A stretch of 64,000 nucleotides of DNA from Chloroflexi bacterium HGW-Chloroflexi-2. GTDB taxonomy: Bacteria > Chloroflexota > Anaerolineae > Anaerolineales > Anaerolineaceae. The stretch is taken from assembly GCA_002840735.1 (NCBI GenBank), contig PHBY01000001.1, positions 186,001 through 250,000 of the forward strand. Direction: 5' to 3'. A program made the translations under genes and the position numbers. The notes below the pieces were generated by a model. That model ran no database searches, was not told where the DNA came from, and saw nothing but the letters and a program-made list of their open reading frames with translations. Shown piece after piece: positions 1 through 64,000 of this stretch (its first letter is position 1; each line of letters opens with the position of its first letter).

Positions 1-245
1 ACAGTGGTATCCTGGTTAAGTCTCTCCTGAATTTGCGAAGATTTTTCGATTGGGAGGGCTTCAAAAGCAGCACCACTATGCGATGCAACTTTAGCTACCT
101 GATAACGTGTATCTATAATCGGTTTAAAAACCTGTACTTTTTGACGTGCAATTTCTGCTCTTCTCAGTCTGCGAATCAATTCCTCGGTCTTCCCACAGAA
201 CATTGAACCGCAAATTACTTCGAGAGATCCGGTGTGATGCTTCAT
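1..245 (-). CDS. tdk: Thymidine kinase, 5' part (cut by window edge)
   Basis: This ORF is absent from the supplied track because it runs off the window. Reading the minus strand from the ATG at 245 gives 81 uninterrupted codons. The N-terminus carries a P-loop, [11 protein letters not shown], followed by an Arg-rich helix and the segment [10 protein letters not shown]. This is the usual start of type II (TK1-like) thymidine kinases, which phosphorylate thymidine in the salvage pathway. A GAGGT ribosome-binding site lies a few bases before the ATG. The lid and zinc-ribbon parts of the family lie outside the window. The preceding rpmE terminator implies that tdk has its own promoter, which I could not place with confidence. 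Confidence 0.9.
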
Positions 246-288
246 GATTACCTCGCATTTAAAAATGGCATATACCTATTTTATCTAA

Positions 289-320
289 GAAATAAAAAAG
301 CAGCCTAGAACAGGCTGCTT
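289..320 (-). terminator. Rho-independent terminator after rpmE
   Basis: A perfect 9-bp stem (AAGCAGCCT / AGGCTGCTT) with a 5-nt loop is followed on the minus strand by TTTTTTATTT. It sits about 20 nt past the rpmE stop and separates the L21-L27-L31 unit from tdk. Confidence 0.9.
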
Positions 321-340
321 GATGTAAACCAAAATCTTAA

Positions 341-805
341 TTACTTGGTTGTTTCTGGAACTTCATAACCAAGTGAGCGTAATCGTTTCTTCAGATCGAT
401 TAATGATTTTCGACCAAAGCCATCGACTGCCAATAATGCTTCGTCACCTTTTTGTAGTAAATCAAAAATCTGACCAACATTGGTTAACTCTGCTTTAAGT
501 AAAGCATCGGTTGCACGATTTCCCAATTCCAATTCAGCAACGGGTCGATCCAAAGATGTTTTGGATTCTTCGCGTTCTTTTTTGGTTTCGATGTACTCCT
601 GGCGAGCTTGTAATCGTTTGTAGAAGCGATCAACCTGACCTTCAATATCGATAATTCGTTGCTGCTGTCCGGTAAAAAATGGATGACATGCAGAACAAAC
701 TTCGGTTCTGATTTCTTTGCGAGTAGAACCAGTTTTCCAGGTGTTTCCACAGGCACAGGTTACTACTGCATCCGGATAATATTTCGGATGAATTTCTTTT
801 TTCAT
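341..805 (-). CDS. rpmE: Ribosomal protein L31 fused to an RNAP alpha-CTD-like domain
   Basis: Residues 1-50 are a zinc-type bL31, a protein of the 50S central protuberance. They contain the CxC pair (C17, C19) and CxxC pair (C37, C40) and the typical ending HPFFTGQQ. A charged helical linker (about 50-85) leads to residues 86-150, which align without gaps to the RNA polymerase alpha C-terminal domain. They start [12 protein letters not shown] and end [13 protein letters not shown]. The positions matching E. coli alpha R265, G296, K298 and S299 are kept (R97, G131, K133, S134); N268 reads Asp. Ordinary L31 is about 70-80 aa, so this is a genuine two-domain protein of 154 aa. It is the last gene of an rplU-rpmA-rpmE unit, with AGGAAGG before the start. 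Whether the extra domain binds DNA, rRNA or polymerase partners is unknown. Confidence 0.9.
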
Positions 806-835
806 TGTCTTTGACCTTCCTGAAATATGCTACTT

Positions 836-861
836 CCGTTTCTTCTTGTGCGAAAAAACGG
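836..861 (-). promoter_or_regulatory. Stem-loop between rpmA and rpmE
   Basis: On the transcript strand, CCGTTTTTTC pairs with GAAGAAACGG (10 bp including one G-U) around a 6-nt loop. It lies just after the rpmA stop and about 30 nt before the rpmE start. No U-tract follows, so it is not a classical terminator. It could be a processing, stability or autoregulatory element for L31. Confidence 0.35.
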
Positions 862-871
862 GTAACAAAAT

Positions 872-1138
872 TTAAAGCTGAGCTTCAGCGGGTAGAACAT
901 TTACACGCTTGCGGCCATCCGGTAGAGACTCAAAAACAACGACACCTTCAATCGTTGCAAATAATGTATCATCACTACCACGACCAACATTTTGTCCGGG
1001 TTTGATGCGTGTTCCACGCTGCCGCACAAGTATGTTTCCAGAAATTACTTTCTGACCAGCATATTTTTTAACACCAAGTCGTTGTGCATTACTATCACGA
1101 CCATTGCGACTTGATCCGCCACCTTTTTTATGTGCCAT
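872..1138 (-). CDS. rpmA: 50S ribosomal protein L27
   Basis: An 88-residue bL27, which reaches into the peptidyl transferase centre of the 50S subunit. The start [16 protein letters not shown] and the segment [18 protein letters not shown] are diagnostic. The N-terminus is the mature type, without the cleavable extension found in Firmicutes. The gene lies 5 nt downstream of rplU, the usual L21-L27 order, and is almost certainly co-transcribed with it. Confidence 0.97.
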
Positions 1139-1143
1139 AATAT

Positions 1144-1461
1144 CTACTCCAACTCAATCGAATTAACCATCAAACGGGTATATTGTTGGCGATGGCCGGT
1201 CTTTACCCGAATGCGTTTCTTGGGTCGATACTTAAAGACAACAATCTTTGGACCCTTGACATGGGAAACTACTGTTGTTTTTACTTTTGCCCCATTCAAT
1301 TCTGGAGCACCGACCTTTACCTCATCACCATCAACAAACAGTAAAACCTGTTCTATATCAACCTGTTCGCCGACTTCTACGGGCAAGAGATCCACTTCTA
1401 TTGCGGTCCCTTCGACGGCCTTGTATTGTTTGCCGCCACTTTCGACAATTGCGTACTTCAT
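1144..1461 (-). CDS. rplU: 50S ribosomal protein L21
   Basis: A 105-residue bL21, an early-assembly 23S rRNA-binding protein. The start [15 protein letters not shown] and the C-terminal [12 protein letters not shown] segment are family hallmarks, and the length is normal. It is the first gene of rplU-rpmA-rpmE, reads from a near-perfect promoter about 110 nt upstream, and has a structured leader. A GGAGAGAG ribosome-binding site precedes the ATG. Confidence 0.97.
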
Positions 1462-1505
1462 TTATCTCTCTCCATCTTCACTTCACCATGGATCCCGCGA
1501 ACGTA

Positions 1506-1572
1506 TGACGCCGAAATATGGGGAAGCTGGATTTACATTTATTTACCCCAGCTTTTGCTGGGGTTAGCGTCA
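1506..1572 (-). promoter_or_regulatory. Structured 5' leader of rplU, candidate r-protein leader
   Basis: Just downstream of the rplU promoter the transcript can form a perfect hairpin ACCCCAGC-aaaa-GCTGGGGT (1545-1564). It is enclosed by a long-range TGACGC/GCGTCA pair (1567-1572 with 1506-1511). The segment AAGCTGG of the hairpin is also complementary to CCAGCTT downstream, so two exclusive folds are possible. That arrangement is typical of autoregulatory ribosomal protein leaders. The specific ligand (L21 or L27) is inference. Confidence 0.5.
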
Positions 1573-1575
1573 GAT

Positions 1576-1604
1576 ATTATACAGGCATCATGAAAAGCTG
1601 TCAA
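1576..1604 (-). promoter_or_regulatory. Sigma-70-type promoter of the rplU operon
   Basis: On the minus strand TTGACA (1599-1604) and TATAAT (1576-1581) are separated by exactly 17 nt. Both hexamers match consensus perfectly. The predicted start, near 1569, gives a leader of about 108 nt. Confidence 0.9.
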
Positions 1605-1605
1605 C

Positions 1606-1667
1606 GTTTACGTTTCTACTGTTTACGTTTCTACAAGGGGAAATTTCTACTTTGCCTTGACTCGTTT
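1606..1667 (-). repeat. Direct repeats directly upstream of the rplU -35 box
   Basis: Three copies of a 14-mer, GTTTAC[G/A]TTTCTAC as read on the + strand, lie at 1606-1619, 1621-1634 and 1654-1667. A partial copy, ATTTCTAC, lies at 1643-1650. In transcript orientation they read GTAGAAAYGTAAAC and end one base before TTGACA. They could be activator sites or an UP-like element. They are too short and too irregularly spaced to be a CRISPR array. Confidence 0.7.
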
Positions 1668-1697
1668 ACATTTCTACGATGACCAATCTCATTCATT

Positions 1698-3602
1698 CTA
1701 TTTACGAGTCGGACGTAATTTACGAAAATCTCCATCACGAATTGTAGTTCCTTTTGCATCCAGGTGTTCCAGAAAGGCTAAAGCATATTTTCTGGATGTT
1801 TGAAACTTATCTCTGAATTCAGCTACGGTCAGAGAGCCAGAGAGTTCAATCTTTTCAATAACCCAATTTTCCATTTTTTGGTAATTTTCACTTAAGAAAG
1901 CCACATCATTTCCGACTGAAATGAGCATATTTTCAGCCTGTAAATAATTCATGATTTCCTCACCATATAACTCATTGCTCTCTTTTATACTGGGTGTTGA
2001 AAAAGGTGAATCCGAAAATGCTTTGATTATAGAAAGTTTAGCTTTTACCTGAGAAGGGTTAAGATTGGGAGCATAATCCTTCAAGCGGATAAAATTTCCA
2101 TGTAACTCGACAAAATTAATCTCCTGAAATATATTTAGAACGGCGATGAACACAGCTTGCTCCAATTTCAGCTTACTTTTTAGCTCCTCCTTAGGTATGC
2201 CAGCTCGTAAGTTGAACTGGTTATGATAATTCTCCAACAGCAGGGTAGTTTTATTTTTCTTGTCATTAAACCAGATCGACGAACAAATCAATATATTTGG
2301 TTTTTGAAATACATCCCCATTTTCCAATTGAAAAATCTGTTTTTCTTCTACGAGATTTTTCCAGAAATCTTTGATTACAGATGACTCTAATTTTGCTTTT
2401 TTACTAACAGTTTCAAAAGAACCGAACCCAACATCCTGAATTGCCTGCAGAAAAATTTCATCCGGGGTACCTTCTAAATATGCAACAAGTTGTTTAATCA
2501 CTTCCTGTGAATATCTTTTATGCCTTCGGGGAGGGTTAGGATTAACAATCATTCCTCCTCCAATGGTTTCTCCGGGAGACGGAATACGGATGATAAATCG
2601 ATCACCTCGAACACCAACAATTGGTATTACTGGTTCAATTTGCACCCATCCATTTTCTCCTGGTTTGATCTCATCTTTTCCCAAAACGCGAATTCGGGAT
2701 AATACCTCTGAAGCACCAATAAATAACTTTACAGTCTGATTATGTTTTATTGAGAAGTTTGAAGAAGATAGTATTCTTAAACTTGCATCAAATCGTTGTG
2801 TGGGCTGATATTTGTTCACACTTGCCAGAACCTGGCCACGTTGAATCTCATCAACATTGATTCCTGAGAGGTTAACCGCTGTTCTACTTCCCGGAGAAGC
2901 AATTTTTTCATTCTTTTTGTGTGTTTGCAATCCTCGGATCCGAACTTTGTTCCCGTTTGGTAATAATTCTACTTCCTGACCAACTTGCAAACTCCCATCT
3001 AAAAGTGTTCCTGTCACGATTGTTCCAAAACCTGTGATTGAGAAAACCCTATCAATTGGAAGTCTTGCTCGTCCAAAGTCAGGTTTTGGATCAACTGTCG
3101 CTAATAATTCTTGTAATGTATGAATTAATTGGTCAATTCCTGCTTTTGTGTGTGCTGAAACTCGTATTAAATTTGCATTTTCAAGAATTGTGTTTTTTGT
3201 TGCATCTCGAATATCCATTTCCACCAGATCAAGCCAGTCAGGATCATCAATCAAATCAATTTTTGTCAGAACGATAATCCCGTTTTTCACCTGCAATAAA
3301 TCCAAAATTGCCAGGTGTTCTTTTGTCTGTGGCATCACCCCTTCATCAGCAGCTATGACGAACAGGGCTGCGTCAATTCCCCCTACACCAGACAGCATGT
3401 TCTCTATAAAATCTCGATGACCTGGAACATCAACAATTCCTAATTCTTCTCCATTGGGTAATGTAAGCCAGGCAAATCCCAGATCAATTGTCATTTGCCG
3501 TAATTTTTCTTCCTTGAGACGATCTGGATGCATACCGGTAAGGGCACTAATTAATGTCGATTTCCCATGGTCAACATGGCCTGCAGTCCCAATGACATAC
3601 AT
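1698..3602 (-). CDS. selB: Selenocysteine-specific elongation factor SelB
   Basis: A 634-residue translational GTPase that delivers Sec-tRNA to UGA codons carrying a SECIS element. The G domain starts GTAGHVDHGKST (P-loop, residues 6-16), followed by DVPGHRDFIENM and TKIDLID. EF-Tu-like beta-barrel domains follow, then a C-terminal winged-helix array ending TSRKYALAFLEHLDAKGTT, the SelB-type SECIS-binding end. The length matches bacterial SelB (about 615-640 aa). The gene starts 3 nt after the coiled-coil gene. selA is 57 kb away in the same window, so the organism probably makes selenoproteins. No selC tRNA or selD is seen. Confidence 0.95.
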   Translation of the reverse strand: MYVIGTAGHVDHGKSTLISALTGMHPDRLKEEKLRQMTIDLGFAWLTLPNGEELGIVDVPGHRDFIENMLSGVGGIDAALFVIAADEGVMPQTKEHLAILDLLQVKNGIIVLTKIDLIDDPDWLDLVEMDIRDATKNTILENANLIRVSAHTKAGIDQLIHTLQELLATVDPKPDFGRARLPIDRVFSITGFGTIVTGTLLDGSLQVGQEVELLPNGNKVRIRGLQTHKKNEKIASPGSRTAVNLSGINVDEIQRGQVLASVNKYQPTQRFDASLRILSSSNFSIKHNQTVKLFIGASEVLSRIRVLGKDEIKPGENGWVQIEPVIPIVGVRGDRFIIRIPSPGETIGGGMIVNPNPPRRHKRYSQEVIKQLVAYLEGTPDEIFLQAIQDVGFGSFETVSKKAKLESSVIKDFWKNLVEEKQIFQLENGDVFQKPNILICSSIWFNDKKNKTTLLLENYHNQFNLRAGIPKEELKSKLKLEQAVFIAVLNIFQEINFVELHGNFIRLKDYAPNLNPSQVKAKLSIIKAFSDSPFSTPSIKESNELYGEEIMNYLQAENMLISVGNDVAFLSENYQKMENWVIEKIELSGSLTVAEFRDKFQTSRKYALAFLEHLDAKGTTIRDGDFRKLRPTRK

Positions 3603-3605
3603 TAC

Positions 3606-4787
3606 TTATGATCTCTTCGTGTCAAAATTATCAGTAAAATCTGCATTTACCTCTTTGATAAATTTAAATAAAGATTGCAATGATCTCTCATTCGATTGTA
3701 CAATGAGATTGGTTAGGTCATTTAGCTCTTGAGAAATCTCTTCTAATTGCAATAACCTGTTTTCAAATTTTTCAAAGATACGATTGGTTTCCTGATATTG
3801 TTCATCTTGAGAGATCATATAATTTGACCAACGTTTTTGATCATCGGCCTTGAATGAAATCCAATCCTGTCGCATGCGATCTTCTACCAGACGTTGCATT
3901 TCGGTAATTTCATTTATTCGTCGTTCAAATTTCTGCGTTATCTCTTCAAAAGCAGCTTGCGAATGTCGTATTGCCCTCTGTGTTGCATCCAAAGTTTGCA
4001 ATTGTTCATCGAGATTAATAGCCTGGTTACTGATCACCTCAAATCGTGATTGCCATTCTTTCCAGACCCGATCTCGTTCTACCTGTAACATATTATTTTT
4101 TTCAATAAAAGCTACCTGGGATTGTTTCCGTTCAGTTTCAGAACTTAATATTTCATTTTGACGCATTTCTATTTTTCGTAAATTTTCAGTCGCTAAATCG
4201 ATTTTCCCTCTTTGCTCTTCAATCCTTTTGCGGGTTGAAGAAATTTCACCCTGTAAATCAAGGATCCTTTTTGAATCCTGACGAACATTTTCCTCTAGAA
4301 TCTTATGGGAACGGTGGTATTCATCATCAGATCGTTTAATCTCTAAAATCTTTTTATCAAATTCACCGATTAACTTGATTAACCGGTGTTCTTCTTCTTC
4401 ACGTGCTTTAATGTCTTTTTTCATTTCTGGCAAAACTTCCATAGCTTTGCGAACATTAGCGATTGAGGCATTCAATGATTCCTGATCAGCTAACCTGATT
4501 TTTTCAATTTCTCTATCTTTTTCAATTCTTTGTTTTTCAATGCTTTCAACCGCTCTGGTATATTCAACCCGAATTTGGGAAATTGCAGCATCAATTGTTT
4601 CAAACCTGGATGAGATTGTTTTTAATCGATTTAACTCGTTTGAAATTTCACGGATTTCTTGAAGAAGCGAAGTATTGTTTCCTTCAACTTTTCGTAATCG
4701 ATCATCTAAAGACGCAATGATTAACTTATCTTTTCTGCGTTCTTCGTCTAACCATTCTACACGCTTGAGTAATTGTTCAAAATCCAT
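3606..4787 (-). CDS. Long coiled-coil protein of unknown function
   Basis: I do not recognise a family. The 393 residues are almost continuously charged heptads rich in Glu, Lys, Arg, Gln and Ile (for example the segments beginning RVEWLDEERRKDK and EIREISNELNRL). There is no signal peptide, membrane segment or nucleotide-binding motif. The last 60 residues look like a second helical bundle. A GGAG ribosome-binding site precedes the ATG. The gene lies 3 nt before selB and after the complex-I-like genes, so it is probably transcribed with selB. A cytoplasmic scaffold or structural role is possible but unsupported. Confidence 0.75.
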   Translation of the reverse strand: MDFEQLLKRVEWLDEERRKDKLIIASLDDRLRKVEGNNTSLLQEIREISNELNRLKTISSRFETIDAAISQIRVEYTRAVESIEKQRIEKDREIEKIRLADQESLNASIANVRKAMEVLPEMKKDIKAREEEEHRLIKLIGEFDKKILEIKRSDDEYHRSHKILEENVRQDSKRILDLQGEISSTRKRIEEQRGKIDLATENLRKIEMRQNEILSSETERKQSQVAFIEKNNMLQVERDRVWKEWQSRFEVISNQAINLDEQLQTLDATQRAIRHSQAAFEEITQKFERRINEITEMQRLVEDRMRQDWISFKADDQKRWSNYMISQDEQYQETNRIFEKFENRLLQLEEISQELNDLTNLIVQSNERSLQSLFKFIKEVNADFTDNFDTKRS

Positions 4788-4828
4788 CTATTTGCTCCAT
4801 AAGGATCTTCTGGCTTTGTATTGCAAAA

Positions 4829-4863
4829 ATTATACCATTCAGAAAAATTGTTTACGTTTTCTA
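4829..4863 (-). promoter_or_regulatory. Tentative promoter of the coiled-coil-selB unit with an rplU-type motif
   Basis: TATAAT (4829-4834) lies about 40 nt before the coiled-coil ATG. No good -35 hexamer is present, but 15 nt upstream is TAGAAAACGTAAAC (4850-4863). That is close to the GTAGAAACGTAAAC repeats at the rplU promoter. The motif includes the TAG stop of the upstream gene, so chance cannot be excluded. Confidence 0.4.
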
Positions 4864-6258
4864 TTTCAAATTAGCAAAGGCAGATAATATTTCCAAAAAT
4901 GGATTCAAGACTACACTCGGGAAAATTCCCATGATGATTAATAAAACTATACCAATTGAAAAATATATCTTTTGTAATAATGATTCGGATTCGATTTCGT
5001 TTTCATTATGACGGGTAGAGAAGATGATTGCCAAAAACCTGAATCCAGCAACAAATAATCCAAAAAGGCCAATGGATACAAAAATTAATGGAGTAATTGT
5101 TAGCTGACTCAATCCAATTAATATGGGTAATTTTGTTGGGAAGCCAGGTAATAATGGAAGACCGGAAAAAGTGAACCATCCAACGAGAAATCCAAGCACG
5201 GCAAATGTAGATTGATAATACACACCGTGAAATGAATCAAAATCTATATTTAATTCTTTATTTTTCCATATCGAAATCGCTAATGTACAGATCGCAATTC
5301 CAATAATTCTTGGAATCATTATTAATATGTAGGATTGCCACCCAATAACCTGGTTCAAACTTATAGCTAATAAAGAAAATCCGATTTCGACCATTACCGC
5401 ATATCCGACTAATCTTGTTAATTCACGTTGAAATGCAGCAAAAAGCCCTCCTAAAACAATCATTACAATACCTAAAATCTGGCATATTGTTAAAAGTAGT
5501 GTCTCTTCTCTCAGCCAGCTAAAAGTATTAAAAAAATCCAGGAAAAAAATGAATATAGTTGTAGGAATCATACTGAAAATGAATCCAGCAGAATATGGAT
5601 GACCGTCTCTGGCCAATAATGGTACCCAGGTGTGAAATGGAAAAATAGCCAGCCACAAACCTAAGCCAATGGCTAACAAAACTCCTGCTTGATAATAAGC
5701 AGCCTGACTATCCACACTGGTTGGTGCGACTTCGAATCCCCAACCAGCGAATAAAATAAATGGAACTGCTAGTGTTTGAAATACCAGATATCTAATAATA
5801 CCCTGCTTGACTGGTTGACCTCGCTGGAAAAATATTGGGATACTGATGAGAACTGCAATTTCTATAATTAAGGCTGCATATAAAAAAGGTTGTACAGACA
5901 ATGCAGCAACGAACAGAGTAATTATTACGAGTACATTAGGAACAAAGAAACTATTGGTCCCGGAAATTCTGGAGCCGAAAATCCAAAATGCGCACATTGA
6001 ATACAAAAGTGCAACAATCAAGCGTTCACTATCTGTTATAACAAAATTTCTTCCAAGTATCGTAAATGTAGATGAGATTTCCAATGATATGGGACCAAGA
6101 GGAAATACACTTTCTATTTTAAAAGTTAATGCTAATAAAGCTAAAAACGCACTGATTCCACCACCGATTATTAAAGTTAATAACCGATTTCCCCTTATGA
6201 TGAAGAGCATTAAAGAAAAAATCAATGGTATGCCAATCCAGATTAATGGGGCGCTCAA
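4861..6258 (-). CDS. Complex-I/Mrp-like proton-translocating membrane subunit (NuoN/M-like)
   Basis: A 465-residue polytopic membrane protein with about 14 hydrophobic helices. The segment FPFHTWVPLLARDGHPYSAG matches the signature after TM7 of the NuoL/M/N and MrpA/D family. A TM5 glutamate is present (E133 in LIIEIAVL). The position of the essential TM7 lysine, just before PFH, appears to be Trp (W202). The start is TTG at 6258, overlapping the upstream stop as TTGA and preceded by AAGGAG. It is the last of three linked membrane genes. No NADH-, hydrogen- or formate-oxidising module is nearby, so its partner and ion are unknown. Confidence 0.8.
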   Translation of the reverse strand: MSAPLIWIGIPLIFSLMLFIIRGNRLLTLIIGGGISAFLALLALTFKIESVFPLGPISLEISSTFTILGRNFVITDSERLIVALLYSMCAFWIFGSRISGTNSFFVPNVLVIITLFVAALSVQPFLYAALIIEIAVLISIPIFFQRGQPVKQGIIRYLVFQTLAVPFILFAGWGFEVAPTSVDSQAAYYQAGVLLAIGLGLWLAIFPFHTWVPLLARDGHPYSAGFIFSMIPTTIFIFFLDFFNTFSWLREETLLLTICQILGIVMIVLGGLFAAFQRELTRLVGYAVMVEIGFSLLAISLNQVIGWQSYILIMIPRIIGIAICTLAISIWKNKELNIDFDSFHGVYYQSTFAVLGFLVGWFTFSGLPLLPGFPTKLPILIGLSQLTITPLIFVSIGLFGLFVAGFRFLAIIFSTRHNENEIESESLLQKIYFSIGIVLLIIMGIFPSVVLNPFLEILSAFANLK

Positions 6259-6833
6259 ACGATTTCTCCTTCTTCTTGTTGAATAAAAAGGACTCCAACC
6301 AAAGCGATACCTAATGTAATAATAACCAGAAATCCTGCCACTAAAACTGATTGTTCTACTCCAGCATAAAGAACCTCAAAGCCGGAGAAAGCTGTTAAAA
6401 GTCCAAATATAATTCGTACCGGTCTGGTGGACATCCCGATTTGCAGAATGCCCATAATGATAAGAAGCACGCCTCCCCATAACAGTGAATCAGGTATTGG
6501 TAATTTTATTTTTAAACTTTGCATTATGGAAAAACTAAAAATCCAGATAATCATGACGATAACAAATTTAAATCTTTGTTCTACTTTATTGTCTTCAACC
6601 AATAATTCGGAATCTTCCTTAACTGCTGAGCCAAGGATCGCACCAGCCATCCAGCCAGCGATTAATTTAATGACTGCCAGGCCTGTCGGCCAGACTTGCA
6701 GGACCATCCAAAAGACCGACACATATATAGCAGCCATTGCGAGGATATTCCAACGCCATTTTTTTTTAATGAACAGAATTAAAGAAGACAATCCTGCTAA
6801 TAAAACCGGGAGAATATCAATGAGGGAATTCAT
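6255..6833 (-). CDS. Small membrane protein, possible NuoJ/NuoK-like subunit
   Basis: This 192-residue protein has about six hydrophobic segments. The C-terminal half (QIGMSTRPVRIIFGLLTAFSG onward) has the size and spacing of a NuoK/MrpC-like three-helix unit. The N-terminal half has an acidic loop near residues 70-85. I see no decisive motif, so the assignment leans on its place between two NuoL/M/N-like genes, with a 4-nt overlap downstream and a 1-nt gap upstream. Annotating it as a plain hypothetical membrane protein would also be fair. Confidence 0.55.
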   Translation of the reverse strand: MNSLIDILPVLLAGLSSLILFIKKKWRWNILAMAAIYVSVFWMVLQVWPTGLAVIKLIAGWMAGAILGSAVKEDSELLVEDNKVEQRFKFVIVMIIWIFSFSIMQSLKIKLPIPDSLLWGGVLLIIMGILQIGMSTRPVRIIFGLLTAFSGFEVLYAGVEQSVLVAGFLVIITLGIALVGVLFIQQEEGEIV

Positions 6834-6834
6834 T

Positions 6835-8427
6835 TTAAGTTAAATCTCCTGAGATAATCAGGGTAATCAGCATCACGAGAAATACAATGACCCATAGGAT
6901 ACCCCCCTGACCTTCAAGGATATTCGTAAACACATTAACAATACGTTGGAACAATCCAAGAAAAGACCAAATAAGATCATAAACCCATCGAAAACTTAAG
7001 AATTTGATAATATAATTTCCGATTGGTTTAAAGATTCTTTGCAAAAATTCTGTATATTCTGAATCTCTTAAAAATTTTCGAATCGAAAAAAGAATGATCA
7101 GAGGTAAGACAAACGCAACGATACTTGCAAACAATATTCCTGATGTATACCAATTTAGGTCACTGATAAGGAAAATCAACCATTGCGATAGGATTAATAT
7201 GAATAATCCCAATGGATAGGTTAACCAAATCCATTTTTCTTTTTGAGATAACAAAATATCAGCAATGGTTGCATGACGAAGATAACCAAGAATGATGATA
7301 GAGACTGAAAGAATTAATAAAATATTTCGGATAATTCCACCAGAGGTAATTAGCCCTTGCCAACCAATCGCTGATGGTGTGAAAGGCAAACCCGTGATAC
7401 CAATAACAGCAAGTAAAGGAATAACAGTTAATTTTCTACCTCTTGCAGAAAACAAAAATAAAACAGACCCACTTAAAATTAAAGCTAAAGTCCAGGCAAG
7501 GGTAGCTATTTGATTGTCATTAATGGAAGAATAAATTGCCAGGCCAGCCATTGTCACAATCCAATAAGGGCGTCCCTCCAATTCAGATGACGATCCATAC
7601 CACATAATAGCTCCAAATAATATACCCACAACCGTCAAAGTAAGTAAGATGCTCTGAACTCTTTCATCAAAGGTGCCCATCGGTAACCGCAATAGCACAA
7701 CCATTGAGGTTACAACACTTACCATCCTTATCGAATTACCCAAACCACGTCGAATCGGTGAGCCACTCACAAATGGCAAGTTGAATGGAATAACGCCTAA
7801 TCTCAAACCTACCGCAATTAATATGATAAAACCTATGGAATTTGCTTCCTGACCAATTCTTAGTGGAGTACCCTGTTCATAACTGATTAATAAACCAAAA
7901 ACAAAAATGGACAAACCTAGAATTTTTACAGCGAACGAAACAACGATTTCATTAATTTTTTGGTCAGAAATCACATTACGAATAAGAATTATAAATTCGA
8001 TTATATCGACCAATGCCCAAACTAAAAGAATTGTAATTATGCTACTGCTTAATACCGCCAGAAATCCAACAGTATAAACGAGATATAAACCTGACCAAAT
8101 CACTGGAGAAGGAATCTCATCCAATCGAGAAGAATCAGTAATTATTACAGCAGTCTGTACAGCACACAAAGCAAGCAATAATGGCCATGATACTGAATCT
8201 AATTGAAGGGTGATCCCCCGTTGAGAGATTTCACCAATAGGAAACCAATCTGGAAATTTAATTTGCAACGGGTAAAGCCACCGTAAACCTAAGATAATCC
8301 CCCAATTCGTGAGAGATAATATTGATGCGATAAGCCATACACGACCGATATTCGCTTTAATTCTCGTTAGTACCAGAATAAGTACTGCTGCAAATAAATT
8401 AAAACCAATGGGTATAAGGGTTATCAT
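6835..8427 (-). CDS. Complex-I-like membrane subunit with divergent proton-path residues
   Basis: A 530-residue polytopic protein with 14 or more helices and the general layout of the NuoL/M/N family. The normally conserved lysine plus PFH block after TM7 reads GLRLGVIPFNLPF, so Lys is replaced by Arg (R209) and His by Asn (N216). The TM5 acidic position reads ALVDIIEF, with D141 and E144 as candidates. It is the first of the three-gene membrane set and overlaps or abuts the next gene. The family is probable; a working antiporter channel is not shown. Confidence 0.7.
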   Translation of the reverse strand: MITLIPIGFNLFAAVLILVLTRIKANIGRVWLIASILSLTNWGIILGLRWLYPLQIKFPDWFPIGEISQRGITLQLDSVSWPLLLALCAVQTAVIITDSSRLDEIPSPVIWSGLYLVYTVGFLAVLSSSIITILLVWALVDIIEFIILIRNVISDQKINEIVVSFAVKILGLSIFVFGLLISYEQGTPLRIGQEANSIGFIILIAVGLRLGVIPFNLPFVSGSPIRRGLGNSIRMVSVVTSMVVLLRLPMGTFDERVQSILLTLTVVGILFGAIMWYGSSSELEGRPYWIVTMAGLAIYSSINDNQIATLAWTLALILSGSVLFLFSARGRKLTVIPLLAVIGITGLPFTPSAIGWQGLITSGGIIRNILLILSVSIIILGYLRHATIADILLSQKEKWIWLTYPLGLFILILSQWLIFLISDLNWYTSGILFASIVAFVLPLIILFSIRKFLRDSEYTEFLQRIFKPIGNYIIKFLSFRWVYDLIWSFLGLFQRIVNVFTNILEGQGGILWVIVFLVMLITLIISGDLT

Positions 8428-8436
8428 ACGATAAAA

Positions 8437-9858
8437 TCAAATAACCCTGTTAAATGGTTTACGTCGCATGAATTTCCCATTTCCCGCTTTTCCTAACCAC
8501 TTTCTACCATCCACCAGACAATTTCCTCTTAAGAAAACTTTTTCAGGAAAACCTTCTAACTCCCATCCCTCATAGAGATTGTAATCTGTGCGCTGGTGAG
8601 ACCATTCGCGTCCATATGTTATTTTCATCTGCGGGTTCCAGATCACTATATCAGCGTCACTACCTGGTTGAATTACTCCTTTTTGTGGGTAGAGACCAAA
8701 AATTTTGGCAGGATTGGTGGACGTAAGGGCAACAAATTGATGCGCTGTGATACGGCCCTTTACCACACCTTCTGTCCAGAATATGGGCAATCGATCACCT
8801 ACTCCAGGCAAACCGTTTGGAATTTTGGTAAAGTCATCTTTCCCTAATTCCTTGCCAGGTATCATTACTTCCTTTCCTTCATAAAGAATAGGTTGTGTTC
8901 CATCAAAGAAAAATGGGCAATGGTCTGTTCCCAACACCTGGATCGTTCCGTCCATAATCCCCTGCCACAACCGTTCATTATCTTCCTCAAAACGCATAGG
9001 AGGAGAACAAATCCATTTGGCTCCATCTGCCTGCTTTAGGTTTTCGACTGTAAAAAACAAGTATTGGGGACATGTCTCTCCCATAACCTGAATTCCTAAA
9101 TCCCGTCCATAAGCTAATTGATCAACCTCCCCCCCGGCGTTCATATGAACAATATATAAAGGCGCATCCGTGTGAGCAGAAAGTGAAATTCCTCTGGAGA
9201 CAGCCTCTACAGCACCCCAGGCAGGCCTTGTATGCGCATGCCATTCAGGGGTTGTATAACCGGCTGTTAATGCTTCCTGAACAAGGATTTCTATGATGTC
9301 ACCGTTTTCTGCGTGAAGCATGGTTAAAAATCCATGTTTTTTTGCTATGCGCATTACTTTAAAAATATCAGCATCCTGCAACCTCAAAGTGGAGTTATAA
9401 GCCGTAAATACTTTTAATGAGGTTACCCCTATATCAATGAGCGCAGGAATCTGTTCAGCAACCTCTGAATTGAATATGGAAATATTCATATGAAAACCAT
9501 AATCAATTGCTGCTTTCGGTTCAGATTTTTTTAACCAATCTGAAATATCTTTTTTCAGATCATTTCCAGTTTGAGGAACAAAATCGAGAACAGTTGTTGT
9601 GCCACCAAATGCTGCTGCTTTATGTCCGGTGTAATGATCATCCGAAGAAACCGTATTAAACATGGGAAGATCAAAATGAGTGTGCGCATCAATTCCACCA
9701 GGAAGAATTAATTTCTCATGAGCGTCTACAATTTGATCAATACCTGTGGTTGATAAATTTATTCCTATTTGGACAATTTTTTCACCATCTATTAGAATAT
9801 CTGCTTTGCATTCATCAGATGCAGAAATTATTGTTCCACCCCGAATAATTGTTTTCAT
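8437..9858 (-). CDS. hydA: Dihydropyrimidinase / hydantoinase
   Basis: A 473-residue cyclic amidohydrolase that opens dihydropyrimidine or hydantoin rings to N-carbamoyl amino acids. Visible metal-site elements are GGIDAHTHFDLP (HxH), the carbamylated lysine in TSLKVFTAY, His in LHAENGD, His in YIVHMNAGGEV and the aspartate in GTDHCPFF. Length and order are those of bacterial D-hydantoinases. It lies at the downstream end of the purine island. Hydantoinases (HyuA/HydA) are also part of the E. coli yge-type cluster, which supports a ureide-hydrolysing role over general pyrimidine use. The exact substrate is not determined. Confidence 0.92.
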   Translation of the reverse strand: MKTIIRGGTIISASDECKADILIDGEKIVQIGINLSTTGIDQIVDAHEKLILPGGIDAHTHFDLPMFNTVSSDDHYTGHKAAAFGGTTTVLDFVPQTGNDLKKDISDWLKKSEPKAAIDYGFHMNISIFNSEVAEQIPALIDIGVTSLKVFTAYNSTLRLQDADIFKVMRIAKKHGFLTMLHAENGDIIEILVQEALTAGYTTPEWHAHTRPAWGAVEAVSRGISLSAHTDAPLYIVHMNAGGEVDQLAYGRDLGIQVMGETCPQYLFFTVENLKQADGAKWICSPPMRFEEDNERLWQGIMDGTIQVLGTDHCPFFFDGTQPILYEGKEVMIPGKELGKDDFTKIPNGLPGVGDRLPIFWTEGVVKGRITAHQFVALTSTNPAKIFGLYPQKGVIQPGSDADIVIWNPQMKITYGREWSHQRTDYNLYEGWELEGFPEKVFLRGNCLVDGRKWLGKAGNGKFMRRKPFNRVI

Positions 9859-9888
9859 TACTTCCTCATCTTATTTCGGTACCCAAAT

Positions 9889-10455
9889 TTATTTATCTTC
9901 TTTGATTTTATCCCATTCCAGAAGTATCTTCAAAAAATCGATTTCTAAATTTTTAATATTATCTTCAGGTTGATTATAATCACCGTTTTTTTCAGCTCTT
10001 TCCTTCAGAGATTTCCATAAGATTTCCCGTTCTTCACCCTCAACCACCAGATCACGGACTGAGGATGCATTTTTCATCAGAAATCCTGTTGTGTACAAAA
10101 ACGTGATTCTTCGCCAGCGGTCCGCATGGATAGGATTTTCGAGTGGAATTAAATCTCCAATCTGAATCTTGAAATACTCCTCATTAGCACGTGGATGATC
10201 TTTTTGATCTCGAAATAATTGTGAGCGGGTTGTTAATTCGTGTCCTTTGACCGGGGATATATACTTGATTTGCCAACGATTATTTTCGTCAAATGCAGCT
10301 GTCTGGTAAAAAGCAATATAATCGACTGCAATAACCTTGGGAGCACTTTTGAGTGGAATACGATACCATCCCAATAAACGTGCTAACTCAAGGTCTTTTG
10401 GATTCGGCACGATAGCAACAAGAACAAGATCTGTGTCTGAGGGAAGAGAATTCAT
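9889..10455 (-). CDS. Conserved-looking hypothetical protein
   Basis: A 188-residue soluble protein with no signal or membrane segment. I do not recognise a named family. Features that look like fold signatures are LARLLGWYRIPL near residue 25, VDYIAFYQTAAF near 47, and DRWRRITFLYTTG near 125. The C-terminal 50 residues are charged and helical. It lies between the hydantoinase (30-nt gap) and a terminator-bounded PLP gene. That terminator suggests it starts a new unit with hydA, although I could not place a promoter. Confidence 0.7.
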   Translation of the reverse strand: MNSLPSDTDLVLVAIVPNPKDLELARLLGWYRIPLKSAPKVIAVDYIAFYQTAAFDENNRWQIKYISPVKGHELTTRSQLFRDQKDHPRANEEYFKIQIGDLIPLENPIHADRWRRITFLYTTGFLMKNASSVRDLVVEGEEREILWKSLKERAEKNGDYNQPEDNIKNLEIDFLKILLEWDKIKEDK

Positions 10456-10483
10456 TTATGTCCTGTTCACTAAATTTATTTTA

Positions 10484-10519
10484 CAAAAAGGGTTCTATGA
10501 ATTTGCGCCATAGAACCCC
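10484..10519 (-). terminator. Rho-independent terminator after the 10.5-kb PLP enzyme
   Basis: A 10-bp stem, GGGTTCTATG / CATAGAACCC, encloses a 9-nt loop. On the minus strand the stem is followed by TTTTTGTAAA. It separates the PLP gene from the hypothetical-hydA pair. Confidence 0.85.
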
Positions 10520-10541
10520 GTTTTTAGACAATTATTGATAA

Positions 10542-12020
10542 CTAATTGTATTTTTTCAACAAACCAACACGATCATTGAATTCGGAAATATATTCATCAA
10601 TTTCTTCCAATTGAGATTGGAAGCCAGTCCAATAATCTTTGTCATACCACTGGTCCATAATTTCATTGTATGTCTTACCTTGTTGTTCAACCCAGGTATA
10701 ATATTTGAGATTGTGAACACGTTTCCGATCCTGATACGTTAATTCCACCAAATTATCTGTTGATTCTCCCATTAGTGCAGATGCATATACTTCAGCAGCA
10801 TCATGACTGGTAAATTCGCCAAATTGTTCTCGATACTCGACAATTCTCGAGTCGTATAATTCTACTGAATCTGTTAATACTGCGAGCACAATATCATCCT
10901 CTGTCAGTTCATAATATTTTGCAAATTTGATGGCAGTCAGCATGTTTGCAATTCCAGAATGACCAAAGAGATGCAGGTTCTGGATGATTTGTTCAGGTAC
11001 ACCTTTCTTGGCTAAATATTGCTTTCCTTCAGGCTCATTAAACAATCGTACAATTTTTACAACCGAATTATCATCTATGGCGGTCACCATATCGGTATTC
11101 TTCACATTATGAATCCAGGGAACGTGTTTATCACCAATTCCTTCGATCCGATGTGCGCCAAAACCATTATTCAATAATGTCGGACATTGTAATGCTTCGG
11201 AAGCAACAATTTTCGATGTTGGGAATAATTGCTTCAAGTAATCTCCAACACCAATTGTGCCGGCTGAGCCAGTAGTGGCGCAGAATCCAGCAAAATTACT
11301 GTTAGGTTTCATTTCTGCTTTAAGAATTTCTTCCATGGCATGGCCAGTGATGCTATAATGCCACAAATAGTTGCCGAACTCATCGAATTGGTTGAAAATA
11401 ACCAATGGCTCACCAGATTCCCTCAGTTCCCAGCATTTATCAAAGATTTCTTTTACATTTGATTCACTACCAGGGGTTGCAATCACCTGTGTGGCTACAT
11501 TCTTAAGCCAATCAAATCTTTCCTGGCTCATCTCTTCCGGAAGGATAGCAATCGATTCACAAGCTAACAATTTGGAGTCGTATGCTCCACCACGGCAATA
11601 ATTTCCGGTGGAAGGCCAAACTGCTTTATGGACGGTCGGATCAAATTGACCGGTGACCAATCTGGGAACCAGACAACCATAGGCAGCACCCACCTTATGA
11701 GCACCGGTTGGGAACCATTTTCCAACCAAAACAATAATTCTGGCTTTAACACCGGTGAGAGAAGATGGCAATTCCACATAATTTACACCACCAAATTTCC
11801 CCCCAAAATCTTTCGGTTCATTTTTCCAGGTGATTCGGAAAAGATTTCTGGGATGAATATCCCATAATCCTATATTGGCTAATTCTTCTTTAATCTTCTC
11901 TGGAACTAACGCTGGATTTCTTTGTTGTGCAAGAGTAGGGAGAATGATGTTTCTTTCTCGTGCTCGTTGAACAGAGCGATTTCTTGCTTCTTCGTTTATT
12001 GAAAAATCTATTTTTGCCAT
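10542..12020 (-). CDS. Fold-type II PLP-dependent lyase/synthase, substrate unknown
   Basis: A 492-residue enzyme of the tryptophan-synthase-beta/cysteine-synthase fold. The PLP Schiff-base lysine is expected in PTGAHKVGAAYG (about residue 110), the substrate loop at STGNYCRGGA, and the phosphate-binding glycine loop at TTGSAGTIGVG. It is longer than cysteine synthase (about 310 aa) and lacks the motifs I know from YgeX diaminopropionate ammonia-lyase. Its place among YgeW, YgeY, carbamate kinase and hydantoinase genes makes beta-elimination of an amino-acid end product attractive, but that is inference. It starts 9 nt after the glycosyltransferase gene and ends at a clear terminator. Confidence 0.8.
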   Translation of the reverse strand: MAKIDFSINEEARNRSVQRARERNIILPTLAQQRNPALVPEKIKEELANIGLWDIHPRNLFRITWKNEPKDFGGKFGGVNYVELPSSLTGVKARIIVLVGKWFPTGAHKVGAAYGCLVPRLVTGQFDPTVHKAVWPSTGNYCRGGAYDSKLLACESIAILPEEMSQERFDWLKNVATQVIATPGSESNVKEIFDKCWELRESGEPLVIFNQFDEFGNYLWHYSITGHAMEEILKAEMKPNSNFAGFCATTGSAGTIGVGDYLKQLFPTSKIVASEALQCPTLLNNGFGAHRIEGIGDKHVPWIHNVKNTDMVTAIDDNSVVKIVRLFNEPEGKQYLAKKGVPEQIIQNLHLFGHSGIANMLTAIKFAKYYELTEDDIVLAVLTDSVELYDSRIVEYREQFGEFTSHDAAEVYASALMGESTDNLVELTYQDRKRVHNLKYYTWVEQQGKTYNEIMDQWYDKDYWTGFQSQLEEIDEYISEFNDRVGLLKKYN

Positions 12021-12029
12021 ATTATCTTC

Positions 12030-12983
12030 CTATTCCTTTGAATATTTAATATCAGAAGGTGCTTCACTAACAATATAGAGTGGTCGCCCTTTAACCTCAT
12101 CGTATATACGTCCAATATATTCACCTAAAATCCCTAAGGAAACTAATTGGACACCCCCCAAAAATAAGACCGCAATTAATGTGGTAGCTTGCCCGGTGAA
12201 TTGTTGTGATCCAAGAATTCTCAACAAGATTACAACCGGAATTGCAATCAGACTGACGCCAGCGGAGATAAATCCCATATAAGTGGCAATTTGCAATGGA
12301 ACGTACGAAAAACCGGTGATGGCAGTTAATGCCAACTTCATCATTTTCTTAAATGGATACTTTGTCTCACCCGCTAAACGAGCTGCTCGCTTATAAGTCA
12401 CACCTACCTGTTTAAACCCTACCCAGGCTGACATTCCTCGCAGAAAACGGTGATGTTCTCGCATCGAATTCATCACACTGACAACTTTTCGATCCATCAA
12501 TCGAAAATCGCCAGTGTCCAGAGGAATTTTAACATCCGTGATTCTAAAAATCAGTCGGTAGAATACGGAAGCAGTCACCTTTTTAAAGAATGTCTCACCT
12601 TCCCGGTCTGATCTGACCGCATACACTACTTCATAACCTTCCTGCCATTTCTCAATCAACTGAAGAATCACCTCTGGGGGATCCTGTAAATCAGAATCTA
12701 TAATGACAACTGCCTGCCCGCGACTATAATCCAAACCAGCTGTAACGGCGATCTGGTGTCCAAAGTTTCTGGCGAAGATTACCGGTCTGATTCTCCCATC
12801 GTTTTTAGCAATTTCCCGAATCAGATTGGTTGAACCATCGGTTGATCCATCATCCACAAGAATCAATTCCCAGGATTGTCCAGATTTATTCATTACTTCT
12901 TTGATACGATCGTAAAGAATGGGCAAATTTTCTAATTCATTATAAATCGGGGCAATAATTGTAAAAATTGGCGAATTATCCAT
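12030..12983 (-). CDS. GT2 glycosyltransferase, polyprenyl-phosphate type
   Basis: A 317-residue family 2 glycosyltransferase that would transfer a sugar from a nucleotide donor to a polyprenyl-phosphate carrier at the membrane. The N-terminal catalytic domain shows [10 protein letters not shown], the metal-binding DSDLQDPPE and a distal GDFRLMDRK. Two C-terminal hydrophobic helices (about residues 230-300) are typical of the GtrB/DPM1-like branch. It sits 2 nt after the threonine-synthase-like gene and before the PLP gene. Its link to purine breakdown is unclear, and it may be a passenger in the operon. Confidence 0.9.
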
Positions 12984-12985
12984 TG

Positions 12986-14242
12986 TTATTCTCTGTTATT
13001 TTGAAGGTATTTTTTCAAAGATTGCATCGTTGGTTCTATTATGGGCGCTTCCTTGACCGCCATCATTGCAGCTCTTATGTCTTTAAGACCAGATCCTGTA
13101 TTAATTACCAGAACTGGATCTTCTGGTTTGATCATACCTGATTGAATTGCATTTACCAAGCCCGCATATGCTGTTGCTCCAGCGGGTTCTGAAAAAATTC
13201 CAACTTTTCCAAGCTCTGATATTGCCTTTAAAATTTGTTGGTCACTCACGAGTAGATACGAACCTTTGGTTTGTGATGCTGCTCTCACCGCACGGATACC
13301 ATCTCGAGGTAAATCAACAGAAATACTGTCTGCAATCGTATCCGCTTTTACCGGAATAATTTCTTCAGATTTTCTGTGAAATGCATTGGCAATTGCAGCA
13401 GAGCCTTCTGATTGCACGCCAAAGATTCTTGGCATATGATCCAACCAACCTAATGAAATCAAATCCTTAAATCCTTTGTGAATGCCAGAAATAATATTTC
13501 CATCCCCCACACTGACAAAGATTGATAATGGTTGGTTATCCATGGCTTTCTTGACAATAATTTCTTCCCAGATTTCAAATGCAGCAGTCTTTTTCCCCTC
13601 AATAGTGAATGGATTGTATCCTGTATTTCGACAATACCAACCGAATTCATTTGCTGCTTCTACCGATAAATCAAACGCGGAATCATAATTGCCATCTACC
13701 AAAATGACTTCAGCCTGGTAGATGAGTAATTGTGCAATTTTTGCAGGTGGAGCAGTTTTTGGAGCAAAAATAATGGCTCTTTGCTCAACTGCAGCAGCCA
13801 ATCCTGCCAGCGCAGCCCCTGCATTTCCTGTTGAGGCAGTAACAACAACATTAGACCCAATCTCTTTGGCTCTGGCGATCACTACAGCACTGGCTCGATC
13901 CTTGAATGAAGCGGTGGGGTTTTTTCCTTCGTCTTTTATCCATAAATTTTTAAGGTTTAACTCTCTTTTCAACTGATTTGGCGAATAGACAGGGGTTCCA
14001 CCAGTCATCCGAAATGGAGTACCTTCAAACCCAGGATCAGAGACTGGTAATAATGGCAAATATCGCCAGAGATAATTTTCTTCTCTGGAGGTAATGTCAC
14101 TAGCTTCATATTTTCTCTTAATTGAGGAAATGTCCAGGACAATGTCCAGATTACCACCATCTTTTGGACAGGTATAAAGTTCTTGTGTACAGGCATATTC
14201 TGTTCCACAAATGGAACAAGCGTATCCCAGAAATTTATTCAT
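12986..14242 (-). CDS. thrC: Threonine synthase-like PLP enzyme
   Basis: A 418-residue fold-type II PLP enzyme. An N-terminal zinc-ribbon-like segment (C9, C12, C18, C25) precedes the catalytic domain, as in many threonine synthases. The PLP lysine is in [10 protein letters not shown] (about residue 117), with [13 protein letters not shown] as the substrate loop and [10 protein letters not shown] as the glycine loop. By family it should make threonine from O-phosphohomoserine. It reads from a promoter carrying the same operator as the 8-oxoguanine deaminase promoter, so a catabolic PLP reaction in the purine island is a real alternative. Confidence 0.8.
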
Positions 14243-14300
14243 AGTCTACCTGAATTCTAATAACACTAATGTTCTCAACGAATAGTACTATTATAACGTG

Positions 14301-14341
14301 AATGTATTATTAAGGCTCCATTTGTGTAAATTGTCTGACAA
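14301..14341 (-). promoter_or_regulatory. Promoter with adjacent TTGTC-T-GACAA operator for the thrC-like operon
   Basis: On the minus strand TTTACA (14325-14330) and TACATT (14301-14306) are 18 nt apart. The perfect palindrome TTGTCTGACAA (14331-14341) directly abuts the -35 box. The same palindrome abuts the -35 box of the promoter at 26857-26885, so a shared regulator is likely. The GntR/UTRA protein encoded at 22836-23588 is the obvious candidate. Confidence 0.65.
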
Positions 14342-14399
14342 TTAAAAGGTTGGTTATCCACTGAATTTCTACAAGATCACCAGAGTGAATCCAAAATAG

Positions 14400-15398
14400 T
14401 TATTGGCGTTCAAAAGGTGTTCCCAAAGCACCAGGTTGGCGAGATTGCATCGATCGCAGTATTTTTACTGCCCGTAGACGTACTTTGTCAGGCAACGAGG
14501 CTATCAATCTCTCCATCCATTCAGTATTACCCATATTCACGAACAACAAAGCAAGAATCATTAAAGGAAATGGCGCAACCTGAAGCACTTGTGAGGGAAT
14601 TGATGTCATGTACGGTTGTAAAACCAAACCTAACCATTGTAAAAAGGCAAACAAATATGCTCCAAACGCTGCCCTGATCGGATTCCAACCGCCGAAGATT
14701 GTAATTGCTAACACAATCCATCCGATTCCATCCAGTCCGGTGATCGTTCCTTTCCAGCCTGGTTTTACGCTTAATGTATATAGGGGACCGGCTAATCCAA
14801 CGAGTGCTCCACCAACAATTGTATAAAAATATCGCATTTTTTGGACGTTTGCACCTCTAACATAAGCTGCAGCTGGTTTCTCTCCAATTCCTTGCAGCAT
14901 TAATCCAGGGCGTGTCTTAAAAATCCAGAACCAGGCAACGCCAATCATAATAATACTTATATACGTCATCAATGACTGTTGGAATAATAATCTTCCTAAA
15001 ATTGGGATATCTTTTAAAAATGGGATCGAGGTTGATAGCATAATTGGACCCTGGGAACCCATAATGGGGTTACCCAGGAAATATGCTAAATCACGACAGG
15101 TGATTGCAAGAATGAAACCGACAGCTACTTGAGATTGTTTCAGGGTAATGCTGCTGAAAGCAACGATCGTTGCTACCAAAGCACCTACTACCATTCCAGC
15201 CAGGAAACCAAAAAATAAACTATCAGTCTCTACTGCCACCCAAAAACCAATCATTGCGGATAAGAGTATTACACCATTAAGGGATAAATTAATTACACCT
15301 GCTCGCTCAGTGAGGGTCTCTCCAATGACAGCAATTACAATAGGAGCGCCAGAAGCGATTACACCTGCTAATCCGAAAAGAATAATATCGTTTCCCAT
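14400..15398 (-). CDS. ABC transporter permease, BMP/nucleoside type (second subunit)
   Basis: A 332-residue inner-membrane permease of the BPD_transp_2 family with about nine helices. The start DIILFGLAGVIASGAPIVIAVIGETLTERAGV and the loop GEKPAAAYVRGANV are typical of the second permease of BMP-family purine nucleoside importers (NupQ-like). It follows the first permease by 8 nt. The C-terminus is a short cytoplasmic Arg-rich tail. It is the last gene of the bmpA-ATPase-permease-permease unit. Confidence 0.9.
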   Translation of the reverse strand: MGNDIILFGLAGVIASGAPIVIAVIGETLTERAGVINLSLNGVILLSAMIGFWVAVETDSLFFGFLAGMVVGALVATIVAFSSITLKQSQVAVGFILAITCRDLAYFLGNPIMGSQGPIMLSTSIPFLKDIPILGRLLFQQSLMTYISIIMIGVAWFWIFKTRPGLMLQGIGEKPAAAYVRGANVQKMRYFYTIVGGALVGLAGPLYTLSVKPGWKGTITGLDGIGWIVLAITIFGGWNPIRAAFGAYLFAFLQWLGLVLQPYMTSIPSQVLQVAPFPLMILALLFVNMGNTEWMERLIASLPDKVRLRAVKILRSMQSRQPGALGTPFERQ

Positions 15399-15406
15399 AG
15401 CTACTT

Positions 15407-16450
15407 CTATTTCCTTCCTAAGAATTTTTGTTTTACGCCTTGAGAAATCATCACAAACAGAACTAAGCTTCCTTGCAAAACTCCGGTCAATGACGAATCC
15501 AGCTTGAGAACAATTGGTAATTGAATACCACCTATATTAAGAGCTGCAAAGAAAAGCGCGATGGGAGCTAACCAAATTGCTTGATAATTTATTAACATGG
15601 CGATCATTAAGCCCATAAACCCATAACCACTTGAAATTGATGGAATCAATCGGTGATAAACGGCTGTAACTTGGATTGCCCCAGCCAATCCAGCAAATAA
15701 TCCACAAATGATGAAAGATAACATCATGTGTTGCCAGGTTGGGATACCCATCCGAAATGCGGATTTCATCCCCTTTCCAACAGCTTTTAACCGTAAACCG
15801 AAATGTGTACCCTGAAGCATAAAGTAAATAATGACCAATCCTATGATTGCAAAAGCGATTGACCAGATACTTACACGAAAATTTTGGAAAGTTGGCAACC
15901 AGAATTGTTCAGGGAATGGCTCAGTTCCACTCATCGATGCTACCCCGGGACGACTCCAGGCACCAAAAATAAGTCCAATGTTTAAGGCTGTAGCAATAAA
16001 ATTTAACCCCAAACCACCAAATATTTCATTGACCCCGCCAAATGTCTTCAAGACACCAGCCAAACCTGCCCAAATAGCTCCACCGATCATCCCAGCCAGG
16101 ATTGAAATCGTGATGACCAATACCGGGGATAAGGAGGTTTCCAAAAATAATCTCATAACGCCGGTTGTAAAAATCGCACCTACTGTTATTTGTCCCTCAA
16201 TACCGATATTCCACATACCCGTAGTAAATGTAGACAACAACCCACATGTTACTAATAGTAAAGGGACCCAAACTACAAGAACACTGGAAATGCGAGTGGC
16301 ATTTCCTGTCGCACCTTCCCAAATTAGTCGAAATGCTTCCAGAGGTTGTGATTTTACCAATATCAAAATAATGGATACAAACAACAATGAAAATACCAGA
16401 CCACCCAATTGAAATAATAATGAAATGCTACGGGTTCGTGATTTATTCAT
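15407..16450 (-). CDS. ABC transporter permease, BMP/nucleoside type (first subunit)
   Basis: A 347-residue permease, paralogous to the next gene. It has about nine hydrophobic helices and family segments such as GMWNIGIEGQITVGA and LRLKAVGKGMKSAFRMGI, the cytoplasmic coupling loop. It overlaps the ATPase gene by 4 nt (ATGA-type junction), so translation is likely coupled. Together with its paralog it should form the membrane channel for purine or nucleoside import. Confidence 0.92.
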   Translation of the reverse strand: MNKSRTRSISLLFQLGGLVFSLLFVSIILILVKSQPLEAFRLIWEGATGNATRISSVLVVWVPLLLVTCGLLSTFTTGMWNIGIEGQITVGAIFTTGVMRLFLETSLSPVLVITISILAGMIGGAIWAGLAGVLKTFGGVNEIFGGLGLNFIATALNIGLIFGAWSRPGVASMSGTEPFPEQFWLPTFQNFRVSIWSIAFAIIGLVIIYFMLQGTHFGLRLKAVGKGMKSAFRMGIPTWQHMMLSFIICGLFAGLAGAIQVTAVYHRLIPSISSGYGFMGLMIAMLINYQAIWLAPIALFFAALNIGGIQLPIVLKLDSSLTGVLQGSLVLFVMISQGVKQKFLGRK

Positions 16451-17943
16451 AATTTTTCCTTTGTGTCAAATACCTGTTTCCAACCTTTTCCACCAATTAA
16501 TTGACCCAACTGGTCAAGTGTGGTTGTGGAAGCATCCATAGGTGGTGAAACATGACCACTGAAGAACACTAGAATACGATCGCTATATTGCAAAATCTCC
16601 TCTAAATCGCCTGAAATGAAGAAGATTGATGTCCCTTGCTGACATCTTTCTTTTAATTTTCCCCACATATAGATGGCTGATTCTATATCCAAACCACGCG
16701 TAGGATGTTCTAATAAAATGATGGATAACGAATTCTTAAGTAAGGATAGAGCAGCCCTTTGTTGATTCCCACCGGATAATGATTCAACATTTAAATCCGG
16801 GCGTCCAATAATGTGATACTCATCAATCATTTTTTCAGCTTTTTCTTTGAAGTAATCTTTGTCGATAAATAATCCCTTTTTTTCATCCCCAGCGATTGTG
16901 AAATGCTCCGCCAGGGTTAAACCAGGAACGAGGCCTTCTTCCAATCTGGAAGCTGGTAAAAAAGATACTCCATTTTCCATATATTCGAGGTAATTCTTAT
17001 GGGAAAGATCTTTCTCTTTGACAATTACCTTTCCTGAAATCGGCCTTATTAAACCTACACATGCCCTTAGCAGGATATCCTGACCGCTTCCTTCCATACC
17101 TGCAAGACCGATCACTTCACCGGCACGTAATTGGAAATTTACATTTTCAATTCTTAATGGGTATTGTTCTACATATAAATCTTTTAATTCTAGAACGACT
17201 TTCTCTTGTGATAAATTATTCCGTTCTCCCAATGTTATGACTTTTCCAAACATCATCTCAACTAATTCATCCGAATCAAATGGTGCTGGAACCTCACCAA
17301 CCAAAATACCTTTTCTTAATATTGCTACCCTTGAACAGAGCGCTTCGACATCTTCCAACTTGTGAGAGACAAAAATGATCGTTTTTCCTTGTTCAGCTAG
17401 AATTTTAAGAGCAGCAAATAACTTTTCTTTTTGAAGTGAGCTGATACCAGTAGTTGGCTCATCCAATATTAAAGCATTAGCTCCCATCCATAATAATCTG
17501 AGGATTTCTAATTGTTGCCTTTCACCAACAGTCAAAGTATCAACATAAGCTTCCGGATCCAACGAAAAACCAAATTTTTTCTGTAATTCTTCAAAATCCT
17601 TCATCGTGGATTTATAAGATGGAACAAGACCACCTTTTTGACCAACTATAAAATTTTCAATCAATCGCATTGGAGGGAAATCCAAAGGATCTTGATGCAA
17701 CATGCCTATCCCATAATTAATCGCATCTGCTGGAGAATCAATTGTAACCACTTTATCATCCAATAAAATTTCTCCAGAATCTGGTTGAATAAATCCAGAT
17801 AATACTTTCATCAATGTGCTTTTTCCTGCACCATTTTCACCTAATATTCCGAAAATTGATCCACTTTTTATTGAAAGGTTAATATCAACATTGGCATGAA
17901 CTGGCCCAAAATGCTTATTAATATTTTTAAATTCTACGTTCAT
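16447..17943 (-). CDS. Duplicated ABC ATPase of a BMP-type nucleoside importer
   Basis: A 498-residue protein with two nucleotide-binding domains, as in NupO/RbsA-like importers. Domain 1 has GENGAGKST, VGERQQLEIL and LILDEPTTG. Domain 2 has a divergent P-loop region GMEGSGQD, the signature LSGGNQQRAALS and, in place of LLDEP, the sequence LLEHP, so the second hydrolysis site may be inactive. The track starts at 17979, but those first 12 codons run into the terminator hairpin at 17961-17991. The ATG at 17943 is preceded by AGGGA and begins MNVEFKNINKHFG, like family members. Confidence 0.93.
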   Translation of the reverse strand: MNVEFKNINKHFGPVHANVDINLSIKSGSIFGILGENGAGKSTLMKVLSGFIQPDSGEILLDDKVVTIDSPADAINYGIGMLHQDPLDFPPMRLIENFIVGQKGGLVPSYKSTMKDFEELQKKFGFSLDPEAYVDTLTVGERQQLEILRLLWMGANALILDEPTTGISSLQKEKLFAALKILAEQGKTIIFVSHKLEDVEALCSRVAILRKGILVGEVPAPFDSDELVEMMFGKVITLGERNNLSQEKVVLELKDLYVEQYPLRIENVNFQLRAGEVIGLAGMEGSGQDILLRACVGLIRPISGKVIVKEKDLSHKNYLEYMENGVSFLPASRLEEGLVPGLTLAEHFTIAGDEKKGLFIDKDYFKEKAEKMIDEYHIIGRPDLNVESLSGGNQQRAALSLLKNSLSIILLEHPTRGLDIESAIYMWGKLKERCQQGTSIFFISGDLEEILQYSDRILVFFSGHVSPPMDASTTTLDQLGQLIGGKGWKQVFDTKEKL

Positions 17944-17960
17944 TTTTTCCCTTTTAATTT

Positions 17961-17991
17961 TTAAAAAAGGGGAAGACATTACGTCTTCCCC
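17961..17991 (-). terminator. Intercistronic terminator between bmpA and the ATPase gene
   Basis: A perfect 9-bp stem, GGGGAAGAC / GTCTTCCCC, with a 5-nt loop is followed on the minus strand by TTTTTTAA. Partial termination here would let the binding protein be made in excess over the membrane components, a common design in ABC operons. Confidence 0.85.
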
Positions 17992-18009
17992 TTTTCTTCT
18001 TCAGGTAAT

Positions 18010-19296
18010 TTATTCTGAACGGCCTTCCATACCTTCCAATAATTGAGGAAGATACCAAATTTCTACATCAGCTGCTGCTTGTCCTTCAGCCAGGAATTCG
18101 GTTCCATCCTGATAATTCAATGGCCCAGACCAAAGGTTCAATCCACCTGCTAATTCAGCGATGAATTGATCAAGTAAAGGTTTTGCATCTGCTGACATTG
18201 CTGGTCCACTTAAATAACCAACTGCAGACTTGTCATGATCATTGATGTCTTCCCAACTGGGAGGCATCCACTCAAATGCTGATTTCCATGTTCCTTCCAT
18301 CGCGCTGATTACATAGCGAGCATAAGAAGGTCCCCAATTAAAGTAAGGTACACCCAGACAAACATCTGGAGCTTCATCACAAGCACCGACAAAATCATAC
18401 GGGATTGCAAAAACTTGCTTACCTTCACTGGTGGCTTTTCTGGCTTCTACGAGACCTTCGGTTGTATCAATACCAGAAATGATGACATCAGCCCCAGAAT
18501 TGATGAATTCATTGGCAACCTGAGTTGGATCTTCGGTAAATCCGGGGATATTGAACCAGAATCCAATCCAGGTAACACGGAAGCTAAGGTCAGCCGGATC
18601 TTTTTCCAGGTAGTTTTCCCAACAATAGCGAGCACCCAGGTAGGCGGATGAAGCCAAACGGCGTGTTTCTTCATTAATCAATGGCCCAAGATAACCAATG
18701 GATCCAGTTTGAGTATGTAAAGCAGCATCACATCCAGCAATCATTTTCCCGTATTCCATACCACCCATCAGATTAGCCATATTCGCCAAAGCTTGATAAT
18801 TTTCGCCTTCAGTCCATACAGTATCGCCTGAGGCATGGATAACGAAAATATCAGGATGGTTTTTCGTAAATTCAACTGCATCATCTTTCATATCATCCGA
18901 GTTGAAAACAACCAGTTTGGCTCCTTGTTGAATCAATTCTTCGCCTAATTGAGCTGCGGTTGTTCCGGGACGATCGGCAGTATTAACCTTATCCAGATAA
19001 ATCATTTTGGTGCCAGGAACATTAGCGACTACATACTCGCCAGCTTCATAATGCGCCTGACTATAACCTTTGTCGTTGTACGGTCCGACCAATAATAAGC
19101 CAAAAATGAACTCTTCTGCAGGTGCAGCGGGTTCTTCTGCAGGTGCAGCGGGTTCTTCTACAGGAGCAACTGGTTCTTCTACTGGTGCAGCGGGCTCTTG
19201 AGGAGCAACGGGTTCAGCAGCTGGTTGACAGGCTGATAAAACCAGCGCCATCACCATTAATAAAGCAATTACGGTCCAAGCAAACTTCTTTTTCAT
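18010..19296 (-). CDS. BMP-family (PnrA-like) substrate-binding lipoprotein
   Basis: A 428-residue extracytoplasmic lipoprotein that should capture purine nucleosides or bases for the downstream importer. A Lys-rich start and a hydrophobic helix end in the lipobox VLSAC (C23). A low-complexity Pro-Ala-Glu linker follows, then the BMP domain with FIFGLLLVGPYNDKGYSQAH and FVIHASGDT. The track start at 19311 is a TTG inside the ribosome-binding region. The ATG at 19296 has AAGGAG six bases upstream and is preferred. The ligand is inferred from family and from the deaminase neighbours. Confidence 0.93.
   Translation of the reverse strand: MKKKFAWTVIALLMVMALVLSACQPAAEPVAPQEPAAPVEEPVAPVEEPAAPAEEPAAPAEEFIFGLLLVGPYNDKGYSQAHYEAGEYVVANVPGTKMIYLDKVNTADRPGTTAAQLGEELIQQGAKLVVFNSDDMKDDAVEFTKNHPDIFVIHASGDTVWTEGENYQALANMANLMGGMEYGKMIAGCDAALHTQTGSIGYLGPLINEETRRLASSAYLGARYCWENYLEKDPADLSFRVTWIGFWFNIPGFTEDPTQVANEFINSGADVIISGIDTTEGLVEARKATSEGKQVFAIPYDFVGACDEAPDVCLGVPYFNWGPSYARYVISAMEGTWKSAFEWMPPSWEDINDHDKSAVGYLSGPAMSADAKPLLDQFIAELAGGLNLWSGPLNYQDGTEFLAEGQAAADVEIWYLPQLLEGMEGRSE
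19114..19197 (-). repeat. Four 21-bp tandem repeats encoding the lipoprotein linker
   Basis: Four successive 21-bp units (19114-19134, 19135-19155, 19156-19176, 19177-19197) encode Pro-Ala-Glu-rich heptads between the lipid anchor and the binding domain. The first two units are nearly identical, so slippage could vary linker length without breaking the frame. Confidence 0.8.
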
Positions 19297-19458
19297 TTTT
19301 TTCTCCTTCAAATCACAAATTTTTCATTTGGTTTACGACATAGATAAAAAAATTGAATATGCTGAAATTAACCACCTCCTCTCGATAAAAAACAATTAAA
19401 AGTTGATATTACAAGTAGAAAATTTAATGTTCTGGAAAGTTAAGATGAAATTTTTAAT

Positions 19459-19473
19459 ACCATTAATAATGGT
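19459..19473. promoter_or_regulatory. Perfect 15-bp palindrome in the bmpA upstream region
   Basis: ACCATTA-A-TAATGGT is a perfect inverted repeat with one central base. It lies about 165 nt before the bmpA start, in the 277-nt gap between bmpA and arcC. It differs from the GntR-type operator seen elsewhere. No convincing bmpA promoter hexamers were found. A strong AGGAGGTGG sequence with no start codon beside it lies at 19371-19379. Confidence 0.35.
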
Positions 19474-19536
19474 GATTGAATTATTTTACATGATTCTAAA
19501 AGGAATGAAATATTTATTAATCAAAAAAATGTTTAT

Positions 19537-19561
19537 GGGATTCCCAGGTAAAGGGAATCCC
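19537..19561 (-). terminator. Terminator after carbamate kinase
   Basis: A perfect 9-bp stem, GGGATTCCC / GGGAATCCC, with a 7-nt loop lies 13 nt past the arcC stop. On the minus strand the tail is ATAAACATTTTTTTG, so the T-run is offset by a few bases. It ends the 8-oxoguanine deaminase-ade-gntR-ygeY-ygeW-arcC transcript. Confidence 0.7.
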
Positions 19562-19573
19562 TGTTTGAACGAA

Positions 19574-20521
19574 TTATTCTCTGGTAATCCAGGTACCAGT
19601 TAAACCTTGCAATGCTCTACCAATATTCTCAGGATTGGTGATTAAAGCCTTCTTCCCACCATTTTCAAGGAATTTGATAATTGCTTCAATTTTTGGTAAC
19701 ATACTACCTTTGGCAAAATGGCCATCTGCAGCATATTGTTTTGCTTCTTCCAGGGTTAATTTTTCCAGCCACTTTTGATCTGGCTTGTTGAAATTGATGG
19801 CTACTTTCTCAACCGCGGTACTGATGACAAACAAATCAGCGCCAATCATTGTTGCCAATAACGATGAGCCAAAGTCCTTGTCAATCACTGCTTCCACACC
19901 TTCAATATCTCCATTCGGTTCACGCACAACCGGGATTCCACCACCACCCACGCCGACAACGATGATGCCAGCGTCAATTAATGCTTTGATGGCATCTTTT
20001 TCGAGAATATCAATGGGTTTGGGTGATGCAACGACTCGTCGCCAACCGCGACCAGCATCTTCAACCACTACCCAACCATCTTCGGAAGCACGTCGTTTGG
20101 CTTCTTCTTCACCCATGAATGAGCCAATAGGTTTGGTCGGATGTTGGAAAGCATCATCATTTCTATCAACAACTGTTTGAGTCACGACCGCAGCTACTTG
20201 TTTATCCATTTTGCGGTTTTTGAATTCATTGGTTAATGCTCTGGCGAACATATAACCAATCGCACCCTGAGAATCAGCACCACAATAATCCAATGGTACT
20301 TCATGTAACTCATGTGCTGAAAGTTCTGATCTTCTGAGAATGAAACCAACCTGTGGTCCATTACCGTGTGTGACAACAACGTTCCAACCCTGTGCGATCA
20401 TTTCAGCAATATGGTGCATCGATTCTGCCCCAGCTTCATATTGATCCGGAACTGTTTTGTGGTTATTGTCTTTAATTAACGAATTTCCACCAACTGCTAC
20501 TACTGCTACGCCTTTACTCAT
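19574..20521 (-). CDS. arcC: Carbamate kinase
   Basis: A 315-residue amino-acid-kinase-fold enzyme that forms ATP from carbamoyl phosphate and ADP. Signature parts are VVAVGGNSLI at the N-terminus, THGNGPQVG, and the carbamate-kinase segment GIIVVGVGGGGIPVV followed by VIDKD. Length is normal. It is 24 nt downstream of the YgeW-type carbamoyltransferase, with a GGAGGAAG ribosome-binding site. The pairing suggests energy conservation from ureide-derived carbamoyl phosphate, as proposed for E. coli YqeA next to YgeW. No arginine deiminase is present nearby, which argues against an arginine pathway. Confidence 0.95.
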   Translation of the reverse strand: MSKGVAVVAVGGNSLIKDNNHKTVPDQYEAGAESMHHIAEMIAQGWNVVVTHGNGPQVGFILRRSELSAHELHEVPLDYCGADSQGAIGYMFARALTNEFKNRKMDKQVAAVVTQTVVDRNDDAFQHPTKPIGSFMGEEEAKRRASEDGWVVVEDAGRGWRRVVASPKPIDILEKDAIKALIDAGIIVVGVGGGGIPVVREPNGDIEGVEAVIDKDFGSSLLATMIGADLFVISTAVEKVAINFNKPDQKWLEKLTLEEAKQYAADGHFAKGSMLPKIEAIIKFLENGGKKALITNPENIGRALQGLTGTWITRE

Positions 20522-20545
20522 AAAACTTCCTCCAATAATATATTT

Positions 20546-21529
20546 TTATTGACCCATGGTTAAAGCATAGACAGCACTACATATATGCATTTTATTTTCC
20601 GCTTCATCAAAAATAACGGATTGTGGACCATCCATCACACCATCTGTTACTTCAACACCACGGTCTGCCGGTAAAGGATGCATAAAGATCGCGTCTTCTT
20701 TGGCCAGAGCCATTTTTCTCTCATCAGTTATCCAATGTTTGTATTTGTTAATTATAACACCAGCTTCGGTCGCATCCGTTGTGACCATCCAGGGACCCCA
20801 TGATTTTGGATAAATCACATCAGCGTCCTTGAATGCAGCTTCCATATCATCCACAACTTCAAAACCTGCCCCGGCTTTTCTAGCTTCTTCTTTAGCACGT
20901 TCAACTGTTTCATCAGAAAGTTTGAATTCAGGTGGATGAGCGAGAACTAAATCGACACCGAAGCGTGGGAATTGTAATGCCATTGAATTGGGTATGGACA
21001 ATGGTTTCTGATATGACTCAGCATAGGCCCAGGACATAACAACTTTCTTGCGCTTCAAATTCCTGCCTTTTTTCTCCATGATCGTCATTAAATCTGCCAG
21101 AATTTGGAAAGGATGATAATACTCGCATTGCATATTGAACACCGGTGCCGGAGATGCTTCTGCAACCAAATTCATATATCGATTTCCAATGCCCCAATCC
21201 ACATGCCGGATTGCAATACCATCATAAATACGACCCATAATCTGCCCTATTTCTCTTTCGGTATCGCCATGAGATATCTGTGTGGTACGACTTTCAATGA
21301 ATGCGGGATGACCACCCAAATGAGCAAATGCTGATTCGAACGCCGAGCGTGTGCGTGTACTGCTATAGAAGAATAGCAATGCCAATGATTTATCGCGTAA
21401 ATACGGGGTTGGTTGACGCATGGCACGTTTCATTTTTAAATCCCACGCCACATCTAAAATTGTATCAATCTCTTCTTTTGAAAAATCTAGATCGGTAATG
21501 AAGTCACGTCCTTGTAAACTTGTTTGCAT
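20546..21529 (-). CDS. ygeW: YgeW-type carbamoyltransferase
   Basis: A 327-residue member of the aspartate/ornithine carbamoyltransferase family. The carbamoyl-phosphate loop SSTRTRSAFE (about residue 55) is intact. The C-terminal loop reads HPLPADRG rather than the HCLP of ornithine carbamoyltransferases, so ornithine is an unlikely substrate. Segments such as QCEYYHPFQILADLMTI and MSWAYAESYQKP resemble the YgeW branch found with YgeY and YgeX. It sits between ygeY and arcC with a GGAGGTAAAAA ribosome-binding site. The likely direction is phosphorolysis of a ureido compound to carbamoyl phosphate. The exact substrate is not established here. Confidence 0.85.
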   Translation of the reverse strand: MQTSLQGRDFITDLDFSKEEIDTILDVAWDLKMKRAMRQPTPYLRDKSLALLFFYSSTRTRSAFESAFAHLGGHPAFIESRTTQISHGDTEREIGQIMGRIYDGIAIRHVDWGIGNRYMNLVAEASPAPVFNMQCEYYHPFQILADLMTIMEKKGRNLKRKKVVMSWAYAESYQKPLSIPNSMALQFPRFGVDLVLAHPPEFKLSDETVERAKEEARKAGAGFEVVDDMEAAFKDADVIYPKSWGPWMVTTDATEAGVIINKYKHWITDERKMALAKEDAIFMHPLPADRGVEVTDGVMDGPQSVIFDEAENKMHICSAVYALTMGQ

Positions 21530-21581
21530 TTTTTACCTCCAAAAATATGATTAATTTATTAATTTCAAGGTGAGCTTGGGA

Positions 21582-22802
21582 TTATTTATTTAATTGTAAA
21601 GTTACCAAGGATGGTATCAAAGCATAAAATACTGTTGACCGCACCATATCATCCAATGAAACAGAATCGTTGATCGTATGAGCTGTCTCCTCATCACCTG
21701 GGCCAAATCCAATACTGGGAATGCCTGCTTTTCCTGCCCAATAGATGCCATTCGTACTGAAATTCCATTTTCCAGCTGGCGCCTCATCCAGACCCATCAA
21801 ATTGCGAACTTCGAGACCTGCCTGTACCAATGGATGATCTTCATCAATTGCCCAGGCTGGGAAATACTTGTCTACCGGGAAAACGAATCCAGTGTAAGAA
21901 GGTTCGTCATAAAATAATTCTTCAACTGTGATTCTGTCTTTGAAATCTTCAGGGATCAAAGCTTCCACTTGAGCAATTGCCTGTTCCTTTGTTTCTCCAA
22001 ATGTCATTCGTCGGTCAATGTAGATAATCGCTTCGTTAGGAACTGCATTAATGCTGGGTGTTTGAACTACCATGTCACTGACTGTAATTTTTCCATGACC
22101 CAGGAATTCATGATCACCTAACTCTGGTTCCAGGTCGCGGATACCGGCGATGACAGGAATTAAAGCATAAATGGCATTGTCTCCCAGATGATTACTGGCT
22201 GCGTGGGCACTTCTGCCTTTCGCAGTCACCTTCATTTCTATGCGTCCTTTATGACCTCGGTAAACATTCATTTTTGTTGGTTCGCCAATGACTACAAAAT
22301 CCGGGCGAATTTTTGGATCAACCTCAACGAAGGAATTAGGGGCAATTCCATCGCACCATTCTTCCATGTTTCCAAAATAATAAGCAGTCCAGCCATCTAA
22401 AAGTCCGAGCTTGTTGGCGATCGATAAACCATAGACCATTCCAGGTGTACTGTTCTTCTCATCGCAGGCACCACGACCGTAAAAAATCCCATTTTCAATT
22501 TTTCCAATAAAAGGATCATGTGTCCATTCTTCCGGATCACCAATACCTACTGTATCGATGTGTGAGTCAAACACCATGACTTTACTTCCAGAACCAATTT
22601 TCCCCATGATATTACCCATCACATCAAATCTTACTTCATCAAAGCCTAATTTTTTCATTTCTTCAGCAATTCTTTCGCCAACAGGACCGATTTTGGAATC
22701 CATACTGGGAATAGCGACAATTTCGCGAAAGAAATTAATAATATCAGGGCGTGATGCTTCAACGTTTTCGATAACTTCTTTTACTTTATCTCTACTGACC
22801 AT
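21582..22802 (-). CDS. ygeY: YgeY-type M20 family metallohydrolase
   Basis: A 406-residue M20/ArgE-like dizinc amidohydrolase. Metal and catalytic elements are DSHIDTVG, GRGACDEKNST, the acidic pair in GNMEEWCDG, and the late His in ETAHTINDSVS. The family is annotated as a selenium-metabolism hydrolase because it co-occurs with selenium-dependent molybdenum hydroxylases. It would cleave an N-carbamoyl or N-acyl intermediate of purine breakdown. The track start at 22835 abuts gntR. I prefer the ATG at 22802, which has GGAGAG 7 nt upstream and begins MVSRDKVKEV. Confidence 0.88.
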   Translation of the reverse strand: MVSRDKVKEVIENVEASRPDIINFFREIVAIPSMDSKIGPVGERIAEEMKKLGFDEVRFDVMGNIMGKIGSGSKVMVFDSHIDTVGIGDPEEWTHDPFIGKIENGIFYGRGACDEKNSTPGMVYGLSIANKLGLLDGWTAYYFGNMEEWCDGIAPNSFVEVDPKIRPDFVVIGEPTKMNVYRGHKGRIEMKVTAKGRSAHAASNHLGDNAIYALIPVIAGIRDLEPELGDHEFLGHGKITVSDMVVQTPSINAVPNEAIIYIDRRMTFGETKEQAIAQVEALIPEDFKDRITVEELFYDEPSYTGFVFPVDKYFPAWAIDEDHPLVQAGLEVRNLMGLDEAPAGKWNFSTNGIYWAGKAGIPSIGFGPGDEETAHTINDSVSLDDMVRSTVFYALIPSLVTLQLNK

Positions 22803-22835
22803 CGTAGATCTCTCCATTCTAATTTTTTTTATCAA

Positions 22836-23588
22836 TTATTTTAATTCACCTACACGCCTCACAACCTGGAAGCGAAAATAACCTGGCAAAAAGTAACTGT
22901 AAGAATAATCTATAATTTTTCCTTCTGTTGAATATAAATAAGCTGTAAATAGCAATAAAACATCACCTCTTTGAATTTGTAAAGCCCGTGCAATATTTGA
23001 AGATGCCGCCTCAGCTTGAATGATTGTTTTTGAAACGGATAAATCTATTTTTTCACTTTCTATTAATCGATCAAGGACTGATCCGGTAAATCCAGCTGAA
23101 AGATCGGCATTCGTGAAAATTGATTCTGGTAGTACATCCACTAAATATGCCACTGGACGATTTTCGGCATTAATGACGCGTGAAATTTTGATTAATGGTG
23201 TATTTTCCTCAACATTAAGATTTTTTGCGTAATAATCATTCGCATTAATCTGGGTAATAACCAAATCCCCCATTTTTACATCCAGACCAATTTTTTCAGC
23301 CAGGGTTTCAATACTTTCCAAAACTTCGAGACCCGTTTCAATAACCTGAATGGGACCAACCACAAAGGTACCTACTCCCTGACGCCTGCGAATGATTCCC
23401 TGACCTTCGAATGTTCGCATTGCTTCTCTTAATGTAGCTCTTGAAACACCTAACATTTTTGCTAACAAGGGTTCAGATGGTAATTTTTCACCGTGGGGTA
23501 TGGTAGAAATTACATTTGCGAGTTCATTTTGTAAACGCTGAAATGATGTTAGTGAATTTTTTTCGTGCGTTTCCTGTATATGTGCCAT
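22836..23588 (-). CDS. GntR family regulator, HutC/UTRA type
   Basis: A 250-residue transcription factor. An N-terminal winged helix (about residues 15-80) contains LPSEPLLAKMLGVSRATLREAMR, followed by the wing GIIRRRQGVGTFV. A C-terminal UTRA effector domain follows (about 95-245) and ends in the typical DYSYSYFLPGYFRFQVVRR. It lies inside the operon between ade and ygeY, so it probably senses a pathway metabolite and regulates the local promoters. The palindrome TTGTC[A/T]GACAA at two of them resembles the GT-N-AC-centred operators of this family. Confidence 0.93.
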   Translation of the reverse strand: MAHIQETHEKNSLTSFQRLQNELANVISTIPHGEKLPSEPLLAKMLGVSRATLREAMRTFEGQGIIRRRQGVGTFVVGPIQVIETGLEVLESIETLAEKIGLDVKMGDLVITQINANDYYAKNLNVEENTPLIKISRVINAENRPVAYLVDVLPESIFTNADLSAGFTGSVLDRLIESEKIDLSVSKTIIQAEAASSNIARALQIQRGDVLLLFTAYLYSTEGKIIDYSYSYFLPGYFRFQVVRRVGELK

Positions 23589-23601
23589 TCAACAACTCCT
23601 T

Positions 23602-25392
23602 TTAATCTTCAATAATTACTGGTATGAATTGGAATTTGTTTACATCTACCAGACCTTTATCTGATAATCTCACTTCAGGAATTACAACCAGACCTAATAA
23701 GCTTAATTGCATATTTGGATTATTTAACACACAACCACATGCCTCGAAACCTCTTAAAACCGAAGATGCTTGATTAGAGACAATTTTGGCGTTTTGATTG
23801 GACATTAAACCCGCAATGGGTAAAGAAACTTCACCAATTATTTCACCATCTTTGAATACAACCTGTCCTCCACCAATTTCAGCTAACCGATTGACTGCCA
23901 AAGCCATTTGTTCTTCATCAGTTCCAGTAACAATTAATTGGTGCGAATCATGTGCTACGGTTGTTGCAATCGCGCATTTCCCCTTGAACCCAAAACCAGA
24001 AACAAATCCATTGGAAACCGAACCTGATCTGGTGTGACGCTCGACAACTGCTATTTTTGCGACATCCTGATTCGGATCAAGCGTAATCAGTTCATCCTTT
24101 ATGGGTAGTAACATTTTTAAATGTTTTGTCGGTGCCTGGTTTTCAATCACACCGATTACATTGACATGAGTAGAACCCTTTTTATTTGTTTTAATTTGGA
24201 ATACTTCAGGAGAAATTGGTGTCTCAATATTAACAGATTGTATTGCCCAATCTGGATATTCAATTTCAGGGAATTCGATCATATTTTCACCATTTTTGGC
24301 AACAATCATGCCTTTTGCTAAAACCAGTTCTGGGTGAAAATCATTAAGGTCAGGGACAAGGAGAATGTCAGCATATCTTCCAGGAGCAATTTGACCAATT
24401 TCTGTTTCCAGACCAAAATAAGTTGCCGTGTTGATGGTTGCCATCTGGATTGCCAGCATTGGATCAACACCCTGTTCGATTGTGTGTCGTAATACCCGAT
24501 CCATATGTCCATCTTCAACCAGAGTAGCTGAGTGAGAATCATCCGTGCATAAAATGAAGTTTCGAGGATCCAGACCGTGTTTAGTAATGGCTTTTACCTG
24601 TTCTTCGACATCATGCCAGGCTGAACCATAACGCATCATCACTTTCATGCCCTGTCTTGCTCTGGTGATCGCATCAACCGTTCGGGTGCCTTCATGGTCA
24701 TCCTGCGCACCTCCAGCAACATATCCGGAAAAAGGTAACCCCAAATCCGGAGAGGCATAATGACCGCCGATTACTTTGTCTGCTAATCTGGTTATTTCCA
24801 TCTCTGCATGTAATTTTTCATCATTATTACTCACACCCGGAAAATTCATCATCTCGCCCAACCCAATAATTCCATCCCAATTCATCGCTTCAGCAACATC
24901 ATCAGGAGAAATGGAGGCGCCCGGGGTCTCAAACCCTGGTGCGGATGGAACGCATGAAGGGACCTGTACAAATACGTGGTTGGGCTGCATCAATGCTTCA
25001 TCCACCATCAACCGAACACCTTTGAGTCCAAAGACGTTTGCAATTTCATGAGGATCTACCATCATAGTGGTGGTGCCTTTGGGAAGAACAGCACGCACAA
25101 ATTCTGTTACAGTTAACATCCCCGATTCTACATGCATATGCCCATCGATTAATCCAGGGACAATGAATTTCGATTCTGCATCAATAACTTTTGTAATGTC
25201 TCCAATACAATGGTCTGCACTCTCCCCCACATAAGCTATTCGCTGACCAGAGATAGCAACATCAATGTTGTTAATAATTTCCCCGGTTTGAACACATACC
25301 CACCTCCCATTTTTAATCACGAGTGAAGCAGGTTGTCTTCCCATTGCAACATCAACAAGTTTCTTGCTATCCTTTTGCTTGAATGGATCCAT
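23602..25392 (-). CDS. ade: Adenine deaminase
   Basis: A 596-residue amidohydrolase that converts adenine to hypoxanthine. The metal-binding HxH is in GLIDGHMHVESGM, followed by MVDPHEIANVFG, GLGEMMNFPGV, LCTDDSHSATLVEDGH and the Ade-specific C-terminal domain with TVAHDSHQLIVTG. Length is normal for bacterial Ade. It starts 19 nt after the 8-oxoguanine-deaminase-like gene and is followed 13 nt later by gntR. It feeds adenine into the island's oxidised-purine route. Confidence 0.96.
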   Translation of the reverse strand: MDPFKQKDSKKLVDVAMGRQPASLVIKNGRWVCVQTGEIINNIDVAISGQRIAYVGESADHCIGDITKVIDAESKFIVPGLIDGHMHVESGMLTVTEFVRAVLPKGTTTMMVDPHEIANVFGLKGVRLMVDEALMQPNHVFVQVPSCVPSAPGFETPGASISPDDVAEAMNWDGIIGLGEMMNFPGVSNNDEKLHAEMEITRLADKVIGGHYASPDLGLPFSGYVAGGAQDDHEGTRTVDAITRARQGMKVMMRYGSAWHDVEEQVKAITKHGLDPRNFILCTDDSHSATLVEDGHMDRVLRHTIEQGVDPMLAIQMATINTATYFGLETEIGQIAPGRYADILLVPDLNDFHPELVLAKGMIVAKNGENMIEFPEIEYPDWAIQSVNIETPISPEVFQIKTNKKGSTHVNVIGVIENQAPTKHLKMLLPIKDELITLDPNQDVAKIAVVERHTRSGSVSNGFVSGFGFKGKCAIATTVAHDSHQLIVTGTDEEQMALAVNRLAEIGGGQVVFKDGEIIGEVSLPIAGLMSNQNAKIVSNQASSVLRGFEACGCVLNNPNMQLSLLGLVVIPEVRLSDKGLVDVNKFQFIPVIIED

Positions 25393-25411
25393 AAATAACC
25401 TTTCTTTTTGA

Positions 25412-26803
25412 TTACACAGATAATAATCTGGATGCGGCTTTGTTATGAGCAGAAATCAAGTTTGGTAAATCAATATTTACTAATTGTTGATCTTTCACTA
25501 CAATTTTTCCATGAACAACATTAAGATCAACATTTCCGGGTTGGCAGAACACGATTGCCGCGATCGGATCATGTAAAGCACCGGCATATTCCAGGCGGTT
25601 CAGATTAATCGCAACGAAATCTGCACAATTACCCACCTCAAGTGTGCCAATATCCTTGCGACCCAGGACGGCTGCTCCACCTTTTGTCGCTAATTCTAAA
25701 GACTGACGAGCTGTGAACAACTTTTCAGCCCCATCACTGGACAGTGAAGCACCCATCAATCCTGCTCGTAATCTGGCTAATAACATTGTCTGGCGAGCTT
25801 CAGCCAACAAATGAGAACCGTCATTACTTGCTGAACCATCAACGCCCAGCCCAACTTTTACACCAGCCATCAAATAATCCAGGATCGGAGCCGCTCCAGA
25901 TCCAAGTCGCATATTAGAGCTGGGACAATGTGCAACCCCACAACCTTCGTGGGCATACACCTGGATTTCTTCCTGATTGATATGAACTGAATGGGCAAAC
26001 CAGACATCATTTCCAACCCAATTCAGTGATTGCATATATCCCAAAGGTCTGTAACCAAATTTCTCGAGACAGAAGACTTCTTCATCCTGGGTTTCTGCTA
26101 GGTGTGTGTGCAATTGCACACCATATTCTCTGGCTAATTTTGCAGATTGGATCATCAACTCGCCTGTTACACTAAAAGGTGAGCAGGGAGCTAACACGAT
26201 TTGAACCATTGATCCTGGTTTGGAATCATGATATCTCTGAATAAGTCTTTGAGAATCTTTTAAAATAAATTCTTCAGTATCCACAACAGTATCCGGAGGC
26301 AAACCACCTTTACTCTCACCCAAACTCATAGAACCACGTGATGCGTGCAGCCGTAATCCTACTTCGGATGCAGCATCGATTTCATCATCGAGTTTTGATC
26401 CGTTTGGAAAAAGATATAAATGATCTGATGCGGTAGTACAGCCTGAGAGTGCTAATTCGGATAGAGCGATCTGCGTGGAAATACGAATGTCATCAGGGGT
26501 CATTTTGGCCCAGATTGGATAGAGTGTCTTTAACCAATTAAATAAATTCACATCCTGAGCTGCAGGTACAGCTCTTGTCAGTGTTTGATAAAAATGATGG
26601 TGCGTGTTGATCAAACCTGGTAGAACGATATGTCCGGTCAAATCCAACACTTCATCTGCAGTTTCTGGTAAATCTTCCGTAGAACCAATCTGCTCGATGA
26701 ATCCATTGCGAGCAAAAAGGCCACCATCACGAATCTCGCGGCGGTGGCCATCCATAGTCACAAGCAAAGTTGCATTCTTTATTAAGATGGTTTCATTTTT
26801 CAT
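25412..26803 (-). CDS. 8-oxoguanine deaminase-like ATZ/TRZ amidohydrolase
   Basis: A 463-residue metal-dependent amidohydrolase. The segment LINTHHHFYQTLTRA and the run LFNWLKTLYPIWA resemble 8-oxoguanine deaminases, which make uric acid from 8-oxoguanine, more than E. coli SsnA. Further ligands are HTHLAE, AHSVHIN and the aspartate in GVDGSASND. The track start at 26866 would put the promoter at 26857-26885 inside the gene. The ATG at 26803 begins MKNETILIKNATLL, as in relatives. It is the first gene of the catabolic operon. SsnA or guanine-deaminase activity remains possible. Confidence 0.85.
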   Translation of the reverse strand: MKNETILIKNATLLVTMDGHRREIRDGGLFARNGFIEQIGSTEDLPETADEVLDLTGHIVLPGLINTHHHFYQTLTRAVPAAQDVNLFNWLKTLYPIWAKMTPDDIRISTQIALSELALSGCTTASDHLYLFPNGSKLDDEIDAASEVGLRLHASRGSMSLGESKGGLPPDTVVDTEEFILKDSQRLIQRYHDSKPGSMVQIVLAPCSPFSVTGELMIQSAKLAREYGVQLHTHLAETQDEEVFCLEKFGYRPLGYMQSLNWVGNDVWFAHSVHINQEEIQVYAHEGCGVAHCPSSNMRLGSGAAPILDYLMAGVKVGLGVDGSASNDGSHLLAEARQTMLLARLRAGLMGASLSSDGAEKLFTARQSLELATKGGAAVLGRKDIGTLEVGNCADFVAINLNRLEYAGALHDPIAAIVFCQPGNVDLNVVHGKIVVKDQQLVNIDLPNLISAHNKAASRLLSV

Positions 26804-26829
26804 TTTCTGAATTCTTTTTTCTCTTGTAT

Positions 26830-26840
26830 TTGTTAGACAA
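26830..26840 (-). promoter_or_regulatory. Second operator-like palindrome downstream of the promoter
   Basis: On the minus strand TTGTCTAACAA matches the TTGTC[A/T]GACAA palindrome with one change. It lies at about +10 to +20 relative to the predicted transcription start, a position suited to repression. Confidence 0.6.
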
Positions 26841-26856
26841 CTACACAACCATCCAG

Positions 26857-26885
26857 AGTTTAGCAAGAATTCAAATAAAAGTCAA
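26857..26885 (-). promoter_or_regulatory. Promoter of the purine-catabolic operon
   Basis: TTGACT (26880-26885) and TAAACT (26857-26862) are separated by exactly 17 nt on the minus strand. The predicted start near 26850 leaves a leader of about 47 nt before the ATG at 26803. Confidence 0.85.
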
Positions 26886-26896
26886 TTGTCAGACAA
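26886..26896 (-). promoter_or_regulatory. Operator TTGTC-A-GACAA abutting the -35 box
   Basis: A perfect 11-bp palindrome directly adjoins the -35 hexamer. On the minus strand the 13-mer TTGTCTGACAATT is identical to the + strand sequence at 14331-14343 before the thrC-like operon. The presumed binder is the GntR/UTRA protein of the same operon. Confidence 0.7.
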
Positions 26897-26906
26897 CATC
26901 AATTTT

Positions 26907-27788
26907 TTATTTTAAATCAGCAATTTCGGCAGCCCTTAATGTATTTTTCATCAGCATGGCAATTGTCATTGGTCCAACACCACCGGGTACTGGGGTAATC
27001 ACACCAGCGACCTCTGAAACTTCATCATAAGCTACATCACCGACCAATTTATAACCTCGTTTTGCAGTCGGATCATCAACTCGATTCACACCAACATCAA
27101 TGACAACTGCGCCTGGTTTTACCCAATCTTTCTTTACCATTTCAGCTCGTCCGACTGCGGCTACCAAAATATCAGCCTGACGGACAACACTCGGTAAATC
27201 TTTGGTTCTTGAGTGGCAAATCGTTACTGTTGCATTTGCTCTTACCAATAACAAAGCCACTGGCATACCAACAATGTTGGACCGTCCAAGAACGACTGCA
27301 TTTTGACCTTCAATCTTTGCAACAACTTGTTCAATCAGATACATTGTTCCGGCTGGAGTACAAGGGATGAAAAGCGGATCACGACCTTTCTGAGCTAATC
27401 TGCCAATATTTAATGGATGAAAACCATCCACATCTTTCTCAATACTGATCATATTCAGTACACGTTCTTCATCCAAACCGGAAGGCAACGGTAGTTGAAC
27501 GAGAATACCATGAACAGTTGGATCATCATTCAATTGCTTTACCAGGTCTTCAACTTCCTGTTGTGTAGCATCCGCTGGTAAAACATGACCAAATGAATTA
27601 ATTCCAGCTTCCTGACAGGCTTTGTGTTTTGATCGCACGTATACCTGTGAAGCAGGATTTTCTCCAACTAAAACAGTTGCCAATCCAGGTACCATTTTTC
27701 CATCAGCAACCCGTTTCTCAACTTGTTCTTTTACTTCCAATCTTACATTTTCCGCGATTGTTTTTCCATCCAATATAGTTGCAGTCAT
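26907..27788 (-). CDS. folD: Bifunctional methylene-THF dehydrogenase / methenyl-THF cyclohydrolase
   Basis: A 293-residue FolD, which interconverts 5,10-methylene-, methenyl- and 10-formyl-tetrahydrofolate in the cytoplasm. Family motifs are YVRSKHKACQEAG (catalytic Lys), VQLPLPSGLDEERVLN, VLGRSNIVGMPVALLL and the C-terminal TPVPGGVGPMTIAML. The track start at 27851 adds 21 unlikely residues. The ATG at 27788 has a strong GGAGG site and starts MTATILDGK, as in most FolD. It stands alone downstream of uvrA with its own promoter. The nearby purine island and the FtcD gene may share its folate pool. Confidence 0.96.
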   Translation of the reverse strand: MTATILDGKTIAENVRLEVKEQVEKRVADGKMVPGLATVLVGENPASQVYVRSKHKACQEAGINSFGHVLPADATQQEVEDLVKQLNDDPTVHGILVQLPLPSGLDEERVLNMISIEKDVDGFHPLNIGRLAQKGRDPLFIPCTPAGTMYLIEQVVAKIEGQNAVVLGRSNIVGMPVALLLVRANATVTICHSRTKDLPSVVRQADILVAAVGRAEMVKKDWVKPGAVVIDVGVNRVDDPTAKRGYKLVGDVAYDEVSEVAGVITPVPGGVGPMTIAMLMKNTLRAAEIADLK

Positions 27789-27854
27789 TCGATTAACCTC
27801 CAAAAAGTTTTTTCCATCTGTAAATTGTATGATCTCAACAAGTCGGGGCAATTA

Positions 27855-27891
27855 GGTGTTTTTGGCGTGCAGCCGCACGTCAAAAAACACC
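27855..27891 (-). promoter_or_regulatory. Long hairpin in the folD 5' leader
   Basis: GGTGTTTTTGGCGTGC and GCACGTCAAAAAACACC pair over about 16 bp with one bulge and one wobble around an AGCC loop. It lies between the predicted folD transcription start and the ribosome-binding site, and no U-tract follows on the minus strand. Its role is unknown. I do not see the conserved core of a tetrahydrofolate riboswitch. Confidence 0.55.
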
Positions 27892-27922
27892 CTGGCCATT
27901 AATTATTGAAATGATAGTGTAA

Positions 27923-27952
27923 ATTATACATAGGAAATATTAAATTAAACAA
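27923..27952 (-). promoter_or_regulatory. Probable folD promoter
   Basis: TTGTTT (27947-27952) and a consensus TATAAT (27923-27928) are 18 nt apart on the minus strand. The -35 box overlaps the base of the uvrA terminator. The leader would be about 130 nt and contain the 27855 hairpin. Confidence 0.6.
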
Positions 27953-27978
27953 TCCAACCTGATATTTTTGGTTGGATT
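27951..27978 (-). terminator. Terminator after uvrA
   Basis: A perfect 9-bp stem, AATCCAACC / GGTTGGATT, with a 10-nt loop lies about 30 nt past the uvrA stop. The minus-strand tail GTTTAATTTAATATTT is moderately T-rich. Confidence 0.65.
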
Positions 27979-28006
27979 GGTAAACTTGAAATTTCAAGAA
28001 TTTTAA

Positions 28007-30919
28007 TTAATCGCAACATGGAACTGGTTTTCCGTCAGGATGATGTTCCCGTAGATATTTTTCAAGGAACATCCCTGTGTAAGAATCGCTGATTTGGCAA
28101 ATCTCCTCTGGCGTCCCACTGGCCAGTAACAAACCACCTCGATCCCCACCTTCAGGACCCAAATCAATGATATGGTCAGCAATTTTGATGATATCGAGAT
28201 TATGTTCAATGATCAATACCGTATTTCCAGCATCGACCAGCCGTTGGAGAACTTCAATCAATTTATGCACATCAGCTGCATGTAAACCGACAGATGGTTC
28301 GTCCAATACGTACATTGTTTTGCCTGTCGATTTTCTGGAGAGTTCTTTGGCCAATTTCACCCGTTGCGCTTCACCCCCGGATAAAGTTGGAGCAGGCTGA
28401 CCAATTCTTACATAACCGAGCCCCACATCGATTAATGTTTGTAATTTATTCACAATCGATGGAAATGCTGCAAATAACTCCAGCCCTCCCTCTACGGTTG
28501 TATCCAGGACATCTGCAATACTTTTACCTTTGAATTTCACCTGTAAAGTCTCTCTGTTGAAGCGTTGTCCATGACAGACATCACAGGGAACATAGACATC
28601 AGGCAGGAATTGCATTTCAATCCTTAATTGTCCCTGACCCTGACAGGCCTCACAACGACCACCATGAACATTGAATGAGAAGCGACCAATCTTGTATCCA
28701 CGCATCTTGCTTTCCGGTAACTCTGCGAATAATTGCCGGACTTCATCAAATAAACTGGTATAAGTTCCAGGATTGGATCGAGGGGTTCTACCGATTGGTG
28801 ATTGATCTATATTAATAATTTTATCGATAAATTCTATGCCTTCAATTCTGTCATACGAACCAGGTTGCGTACGGGCACCCATTATTTCTTTCGCGAGTGC
28901 TTGATAAAGAATATCAACCATTAAAGTTGACTTTCCTGATCCTGACACGCCGGTGATGCAAACCAACTTACCTAATGGAATTTGTACATCCAGATTTTTA
29001 AGATTATTTTCTCGAGCTCCACGAACTGTGATCATTTTTCCATTGCCCTTACGGCGAAACGAAGGTAATGGAACCTGCTTTTTCCCTGACAAATAAGCAC
29101 CCGTAATCGATTTCTTAGATTTTATAATATCTTTTATCGTACCTTCAGCAACAATCTCACCACCATGTTCCCCTGCACCAGGGCCAAGGTCAACAATCCA
29201 ATCCGCAGTGCGAATCGTATCGTCGTCATGTTCCACGACTAACACGGTATTTCCTAAGTCTCTCAGACTCTCAAGGGTATTCAACAAGCGACTGTTATCT
29301 CTGGGATGTAATCCGATGGAAGGTTCGTCCAAAACGTATAAGACCCCCATAAGTCTTGAGCCTATTTGTGTCGCCAGTCGAATTCGTTGCGCTTCACCAC
29401 CGGAAAGTGTGACTGCTGATCTTCCTAATGTCAGGTAATCCAAACCCACATCTACCAGAAAGCCTAAACGAGATTGAATTTCTTTTAAAATTCTGGATGA
29501 AATAATCTGGTCTTTATTTGAAAGTGGAGATTGATCCCCGGATAAATGATTCACCCAATCCAATAATTTCAAAATATGCCAATCTGTTACTTCCAAAATG
29601 TTTTTATTATCAATGGTGATTGCCAACGCTTCTTTTCTTAATCGCGCTCCCTTGCAGGTTGGGCAAGGGCGATCTCCCATCCAACTGCCAATTTTCTCAC
29701 GAATGTAATTGGAATTCGTTTCTTTGAATCTTCTCTGCAGGTTATTAATAATGCCTTCGAAAGGAGCCTGGTAACTGACCGAACGTTCGTTTTTACCGAC
29801 CATATTTATGGTGAACAAATCACCATTGGTTCCATATAAAATAAGTTGCAACTGTTCTGGGGTATAAGATTTAACTGGAACATTTAATTTAATTCCATAA
29901 GCATCAGCCATTGCTTTCAACATAGCCCAATAGTAACCACCTTGATCTTTGGGTTTGGACCATTCCAAAGCAATGATTGCTCCTTGTTCAAGCGTAAGAT
30001 TTTTATCCGGAATCAGTAAATCTGGATCGATCTCCATTTTCGTTCCCAAACCCTGGCAATCCTGACAGGCTCCATGAGGCGTATTAAATGAAAAAGTTCG
30101 TGGTTCTATTTCCGGTATGGTGCTGCCGTGTACCGGACAGGCTAACTGTTCAGAATAATGATGATCTATAGTAGGATCTGTTGTCATATCCTGTATCGTA
30201 ATATGTCCTTCACCAACTTTGAGAGCAGTTTCCACCGAATCGGTCAATCGGGTTAACGCTGATTGTTTGTCTTCCTCAGATTCATAATTTCCTATAACCA
30301 ATCGATCAACAACTGCTTCAATCGTATGAATCTTATAACGATCCATTTTGATATCATCATCCAGATTATAGACAATACCATCCACCCTCACCCGAACGAA
30401 TCCTGCTTTCTGAATTTCATCAAAAACTGCCTGGTATGTTCCTTTGCGACCACGAACAATGGGTGCCAGAATGATCAATCTTGATCCTTCTGGTAACCTC
30501 AAAATTGCATCCACGATTTCCTGGGCACTTTGACGGGAAACCTCTCGCCCACAAACATAGCAATGTGGAACACCTACACGCGCAAACAACAATCTTAAGT
30601 AATCATATGTTTCTGTTACGGTTCCAACCGTGGATCTTGGATTCCGTGAGGTAGCTTTTTGATCGATTGATACAGCCGGCGATAATCCTTCGATTGCATC
30701 TACATCGGGTTTATCCATCTGTCCTAAAAATTGACGTGCATAGGCTGATAAAGACTCCACGTATCTTCTCTGCCCTTCAGCAAAAATCGTGTCAAAAGCT
30801 AATGAACTTTTTCCTGAACCAGATAAACCAGTGATGACAACTAATTTATCTCTAGGGATTTCAACAGTAATATTTTTTAAATTGTGCTCGCGGGCACCTA
30901 CAACACGTATTGAATTCAT
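28007..30919 (-). CDS. uvrA: Excinuclease ABC subunit A
   Basis: A 970-residue damage-recognition ATPase of nucleotide excision repair. It has the N-terminal [16 protein letters not shown]-loop, the first zinc module starting [15 protein letters not shown], and the paired [14 protein letters not shown] and [14 protein letters not shown] zinc segments. ABC signatures [16 protein letters not shown] and [14 protein letters not shown] are present. The track start at 30994 is too early. The ATG at 30919 begins [17 protein letters not shown], as in the family, with AGGTCAGG upstream. It is monocistronic, divergent from the MFS gene. Confidence 0.98.
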
Positions 30920-31100
30920 AAAAAACCTGACCTGACCAGTATTATTGCTATTATTATAGCACAAATGTTTTATTTTAATTGTTTTTACAGCCAACTAATA
31001 ATTATATCAATCATTCAGTAATCTCATTGATAGTGTAAATAGATGGATCCTGCAAAATGAGTTTTACTCCAAACTTAAATTTTTTTCTCATCGAATTTCA

Positions 31101-31130
31101 TTGATGATCGATAGGAATCACTTGTATAAT
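31101..31130 (+). promoter_or_regulatory. Promoter of the MFS transporter gene
   Basis: TTGATG (31101-31106) and TATAAT (31125-31130) are 18 nt apart and lie about 32 nt before the ATG at 31163. An AAGGATG ribosome-binding site follows. Confidence 0.75.
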
Positions 31131-31162
31131 CATTTTTATTTGCTGACATAAGGATGTGAATC

Positions 31163-32464
31163 ATGGATGAAATTGCACACAAACGCGCAATACGGGCCTG
31201 GACCATGTATGATTGGGCGAATTCTACATTTGCCACCACAATTGCAGCTGCTGTTTTACCGGTTTATTACTCAACAGTAGCATCAAAAAATCTTCAACCC
31301 CACGAAGCCACTTCGAACTGGGCTTTCACAACCACGATTGCGTTGGTTTTAGTAGCGCTTTTAGGTCCGATTCTGGGGGCAATGGCTGATTTTTCCGGTG
31401 CTAAAAAACGCTTTATGAGCATTTTTGTTGTTGTCGGTGTGACAGGAACAGCGCTTCTCTATCTGGTAAAGAGTGGGGATTGGTTCATGGCATCCGTATT
31501 TTATATTATTGGGTCCATTGGATTCGCTGGTGCGAATGTTTTCTATGACTCGCTTCTCCCGCATATTGCCCATGAAGATGAAATCGATCAGGTTTCCTCA
31601 CGTGGGTATGCTATGGGATACGCAGGCGGTGGAATTTTACTGGCGGTCAATCTGGTTATGATCATGTTTTCTCCAGATCATCTGACAGAATTAATGACCC
31701 GTTTATCCTTTTTGACTGTATCTATTTGGTGGTTGGTTTTCACCATCCCGCTTTGGAGAAATGTGAAAGAACCTCCACGCCGTATTTTGGCTTCAGAAAA
31801 AGGGTTTAATCCTGTCAAAGCCAGTTTCAGTCGATTGTCTAATACATTCAAAGAAATTAAAAAATATAAAGAATTAACCAAGTTTATCGTCGCATTCTGG
31901 TTGTACAACAATGGTATCGGAACGATTATTTTCATGGCAACCATTTATGGTACCGAACTGGGTTTTTCATCAACGACAACGATTGGCACCCTGTTAATGG
32001 TTCAATTTGTAGCAATTCCTTTCGCATTTCTATTTGGCTGGTTAGCAAAAAAGATTGGAACCAAACGGTCGATTCTCCTCAGTTTATTGATTTATACATT
32101 AATTGCGATCGGAGGATATTTCTTGTATAAAGAGATACATTTCTGGTTATTAGGTTTTGCTGTGGCAACAGTTCAGGGAGGCAGCCAGGCGCTCAGCCGT
32201 TCATTATTTGGACGAATGATGCCAAAATCAAAATCTGCAGAGTTCTACAGCTTTTTCAGTGTCAGCGAGAAAATTGCGGGCACTGTCGGTCCATTATTGT
32301 TTGGCGTGGTCAGCCGCCTGATGGGCGGAAGTCGTTTAAGCATTGTTTCTTTGATTATCTTTTTCTCCCTTGGCGGATTGTTATTATGGCAAGTGAAAGA
32401 AAAAGATGGTATTGCGATTGCAGATGCAGAAGAGAAAATTCTGGTCGCGAATGATGTTATGTAA
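31163..32464 (+). CDS. MFS transporter, UMF1/Atg22 type
   Basis: A 433-residue inner-membrane carrier with 12 predicted helices. The N-terminus RAIRAWTMYDWANSTFATTI and the loop GAMADFSGAKKRFM are typical of the UMF1 family related to fungal Atg22. The conserved SQALSRSLFGRMMPKSKSAEFYSFF segment after TM10 is also present. Members are thought to export amino acids or other small metabolites, but the substrate is not predictable here. It is monocistronic with its own promoter and terminator. Confidence 0.9.
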   Translation: MDEIAHKRAIRAWTMYDWANSTFATTIAAAVLPVYYSTVASKNLQPHEATSNWAFTTTIALVLVALLGPILGAMADFSGAKKRFMSIFVVVGVTGTALLYLVKSGDWFMASVFYIIGSIGFAGANVFYDSLLPHIAHEDEIDQVSSRGYAMGYAGGGILLAVNLVMIMFSPDHLTELMTRLSFLTVSIWWLVFTIPLWRNVKEPPRRILASEKGFNPVKASFSRLSNTFKEIKKYKELTKFIVAFWLYNNGIGTIIFMATIYGTELGFSSTTTIGTLLMVQFVAIPFAFLFGWLAKKIGTKRSILLSLLIYTLIAIGGYFLYKEIHFWLLGFAVATVQGGSQALSRSLFGRMMPKSKSAEFYSFFSVSEKIAGTVGPLLFGVVSRLMGGSRLSIVSLIIFFSLGGLLLWQVKEKDGIAIADAEEKILVANDVM

Positions 32465-32471
32465 AATCTCG

Positions 32472-32502
32472 TCGATGGGAGTTTTTCTCCCATCGAACCT
32501 TT
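32472..32502 (+). terminator. Terminator after the MFS gene
   Basis: A perfect 10-bp stem, TCGATGGGAG / CTCCCATCGA, with a 5-nt loop is followed by ACCTTTTTT. The hairpin lies 8 nt past the stop and faces the convergent epimerase gene. Confidence 0.92.
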
Positions 32503-32503
32503 T

Positions 32504-32908
32504 TTATAAAACTTCGTACAATTCCACCAATACTCCGTTGGTGCTTTTTGGATGGACAAATGCCATCTTTCTGCCAGGCAATTCCAAAGCTATCTCATTA
32601 ATTAATCGTACCCCGTTTTCTTTCAACTGATTGAGCATTTCATCAATATTATCCACTTCAAAACATAGATGATGCATTCCCCCACCTCGTTCCTCAAGAA
32701 ATTTTGCCACACCCGTATCCGGGCTGGTAGGTTTTACCAACTCAACTTCACTATCTCCAACAGGAATAAAAACAACTTCAGATTTTTGACTGGGAACATC
32801 CTCAATATGATCAACCTGAAGTCCCATTGCGTCCCGCCAGAATTTTAGAGATTCCTCCACATCCTTAACGGCTATTGCAATATGATTGATTTTTTTGATT
32901 TTTGCCAT
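32504..32908 (-). CDS. mce: Methylmalonyl-CoA epimerase
   Basis: A 134-residue vicinal-oxygen-chelate protein that interconverts (R)- and (S)-methylmalonyl-CoA. Metal ligands are expected at the first His of INHIAIAVKD, the His in GGGMHHLCFEV, and the Glu in VLVELYEVL. The track start at 32914 is a TTG; the ATG two codons on, MAKIKKINHIA, with AAAGG upstream is the natural start. It follows the mutase gene by 11 nt, the classical pairing of the propionate/succinate route. Confidence 0.95.
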   Translation of the reverse strand: MAKIKKINHIAIAVKDVEESLKFWRDAMGLQVDHIEDVPSQKSEVVFIPVGDSEVELVKPTSPDTGVAKFLEERGGGMHHLCFEVDNIDEMLNQLKENGVRLINEIALELPGRKMAFVHPKSTNGVLVELYEVL

Positions 32909-32919
32909 TTTCAACCTTT

Positions 32920-34569
32920 CTAGATCCAGGTAGGTGGTTGATATTCACCCCATGTTTTTCTTAAGACGCCACAAATTTCCCCCAGGGTTAATTGGTTTTC
33001 CACACATTCAATAATGAGGGGCATCAAATTGTTGTTACCTAGCGATTCTTTTTCGAGTTGAGTTAACAATTCACTCACCTTTGCCTGATCGCGGGAAGAT
33101 TTTAGTTTTGTAAGTTTTGCAATCTGGTTTCTTTCTATTGTGGGATCAACAGATAATCGCTCTAATTCAATCTTCTCATTCACTTCAAAAGCGTTCACAC
33201 CAACGACAAGGTTTTCATTGTTCTCAATAGATTTTTGATATTGATAAGCTGCTTCTTGAATTTCATTCTGTAAATACCCAAGTTCAATTGCCTTTAAAGC
33301 ACCCCCCAAATCATCAATTCTTTCTATGTATTTCTTTGCCTGAGATTCGATTTCATCTGTCAAATACTCGATCAGATAAGAACCAGCCAAAGGATCAATC
33401 GAATCTGCCACACCGGATTCGTATCCAATTACCTGTTGCGTTCTTAATGCAACCCTGACAGACTTTTCTGTAGGTAACCAAAGTGCTTCATCCATACTAT
33501 TGGTATGCAAGGATTGAGTTCCCCCCATGACAGCTGCTAAGGCTTGAATGGCCACCCGCACCACGTTATTTTCAGGCTGCTGGGCAGTTAAAGTAGAACC
33601 TCCTGTTTGCGTATGAAATCTCAACATCCACGATCTTGGGTCTTTTGCCGCAAATCTTTCTTTCATAATCCTTGCCCAGAGACGCCTGGCAGCTCTGAAT
33701 TTTGCAACTTCCTCCAAAAATTGATTGTGAGCTGCAAAGAAGAAAGATAATTGTTGCGAAAATTCATCAATTTCCAGACCTGATTGCAAAGCAGATTCAA
33801 CATAAGCAATAGCATTCGCTAAAGTAAATGCTACTTCCTGGACAGCTGTTGATCCAGCTTCCCGAATATGATAACCCGAAATACTGATGGTGTTCCAACG
33901 TGGAATATTTTCCTTGCAGTACTTAAATATGTCAGTAATTAATCGCATAGATGGTTGAGGTGGGTAAATATATGTTCCTCTGGCAATGAACTCTTTAAGA
34001 ATATCATTCTGGATCGTACCGCGCAGGCGTTTTGGATCAACACCCTGTTTTTTAGCAACTGCAATGTACATTGCCAATAATACAGATGCTGGCGCGTTAA
34101 TTGTCATACTGGTAGATACACGATCTAAAGGAATCTCACGAAATAAAACCTCCATATCATCTATCGATGAAATGGAAACGCCAACTTTTCCCACCTCCCC
34201 GGTTGCGATCGGGTCATCCGCATCATAACCAATTTGTGTTGGTAAATCGAAAGCGACCGATAAACCTGTTTGACCCTGTGCAAGCAAATATCGGTAGCGC
34301 TCATTGGACTCTTCAGCCGTCGCAAAACCTGCATATTGCCTCATCGTCCACAAACGACCTCGATACATCGTTGGTTGTACACCGCGAGTAAAGGGAAATT
34401 CACCAGGAAATCCTATTTGTTCCAAATAATCCGCATCATTTGGCAAGGCTACATTCGGTACTGGAATATTAGAGGTTGTAAAAAATTTTTCTTTTCTTTC
34501 AGGATATTTATTTGTAATAGGATGAAGAACATCCTGCTCCCATTGTTTTTTTCTCGCCTCTAAGTTCAT
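32920..34569 (-). CDS. Methylmalonyl-CoA mutase, catalytic (alpha N-terminal) subunit
   Basis: A 549-residue acyl-CoA mutase TIM-barrel subunit without the C-terminal cobalamin-binding domain, so a separate small B12 subunit must exist elsewhere. Substrate-selecting residues point to methylmalonyl-CoA rather than isobutyryl-CoA. The segment [15 protein letters not shown] has Tyr (Y79) where isobutyryl-CoA mutases have Phe, and [12 protein letters not shown] has Arg (R197) where they have Gln. An AAGAGG ribosome-binding site precedes the ATG. It is followed by mce. Together they link propionyl-CoA to succinyl-CoA. Confidence 0.93.
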
Positions 34570-34689
34570 AAATACCTCTTGAAAATTTTTAATGTATAAT
34601 CAGTATACTTGATGTTAAATTTATTGTTGAGTGATATTTTGTCCACGAAATCTCGACATAAATCCTTGTAACAAAGAAGCATTCTCATT

Positions 34690-35895
34690 ATGACACCATT
34701 TCTGCAGATAATCTTCATTATAGCGATCTTATTACTTGCAGCCAAAACTGCTGGATATATCAGTACCAGATTCGGTCAACCATCCGTACTAGGAGAATTA
34801 TTGATAGGCGTTATCCTTGGCCCTTCTCTATTAGGTATATTCAATCTTTCATTCCTGGACTATGAAGAATTACCTCATTTTATCGATGATTTTGCGGAAA
34901 TCGGTGTTCTTTTTTTGATGTTCCTTGCCGGACTGGAATTACATTTATCTGACTTGGCAAAAAATAAAGATGCATCCGCTTTTGCGGGTACACTTGGCGT
35001 TTTAGTTCCTGTATTACTTGGTTTTCTGGTTGGTAAATTTTTTCAAATGGAAACTGACCAGTCAATGTTTCTTGGATTAACACTCGGTGCCACCAGCGTC
35101 AGTATTAGCGCTCAAACGTTGATTGAATTAAAAGTTTTACGAAGCAGAGTCGGCTTTGGGTTATTAGGTGCAGCTGTATTTGATGATATGTTGGTTATTC
35201 TTTTATTATCAGGTTTCATCGCTCTGCATCTGGGTGGCTCATCTTTAGAGATCATTATTGTTTTGGTCAAAATGATTGTGTTCCTCAGCTTATCTCTGGC
35301 TTTTGGATATTGGATTTTGCCAAAAATTTCACGAAAAGTTCAAACCCTTCCGATAACACAGGGGACAATTACATTTGCAGTCATTATTATGCTGGTGTAT
35401 GGTATATCTGCTGAATTGTTAGGTGGAATGGCAGCTATCACTGGTTCATTCATCGCAGGACTGATGTATGCTCGCACAAAAGAAAAAAATGAAATTGAAA
35501 GGGGTTTAAGATCCTTATCATATGGTCTCTTTGTACCTATTTTCTTCACCAATATTGGTTTACATGTCGATGTTAGAGGAATGAGTATCTCAGCTCTCTG
35601 GGTTCTTGTTATGATTACGATTGTTGCAATATTAGGAAAAATATTGGGTGCAGGTTTAGGGGCCAAATTAGGCAAATTCAGCTGGTTAGAATCATTACAA
35701 TTAGGCATCGGGATGATCAGTCGTGGTGAAGTTGGTCTCATTGTCGCTACAGTAGGATTACAGGAGAATTTGCTTACTTCTGATTTGTATTCGTCCATCG
35801 TCGGAATGGTTCTTATCACTACATTAATCACCCCACCATTGTTACGAGCGTCATTTGCAAAATCTATCAACATAGACAAATCAACACAATCTTAA
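34690..35895 (+). CDS. CPA2 family cation:proton antiporter (Kef-type)
   Basis: A 401-residue membrane antiporter with about 12 helices. Family marks are FGQPSVLGELLIGVILGPSLLG near the N-terminus, the transport-site region AAVFDDMLVILLLSGF (paired aspartates), and IGMISRGEVGLIVA near the end. No RCK/TrkA-N domain follows, so gating is not by a fused nucleotide domain. The next gene, 9 nt on, encodes a small PII-like protein that could fill this role. K+ or Na+ export against protons is the usual function. Confidence 0.92.
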   Translation: MTPFLQIIFIIAILLLAAKTAGYISTRFGQPSVLGELLIGVILGPSLLGIFNLSFLDYEELPHFIDDFAEIGVLFLMFLAGLELHLSDLAKNKDASAFAGTLGVLVPVLLGFLVGKFFQMETDQSMFLGLTLGATSVSISAQTLIELKVLRSRVGFGLLGAAVFDDMLVILLLSGFIALHLGGSSLEIIIVLVKMIVFLSLSLAFGYWILPKISRKVQTLPITQGTITFAVIIMLVYGISAELLGGMAAITGSFIAGLMYARTKEKNEIERGLRSLSYGLFVPIFFTNIGLHVDVRGMSISALWVLVMITIVAILGKILGAGLGAKLGKFSWLESLQLGIGMISRGEVGLIVATVGLQENLLTSDLYSSIVGMVLITTLITPPLLRASFAKSINIDKSTQS

Positions 35896-35904
35896 GGAGA
35901 AAAT

Positions 35905-36279
35905 ATGTACTTTATTCTTTTTGTACTCCATGACTTATCCAATATGAAAGATTTATTACATGCCTGGGAAGAAGCTGGTGTTAAAGGAGCAACAGTTCTA
36001 TTTAGTACCGGTTTGGGAAGAATTCACCAAAATTTTGGTTTAATGGAAGACTTTCCACTATTTCCTACCATGAGTGAAATCCTTGATCGGGTAGAAAATA
36101 TGGATCTCAATCGAACATTGTTTTCAGTCGTGGAATCCGATGAAATTGTTAAAAATGTTTTGCATCATACCCAAAAAGTGGTGGGGGATCTTAATGAACC
36201 AAATACCGGTATTCTGATTGTCCTTCCTGTTGCTCAAGTCTATGGATTGAAACAGTACAATCCTGAATTTGTGGATTAG
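35905..36279 (+). CDS. Small PII-like (ferredoxin-fold) protein
   Basis: A 124-residue cytoplasmic protein. The pattern of a hydrophobic first strand (MYFILFVLHDL), a helix with LLHAWEEAGVKGATVLFSTG, and a second beta-alpha-beta unit ending GILIVLPVAQVYGL fits the PII/DUF3240-like ferredoxin fold. It lacks a clear canonical T-loop. An AAGGAGAAA ribosome-binding site and a 9-nt gap tie it to the antiporter. A nucleotide- or metabolite-sensing partner is plausible. The fold call is from sequence pattern only. Confidence 0.65.
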   Translation: MYFILFVLHDLSNMKDLLHAWEEAGVKGATVLFSTGLGRIHQNFGLMEDFPLFPTMSEILDRVENMDLNRTLFSVVESDEIVKNVLHHTQKVVGDLNEPNTGILIVLPVAQVYGLKQYNPEFVD

Positions 36280-36325
36280 ATCAATTTCTTTGTTAATGTC
36301 AATTTCAACCATTCCAAATGTCGAT

Positions 36326-36354
36326 TTGACACGAAATCAACCCTCTGATAGAAT
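36326..36354 (+). promoter_or_regulatory. Promoter of rplI
   Basis: TTGACA (36326-36331) and TAGAAT (36349-36354) are exactly 17 nt apart, giving a start near 36361. It also shows that the track's upstream TTG start (36384) is unlikely. Confidence 0.85.
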
Positions 36355-36363
36355 TCTGACGCC

Positions 36364-36387
36364 TCAAGCGTTGTACCCTTCGCTTGA
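36364..36387 (+). promoter_or_regulatory. Hairpin at the 5' end of the rplI mRNA
   Basis: TCAAGCG and CGCTTGA pair perfectly (7 bp) around a 10-nt loop, starting within a few bases of the predicted transcript end. It may stabilise the mRNA or take part in L9 control. Confidence 0.45.
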
Positions 36388-36413
36388 AATCAAATTTAGA
36401 AAGGGCTAGAAAA

Positions 36414-36929
36414 ATGAAAGTATTGTTGTTAAAGGACGTTTATAAATTAGGTCGTGCCGGTGATATTAAAAAGGTTGCAGCTGGATATGGTCGCAACTTC
36501 CTCATCCCACAAGGATTTGCTGTCATCGCAACCCAAGGTGCATTGAAACAGGTTGATCAGATCCGTAAGCGAGCTGCAGAACGTCGGGCAGTGTTGAACA
36601 ACGAATTAGGTGGCATTGCTGCTATGTTGGAAAAACTGACCATTAGTTTTCCAAGCAAAGCTGGAGAGACTGGTAAATTATACGGTTCAATTACCCACCA
36701 GATGGTCGCTGATGCAATCAATAAAAAATTAGGAACCACGATTGATCGTCGACAAATTGAAGTCCAACCTATTCGAAATTTGGGTGAGCATTTCGCAAGG
36801 ATTCGTTTGACTGTTGATCTTGTTCCAGAAATCAAAATTATTGTTCATCGTGAAGGCGAAACTGTAACAGTTGATGAGCCTAAAGAAGAAGTTGCTGAAG
36901 TAGCCCCCGAAGAACCAACTGAAGAATAA
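36414..36929 (+). CDS. rplI: 50S ribosomal protein L9
   Basis: A 171-residue bL9, which bridges the base of the L1 stalk. The N-terminal rRNA-binding domain begins MKVLLLKDVYKLGRAGDIKKV and contains YGRNFLIPQGFA. A long connecting helix follows, then the C-terminal domain with LYGSITHQMVADAI. A further acidic tail of about 20 residues (Glu-rich) exceeds the usual 150 residues. The ATG at 36414 replaces the track's TTG at 36384, which lies in the leader hairpin. It is monocistronic between its own promoter and terminator, away from rpsF/rpsR. Confidence 0.96.
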   Translation: MKVLLLKDVYKLGRAGDIKKVAAGYGRNFLIPQGFAVIATQGALKQVDQIRKRAAERRAVLNNELGGIAAMLEKLTISFPSKAGETGKLYGSITHQMVADAINKKLGTTIDRRQIEVQPIRNLGEHFARIRLTVDLVPEIKIIVHREGETVTVDEPKEEVAEVAPEEPTEE

Positions 36930-36953
36930 TTATTTCAATAATCGAAAGAATAA

Positions 36954-36989
36954 GACCGGCATCTCATCACCCTTATTGACATGCCGGTC
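36954..36989 (+). terminator. Terminator after rplI
   Basis: A 9-bp stem, GACCGGCAT / ATGCCGGTC, with an 18-nt loop is followed by GTTTATT. It lies about 25 nt past the stop. The loop is long and the T-run is modest, but position and stem strength support termination. Confidence 0.75.
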
Positions 36990-37007
36990 GTTTATTAAAC
37001 TATAACT

Positions 37008-38471
37008 ATGACAATCACGTTAGGAGAATTTCTTCAAAAAGCCCGGGAAGAAAAAGGGCTAAACCTGGCTGAAGTGGCTTACCAAACAAAAATTCGTGAG
37101 CACTATCTTTTGGCGCTGGAAAACAACCAGATCGAAAAAATGCCATCCAAAATGCAGGGAAAAGGTTATCTGCGAATTTATGCTCAATACCTTGAACTCG
37201 ATGAAAAAATGATCCTGACAGCCTGGGAGCATCCAGAAAAACTTATAATTGAACAAAAAGTGCATAAGACAATTGAAGAAGAATCACTTGATCCAAAAGT
37301 TTCTGAAAAAATCCAGGAAGAAAAAACAGCAGCAGAAGCCGAAGAAGAAGAAGAAGAAGAAGAAGAAGAAGAGATCGTTCTGCATGAGGAATTCTCCTCA
37401 GTAGAGGAAAAAATTTATCATGGGAGTAAACCTACTCCCAAAGAAATAGACAATAATGAAAAAGAGTTTAAACCTCTTTCTCAACAAATCTTCATATCCA
37501 TCGGTGGAAAATTAAATGCCCAACGACAGCACTTAAACTTATCTATTGAAGATATCGAGCAATTTACCAATATTCGCCCTTATTACCTTGAAGCCTTAGA
37601 AAAGGGATCGATCGAGAAATTACCTTCCATTCCACAAGCTAGAGGTATGCTTAATAATTACGCAGCTTTCCTGAATCTTGATGTTGATAAGATTATGATC
37701 GAATTTGCAGAAGGTTTACAAACCCGCCGTAATGAAAGTTATGCCCCTCATAAAATTGGATTGGATAATCAGTTAGCATACCAGTCACCAGAAGTAAAAA
37801 AAGTTAGTTGGTTGAAATTTTTTACAGCTGATTTATTACTAACTTCGGGTTTGATCATTGCATTATTTATTTTCATTCTTTGGGGTGCAGCAAATATCAG
37901 TGGATTTCAGGATAAAAATGAAATTGTTGAACCACCTTCCATTTCTGATATTCTATTGGAGAGCATACCTGAAACTCAAGAAACTGAGCCTTCGACAGAA
38001 GTAATCCTCGAGCCAAACGCGACCCTTATCTCGAATGGCAGTGAAGAAATTTCTGAAGAGGTGAGAGAGACTGAGATTGGACCACAACTTTCAGGTTTAC
38101 CTGTTCAGGTATACATCATCGCTCGACAGAGAGCATATCTCAAAGTGGATGTAGATGGCGAAACTGTGTTCACAGGTCGAACTGTTCCAGGAAATGCTTA
38201 TGAATATTCGGGTTCATCATCTGTAGAAATTTTAACCGGAAATGCTGCAGCATTAGAAATATTCTATAACCTGGTGCCGGTTGGCATAATTGGAGACATT
38301 GGAGAAGTTAAATCCCTCGTATTTACCTCCACTACTGGAATCATTACTCCAACACCATTATTCAGCCCAACACCAACAATAACATTGCAACCAAGCCCAA
38401 CATTGCAACCAAGCGCTACACCAACCTATACCCCAACAATTACCCCAACGGTGACCCCATTAATACCATGA
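37008..38471 (+). CDS. RodZ-like protein with two N-terminal HTH domains
   Basis: A 487-residue protein. Two helix-turn-helix domains of the RodZ (HTH_25) type lie at about 5-70 (GEFLQKAREEKGLNLAEVA) and 163-230 (GGKLNAQRQHLNLSIEDIE). A Glu-rich run separates them. A single membrane helix (about 280-302) leads to an extracytoplasmic segment and a DUF4115-like domain (about 365-450), then a Pro/Thr tail. RodZ links MreB to the cell wall, and the duplicated HTH is unusual. No strong ribosome-binding site is visible before the ATG. The 3' end overlaps rimO by 4 nt. Confidence 0.85.
   Translation: MTITLGEFLQKAREEKGLNLAEVAYQTKIREHYLLALENNQIEKMPSKMQGKGYLRIYAQYLELDEKMILTAWEHPEKLIIEQKVHKTIEEESLDPKVSEKIQEEKTAAEAEEEEEEEEEEEIVLHEEFSSVEEKIYHGSKPTPKEIDNNEKEFKPLSQQIFISIGGKLNAQRQHLNLSIEDIEQFTNIRPYYLEALEKGSIEKLPSIPQARGMLNNYAAFLNLDVDKIMIEFAEGLQTRRNESYAPHKIGLDNQLAYQSPEVKKVSWLKFFTADLLLTSGLIIALFIFILWGAANISGFQDKNEIVEPPSISDILLESIPETQETEPSTEVILEPNATLISNGSEEISEEVRETEIGPQLSGLPVQVYIIARQRAYLKVDVDGETVFTGRTVPGNAYEYSGSSSVEILTGNAAALEIFYNLVPVGIIGDIGEVKSLVFTSTTGIITPTPLFSPTPTITLQPSPTLQPSATPTYTPTITPTVTPLIP
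37341..37373 (+). repeat. GAA trinucleotide run inside the RodZ-like gene
   Basis: Ten perfect GAA codons followed by GAG encode a run of glutamates between the two HTH domains. Slippage would change linker length in whole codons. Confidence 0.85.
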
Positions 38472-39802
38472 AACCTTTAAAAAAAGAAACTTTTTACTTA
38501 TTATCGCTAGGTTGTGCTAAAAACCTGGTCGACTCCGATTCAATCTCTCATCTATTAACCCAGGGAGGTCTCAGGGGAGTAGAAAAACCGGAACAAGCAG
38601 AAGTTTTGATAGTCAACACATGCGGTTTTATCAAACCTGCCAGTGATGAATCGATTACCGAATTAAGAAATCTGGCAAAACGAAAAAAGAAAGGCCAGAT
38701 ATTGATTGCCGCTGGATGTCTCACGCAACGTTATCGCGAGATGGTTGCTGAGCAGGTACCAGGACTGGATGGCATTATCGGAACCAGACGCTGGATGGAT
38801 ATATTAGATCTGATACAGGAATTGCGAACAAATCCTAACACAGCCCATTACCATATACCGGATGCACCTACTATGGGAACGGATGAACGTGGAATCCTGA
38901 GGGCTGCTATCCAGGGGAGTAATGCATACCTGAAAATCGCTGATGGATGCAGAAGAGCCTGTGCTTATTGTGCCATTCCTTTGATTAAAGGTACTCAAGT
39001 TAGCCGTCCGATGGAAACCATCGTCCTGGAAGCTCAACAATTAGCCTCTCTGGGAATTAAGGAATTAATTTTAATTGCGCAGGATACAACTGATTACGGA
39101 TCCGATTTAGGTTTCAAAGATGGACTGGCAAAACTCCTCGAGGAAATTACAGACCAGGTCCCTCAAATTCAATGGATTCGAATGTTATATGCATTCCCAG
39201 GTGTGGTGACTGACAATCTTATCGAAGTTATGAAAAGCAGAAAACAAATCTTGCCATACATTGACATCCCTTTACAGCATGCTGACACAAGAATTCTTAA
39301 AAGTATGCGCAGACCTTCAAATATGCAATCCGTGAAAGAAACCATTGCAAAACTAAGATCAGCATTGCCCGATATAGCTATACGTACAACGTTTATTGTT
39401 GGATATCCAGGTGAATCGGAAGAGGAATTCCAGACATTATTAGATTTTATGCAGGAAATTCAATTTGACCATGTGGGTGCTTTCACATATTTTCAGGAAA
39501 AAGGTACCTTTGCAGAAAAATTAGGAGATCCAGTTCCGGAAAATGTAAAACAAAAAAGATTGGAAAGATTGATGTCCTTACAACAGGATATATCACTTCA
39601 AAAAAACCAAACCTGGGTTGGAAAGTCAATTTCTATGCTAGTGGAAGGCTATAACGATGGAATTTCCATTGGTAGATCATTCCGTGATGCCCCTGAAATT
39701 GATGGTATGGTTTTCGTTGAAGGAAATTTGCCAATTGGTGAAATCGTTGAAGTAAAAGTAACCGATGCACTGGTGCACGACCTGATTGCAAAGCCAATCT
39801 GA
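38468..39802 (+). CDS. rimO: Ribosomal protein S12 methylthiotransferase RimO
   Basis: A 444-residue radical-SAM enzyme that adds a methylthio group to the conserved Asp of S12. The N-terminal UPF0004 domain contributes cluster cysteines in SLGCAKNLVDSD, VNTCGFI and AAGCLTQRY. The radical-SAM CxxxCxxC is in GCRRACAYCAIP. A C-terminal TRAM domain (about 375-444) follows. The segment CAKNLVDSDSISHLL favours RimO over MiaB. Translation is probably coupled to the RodZ-like gene through the ATGA overlap. Confidence 0.95.
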   Translation: MKPLKKETFYLLSLGCAKNLVDSDSISHLLTQGGLRGVEKPEQAEVLIVNTCGFIKPASDESITELRNLAKRKKKGQILIAAGCLTQRYREMVAEQVPGLDGIIGTRRWMDILDLIQELRTNPNTAHYHIPDAPTMGTDERGILRAAIQGSNAYLKIADGCRRACAYCAIPLIKGTQVSRPMETIVLEAQQLASLGIKELILIAQDTTDYGSDLGFKDGLAKLLEEITDQVPQIQWIRMLYAFPGVVTDNLIEVMKSRKQILPYIDIPLQHADTRILKSMRRPSNMQSVKETIAKLRSALPDIAIRTTFIVGYPGESEEEFQTLLDFMQEIQFDHVGAFTYFQEKGTFAEKLGDPVPENVKQKRLERLMSLQQDISLQKNQTWVGKSISMLVEGYNDGISIGRSFRDAPEIDGMVFVEGNLPIGEIVEVKVTDALVHDLIAKPI

Positions 39803-39871
39803 AACCCCTCTTTTTATTACAAAAAACCTGGATCAAACTATGACCACGTTTTTGATTTCAGTTAATTAATA

Positions 39872-40393
39872 CTAGGAGACGGATCTTGCCCAGGCAGTAA
39901 AAATCAAAACGAATATGGCCAGAATTGAATTTGTCCAAAGAATTAATCTTTCCTGATTTCGATAACGTAATAATTTTAAAGAATCGATATCTTTTCCAAG
40001 CTTCTGTTTTAATGCTATGCGTTTCAATCCTGGTAATACAAACCAGGTCAAATATCCCATAGCGATAACCATAAAAATGATGAAAATATGTTTGATAAAT
40101 AATGCCACTGCCCAATCATTTTCAATCGAAAGGAACCCCTGGTATGATGGATGAGCGCTCATCTGAAACATACCCGTCCCCACCAGGATAAACAGACAAA
40201 ACCAACCCAAAGGATTCAGGTAATTCTGTAAGCTGGATAATAATTTTTCTTTCTCCTCACCGGTAATCTTTTTCTGAATGAAAGGAAGAACCACAAAAGT
40301 TATTGAAATTAATCCACCCAACCAGATCACGGTGGCGATCATGTGGATCCAGTAAGAAAAAGAAAGCACCCAGATTGGCATTGATTCTGTCAT
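39872..40393 (-). CDS. CopD-like integral membrane protein
   Basis: A 173-residue protein with four predicted helices. The first, with YWIHMIATVIWLGGLI, and the third, with IKHIFIIFMVIAMGYL, carry paired histidines as in CopD-type copper-resistance or haem-related membrane proteins. There is no CopC partner nearby. It follows the TPR gene by 7 nt, and its 3' end converges on rimO. Function beyond the family resemblance cannot be stated. Confidence 0.7.
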   Translation of the reverse strand: MTESMPIWVLSFSYWIHMIATVIWLGGLISITFVVLPFIQKKITGEEKEKLLSSLQNYLNPLGWFCLFILVGTGMFQMSAHPSYQGFLSIENDWAVALFIKHIFIIFMVIAMGYLTWFVLPGLKRIALKQKLGKDIDSLKLLRYRNQERLILWTNSILAIFVLIFTAWARSVS

Positions 40394-40400
40394 CTTTACC

Positions 40401-41501
40401 TTAAGGAGAAGGTGTTACACCTGAACCTGGATTACCTTCGGTCTCTTCAGTAGGAACTGGTGTCTCCTCAGTGGGTTGAGGTGTTTCAGGTGTTGTTGAC
40501 AAAGTTGGTGTTGGCGTTTGCGTGACGGGTGGTGCTTCTGTTTCTTCTGGTTCTTTGGACTTTTCGCAAGCTTCAAAAATTGCTGTGGCTGCTGGCGAAA
40601 CACTTTCGTCCACAAAAAGCATAAATGCAAGCTCATATTTTTCTTGCGCCAGACAATATTCTTCCTGTAATGCCAGTGCATCACCCCATTTAATTAATCC
40701 GACTCGATATCTTTCCTGAGCTGTCATCCCGGAGCTATCGTGCAAATTCGGGAAGGATGGGTAAATCTGGGCAAAAATAGCAACAACCTGTGACCAATCT
40801 ATTCCCCAATAACTGGCTCCAGTCAGGTAATATCTTGCCCAGGTCCGGTATCCATCTGCATCATTATCCAGCGGAGCGAAACGTTCACTCAGGGCAAGGT
40901 CATACATTCCGGGTTCAAGACTTCCCTCCTGGAGAATTCTTCTGACACCACGATTTCGTAATGCAATGTAATACATTCCATCCGCTTCAACCGGGTTAAA
41001 TTGCAAATTCTTATCACGCAATAAGTCGAGAGTATAAATGGCTTGATCCCAGTCTTCTGCCAGAATAAATTGCCAGGCTTGATCAAACAATTCCTGTTCA
41101 CCGCGGAAATCAGGTGTTGGTGTAAGTGTAGGAATCGGAACTGGTGTTGGCGTATTGACAATCAATTGAGCGATCAGAACTTCTGTTAATTTCTCCTGGG
41201 CGCCAGGATAATCCGGTTTTATTCGAATCACATATTCAAACCGCTTTCTGGCATTTTCATAGCGTCCTTCTTCCAATTCCCGAACACCTAATTCGAACTG
41301 AGTCTTAACAACTTCGAATTCAACATTATCCCTTTGCTGGGTGCGTAACAGTTGACCTTGCTGGGATCCAAAATACCAACCGGCTCCACTGCCTATTATC
41401 AGAAGTAAAACCCCAATCAGGATGAACATGAGCCTTTTTTGTTTTGGTTTCTTTTCTTTAATTTGAATTGGTTGATTTTCTTGATTTTCTGTTTTATTCA
41501 T
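40401..41501 (-). CDS. Membrane-anchored TPR-like protein with Pro/Thr tail
   Basis: A 366-residue protein with a Lys-rich cytoplasmic start, one membrane helix (about residues 24-46) and a large outer part. TPR-like helices appear around 65-105 (LEEGRYENARKRFEYVIRI) and 135-165. A Pro/Thr linker sits near residue 115 and a Pro/Thr/Glu tail occupies the last 50 residues. No enzyme motif is visible. Such anchored TPR proteins are frequent in Chloroflexota-like genomes, but I cannot assign a role. Confidence 0.75.
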   Translation of the reverse strand: MNKTENQENQPIQIKEKKPKQKRLMFILIGVLLLIIGSGAGWYFGSQQGQLLRTQQRDNVEFEVVKTQFELGVRELEEGRYENARKRFEYVIRIKPDYPGAQEKLTEVLIAQLIVNTPTPVPIPTLTPTPDFRGEQELFDQAWQFILAEDWDQAIYTLDLLRDKNLQFNPVEADGMYYIALRNRGVRRILQEGSLEPGMYDLALSERFAPLDNDADGYRTWARYYLTGASYWGIDWSQVVAIFAQIYPSFPNLHDSSGMTAQERYRVGLIKWGDALALQEEYCLAQEKYELAFMLFVDESVSPAATAIFEACEKSKEPEETEAPPVTQTPTPTLSTTPETPQPTEETPVPTEETEGNPGSGVTPSP

Positions 41502-41516
41502 AGCGGCAATTATACC

Positions 41517-42326
41517 TTAACCTAAAGCCACATCCAGGATCATCATAACGGTAAACCCCACTAATAATCCGATGGTCGCCAGGTCACCATTATCACTCGC
41601 CTGAGATTCCGGAATCAATTCTTCAACAACCACAAAGATCATGGCTCCTGCAGCAAAAGCTAATGCATAAGGTAGAATAGGCTGCATAACGATGACAGCT
41701 AAAGCACCTAAAACACCGGCAATCGGCTCGACCAAACCAGATGCCTGACCATAAAAGAAACTCTTTGATCTGGACATTCCTTCTCTTCTTAATGGGGCAG
41801 AGACAGCCAGACCTTCTGGAAAATTTTGTAAACCAATACCTACAGCTAATGCAATAGCGCCGGGAATGAGAGATTCTCCCAAACCCACTGCAGCTGCGCC
41901 AAAAGCCACACCAACCGCTAACCCCTCTGGAATGTTATGCAGTGTTATCGCAAAAACCAATAGAACACTTCGTTGCCATGTAGTTTTAACACCTTCAGCT
42001 TCTTCAATAGGAGACTCTAAATGTAAGTGGGGTAAAAGTTTATCAACCCCAAACAGAAAGGCTCCGCCAGCCAAAAAGCCAACCGCTGCAGGGAACCATC
42101 CAATCTGGCCATTGTTTTCCGCCATTTCAATAGATGGTGCCAGCAATGACCAGAAACTGGCAGCAATCATGACTCCGCCAGCAAACCCTAACATCATATC
42201 CAGTAATTTGCGATTGATGGTTTTTACTAGGAAAACACCACCAGCGCCAAGCGCTGTCATTGCATAAGTAAACAATGTGGCAATAAATGCCTGTAAAATT
42301 GGATTAAAAGATAAAAAATTACTCAT
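41517..42326 (-). CDS. ZIP family metal transporter
   Basis: A 269-residue ZIP importer with eight helices, likely for zinc or another divalent metal. The metal-site motifs [14 protein letters not shown] (TM4) and [10 protein letters not shown] (TM5) are intact, and a His-containing loop (LPHLHLESP) lies before TM4. The track start at 42392 runs into the divergent fur promoter. The ATG at 42326, beginning MSNFLSFNP with GGTGA upstream, is preferred. The divergent Fur/Zur-type gene suggests metal-dependent repression. Confidence 0.92.
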
Positions 42327-42351
42327 TTCATCACCATAGATCAGATTATGT

Positions 42352-42380
42352 TTGACGTGCTTTAATACGCTCACTATAAT
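42352..42380 (+). promoter_or_regulatory. Promoter of the Fur-family regulator
   Basis: TTGACG (42352-42357) and TATAAT (42375-42380) are 17 nt apart. The track's ATG at 42352 lies within this promoter and so cannot be the start codon. Confidence 0.85.
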
Positions 42381-42417
42381 AAAACTTAACAAAATTTGCG
42401 AACAAAGGACAAATTCT

Positions 42418-42861
42418 GTGAAAGATCAAAAAAAGCAAAACTGGTTAACTCAATTACAAGATCAAGGATACCGTATTACGGATCCAATGAAAGTAATTGT
42501 AGATATTTTATCGAAAAGTGATCATTTACTCAACCCTACAGAGGTTTATTTTCAGGCGAAAAATATTAACCCTAAGATTGGCCTCGTAACTGTTTATCGA
42601 ACTATTGAAAAAATGGAACAATCTGGATTGATAGATCGTGTTCACATGCCTGACGGTTGTCAATCTTTTTTTCAATCCAGTGATGGGCATCAGCACTTAT
42701 TGATATGCACACATTGCGGTCGAGCAGAATATTTCGAAGGAGAAGATCTCAATCAATTCTTCCAAAAAATAGGCGAACGATTTGGGTATCATGTAAGAGA
42801 CCATTGGCTGCAACTCTTTGGGCTCTGTGCTAAATGTAAAAAAATAGAATTAGAATCTTAA
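42418..42861 (+). CDS. Fur-family metalloregulator, possibly Zur
   Basis: A 147-residue repressor of the Fur superfamily. The DNA-binding winged helix includes [17 protein letters not shown] and the recognition helix in [18 protein letters not shown]. The dimerisation domain has His-rich [14 protein letters not shown] and a second CxxC in [10 protein letters not shown], the structural zinc site. The start is GTG at 42418, supported by AAAGGAC and by the upstream promoter. It is divergent from the ZIP transporter gene, which makes zinc sensing likely but not proven. Confidence 0.88.
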
Positions 42862-42879
42862 AGGATAACTATCCGATCC

Positions 42880-43557
42880 ATGAAAAACTTAGGAAAATTA
42901 TTCATTGTCTCCACCCCGATTGGGAATTGGGACGACATAACAATACGCGCTTTGAATATATTAAAAGATGTGGATCTCCTGGTTTGTGAGGAATTTAAAG
43001 TGGGAAGCACCCTCTTGAAAAAACTTTCTCTTCCATCCATAGAATTAATCGATCTAAATGAACACAATGAAAATGAGCGGGTTGGTACAGTGATTCAAAA
43101 GCTGTTCGAAGGCGCAAATGTCGCTTTAATCTCGGATTGTGGCACCCCGGTTTTTGCAGACCCTGGTCATGTATTAATCAATCAAGCGACTCAAATGGGT
43201 ATTGAAGTGGTACCCATTCCTGGAGCTTCTTCGTTAATGGCTGCGCTGTCGGTATTAGATTTCAAACTCGATCGTTTCTATTTTGCTGGATTCTTACCAA
43301 GAGAAAAAGACCATCGTAAGGCCGTGCTTAATTCCTTAAGATCGATGGATGTACCCATTATCTTGATGGACACCCCTTACCGTTTACAGAAACTATTAGA
43401 GGAAGTCAGTCAAACATTTGGAAAAAATCGCAGAATTACCCTGGGAATTAACATCACAATGGAGAATGAAAAATTCCTGCGAGGTACAGTAGCTGAAATC
43501 ATTAAACAATTGAACCAGAAAAAAGCTGAATTTATTCTGGTAGTGCATGCAAAATAA
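42880..43557 (+). CDS. rsmI: RsmI-like 16S rRNA 2'-O-methyltransferase (short form)
   Basis: A 225-residue tetrapyrrole-methylase-fold enzyme, related to RsmI, which methylates C1402 in the decoding centre. IVSTPIGNWDDITIRAL and ISDCGTPVFADPGH are clear family motifs, as is VPIPGASSLMAALS. Typical RsmI is about 280 residues, so the C-terminal extension is missing. The usual AEDTR segment reads CEEFKVGSTLL. It follows the Fur gene by 18 nt and ends in a terminator. A variant target or a close paralog is possible. Confidence 0.82.
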   Translation: MKNLGKLFIVSTPIGNWDDITIRALNILKDVDLLVCEEFKVGSTLLKKLSLPSIELIDLNEHNENERVGTVIQKLFEGANVALISDCGTPVFADPGHVLINQATQMGIEVVPIPGASSLMAALSVLDFKLDRFYFAGFLPREKDHRKAVLNSLRSMDVPIILMDTPYRLQKLLEEVSQTFGKNRRITLGINITMENEKFLRGTVAEIIKQLNQKKAEFILVVHAK

Positions 43558-43581
43558 AAACCACCAAAACAGGTGGTTTTT
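43556..43581. terminator. Bidirectional terminator between rsmI and tRNA-Glu
   Basis: AAAACCACC-aaaaca-GGTGGTTTT forms a strong stem. T-runs on both strands (TTTTT on +, TTTTTATTTTG on -) can end both the rsmI and the convergent tRNA transcript. Confidence 0.85.
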
Positions 43582-43585
43582 GAGG

Positions 43586-43658
43586 TGCCCCCAGGGAGAT
43601 TCGAACTCCCGTTTTAGCCTTGAAAGGGCTGCGTCCTGGTCCCCTAGACGATGGGGGC
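43586..43658 (-). tRNA. tRNA-Glu (anticodon UUC)
   Basis: The minus strand folds into a 73-nt cloverleaf: acceptor GCCCCCA/TGGGGGC with discriminator A, anticodon loop CTTTCAA with TTC, and T-arm GGGAG-TTCGAAT-CTCCC. The D-arm region resembles E. coli tRNA-Glu (GTCTAGGGGACCAGGAC). CCA is only partly encoded (CC then T). The outermost anticodon-stem pair is C-A. Confidence 0.95.
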
Positions 43659-43672
43659 ATTGAATGAACGAG

Positions 43673-43701
43673 ATTTTATCAGATCGGACTTTGTTGGTCA
43701 A
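43673..43701 (-). promoter_or_regulatory. Promoter of tRNA-Glu
   Basis: TTGACC (43696-43701) and TAAAAT (43673-43678) are 17 nt apart on the minus strand, with the predicted start about 8 nt before the mature tRNA end. Confidence 0.82.
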
Positions 43702-43749
43702 GGGAAAATCAATAACTCATCCCTTAATTGTTTCGCTAATTTATGCCCA

Positions 43750-44439
43750 TTAAGAAAATAACAAACCACTCTGTTTTTTCTCCTCTATACACTCAGGTGT
43801 GTCATTGAAAGGCGAATTGACAGCTTTACCCACCATATACGATTTCATTTTTTCTGTTGGATAAGGTTGCATCATTTCAATTAATTCTATTTGCGGGCGA
43901 TCTTCCAACCAGTTAAACATTTGATTTTTATCGTAGATAACGGGCATCCGATCGTGAACAGGTTTAAGAATTTCATTTGCCTCACAGGTAATAATCGCTG
44001 TACTCCACAACTCACTTCCATCCGGCGCATGCCAGATCTCCCAAATCCCGGCTAATGCAAATGGTTTCTTACCCTCTAAATGGAAATAATAAGGCTGTGA
44101 AGGTGCTCCTTTCATTTTTGCTTTTTTCCACTCATAAAAACCATCAGCTAGAATCAAACATCTGCGTCGTGCAAACGCATTTCTAAATGAAGGCTTTTCC
44201 ATGATTGTTTCTGATCTGGCGTTGATTAAGCGATTCCCGATTTCAATATCTTTTGCCCATCCTGGAACCAGTCCCCAACGCAGAAATTCAATTTTTTTGG
44301 TTTCAGCACTTAGTATGGAAGCAATCGGTTGTGTCGGGGCAATATTATAGCGAGGTTGCCATTCCAATTGTGACTCTGGTAATCCCAATTCCAATTGTAG
44401 TTCTTTGGATTTATATGAAAGAGTGAATCGTCCACACAT
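43750..44439 (-). CDS. yedK: SRAP-domain protein (YedK/HMCES family)
   Basis: A 229-residue SRAP protein that forms a thiazolidine crosslink with abasic sites in single-stranded DNA. Cys2, directly after the start Met (MCGRFTLSY), is the crosslinking residue. RLINARSET, GFYEWKK and PVHDRMPVI supply the conserved Asn, Glu and His. The length is standard. It is monocistronic and divergent from ftcD. Confidence 0.95.
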   Translation of the reverse strand: MCGRFTLSYKSKELQLELGLPESQLEWQPRYNIAPTQPIASILSAETKKIEFLRWGLVPGWAKDIEIGNRLINARSETIMEKPSFRNAFARRRCLILADGFYEWKKAKMKGAPSQPYYFHLEGKKPFALAGIWEIWHAPDGSELWSTAIITCEANEILKPVHDRMPVIYDKNQMFNWLEDRPQIELIEMMQPYPTEKMKSYMVGKAVNSPFNDTPECIEEKKQSGLLFS

Positions 44440-44561
44440 TTTTTATCCTGAATAAAAATTTTCTACTTGATGTGTATCTGGTTTACCATTTATGGTCTGA
44501 GCTTTATTGGTGGTTTCTATATAAAAAACTTCACCTGCACAGGATCATTGATGATGATACT

Positions 44562-44570
44562 TGTTATAAT
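44562..44570 (+). promoter_or_regulatory. Extended -10 promoter element of ftcD
   Basis: TGTTATAAT is an extended -10 (TGnTATAAT) about 29 nt before the ATG at 44599. No matching -35 hexamer was found. Its position argues against the track's start at 44467. Confidence 0.55.
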
Positions 44571-44598
44571 ACTATTATCTCATAAAGCAGAGGGTGCT

Positions 44599-46146
44599 AT
44601 GACAAGTCCATTAGTTGAATGTATACCTAATTTTTCTGAAGCTCGCCGGACTGATGTAGTCCAACAGATCATTGAATCAATTGTTTCAGTTCCAGGCGTA
44701 CATGTTTTGGATCATCATTCTGATTTTGATCACAATCGTACCGTTGTTACATACATTGGTGATCCAAAGTCAGTTGAAGAAGCAGCTTATCTGGCTATTG
44801 CAACTGCATCTAAATTAATAGATCTGGATCAACACACCGGAGAACATCCACGGCTTGGTGCAACCGACGTCGTTCCTTTTGTACCCATCAGTGATGTCAC
44901 CATGCAGGAATGTATTGAAATGGCAGTCCGGTTAGGAAAAAAAGTTGGCGATGAATTAAATATTCCGGTGTTCTTGTATGAAGAAGCAGCTTCCATTCCG
45001 GAAAAACAGAATCTTGAAAATATTCGCTCCGGTCAATATGAAAAGATGAAAACTGAGATTGGTAAAACACCGGTAAAAACACCAGATTTTGGACCTTCTA
45101 AAGTAGACAAAGCAGGTGCAACGGTCATTGGTGCCAGACAGCCCTTAATTGCATTCAATATTTACCTGACCTCGAATGACGTCAGTATTGCCCAAAAAAT
45201 CGCGCGAGCTGTACGTCACTCCTCCGGTGGATTGAGATATGTTAAAGGGATGGGGGTTCTGGTGGAAGGTAGAGCACAGGTTTCCATGAACCTCACAAAC
45301 TTCAAGAAAACACCAGTTGCCAGAGTGGTCGAATTTGTTCGAAGGGAAGCTGAACGCTACGGTGTAGCTATCCATCACTCTGAACTGGTAGGTCTGATCC
45401 CACAGGATGCATTATCCGATGCAGCCCAATGGTATATTCAACTAGATGACTTTAAAAATGAACAAATTCTTGAACAACGTCTTTTTCAGGTAATGCGCGA
45501 ATCAACCATGAAATCCCAGGAGGAAAAACCAGATTTCCTGGATCAGCTGGCAGCAGCAACACCTACACCAGGCGGTGGCGCAGCGGCGGCGCATACTGCC
45601 GCTGAAGGTGCTGCTCTGGTGGCAATGGTAGCTAGATTAACGATTGGAAAAAAGAAATATCTGGATGTTCAGGAAAGAATGTATGAGTTGATTGATCAGT
45701 CGGAAGAATTACGGAAACAATTAGTACAGGCTGGCGAAAACGATTCAGCTGCTTTCGAAAAAGTCTTACAAGCTTTTCGCTTACCCAAAAACACAGATGA
45801 AGAATTCCAAAAACGGGAACAAGAAATTCAAAAAGCAACCATCCTTGCAGCAGAGGTTCCTTTAGATGTTGCCTCAATGGCATTGGAAGTAATGAAACTG
45901 GCACTAGAAGCAGCCCAAACTGGAAACCTCAATGCCATTTCCGATGCCGCATCCGGTTTATTTTTTGCTAAATCAGCTCTCACGAGCGCATCATTGAACG
46001 TAAGAACGAACACATTGGGTATCTCGAATCAATCAATCAATCAAAAATTGTTAGAGAATGTTCAGGAACTTGAAAACCAGAGCAATTCACTAGAAAAGGT
46101 TACATGGCAATTATTAAAAGAGCGCGGTGGGTTTCCCATTCCCTGA
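44599..46146 (+). CDS. ftcD: Glutamate formimidoyltransferase / formimino-THF cyclodeaminase
   Basis: A 515-residue bifunctional enzyme. The N-terminal formiminotransferase (about 1-300) begins MTSPLVECIPNFSEARR and contains DHHSDFDHNRTV and GEHPRLGATDVVPF. The C-terminal cyclodeaminase (about 310-515) starts FLDQLAAATPTPGGGAAAA. It moves a formimino group to tetrahydrofolate and releases ammonia to give methenyl-THF. The track start adds 44 residues that span the promoter; AGAGGG precedes the ATG at 44599. Histidine degradation is the textbook role. With purine genes and folD in the window, formiminoglycine from purine breakdown is another possible donor. Confidence 0.93.
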   Translation: MTSPLVECIPNFSEARRTDVVQQIIESIVSVPGVHVLDHHSDFDHNRTVVTYIGDPKSVEEAAYLAIATASKLIDLDQHTGEHPRLGATDVVPFVPISDVTMQECIEMAVRLGKKVGDELNIPVFLYEEAASIPEKQNLENIRSGQYEKMKTEIGKTPVKTPDFGPSKVDKAGATVIGARQPLIAFNIYLTSNDVSIAQKIARAVRHSSGGLRYVKGMGVLVEGRAQVSMNLTNFKKTPVARVVEFVRREAERYGVAIHHSELVGLIPQDALSDAAQWYIQLDDFKNEQILEQRLFQVMRESTMKSQEEKPDFLDQLAAATPTPGGGAAAAHTAAEGAALVAMVARLTIGKKKYLDVQERMYELIDQSEELRKQLVQAGENDSAAFEKVLQAFRLPKNTDEEFQKREQEIQKATILAAEVPLDVASMALEVMKLALEAAQTGNLNAISDAASGLFFAKSALTSASLNVRTNTLGISNQSINQKLLENVQELENQSNSLEKVTWQLLKERGGFPIP

Positions 46147-47162
46147 TAATAATTTTTTCGTTTTTTATATTATTGGCTAATACCGGATGTGAACCATGGC
46201 TATCAATTTTTGGTGTTTATGTAATACCATCATCAGCTCAAACAATGACTTCGGTATCGGTTTTGAGTGATCGTTCTCATCAATCTACACCAAATCCTAC
46301 TTCTACATCGATTGTGGTGAAATCAACCCAAAACCAACTAGTTGAAACCCCGATTGCCACTCCTGAATTGCAACCAATTAATGAAAAACTGTTTATTACT
46401 TCATTTGATTTTCCTATACCTGAGGATGCTTCACGTTTGATTGAGACAAGTTATCGATTCGGATCAACCCAGTTTGGTGAAAGAATACCTCACGATGGTG
46501 TAGAAATATTGAACCCTGAGGGAACACCCGTTCTGGCAGTTGCAGATGGTGAGGTTTATTTCAGTGGGAATGATCGCACTTATAAAAGAGGGCGTTTCAC
46601 GAATTTTTATGGCAATATCATCATCATTAAACATGATTTGCCACATTATTCAGTTCCAGTCTATAGTTTTTATGCTCATCTTTCTGAAATCATCGTTAAT
46701 GAAGGGGAGATCGTCACGCGTGGACAAGAAATCGGTTCAGTTGGTGCGACTGGCAAAGCATTTAGCAATCATTTACATTTTGAGGTACGCATAGGGGATG
46801 TGCTTTTACAAAATGCTCGTAATCCTGAATTATTTTTGCCATTAATACCAACGGAAGATTACCCTAAAGTAGGTATTTTAATCGGTTCATTGATCAGCCA
46901 GCAAGGAAACCCAATCCCTGGGGTGACGGTAGTCGTTCAAAGAATGGAGAATGACATTCTGGTACCAGGAACTTCCATATACGTTGAAACCTACGCTAAA
47001 ACCATTTTTAGTGAACAAAATTGGGGGGAGAATTTTGTGATCAGTAATTTGCCTGAAGGGGAATATCGGGTAAGCGCATTTGCGTATCAATATTTCGTGG
47101 AGAAGTTTATTTCAATAAAAGGCAACGAATTTACAACCGTTACCTTACAACCGGAGAATTAA
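46104..47162 (+). CDS. M23 family metallopeptidase with C-terminal beta-sandwich domain
   Basis: A 352-residue exported protein. A signal-like helix ends in LLANTGC, a possible but non-canonical lipobox. A Pro/Thr-rich linker follows, then the LytM/M23 domain (about 120-250). The zinc ligands appear as H-E in IPHDGVEIL, where most members have H-x(3)-D, plus YAHL and SNHLHFEV. The C-terminal 90 residues resemble a carboxypeptidase regulatory-like fold. It would cut peptidoglycan cross-links. It overlaps the ftcD 3' end by 43 nt and is directly followed by the broken dcd. Confidence 0.85.
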
Positions 47163-47163
47163 T

Positions 47164-47611
47164 GTGGGATTGAAACCAGATCATTGGATTCGTAAAATGG
47201 CATTGGAACATGGGATGATTGAACCTTTTATTGATCGTCAGGTTCGCGAAGGTGTCATATCATATTGTCGATTTCAAGGGCGAGGTCTGTATCATCCCGC
47301 CGAATTCCTTTGCCCTGGCAAGAACAGTTGAATATTTCCGAATTCCTCGTGGTGTAATGACCATTTGTGTTGGCAAAAGCACTTACGCTCGTTGTGGAAT
47401 TATTGTGAATGTGACACCTTTTGAGCCAGAATGGGAAGGTTTCGTTACACTCGAAATCTCAAATACAACGCCATTACCTGCAAAAATTTATGCAAATGAA
47501 GGTCTTGCTCAGGTCATCTTTTTAGAAGGTGACGAACCTTGTGAAATTTCATATGCAGATAAAAAAGGGAAATATCAGCACCAACAAAGAATTCTATTGC
47601 CAAAAGTCTAG
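47164..47611 (+). pseudogene. dcd: dCTP deaminase gene with internal deletion and frameshift
   Basis: The N-terminal part is readable from GTG 47164, with GGAG 6 nt upstream: [16 protein letters not shown] up to GVISY near 47265. The C-terminal part resumes in another frame at [20 protein letters not shown] and runs to 47611. It includes the catalytic segment [12 protein letters not shown] and EPEWEG. Compared with intact Dcd of this type, about 35-40 residues (the SSYGYDIR region) are missing at the junction and the two halves are one base out of frame. The N-terminal frame stops at 47331. Either this is a pseudogene or the assembly lost about 100 nt here. Confidence 0.8.
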
Positions 47612-47618
47612 AAATATC

Positions 47619-49118
47619 TTATTCAGGAAACGGCCATGCAATCTGATTGTTGGGGTTGAACCCGTTATAAATTGTCTGGGAAATTCTGGCAAATAATGGA
47701 TTGGCAATATCAAATAGAAGCTGATTGGGGCTATATGTAAAGACAGTCAGAATAAAATTTTCCTCGGGTCCATAGACTATCCCTACATCACTGAACGAAT
47801 GCACCAGTCCATCTCTTTCCTGGCTCCATCCATGTTTATGCGCAATCTTTAAGCCTTCAGGTAATCCTGCTTCCATTAACGCTCCCATTTTATTGGCAGC
47901 CAATGTTTCAATAATTAAATTACATTCTGCTTGAGTGATTTTCCCTTGCGTTTCACGAATCAACGTTGCAGATGAATTAATCGAACAGTCATAAATCATT
48001 GACAGTAATTTTCCAATATCTTCAGGGGTTGTTTGATTGTAAACATCGGGATCAATAAATGCATCGCTGCGTTGATTCGCAATTGTTTCGTATAAGTTCA
48101 ATAACGGCGCGCCAAGGTAGAAATACCCAGCAATAAAGGAATTCTCCATACCGAGTGACTGAATATCACTTGTTACCAGTAAAGGCCCTCTAATGGCGTC
48201 AATCTGTTCCATAAGTCGATCTGCAGGATCGTTCTCTGAATACACAATCATAGATTCAATCCAACCCTGCCTCATTTCGCTTAAAGGAATATCCTCACGC
48301 CAATAAGTTGATATCATGATTGGAATTTTCATCGTGCTTGCTGCTGTAAATGCTACACCAGGTTCTTTCTCCTCCCCAAACCAATTCAAAATCTGGATCT
48401 TCTGATGATCGCTCATGCGTTCAGCATAGATTTCAACAACACCAGAAAAATCTTCATTCCTCAGGATCGATCTTACCTGTTCCTTTATTTGTTCGATGGT
48501 TGGGACTGTCGCAGGAATTGATATCAACTCCAACTGGATTGTATTTTTGTTAATTTGTGTGATCTCTTGTTTTATTCGATTTACCAATTCGCCCTGATCA
48601 AAAGAAATCCCTGATAACCCTGGTTCAAATCTAGTCGTTCCTGAAATAGGTTTGGATGGGATTGGTTCCAATGTTACAAAAGGTTTGATTTGTTCATTAA
48701 TTGTTGAGAGTAATACATCTTCATTCAGCGTAAATAATAAATCTTTGCTCGTTTGATCAATGGATGATTTATGCCAGATAAATGACCAAAAAGATGAAAA
48801 CTGGTCTTCGTATCCACAATTGAGTACTGACACCATTTCATCATAATCGATATCAAGCCCGATCTGTTCATTTGAAAAGTAAAATGATGTATTTCCAGAT
48901 TGAATTTCAATAGGTTTTTCAAAGACGGATTTTAATTTTATTCTGGCTTGCTCGTGATCCAATCCACCAACATCAACGGATGCTATCGATGAACCAGTAG
49001 GAAACACACAAATCTGTTGGTTTGATTTTTGGAATGAATAAATGGTAATCATCATACTGATGACGAGAAAACCAATCCCGAACATCCTCGAAATGATAAT
49101 TAATTTCGGTCTTTTCAA
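47619..49118 (-). CDS. Exported beta-lactamase-like serine hydrolase
   Basis: A 499-residue protein with an N-terminal membrane helix (about 10-29). A YoaR/VanW-type peptidoglycan-binding-like region follows at about 45-200. The C-terminal domain (about 225-490) is class-A beta-lactamase-like, with SxxK in AASTMKIPI, the SxN-like YSENDPAD, and KHG in AHKHGWSQ where lactamases have K-T/S-G. The fusion to a wall-binding region and the altered third motif suggest a cell-wall carboxypeptidase-like or esterase role rather than drug resistance. It converges on dcd. Confidence 0.82.
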   Translation of the reverse strand: MKRPKLIIISRMFGIGFLVISMMITIYSFQKSNQQICVFPTGSSIASVDVGGLDHEQARIKLKSVFEKPIEIQSGNTSFYFSNEQIGLDIDYDEMVSVLNCGYEDQFSSFWSFIWHKSSIDQTSKDLLFTLNEDVLLSTINEQIKPFVTLEPIPSKPISGTTRFEPGLSGISFDQGELVNRIKQEITQINKNTIQLELISIPATVPTIEQIKEQVRSILRNEDFSGVVEIYAERMSDHQKIQILNWFGEEKEPGVAFTAASTMKIPIMISTYWREDIPLSEMRQGWIESMIVYSENDPADRLMEQIDAIRGPLLVTSDIQSLGMENSFIAGYFYLGAPLLNLYETIANQRSDAFIDPDVYNQTTPEDIGKLLSMIYDCSINSSATLIRETQGKITQAECNLIIETLAANKMGALMEAGLPEGLKIAHKHGWSQERDGLVHSFSDVGIVYGPEENFILTVFTYSPNQLLFDIANPLFARISQTIYNGFNPNNQIAWPFPE

Positions 49119-49263
49119 TGCAATTTCTCCATAAGCATTGATAATAATTGAAAAACAGGATTTTTTCTAGAATTTTATATGAATTCAGGCAAACACCTGT
49201 AAAATGGCATACAATAAGCGCAAGGTAGTAGAATGAAATTATGGATCAAGACCTGGAGAAATA

Positions 49264-51627
49264 ATGCCACTTGTTGAAATTCAAAATAACTTTTTTAATT
49301 TTTCCTGTAATCCAGATACGGGTACGATCAATCTTGATTCGAAGAGAATCGGTCTACCTTCGATTCAAAACGCTTCATTACGTATACAGATCATTAAAGA
49401 AGGAATTAAACACAATCTAATAACAAAATCCTGGAATCCATATCAATTGATGAAGACAACCACAGATTCACTCCACGGGAAATTACACCAATTAGAATTT
49501 TCCATTTTTATTGAAGAATTGTCTCAGATTGTAAGACTAACTTTTGCATTAAGTGAAGAACTGCCTGTTTTTTTATGGAATGCTGTTTTAGAAAATCAAT
49601 CTTCTTCGCCTATTTTTGTTAATTTTATTGAATTATTAAATATTGGTGACTCTGCCCATGATCTGGATAGTAAATTGGTTCGTGCAAATGAAACAATCAA
49701 AGCAAATTTCACTTTTCACGCCAATGGATGGCAGTCCTGGTCCCATTCTGGCACTTATCGGGACGACCAGGTACAACATCACACTCGATTAAGGTTTTTC
49801 CAGGATGTCATGGCTCAGAACCCCGGCACTCCCGTATTCCGCAAAACAGGTCATTTTAGTGGTGATTTTTTTGGTGTTTTAGCCGATAGAAATTCCCGCA
49901 GTGCTTACCTTTTTGGCTTTTTATCACAAAAAAAACAATTTGGTTCTATAGAAGCTAATATTTCTGCAAAAACAAAAATCAGATTGTGGGCAAATGGCGA
50001 TAGGACAAATCTCGTATCCGGGCAAAATTTCTCAACTGATTGGGCAATCATGTTTCCTTTTTATTTTGACCAACCAGACCCTTTAGCAATTTTTTACGAA
50101 GCGGTTAGTCGGGAAAATCAGGTTCAAATCACGAATAAAATCCCGGCTGGTTGGTGTTCCTGGTATCACTTCTATCAGAATATTAATGAAGACAAGATTA
50201 TTCGGAATCTGAATACCATCAATGAATTAAAAGCAGAAATGCCACTCTCATTGATTCAAATTGATGATGGCTATCAGAAAGAAATAGGTGATTGGTATTC
50301 ATTCCGAAAAGGATTTCCACATGGCGTAGCGCCCATCGCAGAAAAGATCACAGGCTCAGGTCATATCCCTGGATTATGGATGGCACCCTTCATTTTGCAT
50401 CCCAACAGTGATTTTGCCATTGACCACCCGGAAATGATATTAAGGAAAAAAAGCGGAAGACCCGTTAATGCAGGATTTGTTTGGAATGTTTTCACCCAGG
50501 CGATCGATTTAACTGTACCAGGTGCGATCGATGTTGTAAAAGAAATGATTGAAACCGCGGTTCATAAATGGGGTTTCTCTTACCTAAAACTAGATTTTCT
50601 ATATGCTGGTGCATTGAAAGGAAACCGATTTGATAATTCCCAAACCAGAGCACAAATCCTTCGCAAAGCAATGCAGGAAATCCGTTTGAGTGCCGGAGAG
50701 GATACATTTTTATTGGCATGTGGTGCTCCTTTGGGATCAGTCGTTGGTCTGGTACAGGCTAATCGAATAGGTGCAGATGTAAGTGGAAGTTGGTACCCAC
50801 AATTTAATGGAATTTCAATGTTTTTCAAAAAAGAACCTAATATGCCCTCTGCCAAAAATGCGATCCAAAATATTATTACCAGAGCTGAACAACATAATCG
50901 TTGGTGGATAAATGATCCGGATTGTTTACTGGTACGCCCAGAAATTGATTTGACCATCAACGAAATTCAATCCTTAGCGTCTTTGATCGCAATAACTGGT
51001 GGATCTTTATTAGTCTCAGATGATCTCCCAAAACTTCCAATGGAACGACGAAGAATCATTGAAGTCCTTTTACCAATCATCGGAAAACGAGCCAATGTAA
51101 TGGATTGGCTGGATACCACCACACCACATAACTTGCGATTGGACCTTAATAACGTATCTGGTGATTGGAATATATTGGCACGATTTAATTGGAAAGATGA
51201 ACCTCGCGAAACATATTTAAGTTTTCCAGACTTTGGTCTACCGCAATTGAGTTATTGGGTTTATTCATTCTGGGAAAATAAAATTCAGTTAATCAAGGCT
51301 GGCGAACCTGTTCATTTTCCATCACTTCCAACCCATGGTGTGGCGTTATTAGGTGTCAGACCGGTTCTTTCGAGTAATCAATATTTAGGGAGTAATTTAC
51401 ACATTTCAATGGGTTTGGAAGTAAGCTGTATGGAAAAAACTTCCGAAGGCATTGAACTGGATTTAGACCTACCCAGAAAAGCACACGGCGAAATATTTGT
51501 TAAATTGCTGGAAACACCTGAAAAAATCTTCCTTAATGGAGAGCAAATTCCTTTTGAAGAAGAATCAAATTCGGTATATAAAATTCCAGTTTCCTTTGAA
51601 AGCCATGCAACCATTCTAATTCAATAA
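49264..51627 (+). CDS. GH36 alpha-galactosidase-like glycoside hydrolase
   Basis: A 787-residue protein without a signal peptide, so probably cytoplasmic. A beta-sandwich N-domain precedes the TIM barrel starting WCSWYHFYQNINED. IQIDDGYQKEIGDW follows. The catalytic nucleophile is the Asp in YLKLDFLY, and the acid/base is the Asp in IGADVSGSW. A C-terminal beta domain completes the GH36 layout. Alpha-galactosides (raffinose, melibiose or galactosyl glycerol) are the usual substrates. A GGAGAAATA site precedes the ATG. No sugar transporter or regulator lies next to it. Confidence 0.9.
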   Translation: MPLVEIQNNFFNFSCNPDTGTINLDSKRIGLPSIQNASLRIQIIKEGIKHNLITKSWNPYQLMKTTTDSLHGKLHQLEFSIFIEELSQIVRLTFALSEELPVFLWNAVLENQSSSPIFVNFIELLNIGDSAHDLDSKLVRANETIKANFTFHANGWQSWSHSGTYRDDQVQHHTRLRFFQDVMAQNPGTPVFRKTGHFSGDFFGVLADRNSRSAYLFGFLSQKKQFGSIEANISAKTKIRLWANGDRTNLVSGQNFSTDWAIMFPFYFDQPDPLAIFYEAVSRENQVQITNKIPAGWCSWYHFYQNINEDKIIRNLNTINELKAEMPLSLIQIDDGYQKEIGDWYSFRKGFPHGVAPIAEKITGSGHIPGLWMAPFILHPNSDFAIDHPEMILRKKSGRPVNAGFVWNVFTQAIDLTVPGAIDVVKEMIETAVHKWGFSYLKLDFLYAGALKGNRFDNSQTRAQILRKAMQEIRLSAGEDTFLLACGAPLGSVVGLVQANRIGADVSGSWYPQFNGISMFFKKEPNMPSAKNAIQNIITRAEQHNRWWINDPDCLLVRPEIDLTINEIQSLASLIAITGGSLLVSDDLPKLPMERRRIIEVLLPIIGKRANVMDWLDTTTPHNLRLDLNNVSGDWNILARFNWKDEPRETYLSFPDFGLPQLSYWVYSFWENKIQLIKAGEPVHFPSLPTHGVALLGVRPVLSSNQYLGSNLHISMGLEVSCMEKTSEGIELDLDLPRKAHGEIFVKLLETPEKIFLNGEQIPFEEESNSVYKIPVSFESHATILIQ

Positions 51628-51630
51628 AAA

Positions 51631-51650
51631 GAAGCCCCTTGCGGGGCTTG
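51631..51650. terminator. Terminator shared by GH36 and DUF4349 genes
   Basis: AAGCCCC-ttgc-GGGGCTT forms a compact strong stem between two convergent genes. The minus-strand tail CTTTTTATTG is the better T-run; the plus-strand tail GATTTGTT is weaker. Confidence 0.82.
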
Positions 51651-51655
51651 ATTTG

Positions 51656-52621
51656 TTATTCAGAAATTTTACTTTTTTCTAGTTTCCGGCGTTTACTTCT
51701 TCTTACCAAAGCACGAACCAATAAGAACATCAGGTAGAAAGGTAACAGAATGATAACCAGAATCGGGATGATCAACAATATCAGCCAGATTGCTCCATCA
51801 ACGATCGACTGCAAAGCATTTACCAATGATTGAAGTGCTTTGCTGACTGTTACTGAAGGTTTCCAGCCTGCCACAGTAATTGGATTCACGGCTTCATGAG
51901 CCTGGATTCTGACACTGATAGAGGATAAAGCAGCGGATTCTTCGTAGTACTTGATTTGACCTTTGGTAAGTTCAATTTGCTCGCGATAATAGGTCAACTG
52001 GTTGAAGACATTGAGTACATCTTCTGTTTTGTAGGCTTCATCCAAAATCAATTTTAATTGCGCTTCTGCATCTTCCAGATTCTTGAGACGGGAGTTTAGA
52101 TCAGTATATTCTTTGGTGACATCCTGTCCAGAAACATTCTCACTCAAAAGATCAAGTTCTTTGTCATTCAATAAGGTTTTTATTTCGTCCAATGCTTGAT
52201 TTAGAAGCGCAGCTGGTACACGAATTGAAATGTTTGCTTCAGGAATCTCAATCCCTTTGTAATTGCTGGTTTTCCAGGAATTGGAACTCACAATATATCC
52301 ACCCATTCGCTCTGCCATCCGGCCAATTGTATTCATCGCTTCTAAAGGTTCATCTACCACGATGGATAAGTCAGCATTTCGAATAACAATTCTTTCAATA
52401 CTGTTTGTTTGCATTCCACTTGCTGTAACTGCTTCATCGTATGCCATTTCCTTACCATATTCTTCAGCATACTGTGGTTCCATTGGAGCGGGCATCTCTA
52501 CTGGCATCACTGCCTGCGCAAAATTGCCATCCATGGCATAGTTTTCTGTTGACTTTGCCGATGTACAACCAGTCAATACCAGACTTAAAACTAATAACCC
52601 TGCGAAAATCTTCAGTTTCAT
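51656..52621 (-). CDS. DUF4349-type lipoprotein
   Basis: A 321-residue cell-surface protein. The signal ends in the lipobox VLTGC (C19). The DUF4349-like body starts near residue 78 (ERIVIRNADLSIVVDEP) and includes a coiled coil at about 160-225 (SRLKNLEDAEAQLKLILDEA). A membrane helix at about 275-303 is followed by a Lys/Arg-rich tail. The family's function is unknown. It is monocistronic. Confidence 0.88.
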   Translation of the reverse strand: MKLKIFAGLLVLSLVLTGCTSAKSTENYAMDGNFAQAVMPVEMPAPMEPQYAEEYGKEMAYDEAVTASGMQTNSIERIVIRNADLSIVVDEPLEAMNTIGRMAERMGGYIVSSNSWKTSNYKGIEIPEANISIRVPAALLNQALDEIKTLLNDKELDLLSENVSGQDVTKEYTDLNSRLKNLEDAEAQLKLILDEAYKTEDVLNVFNQLTYYREQIELTKGQIKYYEESAALSSISVRIQAHEAVNPITVAGWKPSVTVSKALQSLVNALQSIVDGAIWLILLIIPILVIILLPFYLMFLLVRALVRRSKRRKLEKSKISE

Positions 52622-52704
52622 TCTTCCTCCTCTTCGTTAGTCCCAAATTCCAAGATATTTATATGACGAAAATGAATAGGAAATTGTTCCGTTTATGGAA
52701 TGTT

Positions 52705-53433
52705 CTACCAACCACCAGCCAACCTTTGGGCATTTTTACCAGGCAACTTGAGATCATTGATTTTTTGCTGAGTAGCTTCAAAGGAATAATCCACTCTAAA
52801 AACTTCCCAACTCATCAATTCATCATCAAATATACCAAAGGACGCTCTGGGATCATTGTCCCGTGGTTGACCAACAGATCCAGGGTTCAGGATCATTCGT
52901 GCCTTCATTTTATACATATTGCCATTCACGTTGCTATTCCAGTCCATTTTTTCTCGGAAAGAATCCCATCGACATATTAATCCCTGGTGAGAATGTCCAA
53001 CAAAACAATAGTCTTCTATAAAATGATCAAAATTTGCGCGGGCAACAAAGGGATCGAGGATGTACTCCCAAACCGGATATCTTGGACTACCATGAACTAA
53101 AAGACAACTTGGTAAATTGATTTTTTCAGGCAAATTCTTTAAATATGATAAATTTTCGATTGATATATGTGCTCTTTGCCAATCTATGGAGGTCCTGGCT
53201 TCTTGATTAAATAAGCGCACATCCATATCTCCCAATATGGCAGCATCATGATTTCCAAGAACACATGATAAGTTGGGTAATGTCTTTATTAAATTTATAC
53301 AGTCATTTGGATCTGGACCATAACCAACAATGTCACCCAGACACCATACAGCATCAAATTTCCCCGATTTTTCCAAAACACTCATCAAAGCTTCTAAATT
53401 GGCATGGATATCTGAGATAACTAAATTTTTCAT
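52705..53433 (-). CDS. Metallophosphoesterase, YfcE/MPE type
   Basis: A 242-residue calcineurin-like phosphoesterase. All metal-binding blocks are present: SDIHANLEAL, GDIVGYGPDPNDC, LGNHDAA, LVHGSPRYPVWEY and GHSHQG. The substrate is not predictable; relatives act on small phosphodiesters or dinucleotides. It lies 111 nt downstream of coaBC, probably as a separate unit. Confidence 0.9.
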   Translation of the reverse strand: MKNLVISDIHANLEALMSVLEKSGKFDAVWCLGDIVGYGPDPNDCINLIKTLPNLSCVLGNHDAAILGDMDVRLFNQEARTSIDWQRAHISIENLSYLKNLPEKINLPSCLLVHGSPRYPVWEYILDPFVARANFDHFIEDYCFVGHSHQGLICRWDSFREKMDWNSNVNGNMYKMKARMILNPGSVGQPRDNDPRASFGIFDDELMSWEVFRVDYSFEATQQKINDLKLPGKNAQRLAGGW

Positions 53434-53544
53434 TTGGAATTCATTTCTTAACCTGGTGTTCTTGAGGATGAATTATTATTCTTGACTTCTGGTTGATTAT
53501 AAATCAAACCACAAAACTTCATTTGAAATTTGAGCAAATTCTCC

Positions 53545-54753
53545 TTACTTGTTTATTATCTTCGAAAGCACATCCTGAATCCGCTCCATGATCAAAAAAC
53601 CAATCGAGGATTTTACAACATCATCAATAATTTCAACTTCCCCACCGGTGTATAGAATAGTAAGTCGATTTAAAATCGTTTCGAAATTTTCATCGAAATT
53701 CGTTACATGATCTGCGACAATGAAATCCAAATTTTTTGAAGTTAATTTAATGTTCGCATTTTCGAGAAGATTTTGACTTTCAGAAGCAAACCCAATGGTT
53801 ACTTTTGGACAATTACAATTAGATTTCTGTTGAGCCACATGCCAGAGAATATCATCCGTTGGCACCAATTCTATTTTTACTAAATCATCATCTTTTTTAA
53901 GTTTATGAGGGGAATAATGAAGGGGCTTAAAATCAGCAACTTCTGCCGTCATGACAAGCGCATCTGCATCCATTACTTCTCTTAAAACTGCTTCTTTCAT
54001 TTCTTGTGCATTTTCAACTTTCACAACTTCTGTTCCATACGGTACAGGTTTATTGTGTATAGTCGTAATGAGAATAGTTTTTGCACCAGCATCCAAAGCA
54101 GCTTGCGCAATCGACCATCCTTGTAAGCCCGTTGATCTGTTGGTAATCACTCTGACCGGATCAATTGATTCGCGGGTTGCGCCAACGGTAACCACGATTT
54201 TTTTCCCTTGCAAGGGTCCATTTTTTGATAAAAATAACCTGGTGAACTTGATAATTTCATCCACATTAATTATCTTGTCTCTCGATTTGGTGTCTGGTTG
54301 CATTAATATTTGTATTCCTCGAGATCTTAATTTCTCAAGATTTTCAACCGTTGCGATATTTTCAGAAATCATCAGATCCAAATCTGGTACCAGAATAATT
54401 GGACATTTAACCGACATAGCTGTGTAGACCAGAATATTATCGCTGATACCATTGGCTATTTTGGATATTGTATTTCCACTGGCTGGTGCAATGATCAATA
54501 AGTCGGCTTCGTAGTGTTTTTCGTGAAAGAATTGTTTTTGGTTAATTTGCCACCACTCTTCATCGGTGTATACATGCCTTCCTGTAATAACTTGAAAAAT
54601 CAAAGGTGAAATGAGCTTTTTCGCGCTATAAGTCATAAACACGTCAACGATGGCTCCCAGTTCAACCAATTTCGTGGCTAAAGTGGCAGCCTGATATGCT
54701 CCAAGAGAACCTGTTACGCCTAACAAAATTCTTTTACCAGTCATTACATTCAT
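53545..54753 (-). CDS. coaBC: CoaBC-like protein with altered CoaC active site
   Basis: A 402-residue fusion of an HFCD flavoprotein domain (1-170) and a phosphopantothenoylcysteine synthetase domain (180-402). The flavin motif APASGNTISKIANG is intact. In the substrate clamp, the CoaC PAMN reads PDLD (residues 123-126), and the catalytic Cys of the ACGD segment is absent. CoaB features remain: GATRESIDPVRVITNRSTG with the Asn at 205, VADFKP, and KLKK. The coenzyme A synthetase half may work, while the decarboxylase half looks doubtful. It follows the bifunctional methyltransferase by 32 nt. Confidence 0.85.
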   Translation of the reverse strand: MNVMTGKRILLGVTGSLGAYQAATLATKLVELGAIVDVFMTYSAKKLISPLIFQVITGRHVYTDEEWWQINQKQFFHEKHYEADLLIIAPASGNTISKIANGISDNILVYTAMSVKCPIILVPDLDLMISENIATVENLEKLRSRGIQILMQPDTKSRDKIINVDEIIKFTRLFLSKNGPLQGKKIVVTVGATRESIDPVRVITNRSTGLQGWSIAQAALDAGAKTILITTIHNKPVPYGTEVVKVENAQEMKEAVLREVMDADALVMTAEVADFKPLHYSPHKLKKDDDLVKIELVPTDDILWHVAQQKSNCNCPKVTIGFASESQNLLENANIKLTSKNLDFIVADHVTNFDENFETILNRLTILYTGGEVEIIDDVVKSSIGFLIMERIQDVLSKIINK

Positions 54754-54785
54754 TTTTTCTCCATATCAGAGGCAAGTGGATTGGA

Positions 54786-56663
54786 TTATGGTTGAGTTTT
54801 TTTCTTTACTGTCTCAATGATCTCTGCAACATAGTCAAATCGATTAAAAGCTGGCATTAAGTACACACCTTGCAATTCAGCTTTCATCGCTTCAATTAAT
54901 TCTACAGCTATTTTTATTCCTTCTTCGGCAGACTTATCACCTGCTTTTCTCATTCGAATTTTAATTTCTTCAGGTATGATGATCCCTGGAACTTCGTTAT
55001 GTAGAAAAGCCGCATGGCGATCAGTGGCAAGGGGTAATATTCCAACCAGGATTTTTAAATTCGGATCTCCAGCTTGCTCACGAAACCATCTCAATTGTTC
55101 CAATGCAGATTTAGCATCGAAAATCGGTTGTGTTAATGCAAAATCAGATCCGGCTTTCCTTTTCCTTAAGTGGTTCTTCAGTTCAATTTCAGGGCTTGGA
55201 GAATTGAGATTGAGTGCACTTCCAACAAAAAATGAAGTTGGTTGTCCAATTTCTGAACCGGCATGGTCAATACCAATGTTGAAGGATTCCTTAATTAACT
55301 TAATTAAACCAGATGGGACAAGATCATAATTATCCATTGCCTCCGGATAATCACCAATCGCCGTAGGATCTCCCATCACAACAAAAACATTCCGGATACC
55401 CAACGCATGCGCTGCCAGTAAATCACCCTGCACACGCAATAAGTTTCTTCCTCGCGTGGGAAAATGTAAAACAGTCTCGACACCTACATAGCGTTGAATC
55501 AGACTGCAAACCGCCCAGGGACTCATTCTCATCCTTGCCATCGGACTATCTGCTACATTAATGACATCTGCGCCAGAATCGGCTAATAAACTAGCGCCAG
55601 CCAGTAATTTCTTTGTGCTCAAGCCTCTGGGAGGGTCCATTTCGACGGCAAACACAAATTGATTTGCATCAATTTTTTGGGAAAGCTCTGACTTAGGTGC
55701 TTCTTTTTCAGCTTCACGCTCTATTTGCATTTCAGGTATTTCAAGTCCGAAAGCGATATCAGATGATTTAGTATCCTGAATGATCCGCGAAATTGCCTGA
55801 ATGTGCTTTGGTGTGGTTCCACAACAACCGCCGAGAATTTTCGCACCAGCTTGCCAGAAGGAGATTGCATAATCACCAAAATATTCAGGACCGGCAGGGT
55901 ACATGATCCTTCCATCTTGTTGTTCAGGCCATCCAGCATTCGGCATCACCGAGTAGACACCATTTGGTACAGCAGTCTTCATTTTTTTTAGAATTCTCAA
56001 TAATTGCAAAGGACCGCCAGAACAATTAATCCCGATGACATCCGCACCACTGTTATAAATACTTGTCGCTACTTTTTCAGGTGTATCTCCCAACAAGGTG
56101 CGATCGTCACGGGTAAATGTCATGGATGCAATGATCGGAATATCAGGATTAATTTCCTTCGATGCCAGAATTGCTTCCCTCACCTCATAAAAATCAGTCA
56201 TTGTCTCAATTATGATGACATCAACACCAGCATCGATAAGTGCCTGAATCTGTTCTTTAAAGGCAATTCGTGCATCCTCCAGTTGTACACGGCCAAACGG
56301 TGCCAGGCGAACACCTAATGGTCCAACATCCCCGGCAATAATGATATCTCGAAAACTGGCCATCGCTACTCGGCGAACCAATTCCACGCCTGCCTGGTTA
56401 ATTTCTGCAACCTTATGTTCAAGCCCGAATTGCGATAATTTATAGTGATTCGCTCCAAAGGTATTGGTTTGAATCATCGTTGAACCCGCTTCTATGTAAG
56501 CATGATGAACATCTGCCACCTGAGCAGGATGAGTGATATTTAAATGATCAAAACATTCATCAAATCTGATTCCACGTTGATGAAGAACGGTTCCCATCGC
56601 GCCATCGGATATGATAGGCTTTTCCTGGGCGAGACCTTTAATAAATTTAATTCGTTCACTCAT
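54786..56663 (-). CDS. Bifunctional homocysteine S-methyltransferase / 5,10-methylene-THF reductase
   Basis: A 625-residue fusion like B. subtilis YitJ. Residues 1-300 form a homocysteine methyltransferase barrel with the zinc cysteines in GINCSGGP and GGCCGTTPKHI. Residues about 330-620 form a MetF-type flavin barrel (FAVEMDPPRGLSTKKL, VFVVMGDPTAIGDYPEA, FALTQPIFDAKSALEQL). It overlaps metH by 4 nt, so the two are translationally coupled. Methyl-THF made by the second half can feed MetH. Confidence 0.93.
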   Translation of the reverse strand: MSERIKFIKGLAQEKPIISDGAMGTVLHQRGIRFDECFDHLNITHPAQVADVHHAYIEAGSTMIQTNTFGANHYKLSQFGLEHKVAEINQAGVELVRRVAMASFRDIIIAGDVGPLGVRLAPFGRVQLEDARIAFKEQIQALIDAGVDVIIIETMTDFYEVREAILASKEINPDIPIIASMTFTRDDRTLLGDTPEKVATSIYNSGADVIGINCSGGPLQLLRILKKMKTAVPNGVYSVMPNAGWPEQQDGRIMYPAGPEYFGDYAISFWQAGAKILGGCCGTTPKHIQAISRIIQDTKSSDIAFGLEIPEMQIEREAEKEAPKSELSQKIDANQFVFAVEMDPPRGLSTKKLLAGASLLADSGADVINVADSPMARMRMSPWAVCSLIQRYVGVETVLHFPTRGRNLLRVQGDLLAAHALGIRNVFVVMGDPTAIGDYPEAMDNYDLVPSGLIKLIKESFNIGIDHAGSEIGQPTSFFVGSALNLNSPSPEIELKNHLRKRKAGSDFALTQPIFDAKSALEQLRWFREQAGDPNLKILVGILPLATDRHAAFLHNEVPGIIIPEEIKIRMRKAGDKSAEEGIKIAVELIEAMKAELQGVYLMPAFNRFDYVAEIIETVKKKTQP

Positions 56664-59600
56664 TTTTTCGATTCTTTCATCAGTTGATCCACACGGCTGG
56701 TTCCAATATTGAAATATTTTGCCAGCGGATGATGCAGGATAATTGCGGCTGTAGATTGTTCTGGCACCAATTGGAAGGCTGATGTGAGATGCATTTTCAG
56801 TTCTTGCTCAACCGGCAATAATCTGAACACTTTTTCATGATCGTTTAAATCCGGAATTGATGCATATCCCCAGGAATAGCGTTTGCCCTGTTCCTTCTTC
56901 AGCCCCAACTCTCTACGAATATGGTTGTGTAGATAATCTGCTGTTGCTTCAGCGGTTTGCACTGCCAATCCATGAGTGAAATAAGCTTCCGTGTAATTAC
57001 CACTTGCCTGTAATTTTTCAAATCGTTCTGTAGCTTTGTCTCCAACTGTAACAACCTGTAATGCTACTACATCCATTCTGCCACTTTCAACTGGGGCAAA
57101 GTAATCTGCCAGACTAAGGTTTTCTCCATCCGATTGCCTCGGGAAATTAAATACCTCAAGAACTTTCGGCTCAGAATTATTGAGAGTATTTTGGTCATAG
57201 ACGAGCAAATCATTGCCTGAGGACTGGACAGGGAAATATCCATAAACTGCTTTAGGATTGAGCCATTCATTATGTTTGGCGTCTTTTTTCATTTTAGCTA
57301 ATCTGGCTTCAAAATCAATCTTCAATTTTTTCCACTCATCACCGTGGGTATTTTTAGCACCCCAGGATAACCGAAATAGTTCATTAAGTGATAAATGCTC
57401 AAAAACTGCTTCTAACGGCATGGATTGAACAACCTTCGGACCCCAGGCTGGTACAGATGGAATTTGTTCGGATATTTGAATTTTGGATCGTTTCATTACC
57501 TGAGTTAAATTCTCATTTCCTCCCTCTAAAATTCTTCCCAATTCCATATCAGATTCTTTGATCATTTTTTCCATAAGGTTATCGAATTCTGATGAATTCA
57601 TAATTTGATCCATTGTGGATAAACCTTCGAAGGCATCCTTACAATAAAACACACCACCTTGATAGTATTCGTTTGAGTCTGTCATCAGGATGCGTCGTCC
57701 AAACCTTCGATTTATGGCTGCTCCGCCAATCAGGACAGGAATTTTAGCATTTCTTCGTTGTAACTCATTCACAATCAGTGGCATTTGTTTGCTGGTACTT
57801 ACCAACAAGGCACTTAACCCGATCGCATTGGCCTTGGATTCAAACGCTTTCGAGATAATTGTCTCTGCAGGAACCTGTTTTCCTAAGTCAATAACATCAT
57901 ATCCATTGTTTGTCAGAATCGTCTTGACCAGGTTTTTTCCAATATCATGAACATCTCCGTAAACCGTTGCCAGAACCATCAAACCTTTGCTCACCCCTTC
58001 TTTTTTCTCCAGATAATTTTCCAGATGTGCAACTGATTTTTTCATCACTTCAGCGGATTGAAGTACAAAAGGCAGTATCAATTCACCAGTGCCAAACTTA
58101 TCTCCCACATCTTTCATGGCTGGCAGTAAGACATTATTCAGAATTTCCACTGCTCTGTCAGAGGATGAAATGTCTCCGCGACTTTCAATCAATGCGTCGA
58201 TATCTTTTTCAACACCTTCTTTTTTCCGATGAACAATGCTCCAATGCAATCGTTCTTCTGGAGTCATTGACTTTAGTAATACGTCCTGTTTTGAATCCTT
58301 TTCACCTGACTTAGCGTTATTTTTTTCGTAATAACCGATTAAATCCTGTAATGCGGTTTCATTTCGATAAAAAATGAGATCTTCAGCCAATTTCCTTTCT
58401 TCTTCAGAAATCTCCAGATAGGGTGTGATGTGAACAGGATTGACGATCGCCATGTCGAGGCCAGCCTGTACGGAGTGATATAGCATAACACTATTCAAAA
58501 CTGCCCTGGCTGCGGGTGATAAACCGAAGGAAACATTGCTTACGCCTAAAGAAGTAAGCACACCCGGTATATTTTCTTTGATGAGCCGAATACCTTCAAT
58601 TGTTTCTTGAGCGGATAAATTGAATTCAGGGTCACCGGTTGCCAGTGTAAAAGTTAAAGCATCGATCACCAAATCTGAAGGTGACAATCCATGTTCATTT
58701 ACTGCTACATCCACCAACCGTTTGGAAATTTCTAATTTTCTTTGCGCAGTTTTAGCCATGCCGGCTTCGTCAATGGTTAATACCAAAACAGCTGCATTAT
58801 ATTTTTTTGCCAATTGAAATACTTCATCTGCTTTTTCTCGTCCCGATTCAAAGTGCGTTGAATTAATCATGCAGCGACCTGGTGCGGTTTGCAGTGCCAT
58901 TTCCATCACATCTAACTCGGTGGAATCGATGACTAACGGGACTTTAATATTCGGTGCAATTTTTTTTATGACCCTGCGAATAGTTTCAACTTCATCGGCT
59001 CTTTCGGTTAATGCAACACAGATATCAAGGCCGTGTGCACCACCATCCACCTGTTGCTGTGCAATTCCCAGTACACGCTCGTAATCCTGATCCAATATTA
59101 TTTTTTTAAATATTTTACTGCCTTGCGTATTGAGTCTTTCGCCAATCAAAAATGGAGGAGGTTCTTGCTGCATGTTCATAACCTGAATAGCCGAAGCTAA
59201 TTGAGCGCGTTGAATGATCGGACGGGGTGGATGCTTCTTCCCACCCACTTTCTCAACCAGCTCTTTCAGATGGAGTGGAGTTGTTCCACAACAACCTCCC
59301 ACAACACTGATCTGATACTTTTCAATAAATTCACTCAAGGAATCGGCAAATTCGATGGGCGATAATGGGTAAACCGCTTCCCCGTCCACATTCAGGGGTA
59401 AACCTGCATTTGGAATGCACGATACCGGCAAATTGGAATTTTCACCCAAAAAGGAAATGGGTTCACGCATGTGCTCAGGTCCGGTGGAACAGTTCAATCC
59501 AATAATGTCGATCGGCAGGTCCTCCAGGATAGCCAGCGCAGCTGCGATGTCTGTCCCCAATAACATTCGCCCGGTGGTATCCAATGTTACCTGTGCCTGA

Positions 59601-60196
59601 ATAGGCAAATAAATACCTGTTTCTTCAAAAGCCTGCTGAATACCAAGAATACATGCCTTTACTTCGAGTATGTCCTGTGATGTCTCAATCAATAAAACAT
59701 CCACTCCACCTGCAATTAATCCTTTAGCTTGTTCCTGAAAAACTGCAACCAATTCACCAAATTGGATATTCGATAATTCCGGATCCTCCATGCTGGGTAA
59801 TTTTCCGGATGGGCCGATCGATCCGGCAACAAAACGCTTATGGAGAGTGCTTTTGGAGAACTCATCAGCAAGATTCTTGGCTAATTCTGCTGCTTTTTTG
59901 TTAATTTCAACAACACGATCCTGGAGCCCATACTCAGCCAGCGTAATCCGGTTCGATCGGAATGTGTCTGTTTCCAACACATCGACTCCAACTTCCAGAA
60001 ATGATCTGTGAACTTTCTCCACAGCTTCAGGATGACTGATGACAAGAAAGTCATTGCATCCAAAATATATCTCACCACCAAAATCTTTTGCTGTCAGATC
60101 CAATTTTTGTAGACTGGTGCCCATTGCCCCGTCATAAATTAACACTCGTTCTTTTACAGCATCCAGAAATGATCGATTGGTGTATTTTCTCTGCAT
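56660..60196 (-). CDS. metH: Cobalamin-dependent methionine synthase
   Basis: A 1178-residue four-module MetH. Order: homocysteine domain (about 1-320, zinc cysteines in GLNCSTG and GGCCGTTPLHL), methyl-THF pterin domain (about 345-620, from IGERLNTQGSKIFKK), cobalamin cap and binding domain (about 650-890, GDVHDIGKNLVKT, with the cobalt-ligating His), and SAM-dependent reactivation domain (about 920-1170, SWGYASIPDLND). It is full length. Expression is set by a SAM-I riboswitch with terminator in the leader. Confidence 0.97.
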   Translation of the reverse strand: MQRKYTNRSFLDAVKERVLIYDGAMGTSLQKLDLTAKDFGGEIYFGCNDFLVISHPEAVEKVHRSFLEVGVDVLETDTFRSNRITLAEYGLQDRVVEINKKAAELAKNLADEFSKSTLHKRFVAGSIGPSGKLPSMEDPELSNIQFGELVAVFQEQAKGLIAGGVDVLLIETSQDILEVKACILGIQQAFEETGIYLPIQAQVTLDTTGRMLLGTDIAAALAILEDLPIDIIGLNCSTGPEHMREPISFLGENSNLPVSCIPNAGLPLNVDGEAVYPLSPIEFADSLSEFIEKYQISVVGGCCGTTPLHLKELVEKVGGKKHPPRPIIQRAQLASAIQVMNMQQEPPPFLIGERLNTQGSKIFKKIILDQDYERVLGIAQQQVDGGAHGLDICVALTERADEVETIRRVIKKIAPNIKVPLVIDSTELDVMEMALQTAPGRCMINSTHFESGREKADEVFQLAKKYNAAVLVLTIDEAGMAKTAQRKLEISKRLVDVAVNEHGLSPSDLVIDALTFTLATGDPEFNLSAQETIEGIRLIKENIPGVLTSLGVSNVSFGLSPAARAVLNSVMLYHSVQAGLDMAIVNPVHITPYLEISEEERKLAEDLIFYRNETALQDLIGYYEKNNAKSGEKDSKQDVLLKSMTPEERLHWSIVHRKKEGVEKDIDALIESRGDISSSDRAVEILNNVLLPAMKDVGDKFGTGELILPFVLQSAEVMKKSVAHLENYLEKKEGVSKGLMVLATVYGDVHDIGKNLVKTILTNNGYDVIDLGKQVPAETIISKAFESKANAIGLSALLVSTSKQMPLIVNELQRRNAKIPVLIGGAAINRRFGRRILMTDSNEYYQGGVFYCKDAFEGLSTMDQIMNSSEFDNLMEKMIKESDMELGRILEGGNENLTQVMKRSKIQISEQIPSVPAWGPKVVQSMPLEAVFEHLSLNELFRLSWGAKNTHGDEWKKLKIDFEARLAKMKKDAKHNEWLNPKAVYGYFPVQSSGNDLLVYDQNTLNNSEPKVLEVFNFPRQSDGENLSLADYFAPVESGRMDVVALQVVTVGDKATERFEKLQASGNYTEAYFTHGLAVQTAEATADYLHNHIRRELGLKKEQGKRYSWGYASIPDLNDHEKVFRLLPVEQELKMHLTSAFQLVPEQSTAAIILHHPLAKYFNIGTSRVDQLMKESKK

Positions 60197-60223
60197 AAAT
60201 TCTCCACTAAATATCCAAATTTA

Positions 60224-60249
60224 CAAAAAAACCTCTCATGAAGAGAGGT
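60224..60249 (-). terminator. Riboswitch-controlled terminator in the metH leader
   Basis: ACCTCTC-TTCAT-GAGAGGT followed by TTTTTTG on the minus strand lies just after the SAM-I aptamer and about 30 nt before metH. The 5' arm is also complementary to the GAGAGGT stretch at the aptamer's 5' end, giving a plausible antiterminator. Confidence 0.9.
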
Positions 60250-60261
60250 CAATTTTTGATT

Positions 60262-60365
60262 GATCTCATCTTCCAGAGCTACCTTGCTCTGCCGGAATTG
60301 GCACCTGAAATTCCAGGTTGCCGAGGTTTCTTTGGGCCGGTCCCTCAACCTCTCTTGATGAGTAG
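60262..60365 (-). promoter_or_regulatory. SAM-I (S-box) riboswitch
   Basis: The minus strand contains the S-box core in order: P1 strand CTCATC, AAGAGAGGTTGAGGGA, CCGGCCC, AACCTCGGCAACC, a P3 hairpin, GGTGCCAATTCC, GCAGAGC hairpin and the closing GATGAG. With SAM bound, the downstream terminator would form and switch off metH and the bifunctional gene. Confidence 0.96.
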
Positions 60366-60376
60366 CACGTGGTTAA

Positions 60377-60405
60377 ATCCTACCACAAAAGAGATTCAAG
60401 GTCAA
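60377..60405 (-). promoter_or_regulatory. Promoter upstream of the SAM riboswitch
   Basis: TTGACC (60400-60405) and TAGGAT (60377-60382) are 17 nt apart on the minus strand, placing the transcript start just before the aptamer. Confidence 0.7.
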
Positions 60406-60473
60406 AAAATGGTGTATGCTTTTAAAGTATTAATCGATTAATATTCGGATATAATTTACACGAGGTGAGCAGT

Positions 60474-60881
60474 TTGAAATCAAATCTCAAAGATCTGCCT
60501 TCTATACTATTTACATCCATCTTCATAGCAACAATTGGCTGGGTTGGTCTTTTCTTTTTATTACAATACACGCAACCTTTCTTAGGTCCTCGATGGTTAT
60601 TTTTCTTTTTATTAACGATGGGTGGTAGTGGTACCGCATTACCAGTGGTCTATTTCTTAAATATTCGCTTTCCCCATGATCCACCAGCCAACACGTCAGT
60701 AATTATCCGGCAGGCAGTTTGGTTTGCAATTTTTATCGACATGTTAGCCTGGTTGCAATTAGGTCGTGTGTTAAATTCAATTTTGACTGTGGTGATTGCT
60801 ATAGGAATTATCGTCATTGAAAAACTTATTCGGTTAGTCGAACGCAGCCGTTGGCAACCCTCACACGAACAAAATGAATGA
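60474..60881 (+). CDS. Small four-helix membrane protein
   Basis: A 135-residue protein with four hydrophobic helices (about 10-32, 40-62, 78-95, 97-117) and a basic, Arg/Trp-containing tail. I do not recognise a family. The track's GTG at 60465 lies inside GAGGTGA, which looks like a perfect ribosome-binding site. The TTG at 60474, six bases on, is therefore the likelier start. A TATAAT at 60450-60455 sits very close upstream. It overlaps selA by 8 nt and is probably its operon partner. Confidence 0.65.
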   Translation: MKSNLKDLPSILFTSIFIATIGWVGLFFLLQYTQPFLGPRWLFFFLLTMGGSGTALPVVYFLNIRFPHDPPANTSVIIRQAVWFAIFIDMLAWLQLGRVLNSILTVVIAIGIIVIEKLIRLVERSRWQPSHEQNE

Positions 60882-62241
60882 GTTACGTAACTTACCATCC
60901 GTCGAAAAAATAATTCAGTATTCTGAGTCTGAAGAATGGATCAGCAAATTCGGTCGTGATCAGACATTACGAGCTATTCGAGAAACGTTAGATTTTTTTA
61001 GATCAGAAATTAAATCTGGTAAATATGCGCCTGATCACTTAGAAATATCAAACCAGATTCAAGAGATCCTATCCAATCGTTTTTCTCCAACTTTAATACC
61101 GGTTATTAATGCTACTGGAGTAGTCTTACATACTAATCTTGGTAGAGCGCCTTTGAGTCACGAAACCATGCGAGCGATGCAATCCATTGGATCAGAATAC
61201 AGCACTCTTGAATTCAATTTATCAACGGGAAAACGTGGATCCCGCTCAGTTCACGCTGAAGAAATCCTTAAGCAACTGACCGGTGCAGAAGCAGCCATTG
61301 TTGTCAATAATAATGCTGCTGCGGTATTGCTGGTATTGAGTGCGCTGGCAAAAAGAAAAAATGTGATCATCGCCCGCTCACAATTAATAGAAATTGGGGG
61401 TGGTTTTCGTATCCCGGATGTAATGAAACAATCCGGAGCAAAGTTGAAAGAAGTAGGAACGACCAATCGGGTTAGAGTTTCCGACTATGAACAAGCTTTA
61501 CAGGAATCATCTGCGCTGGTCATGCGGGCACATCACTCCAATTTTAAGATAATGGGGTTCACCCAGGAACCGAATCTGCGGGAAATTGTAGAAATTTCGC
61601 ATCAATTTGGGATTCCGGTCATGGATGATCTCGGTTCAGGGACATTTTTAGATACATCCGAATTTGGACTCTCCCACGAACCGACGATATCTGATTCGGT
61701 CCAGGCGGATGCGGACATTATTTCTTTTTCAGGAGATAAATTATTAGGTGGTCCCCAGGCAGGTATTATCATTGGAAAAAGTGTGTTTATCCAAAAAATC
61801 AAAAATCATCCGCTCGCCAGAGCCATTCGACCGGATAAAATCTGTCTGGCAGGGTTAACCGCAACGCTTACACATTATTTAAGAAATGAAGCCGTAGAAA
61901 AAATTCCTGTCTGGCAAATGATTTCACGTACTTCTTCGTCCCTGGAAACTCAGGCTAAATTCTGGCAGCAAAAATTAAAATTCGGGGAAGTATTGCCATC
62001 ATTATCCACAATCGGTGGTGGCAGTCTACCCGAGGAGACGCTTCCAACTTTCGTTTTGGCTGTTCTGCTCCCAAAACCAGATTTGGTTATGAAGAAGTTA
62101 CGCTCTCTTGATCATCCCATTATTGCCCGACTCGAAGATAATAAAATCCTGTTCGACCCCAGAACAGTATTACCAGAACAGGAGACTGCATTTATCTTTG
62201 GGCTACAAAAAATCTTTGATGAACTTAAAAAGGATAGATAA
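60874..62241 (+). CDS. selA: L-seryl-tRNA(Sec) selenium transferase
   Basis: A 455-residue PLP enzyme that converts Ser-tRNA(Sec) to Sec-tRNA(Sec) using selenophosphate. Family segments are LIPVINATGVVLHTNLGRAPL, EFNLSTGKRGSR, NNNAAAVLL and the PLP lysine in FSGDKLLGGPQAG. The N-terminal tRNA-binding helix region starts LRNLPSVEKII. Length is normal. It complements selB at the other end of the window. Confidence 0.96.
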   Translation: MNELRNLPSVEKIIQYSESEEWISKFGRDQTLRAIRETLDFFRSEIKSGKYAPDHLEISNQIQEILSNRFSPTLIPVINATGVVLHTNLGRAPLSHETMRAMQSIGSEYSTLEFNLSTGKRGSRSVHAEEILKQLTGAEAAIVVNNNAAAVLLVLSALAKRKNVIIARSQLIEIGGGFRIPDVMKQSGAKLKEVGTTNRVRVSDYEQALQESSALVMRAHHSNFKIMGFTQEPNLREIVEISHQFGIPVMDDLGSGTFLDTSEFGLSHEPTISDSVQADADIISFSGDKLLGGPQAGIIIGKSVFIQKIKNHPLARAIRPDKICLAGLTATLTHYLRNEAVEKIPVWQMISRTSSSLETQAKFWQQKLKFGEVLPSLSTIGGGSLPEETLPTFVLAVLLPKPDLVMKKLRSLDHPIIARLEDNKILFDPRTVLPEQETAFIFGLQKIFDELKKDR

Positions 62242-63477
62242 ATGAAAAATGATATTGATCAATTAATGAAAGAAAACGGCATTGATGCATTATTAATTGT
62301 CGGGCCTGCTCAACACAATCCAGCGATGTTTTATCTGACAGGTGGTGGTCACATAACCAATGCAGACTTGATCAAAAAAGTAGGTGAAACCCCCGTGATT
62401 TTCCATGGTTCGATGGAACGTGAAGAAGCGGCAAGAACTGGCTTAATAACCTGCAGTTATGATCAGTTTTCGTTCTCCGATTATTTAAAGAAAACCAATA
62501 ATCATCAGATCGATGCCCATGCACTTCGATACCGGGATCTCTTTTCAAGAGCAGGTGTTGAAAAGGGGAAAATTGCATTATATGGATCGACAGAAATCGG
62601 AGCGAAATTTTCAGTACTGCAACGTTTTCAACAACTATTTCCTGAATTTGAAATAACCGGGCTGGTACCAGATTCGATTCTCTTAAAAGCGATGATGATT
62701 AAAGATGCCGATGAGATTAATCGGATCAGGAAAATGGGCGTGATTACGACTAACGTAGTTGGAAAAGTAGCCGATTTTCTTAGCAATCAAAGAGTAGAAA
62801 ATGAAACGTTGATTGGCGAAGATAATTCGCCGGTAACCATTGGCTTGGTGAAATCAAAAATCAACTTTTGGCTGGCAGAAGCCGGGGCTGAAAATCCCGA
62901 ACAGACTATTTTTGCCATTGGACGGGATGCTGGTGTACCTCACAGTCAGGGAAATGACTCGGATGTAATTCAATTGGGTAAGACGATTGTTTTCGATATC
63001 TTCCCCTGTGAAAATGGTGGTGGATATTATTATGATTTTACCCGCACCTGGTGCGTTGGCTATGCGCCTGAGGAAGTCCAGAAATTATATGATCAGGTTA
63101 AATCCGTGTATGATAAAGTCGTTTTAGAATTAGCTGAAAACACTCCCTTTAAACAATACCAACGCAGGACGTGCGAATTATTCGAAGAACTGGGACATCC
63201 GACTGTTCTCTCAAACTCCTCCACATTGGAAGGTTACGTGCATAGTCTCGGTCATGGTTTGGGATTACACGTACATGAAATGCCATTCTCAGGATTAACA
63301 GCAAGTGAAGAAGAAACGCTCGCGAGAGGTTCTGTTTTTACAATTGAGCCTGGATTGTATTATCCGGACAGAGGTATGGGCGTAAGGTTAGAAGATACAT
63401 ATTATGTCTCTGAAAGCGGTACAATAGAAAAGATGGTTGATTTCCCCATGGATTTGGTCATCCCCATCAAACAATGA
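62242..63477 (+). CDS. M24 family metallopeptidase (Xaa-Pro type)
   Basis: A 411-residue creatinase-fold peptidase. The five metal ligands are recognisable: Asp in VFDIFPC, Asp in YYDFTRTW, His in GHGLGLHVHE, Glu in FTIEPGLY and Glu in VRLEDTYY. An N-terminal creatinase domain (about 1-165) is present. It starts immediately after the selA stop, so it is co-transcribed. Proline-containing dipeptides or N-terminal Xaa-Pro bonds are the expected substrates. Confidence 0.9.
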   Translation: MKNDIDQLMKENGIDALLIVGPAQHNPAMFYLTGGGHITNADLIKKVGETPVIFHGSMEREEAARTGLITCSYDQFSFSDYLKKTNNHQIDAHALRYRDLFSRAGVEKGKIALYGSTEIGAKFSVLQRFQQLFPEFEITGLVPDSILLKAMMIKDADEINRIRKMGVITTNVVGKVADFLSNQRVENETLIGEDNSPVTIGLVKSKINFWLAEAGAENPEQTIFAIGRDAGVPHSQGNDSDVIQLGKTIVFDIFPCENGGGYYYDFTRTWCVGYAPEEVQKLYDQVKSVYDKVVLELAENTPFKQYQRRTCELFEELGHPTVLSNSSTLEGYVHSLGHGLGLHVHEMPFSGLTASEEETLARGSVFTIEPGLYYPDRGMGVRLEDTYYVSESGTIEKMVDFPMDLVIPIKQ

Positions 63478-63531
63478 TTTTTTTCTTAGCCCTATGGATG
63501 ATTTTTTTCTAAATAAATTGGTGGTTTTTTT

Positions 63532-64000
63532 ATGAGTGATCCAAAAATGATTTACCCGGCAGCCAGAATCCTGGCAATTGAAACATCCTGTGATGAGACC
63601 GCAGCTGCTGTTCTTGAAAACGGTCGAGTTTTATTATCCTCGGTTGTTGCATCGCAAATTGATCTTCATCAACAATATGGTGGCGTGTTTCCTGAAGTTG
63701 CTTCACGTCAACACATCATCACAATATACGATGTTGTTGAGCAAGCACTTCAGCAGGCTTACCTGAGTCTGGATAATATTGATGCGATTGCCGTGACAAG
63801 AGGTCCAGGCTTGGCAGGTTCATTGGTTGTGGGGATGAATATGGCAAAAGGAATTGCCCTGGGAAAAAATTTACCTTTGATCGGGGTTAACCACCTGGAG
63901 GGTCACATTTATTCATCCTGGGTTTACTCATCTGAGATCCCCAAACCACCACCTGTTCCAGAATTCCCATTAATTGCGTTATTAGTTTCTGGTGGTCATA
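63532..64000 (+). CDS. tsaD: tRNA N6-adenosine threonylcarbamoyltransferase TsaD, 5' part
   Basis: The ORF runs off the window and is absent from the track. From ATG 63532 it reads 156 open codons. [36 protein letters not shown] and the metal-binding HxxxH in NHLEGHIYS identify TsaD, which makes t6A37 in ANN-decoding tRNAs. The second half is outside the window. A weak GGTGG lies 7 nt before the start. Confidence 0.95.

Follow-up and report, generated by a model that had tools for sequence, protein, structure and literature searches.

Three adjacent genes in a genome of the Chloroflexota order Anaerolineales encode a membrane arm that is related to antiporter-like subunits and very probably acts without redox drive. 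The complete reading, which we hold with slightly better than even confidence, is that this trio represents a redox-free arm of the hydrogenase/complex I type, probably of hydrogenase ancestry, with a rewired ion path. The trio provides a natural experiment in which such an arm is under purifying selection throughout an order without its electron-transfer part and with key lysines gone, and relatives with intact or decaying hydrogenase subunits extend this experiment. It is a naturally occurring test of the capacities of a lone complex-I-type arm and a test case for the interconversion of redox pumps and antiporters, and would offer a minimal three-subunit system for structural and flux studies. 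Searches of open-licence PMC papers returned no title or abstract describing the trio.

Gene organization and subunit identity

The trio L530-K192-N465 comprises a tight operon at positions 4861-8427 (minus strand) of the window, the whole 64,000-nucleotide stretch of DNA that was analysed. The genes and their neighbours are as follows:

8437-9858, minus strand: D-hydantoinase family amidohydrolase, upstream neighbour of the trio, 9 nt gap
6835-8427, minus strand: L530, 530 aa, NuoL/MrpA-N-like membrane subunit
6255-6833, minus strand: K192, 192 aa, small membrane subunit, MbhD- and NuoK/MrpC-like
4861-6258, minus strand: N465, 465 aa, NuoN/MrpD-like subunit, TTG start
3606-4787, minus strand: CC393, coiled-coil protein, downstream neighbour of the trio

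L530 and K192 are separated by 1 nt, and the TGA stop of K192 is overlapped by the TTG start of N465. A promoter and terminator scan of the region returned matches at chance level. The amidohydrolase gene is a conserved neighbour (23 of ~40 loci), and its product probably does not belong to the complex. CC393 adjoins the trio in most loci and is located elsewhere where the trio has moved, and is a possible but unproven partner. Gene order at ~40 loci revealed no conserved family of further small membrane genes beside the trio.

Both large proteins have the antiporter-like fold of the complex I/Mrp superfamily, recognized in L530 by structure and in N465 by Pfam and PDB profiles. The L530 sequence has no match in Pfam; its AlphaFold model (pLDDT 85) matches NuoL chains (Foldseek E ~1e-10, TM ~0.7), and a profile of its homologues matches MrpA/NuoL at 6e-37 with MrpA as the first match. 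Its C-terminal part consists of long helices and carries a conserved EGxGGxLW motif. N465 belongs to Proton_antipo_M (PF00361, E=4e-13) and matches NuoN/M and MrpD profiles, with PDB profile matches down to 3e-32. K192 is modelled with high confidence (pLDDT 93) and has no significant match in Pfam or NCBIfam by sequence or in the PDB by Foldseek; single-sequence hhalign comparisons with HyfE, NuoK and NuoJ were uninformative. Its N-terminal half resembles MbhD (DUF4040/MrpA C-terminal) and its C-terminal half MrpC/NuoK, an assignment that rests on weak profile matches: one family profile (A2) matches MbhD 6cfw_D at E=0.0046, and another (A5) matches MbhD at 0.04 and the MrpC-type 6u8y_G at 0.06, one per half. 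The three products would form one stand-alone membrane complex, in which N465 and K192 may be mostly lateral partners of L530.

Inheritance and independence from electron-input genes

The trio is near-universal in the Anaerolineales, its L-K-N gene order is fixed and its members are strictly co-inherited, such that all three are absent together from the genomes in which it has been lost (G039, G046 and G054). It is under purifying selection across the order, and dN/dS relative to a close relative is ~0.16 for L530 and ~0.08 for K192. The earlier note had described an orphan three-gene module resembling complex I, and this description is borne out: no electron-input gene was detected among all open reading frames of 70 trio loci (922 kb), in a search for which the positive controls worked. 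At these 70 loci there were likewise no Q-module genes (NuoB/C/D/I) or NuoH near the trio and no match to a NuoH/HyfC-type membrane anchor, and no [NiFe] large subunit with two CxxC pairs lies beside the trio in the order.

Five genomes (G012, G021, G022, G023 and G035, of which G023 is a complete single contig with the trio) show this independence at the level of whole genomes. Each carries the trio, and across the whole genome encodes no NuoH (PF00146), no NuoD-type protein (PF00346) and no [NiFe] large subunit with two CxxC pairs; the sole PF00361 match is one protein per genome. Because the trio is retained in these genomes without NuoH and NuoD, it is not part of Nuo. The suggestion that it belongs to an unusual Nuo is therefore refuted, and the source genome in addition encodes separate Nuo-type, group-4-type and Mrp-type sets, including a group-4-type operon ~55 kb from the trio and a separate antiporter operon on contig C2.

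Changed residues of the proton path

The standard proton-wire residues have been lost from the trio and these losses are fixed. Canonical antiporter subunits of the same genome retain the TM7 lysine within the motif K-x4-P[FL][HQY]. TM7 of N465 (GLGFKAALAPFHFW) aligns without gaps with that of Thermus Nqo14 (GLGLWLAIFPFHTW), and in this alignment the Lys is replaced by Trp and the His is retained, which confirms the Trp noted earlier and shows that it is not an alignment offset. The corresponding position 202 is Trp in 18, Leu in 16 and Lys in none of 39 relatives, and the N-type TM7 Lys occurs in 0 of 59 proteins across the phylum. The TM8 Lys is missing from N465 and from every one of the 39. 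The TM5 Glu is retained as Glu133 (Glu in 30/39) and the TM12 Lys as Lys376, with Arg in most relatives and either residue in 29/39.

In the AlphaFold/Foldseek match to NuoL, TM7 of L530 reads AVGLRLGVIPFN, with Lys replaced by Arg and His by Asn. Both changes had been noted. The family alignment agrees with the first, as Arg209 is found in 48 of 49 relatives; the second is present in the window and is not fixed in the family (position 216 is His in 20 and Asn in 11 of the 49), and the Asn is a local variant. Two of the three noted changes, those at the TM7 Lys of L530 and of N465, are fixed in the family. Beyond the noted changes, L530 and N465 have each lost the TM8 Lys, and L530 additionally the TM12 Lys and TM5 Glu. 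In L530, the canonical TM5 Glu position is occupied by Ala138 (Glu in none of the 49), and an Asp three residues further on, Asp141, is invariant (49/49); TM8 contains Arg234 and no Lys, and TM12 lacks the Lys. In K192, Lys56 aligns with the Na+-site Glu of related proteins (MrpA E706/MbhD E69; PMC7419157), although this alignment is weak (E=0.0046), and Lys is found here in 43/49 K proteins. Conserved acidic residues of K192 are Glu153 and Glu160.

By these column counts the trio lacks the TM5 Glu/TM7 Lys pairs expected of MrpA and MrpD, and the TM7 Lys typical of each antiporter-like subunit of complex I. Isolated Nqo12 and Nqo13 no longer conduct protons once the middle or the terminal Lys is replaced (PMC11496545). 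L530 lacks both of these conduction-critical residues, and N465 lacks the middle one. Ion transport through the canonical proton path is improbable, and it is about as likely as not that the trio is still an ion transporter.

Hydrogenase-like relatives and possible origins

In other Chloroflexota classes, L-K-N genes lie between a [NiFe] group-4-type large-subunit gene (D) and a NuoB-like gene (B). The earlier note had named a full set of electron-input genes just outside the operon in relatives as grounds for refutation. Half of such a set exists in other classes, where the trio is flanked by a hydrogenase-like NuoD gene and sometimes a NuoB gene, and none of it in the order. In families f35, f45, f71 and f92, the K, N and L-type genes follow a PF00346 gene, and in some cases precede a PF01058 gene. 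The D protein of locus L176 has its closest PDB relatives in Mbh alpha and FHL HycE, with the complex I 49 kDa subunit ranking behind them. D retains the full set of four Ni-Fe cysteines in L171, L175, L176 and L177 and has lost some or all of them in L170, L172, L178 and L179; the four Cys of B are retained in L171, L176 and L179 and lost in L175. NuoH is unrecognizable even in D-bearing operons. A 272-aa hydrophobic gene downstream of these was considered as a NuoH remnant and rejected, as nothing in Pfam, NCBIfam or the PDB matches it and its hhalign score to HyfC/NuoH is barely above controls. The f34 match L189 was also put aside, as it has an elongation factor P gene at the K position. 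In the N tree, D-bearing and trio-only forms comprise one family outside canonical NuoN/M/Hyf/Mrp; the branches of the L-subunit tree are long, and from it we took nothing beyond this monophyly of the N proteins.

We consider it moderately probable that the trio was derived by loss of a hydrogenase. The arm would originally have belonged to a small [NiFe] hydrogenase of the group-4 type in the Chloroflexota, with gene order D-L-K-N-B, from which D and B were lost, the arm being retained and rewired. L530 may now conduct an ion, whether H+, a different cation or an anion, by secondary transport independent of redox chemistry, with the path possibly gated by the invariant Asp141-Arg209 pair. Loss rather than gain is our inference. 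A broader proposal is put forward tentatively, at less than even confidence: that the order depends on a redox-free ion transporter which arose when a group-4-type complex was stripped of its hydrogenase and a new Arg/Asp path took the place of the proton wire in its membrane arm, with intact, decaying and lost hydrogenase stages alive in sister classes.

Under a possible though rather unlikely alternative, the trio is the core of an Mrp-like antiporter (MrpA-N, MrpC together with the C-terminal part of MrpA, and MrpD) that was never redox-linked; a Chloroflexia-like clade would have recruited D and B a single time, and they now decay there. From presence and absence alone, a single gain in one clade explains the pattern in fewer steps than at least three losses, and L173 and L174, two lineages without D, are placed close to the canonical outgroup. 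The L-K-N order equals mrpA-C-D, MrpA leads the L profile matches and, like Mrp (MrpA-G), the trio is redox-free. The Mrp-like variant raised in the earlier note is supported in these respects of gene order and subunit type; however, the three-gene operon appears to lack MrpB/E/F/G, the proton-path lysines are lost, and K192 has Lys where MrpA/MbhD carry the Na+-site Glu, if the weak alignment is correct. In addition, D and B lie on opposite flanks, and the visible changes are all ones of decay. Ordinary proton or Na+/H+ antiport, with Arg substituting for Lys, would draw on the acidic TM5 and basic TM7 residues of L530 and the frequent TM5 Glu and TM12 Lys/Arg of N465, but is quite improbable given the Trp or Leu at TM7 and universal lack of the TM8 Lys in N465, the missing TM12 Lys of L530 and the block to conduction caused by such replacements.

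A role without transport, in which the trio is a scaffold or sensor in the membrane for a soluble partner such as, perhaps, CC393, would account for the loss of canonical path residues, the fast sequence divergence at constant protein size and the conserved CC393 neighbour. We regard it as unlikely, since the charged residues D141, R209, K56 and E160 persist, invariant or nearly so, over very divergent sequences, and CC393 is apart from the trio in several families. That the trio serves as an additional arm for a complex I or group-4 hydrogenase encoded elsewhere in the genome is very improbable. Most genomes of the order do encode NuoH-containing complexes, and the group-4-type operon lies ~55 kb away in the source genome, but the five genomes without NuoH and NuoD already contradict this explanation and the other complexes have L/M/N subunits of their own with intact Lys. 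The trio may also be a repurposed channel, as suggested in the earlier note.

The redox-free arm can be further placed among known systems. Like the DAB/MpsAB inorganic-carbon system (NuoL-like DabB with DabA), it is of the complex I type in its membrane protein and stands alone without redox partners, but it has three membrane subunits rather than one; identity with DAB/MpsAB was rejected, as DabA (PF10070) occurs in 0/9 genomes. It shares with the complex I membrane arm (NuoJKLMN) the NuoL fold of L530 and the NuoN-like N465, and differs in that its antiporter-like subunits number just two, NuoH and a peripheral arm are lacking, residues are changed and its gene content is independent of Nuo. 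Group-4 [NiFe] hydrogenases (Mbh, Hyf/Hyc, Ech) differ in that the Anaerolineales trio has no adjoining hydrogenase genes, NuoH/HyfC is recognizable in none of the operons and the N TM7 Lys is lost family-wide. They have L-K-N subunits of the same superfamily, the relatives in other classes encode a large subunit closest to Mbh alpha/HycE in which both CxxC pairs occur, together with a NuoB-like small subunit, and the trio gene order resembles hyfD-E-F.

Identity and distribution of the trio

The three ORFs lie where the earlier note had placed them, all on the minus strand:

6835-8427, minus strand: L530, NuoL-fold protein
6255-6833, minus strand: K192, small protein with MbhD-like and NuoK/MrpC-like halves
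4861-6258, minus strand: N465, NuoN/MrpD-like protein

The finding reported there is real, and wider and older than could be seen from the window: the trio is a membrane arm of the complex I / group-4 hydrogenase / Mrp superfamily without its engine. L530 and K192 are spaced by 1 nt, and K192 and N465 overlap. N465 belongs to Proton_antipo_M (E=4e-13). Its nearest single solved structure is Thermus Nqo14, and the profile of its family matches chains of NuoN, NuoM, MbhH and MrpD with E-values as low as 3e-32. L530 has no match in Pfam or NCBIfam; its predicted structure (mean pLDDT 85, pTM 0.86) is matched by NuoL chains (Foldseek E about 1e-10, TM-scores near 0.7), and when its homologues in other classes are combined into a profile, this matches MrpA and NuoL directly. 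K192 has a confident predicted fold (pLDDT 93), for which no significant structural match was found; weak profile matches place its first half with MbhD and its second with MrpC/NuoK-type proteins, the same build as a HyfE-like fusion.

The host belongs to the Anaerolineales (Chloroflexota). Orthologues in the same gene order occur in nearly all 61 genomes of this order that were searched, and three genomes (G039, G046, G054) lack all three genes together. The trio is no missing piece of its host's other operons, because the genome of the window has separate Nuo-type (two), group-4-type hydrogenase (one) and Mrp-type (one) operons among its 12 PF00361 matches. Five module-bearing genomes have neither NuoH nor a NuoD-type protein; one of these, G023, is a single complete contig (99% complete), and in it and in G012 a NuoB-type protein was also not found. 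Each of the five holds one PF00361 protein only, that of G012, where the trio contig is cut, being a different protein. A search of every ORF in 70 trio loci gave no electron-input gene, and positive controls matched in loci bearing a NuoD / [NiFe] large-subunit gene (D).

Hydantoinase, the coiled-coil protein CC393 and SelB are conserved as trio neighbours in many families, not all. Some further observations concern the surroundings. SelB and CC393 adjoin in most genomes of the order and seem to form a unit of their own. About 55 kb from the trio, at about 129-136 kb of contig C7 in the same genome (L084), lies a group-4-type hydrogenase-like operon with an intact large subunit (RVCGICSH / DPCFSC). 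Family f9 carries an extra antiporter-like gene of 784-798 aa, about 10 kb or less from the trio.

Window 1698-3602: SelB
Window 3606-4787: CC393
L060 202-2595: extra large antiporter-like gene, family f9
L069 16787-19138: extra large antiporter-like gene, family f9

Changed residues and possible function

The loss of Lys at the TM7 position noted earlier, with Trp in N465 and Arg in L530, holds across relatives. Lys is found at this position in none of 39 N465 relatives (W in 18, L in 16, five single others) and in 0/20 more distant ones, which have Arg where a hydrogenase gene is present and a hydrophobic residue (or Gly) in the rest; in L530 it is Arg209 in 48/49 relatives. The proposed His-to-Asn change in L530 is present and not fixed (His 20, Asn 11 among relatives). 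The same genome's canonical antiporter subunits retain Lys and then P[FL][HQY], a simple pattern matched by 8/11, so the changes do not come from an offset in the alignment.

At the NuoL TM5 Glu position, after the conserved Trp, most L530 relatives have Ala (Ala138) or Thr, and none has Glu; three residues on, about one helical turn, Asp141 is invariant (49/49). The TM8 Lys is missing from L530 and N465, and the TM12 Lys from L530, while the N465 family keeps the TM5 Glu in 30/39 and Lys or Arg in TM12 in 29/39. Retained charges include D141, R209 and mostly R234 in L530, K56 and E160 in K192, and R70, R156 and R407 in N465. The changes are more than drift: comparison with a close relative gives dN/dS of about 0.16 for L530 and about 0.08 for K192.

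Antiporter modules of complex I can conduct protons in isolation, and replacement of the middle or terminal Lys stops this (PMC11496545). L530 lacks both lysines and N465 the middle one. The Na+-binding Glu of MbhD/MrpA (PMC7419157) aligns, weakly, with Lys56 of K192. Canonical H+ pumping or Na+/H+ exchange by the trio is therefore unlikely. Our best guess is that the trio would move an ion by secondary transport, independent of redox chemistry, along a path in L530; the main functional rival is a scaffold or sensor. A DAB/MpsAB-type role was excluded, as DabA is missing from nine genomes (0/9).

Relatives in sister classes and origin of the trio

Phylum-wide profile searches led to 20 loci, in 19 of which the K gene lies directly upstream of N. 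Families f35, f45, f71 and f92 have a Complex1_49kDa gene (D) upstream; among solved structures the L176 protein comes nearest to Mbh alpha (6e-33) and FHL HycE (2.5e-31), with complex I ranking behind them. L171, L175, L176 and L177 retain both Ni-Fe CxxC pairs; the cysteines are lost in part in L170, L172 and L178 and entirely in L179. A NuoB-like gene (B) lies downstream in L171, L175, L176 and L179; it encodes four cysteines in each but L175, where it is degenerate. NuoH is not recognisable in the D-bearing operons; downstream, where it would be expected, f35 and f71 have a hydrophobic 272-aa protein without a match in Pfam, NCBIfam or PDB.

Positions of this conserved hydrophobic protein (about 272 aa):
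L170 6697-7524
L171 6392-7207
L176 9690-10499
L177 6593-7408
L178 9076-9933

The compact D-L-K-N-B set of L171, L175, L176 and L177 (the last without B) resembles a small group-4-type [NiFe] hydrogenase. NuoH, NuoC and NuoI are not recognisable in it, and it is possibly a new hydrogenase subtype of its own.

In the N-protein tree, NuoN/NuoM/Hyf/Mrp proteins of the canonical kind group together (100/100). The D-bearing forms fall into a clade of their own (100/97), as do the Anaerolineae trio-only forms together with L189, a single-gene match (100/97); the D-less lineages L173 and L174 branch near the canonical group. D and B may have been gained once onto an Mrp-like core, or the trio may descend by loss of a hydrogenase arm. 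We somewhat favour loss, because the D-L-K-N-B operon shows ongoing decay of D and B. The L subunit of L174 still carries Glu in TM5 and Lys in both TM7 and TM12, and its N is already without TM7 Lys, which suggests that N changed before L. Living intermediates of a trio-type arm are present in sister classes. In family f16, which belongs to the class of the window's host, the ORF tables of L181 and L182 are without L, as is that of L184, where K and N are present and a sugar transferase gene stands at L's place, making a further reduced K-N pair.
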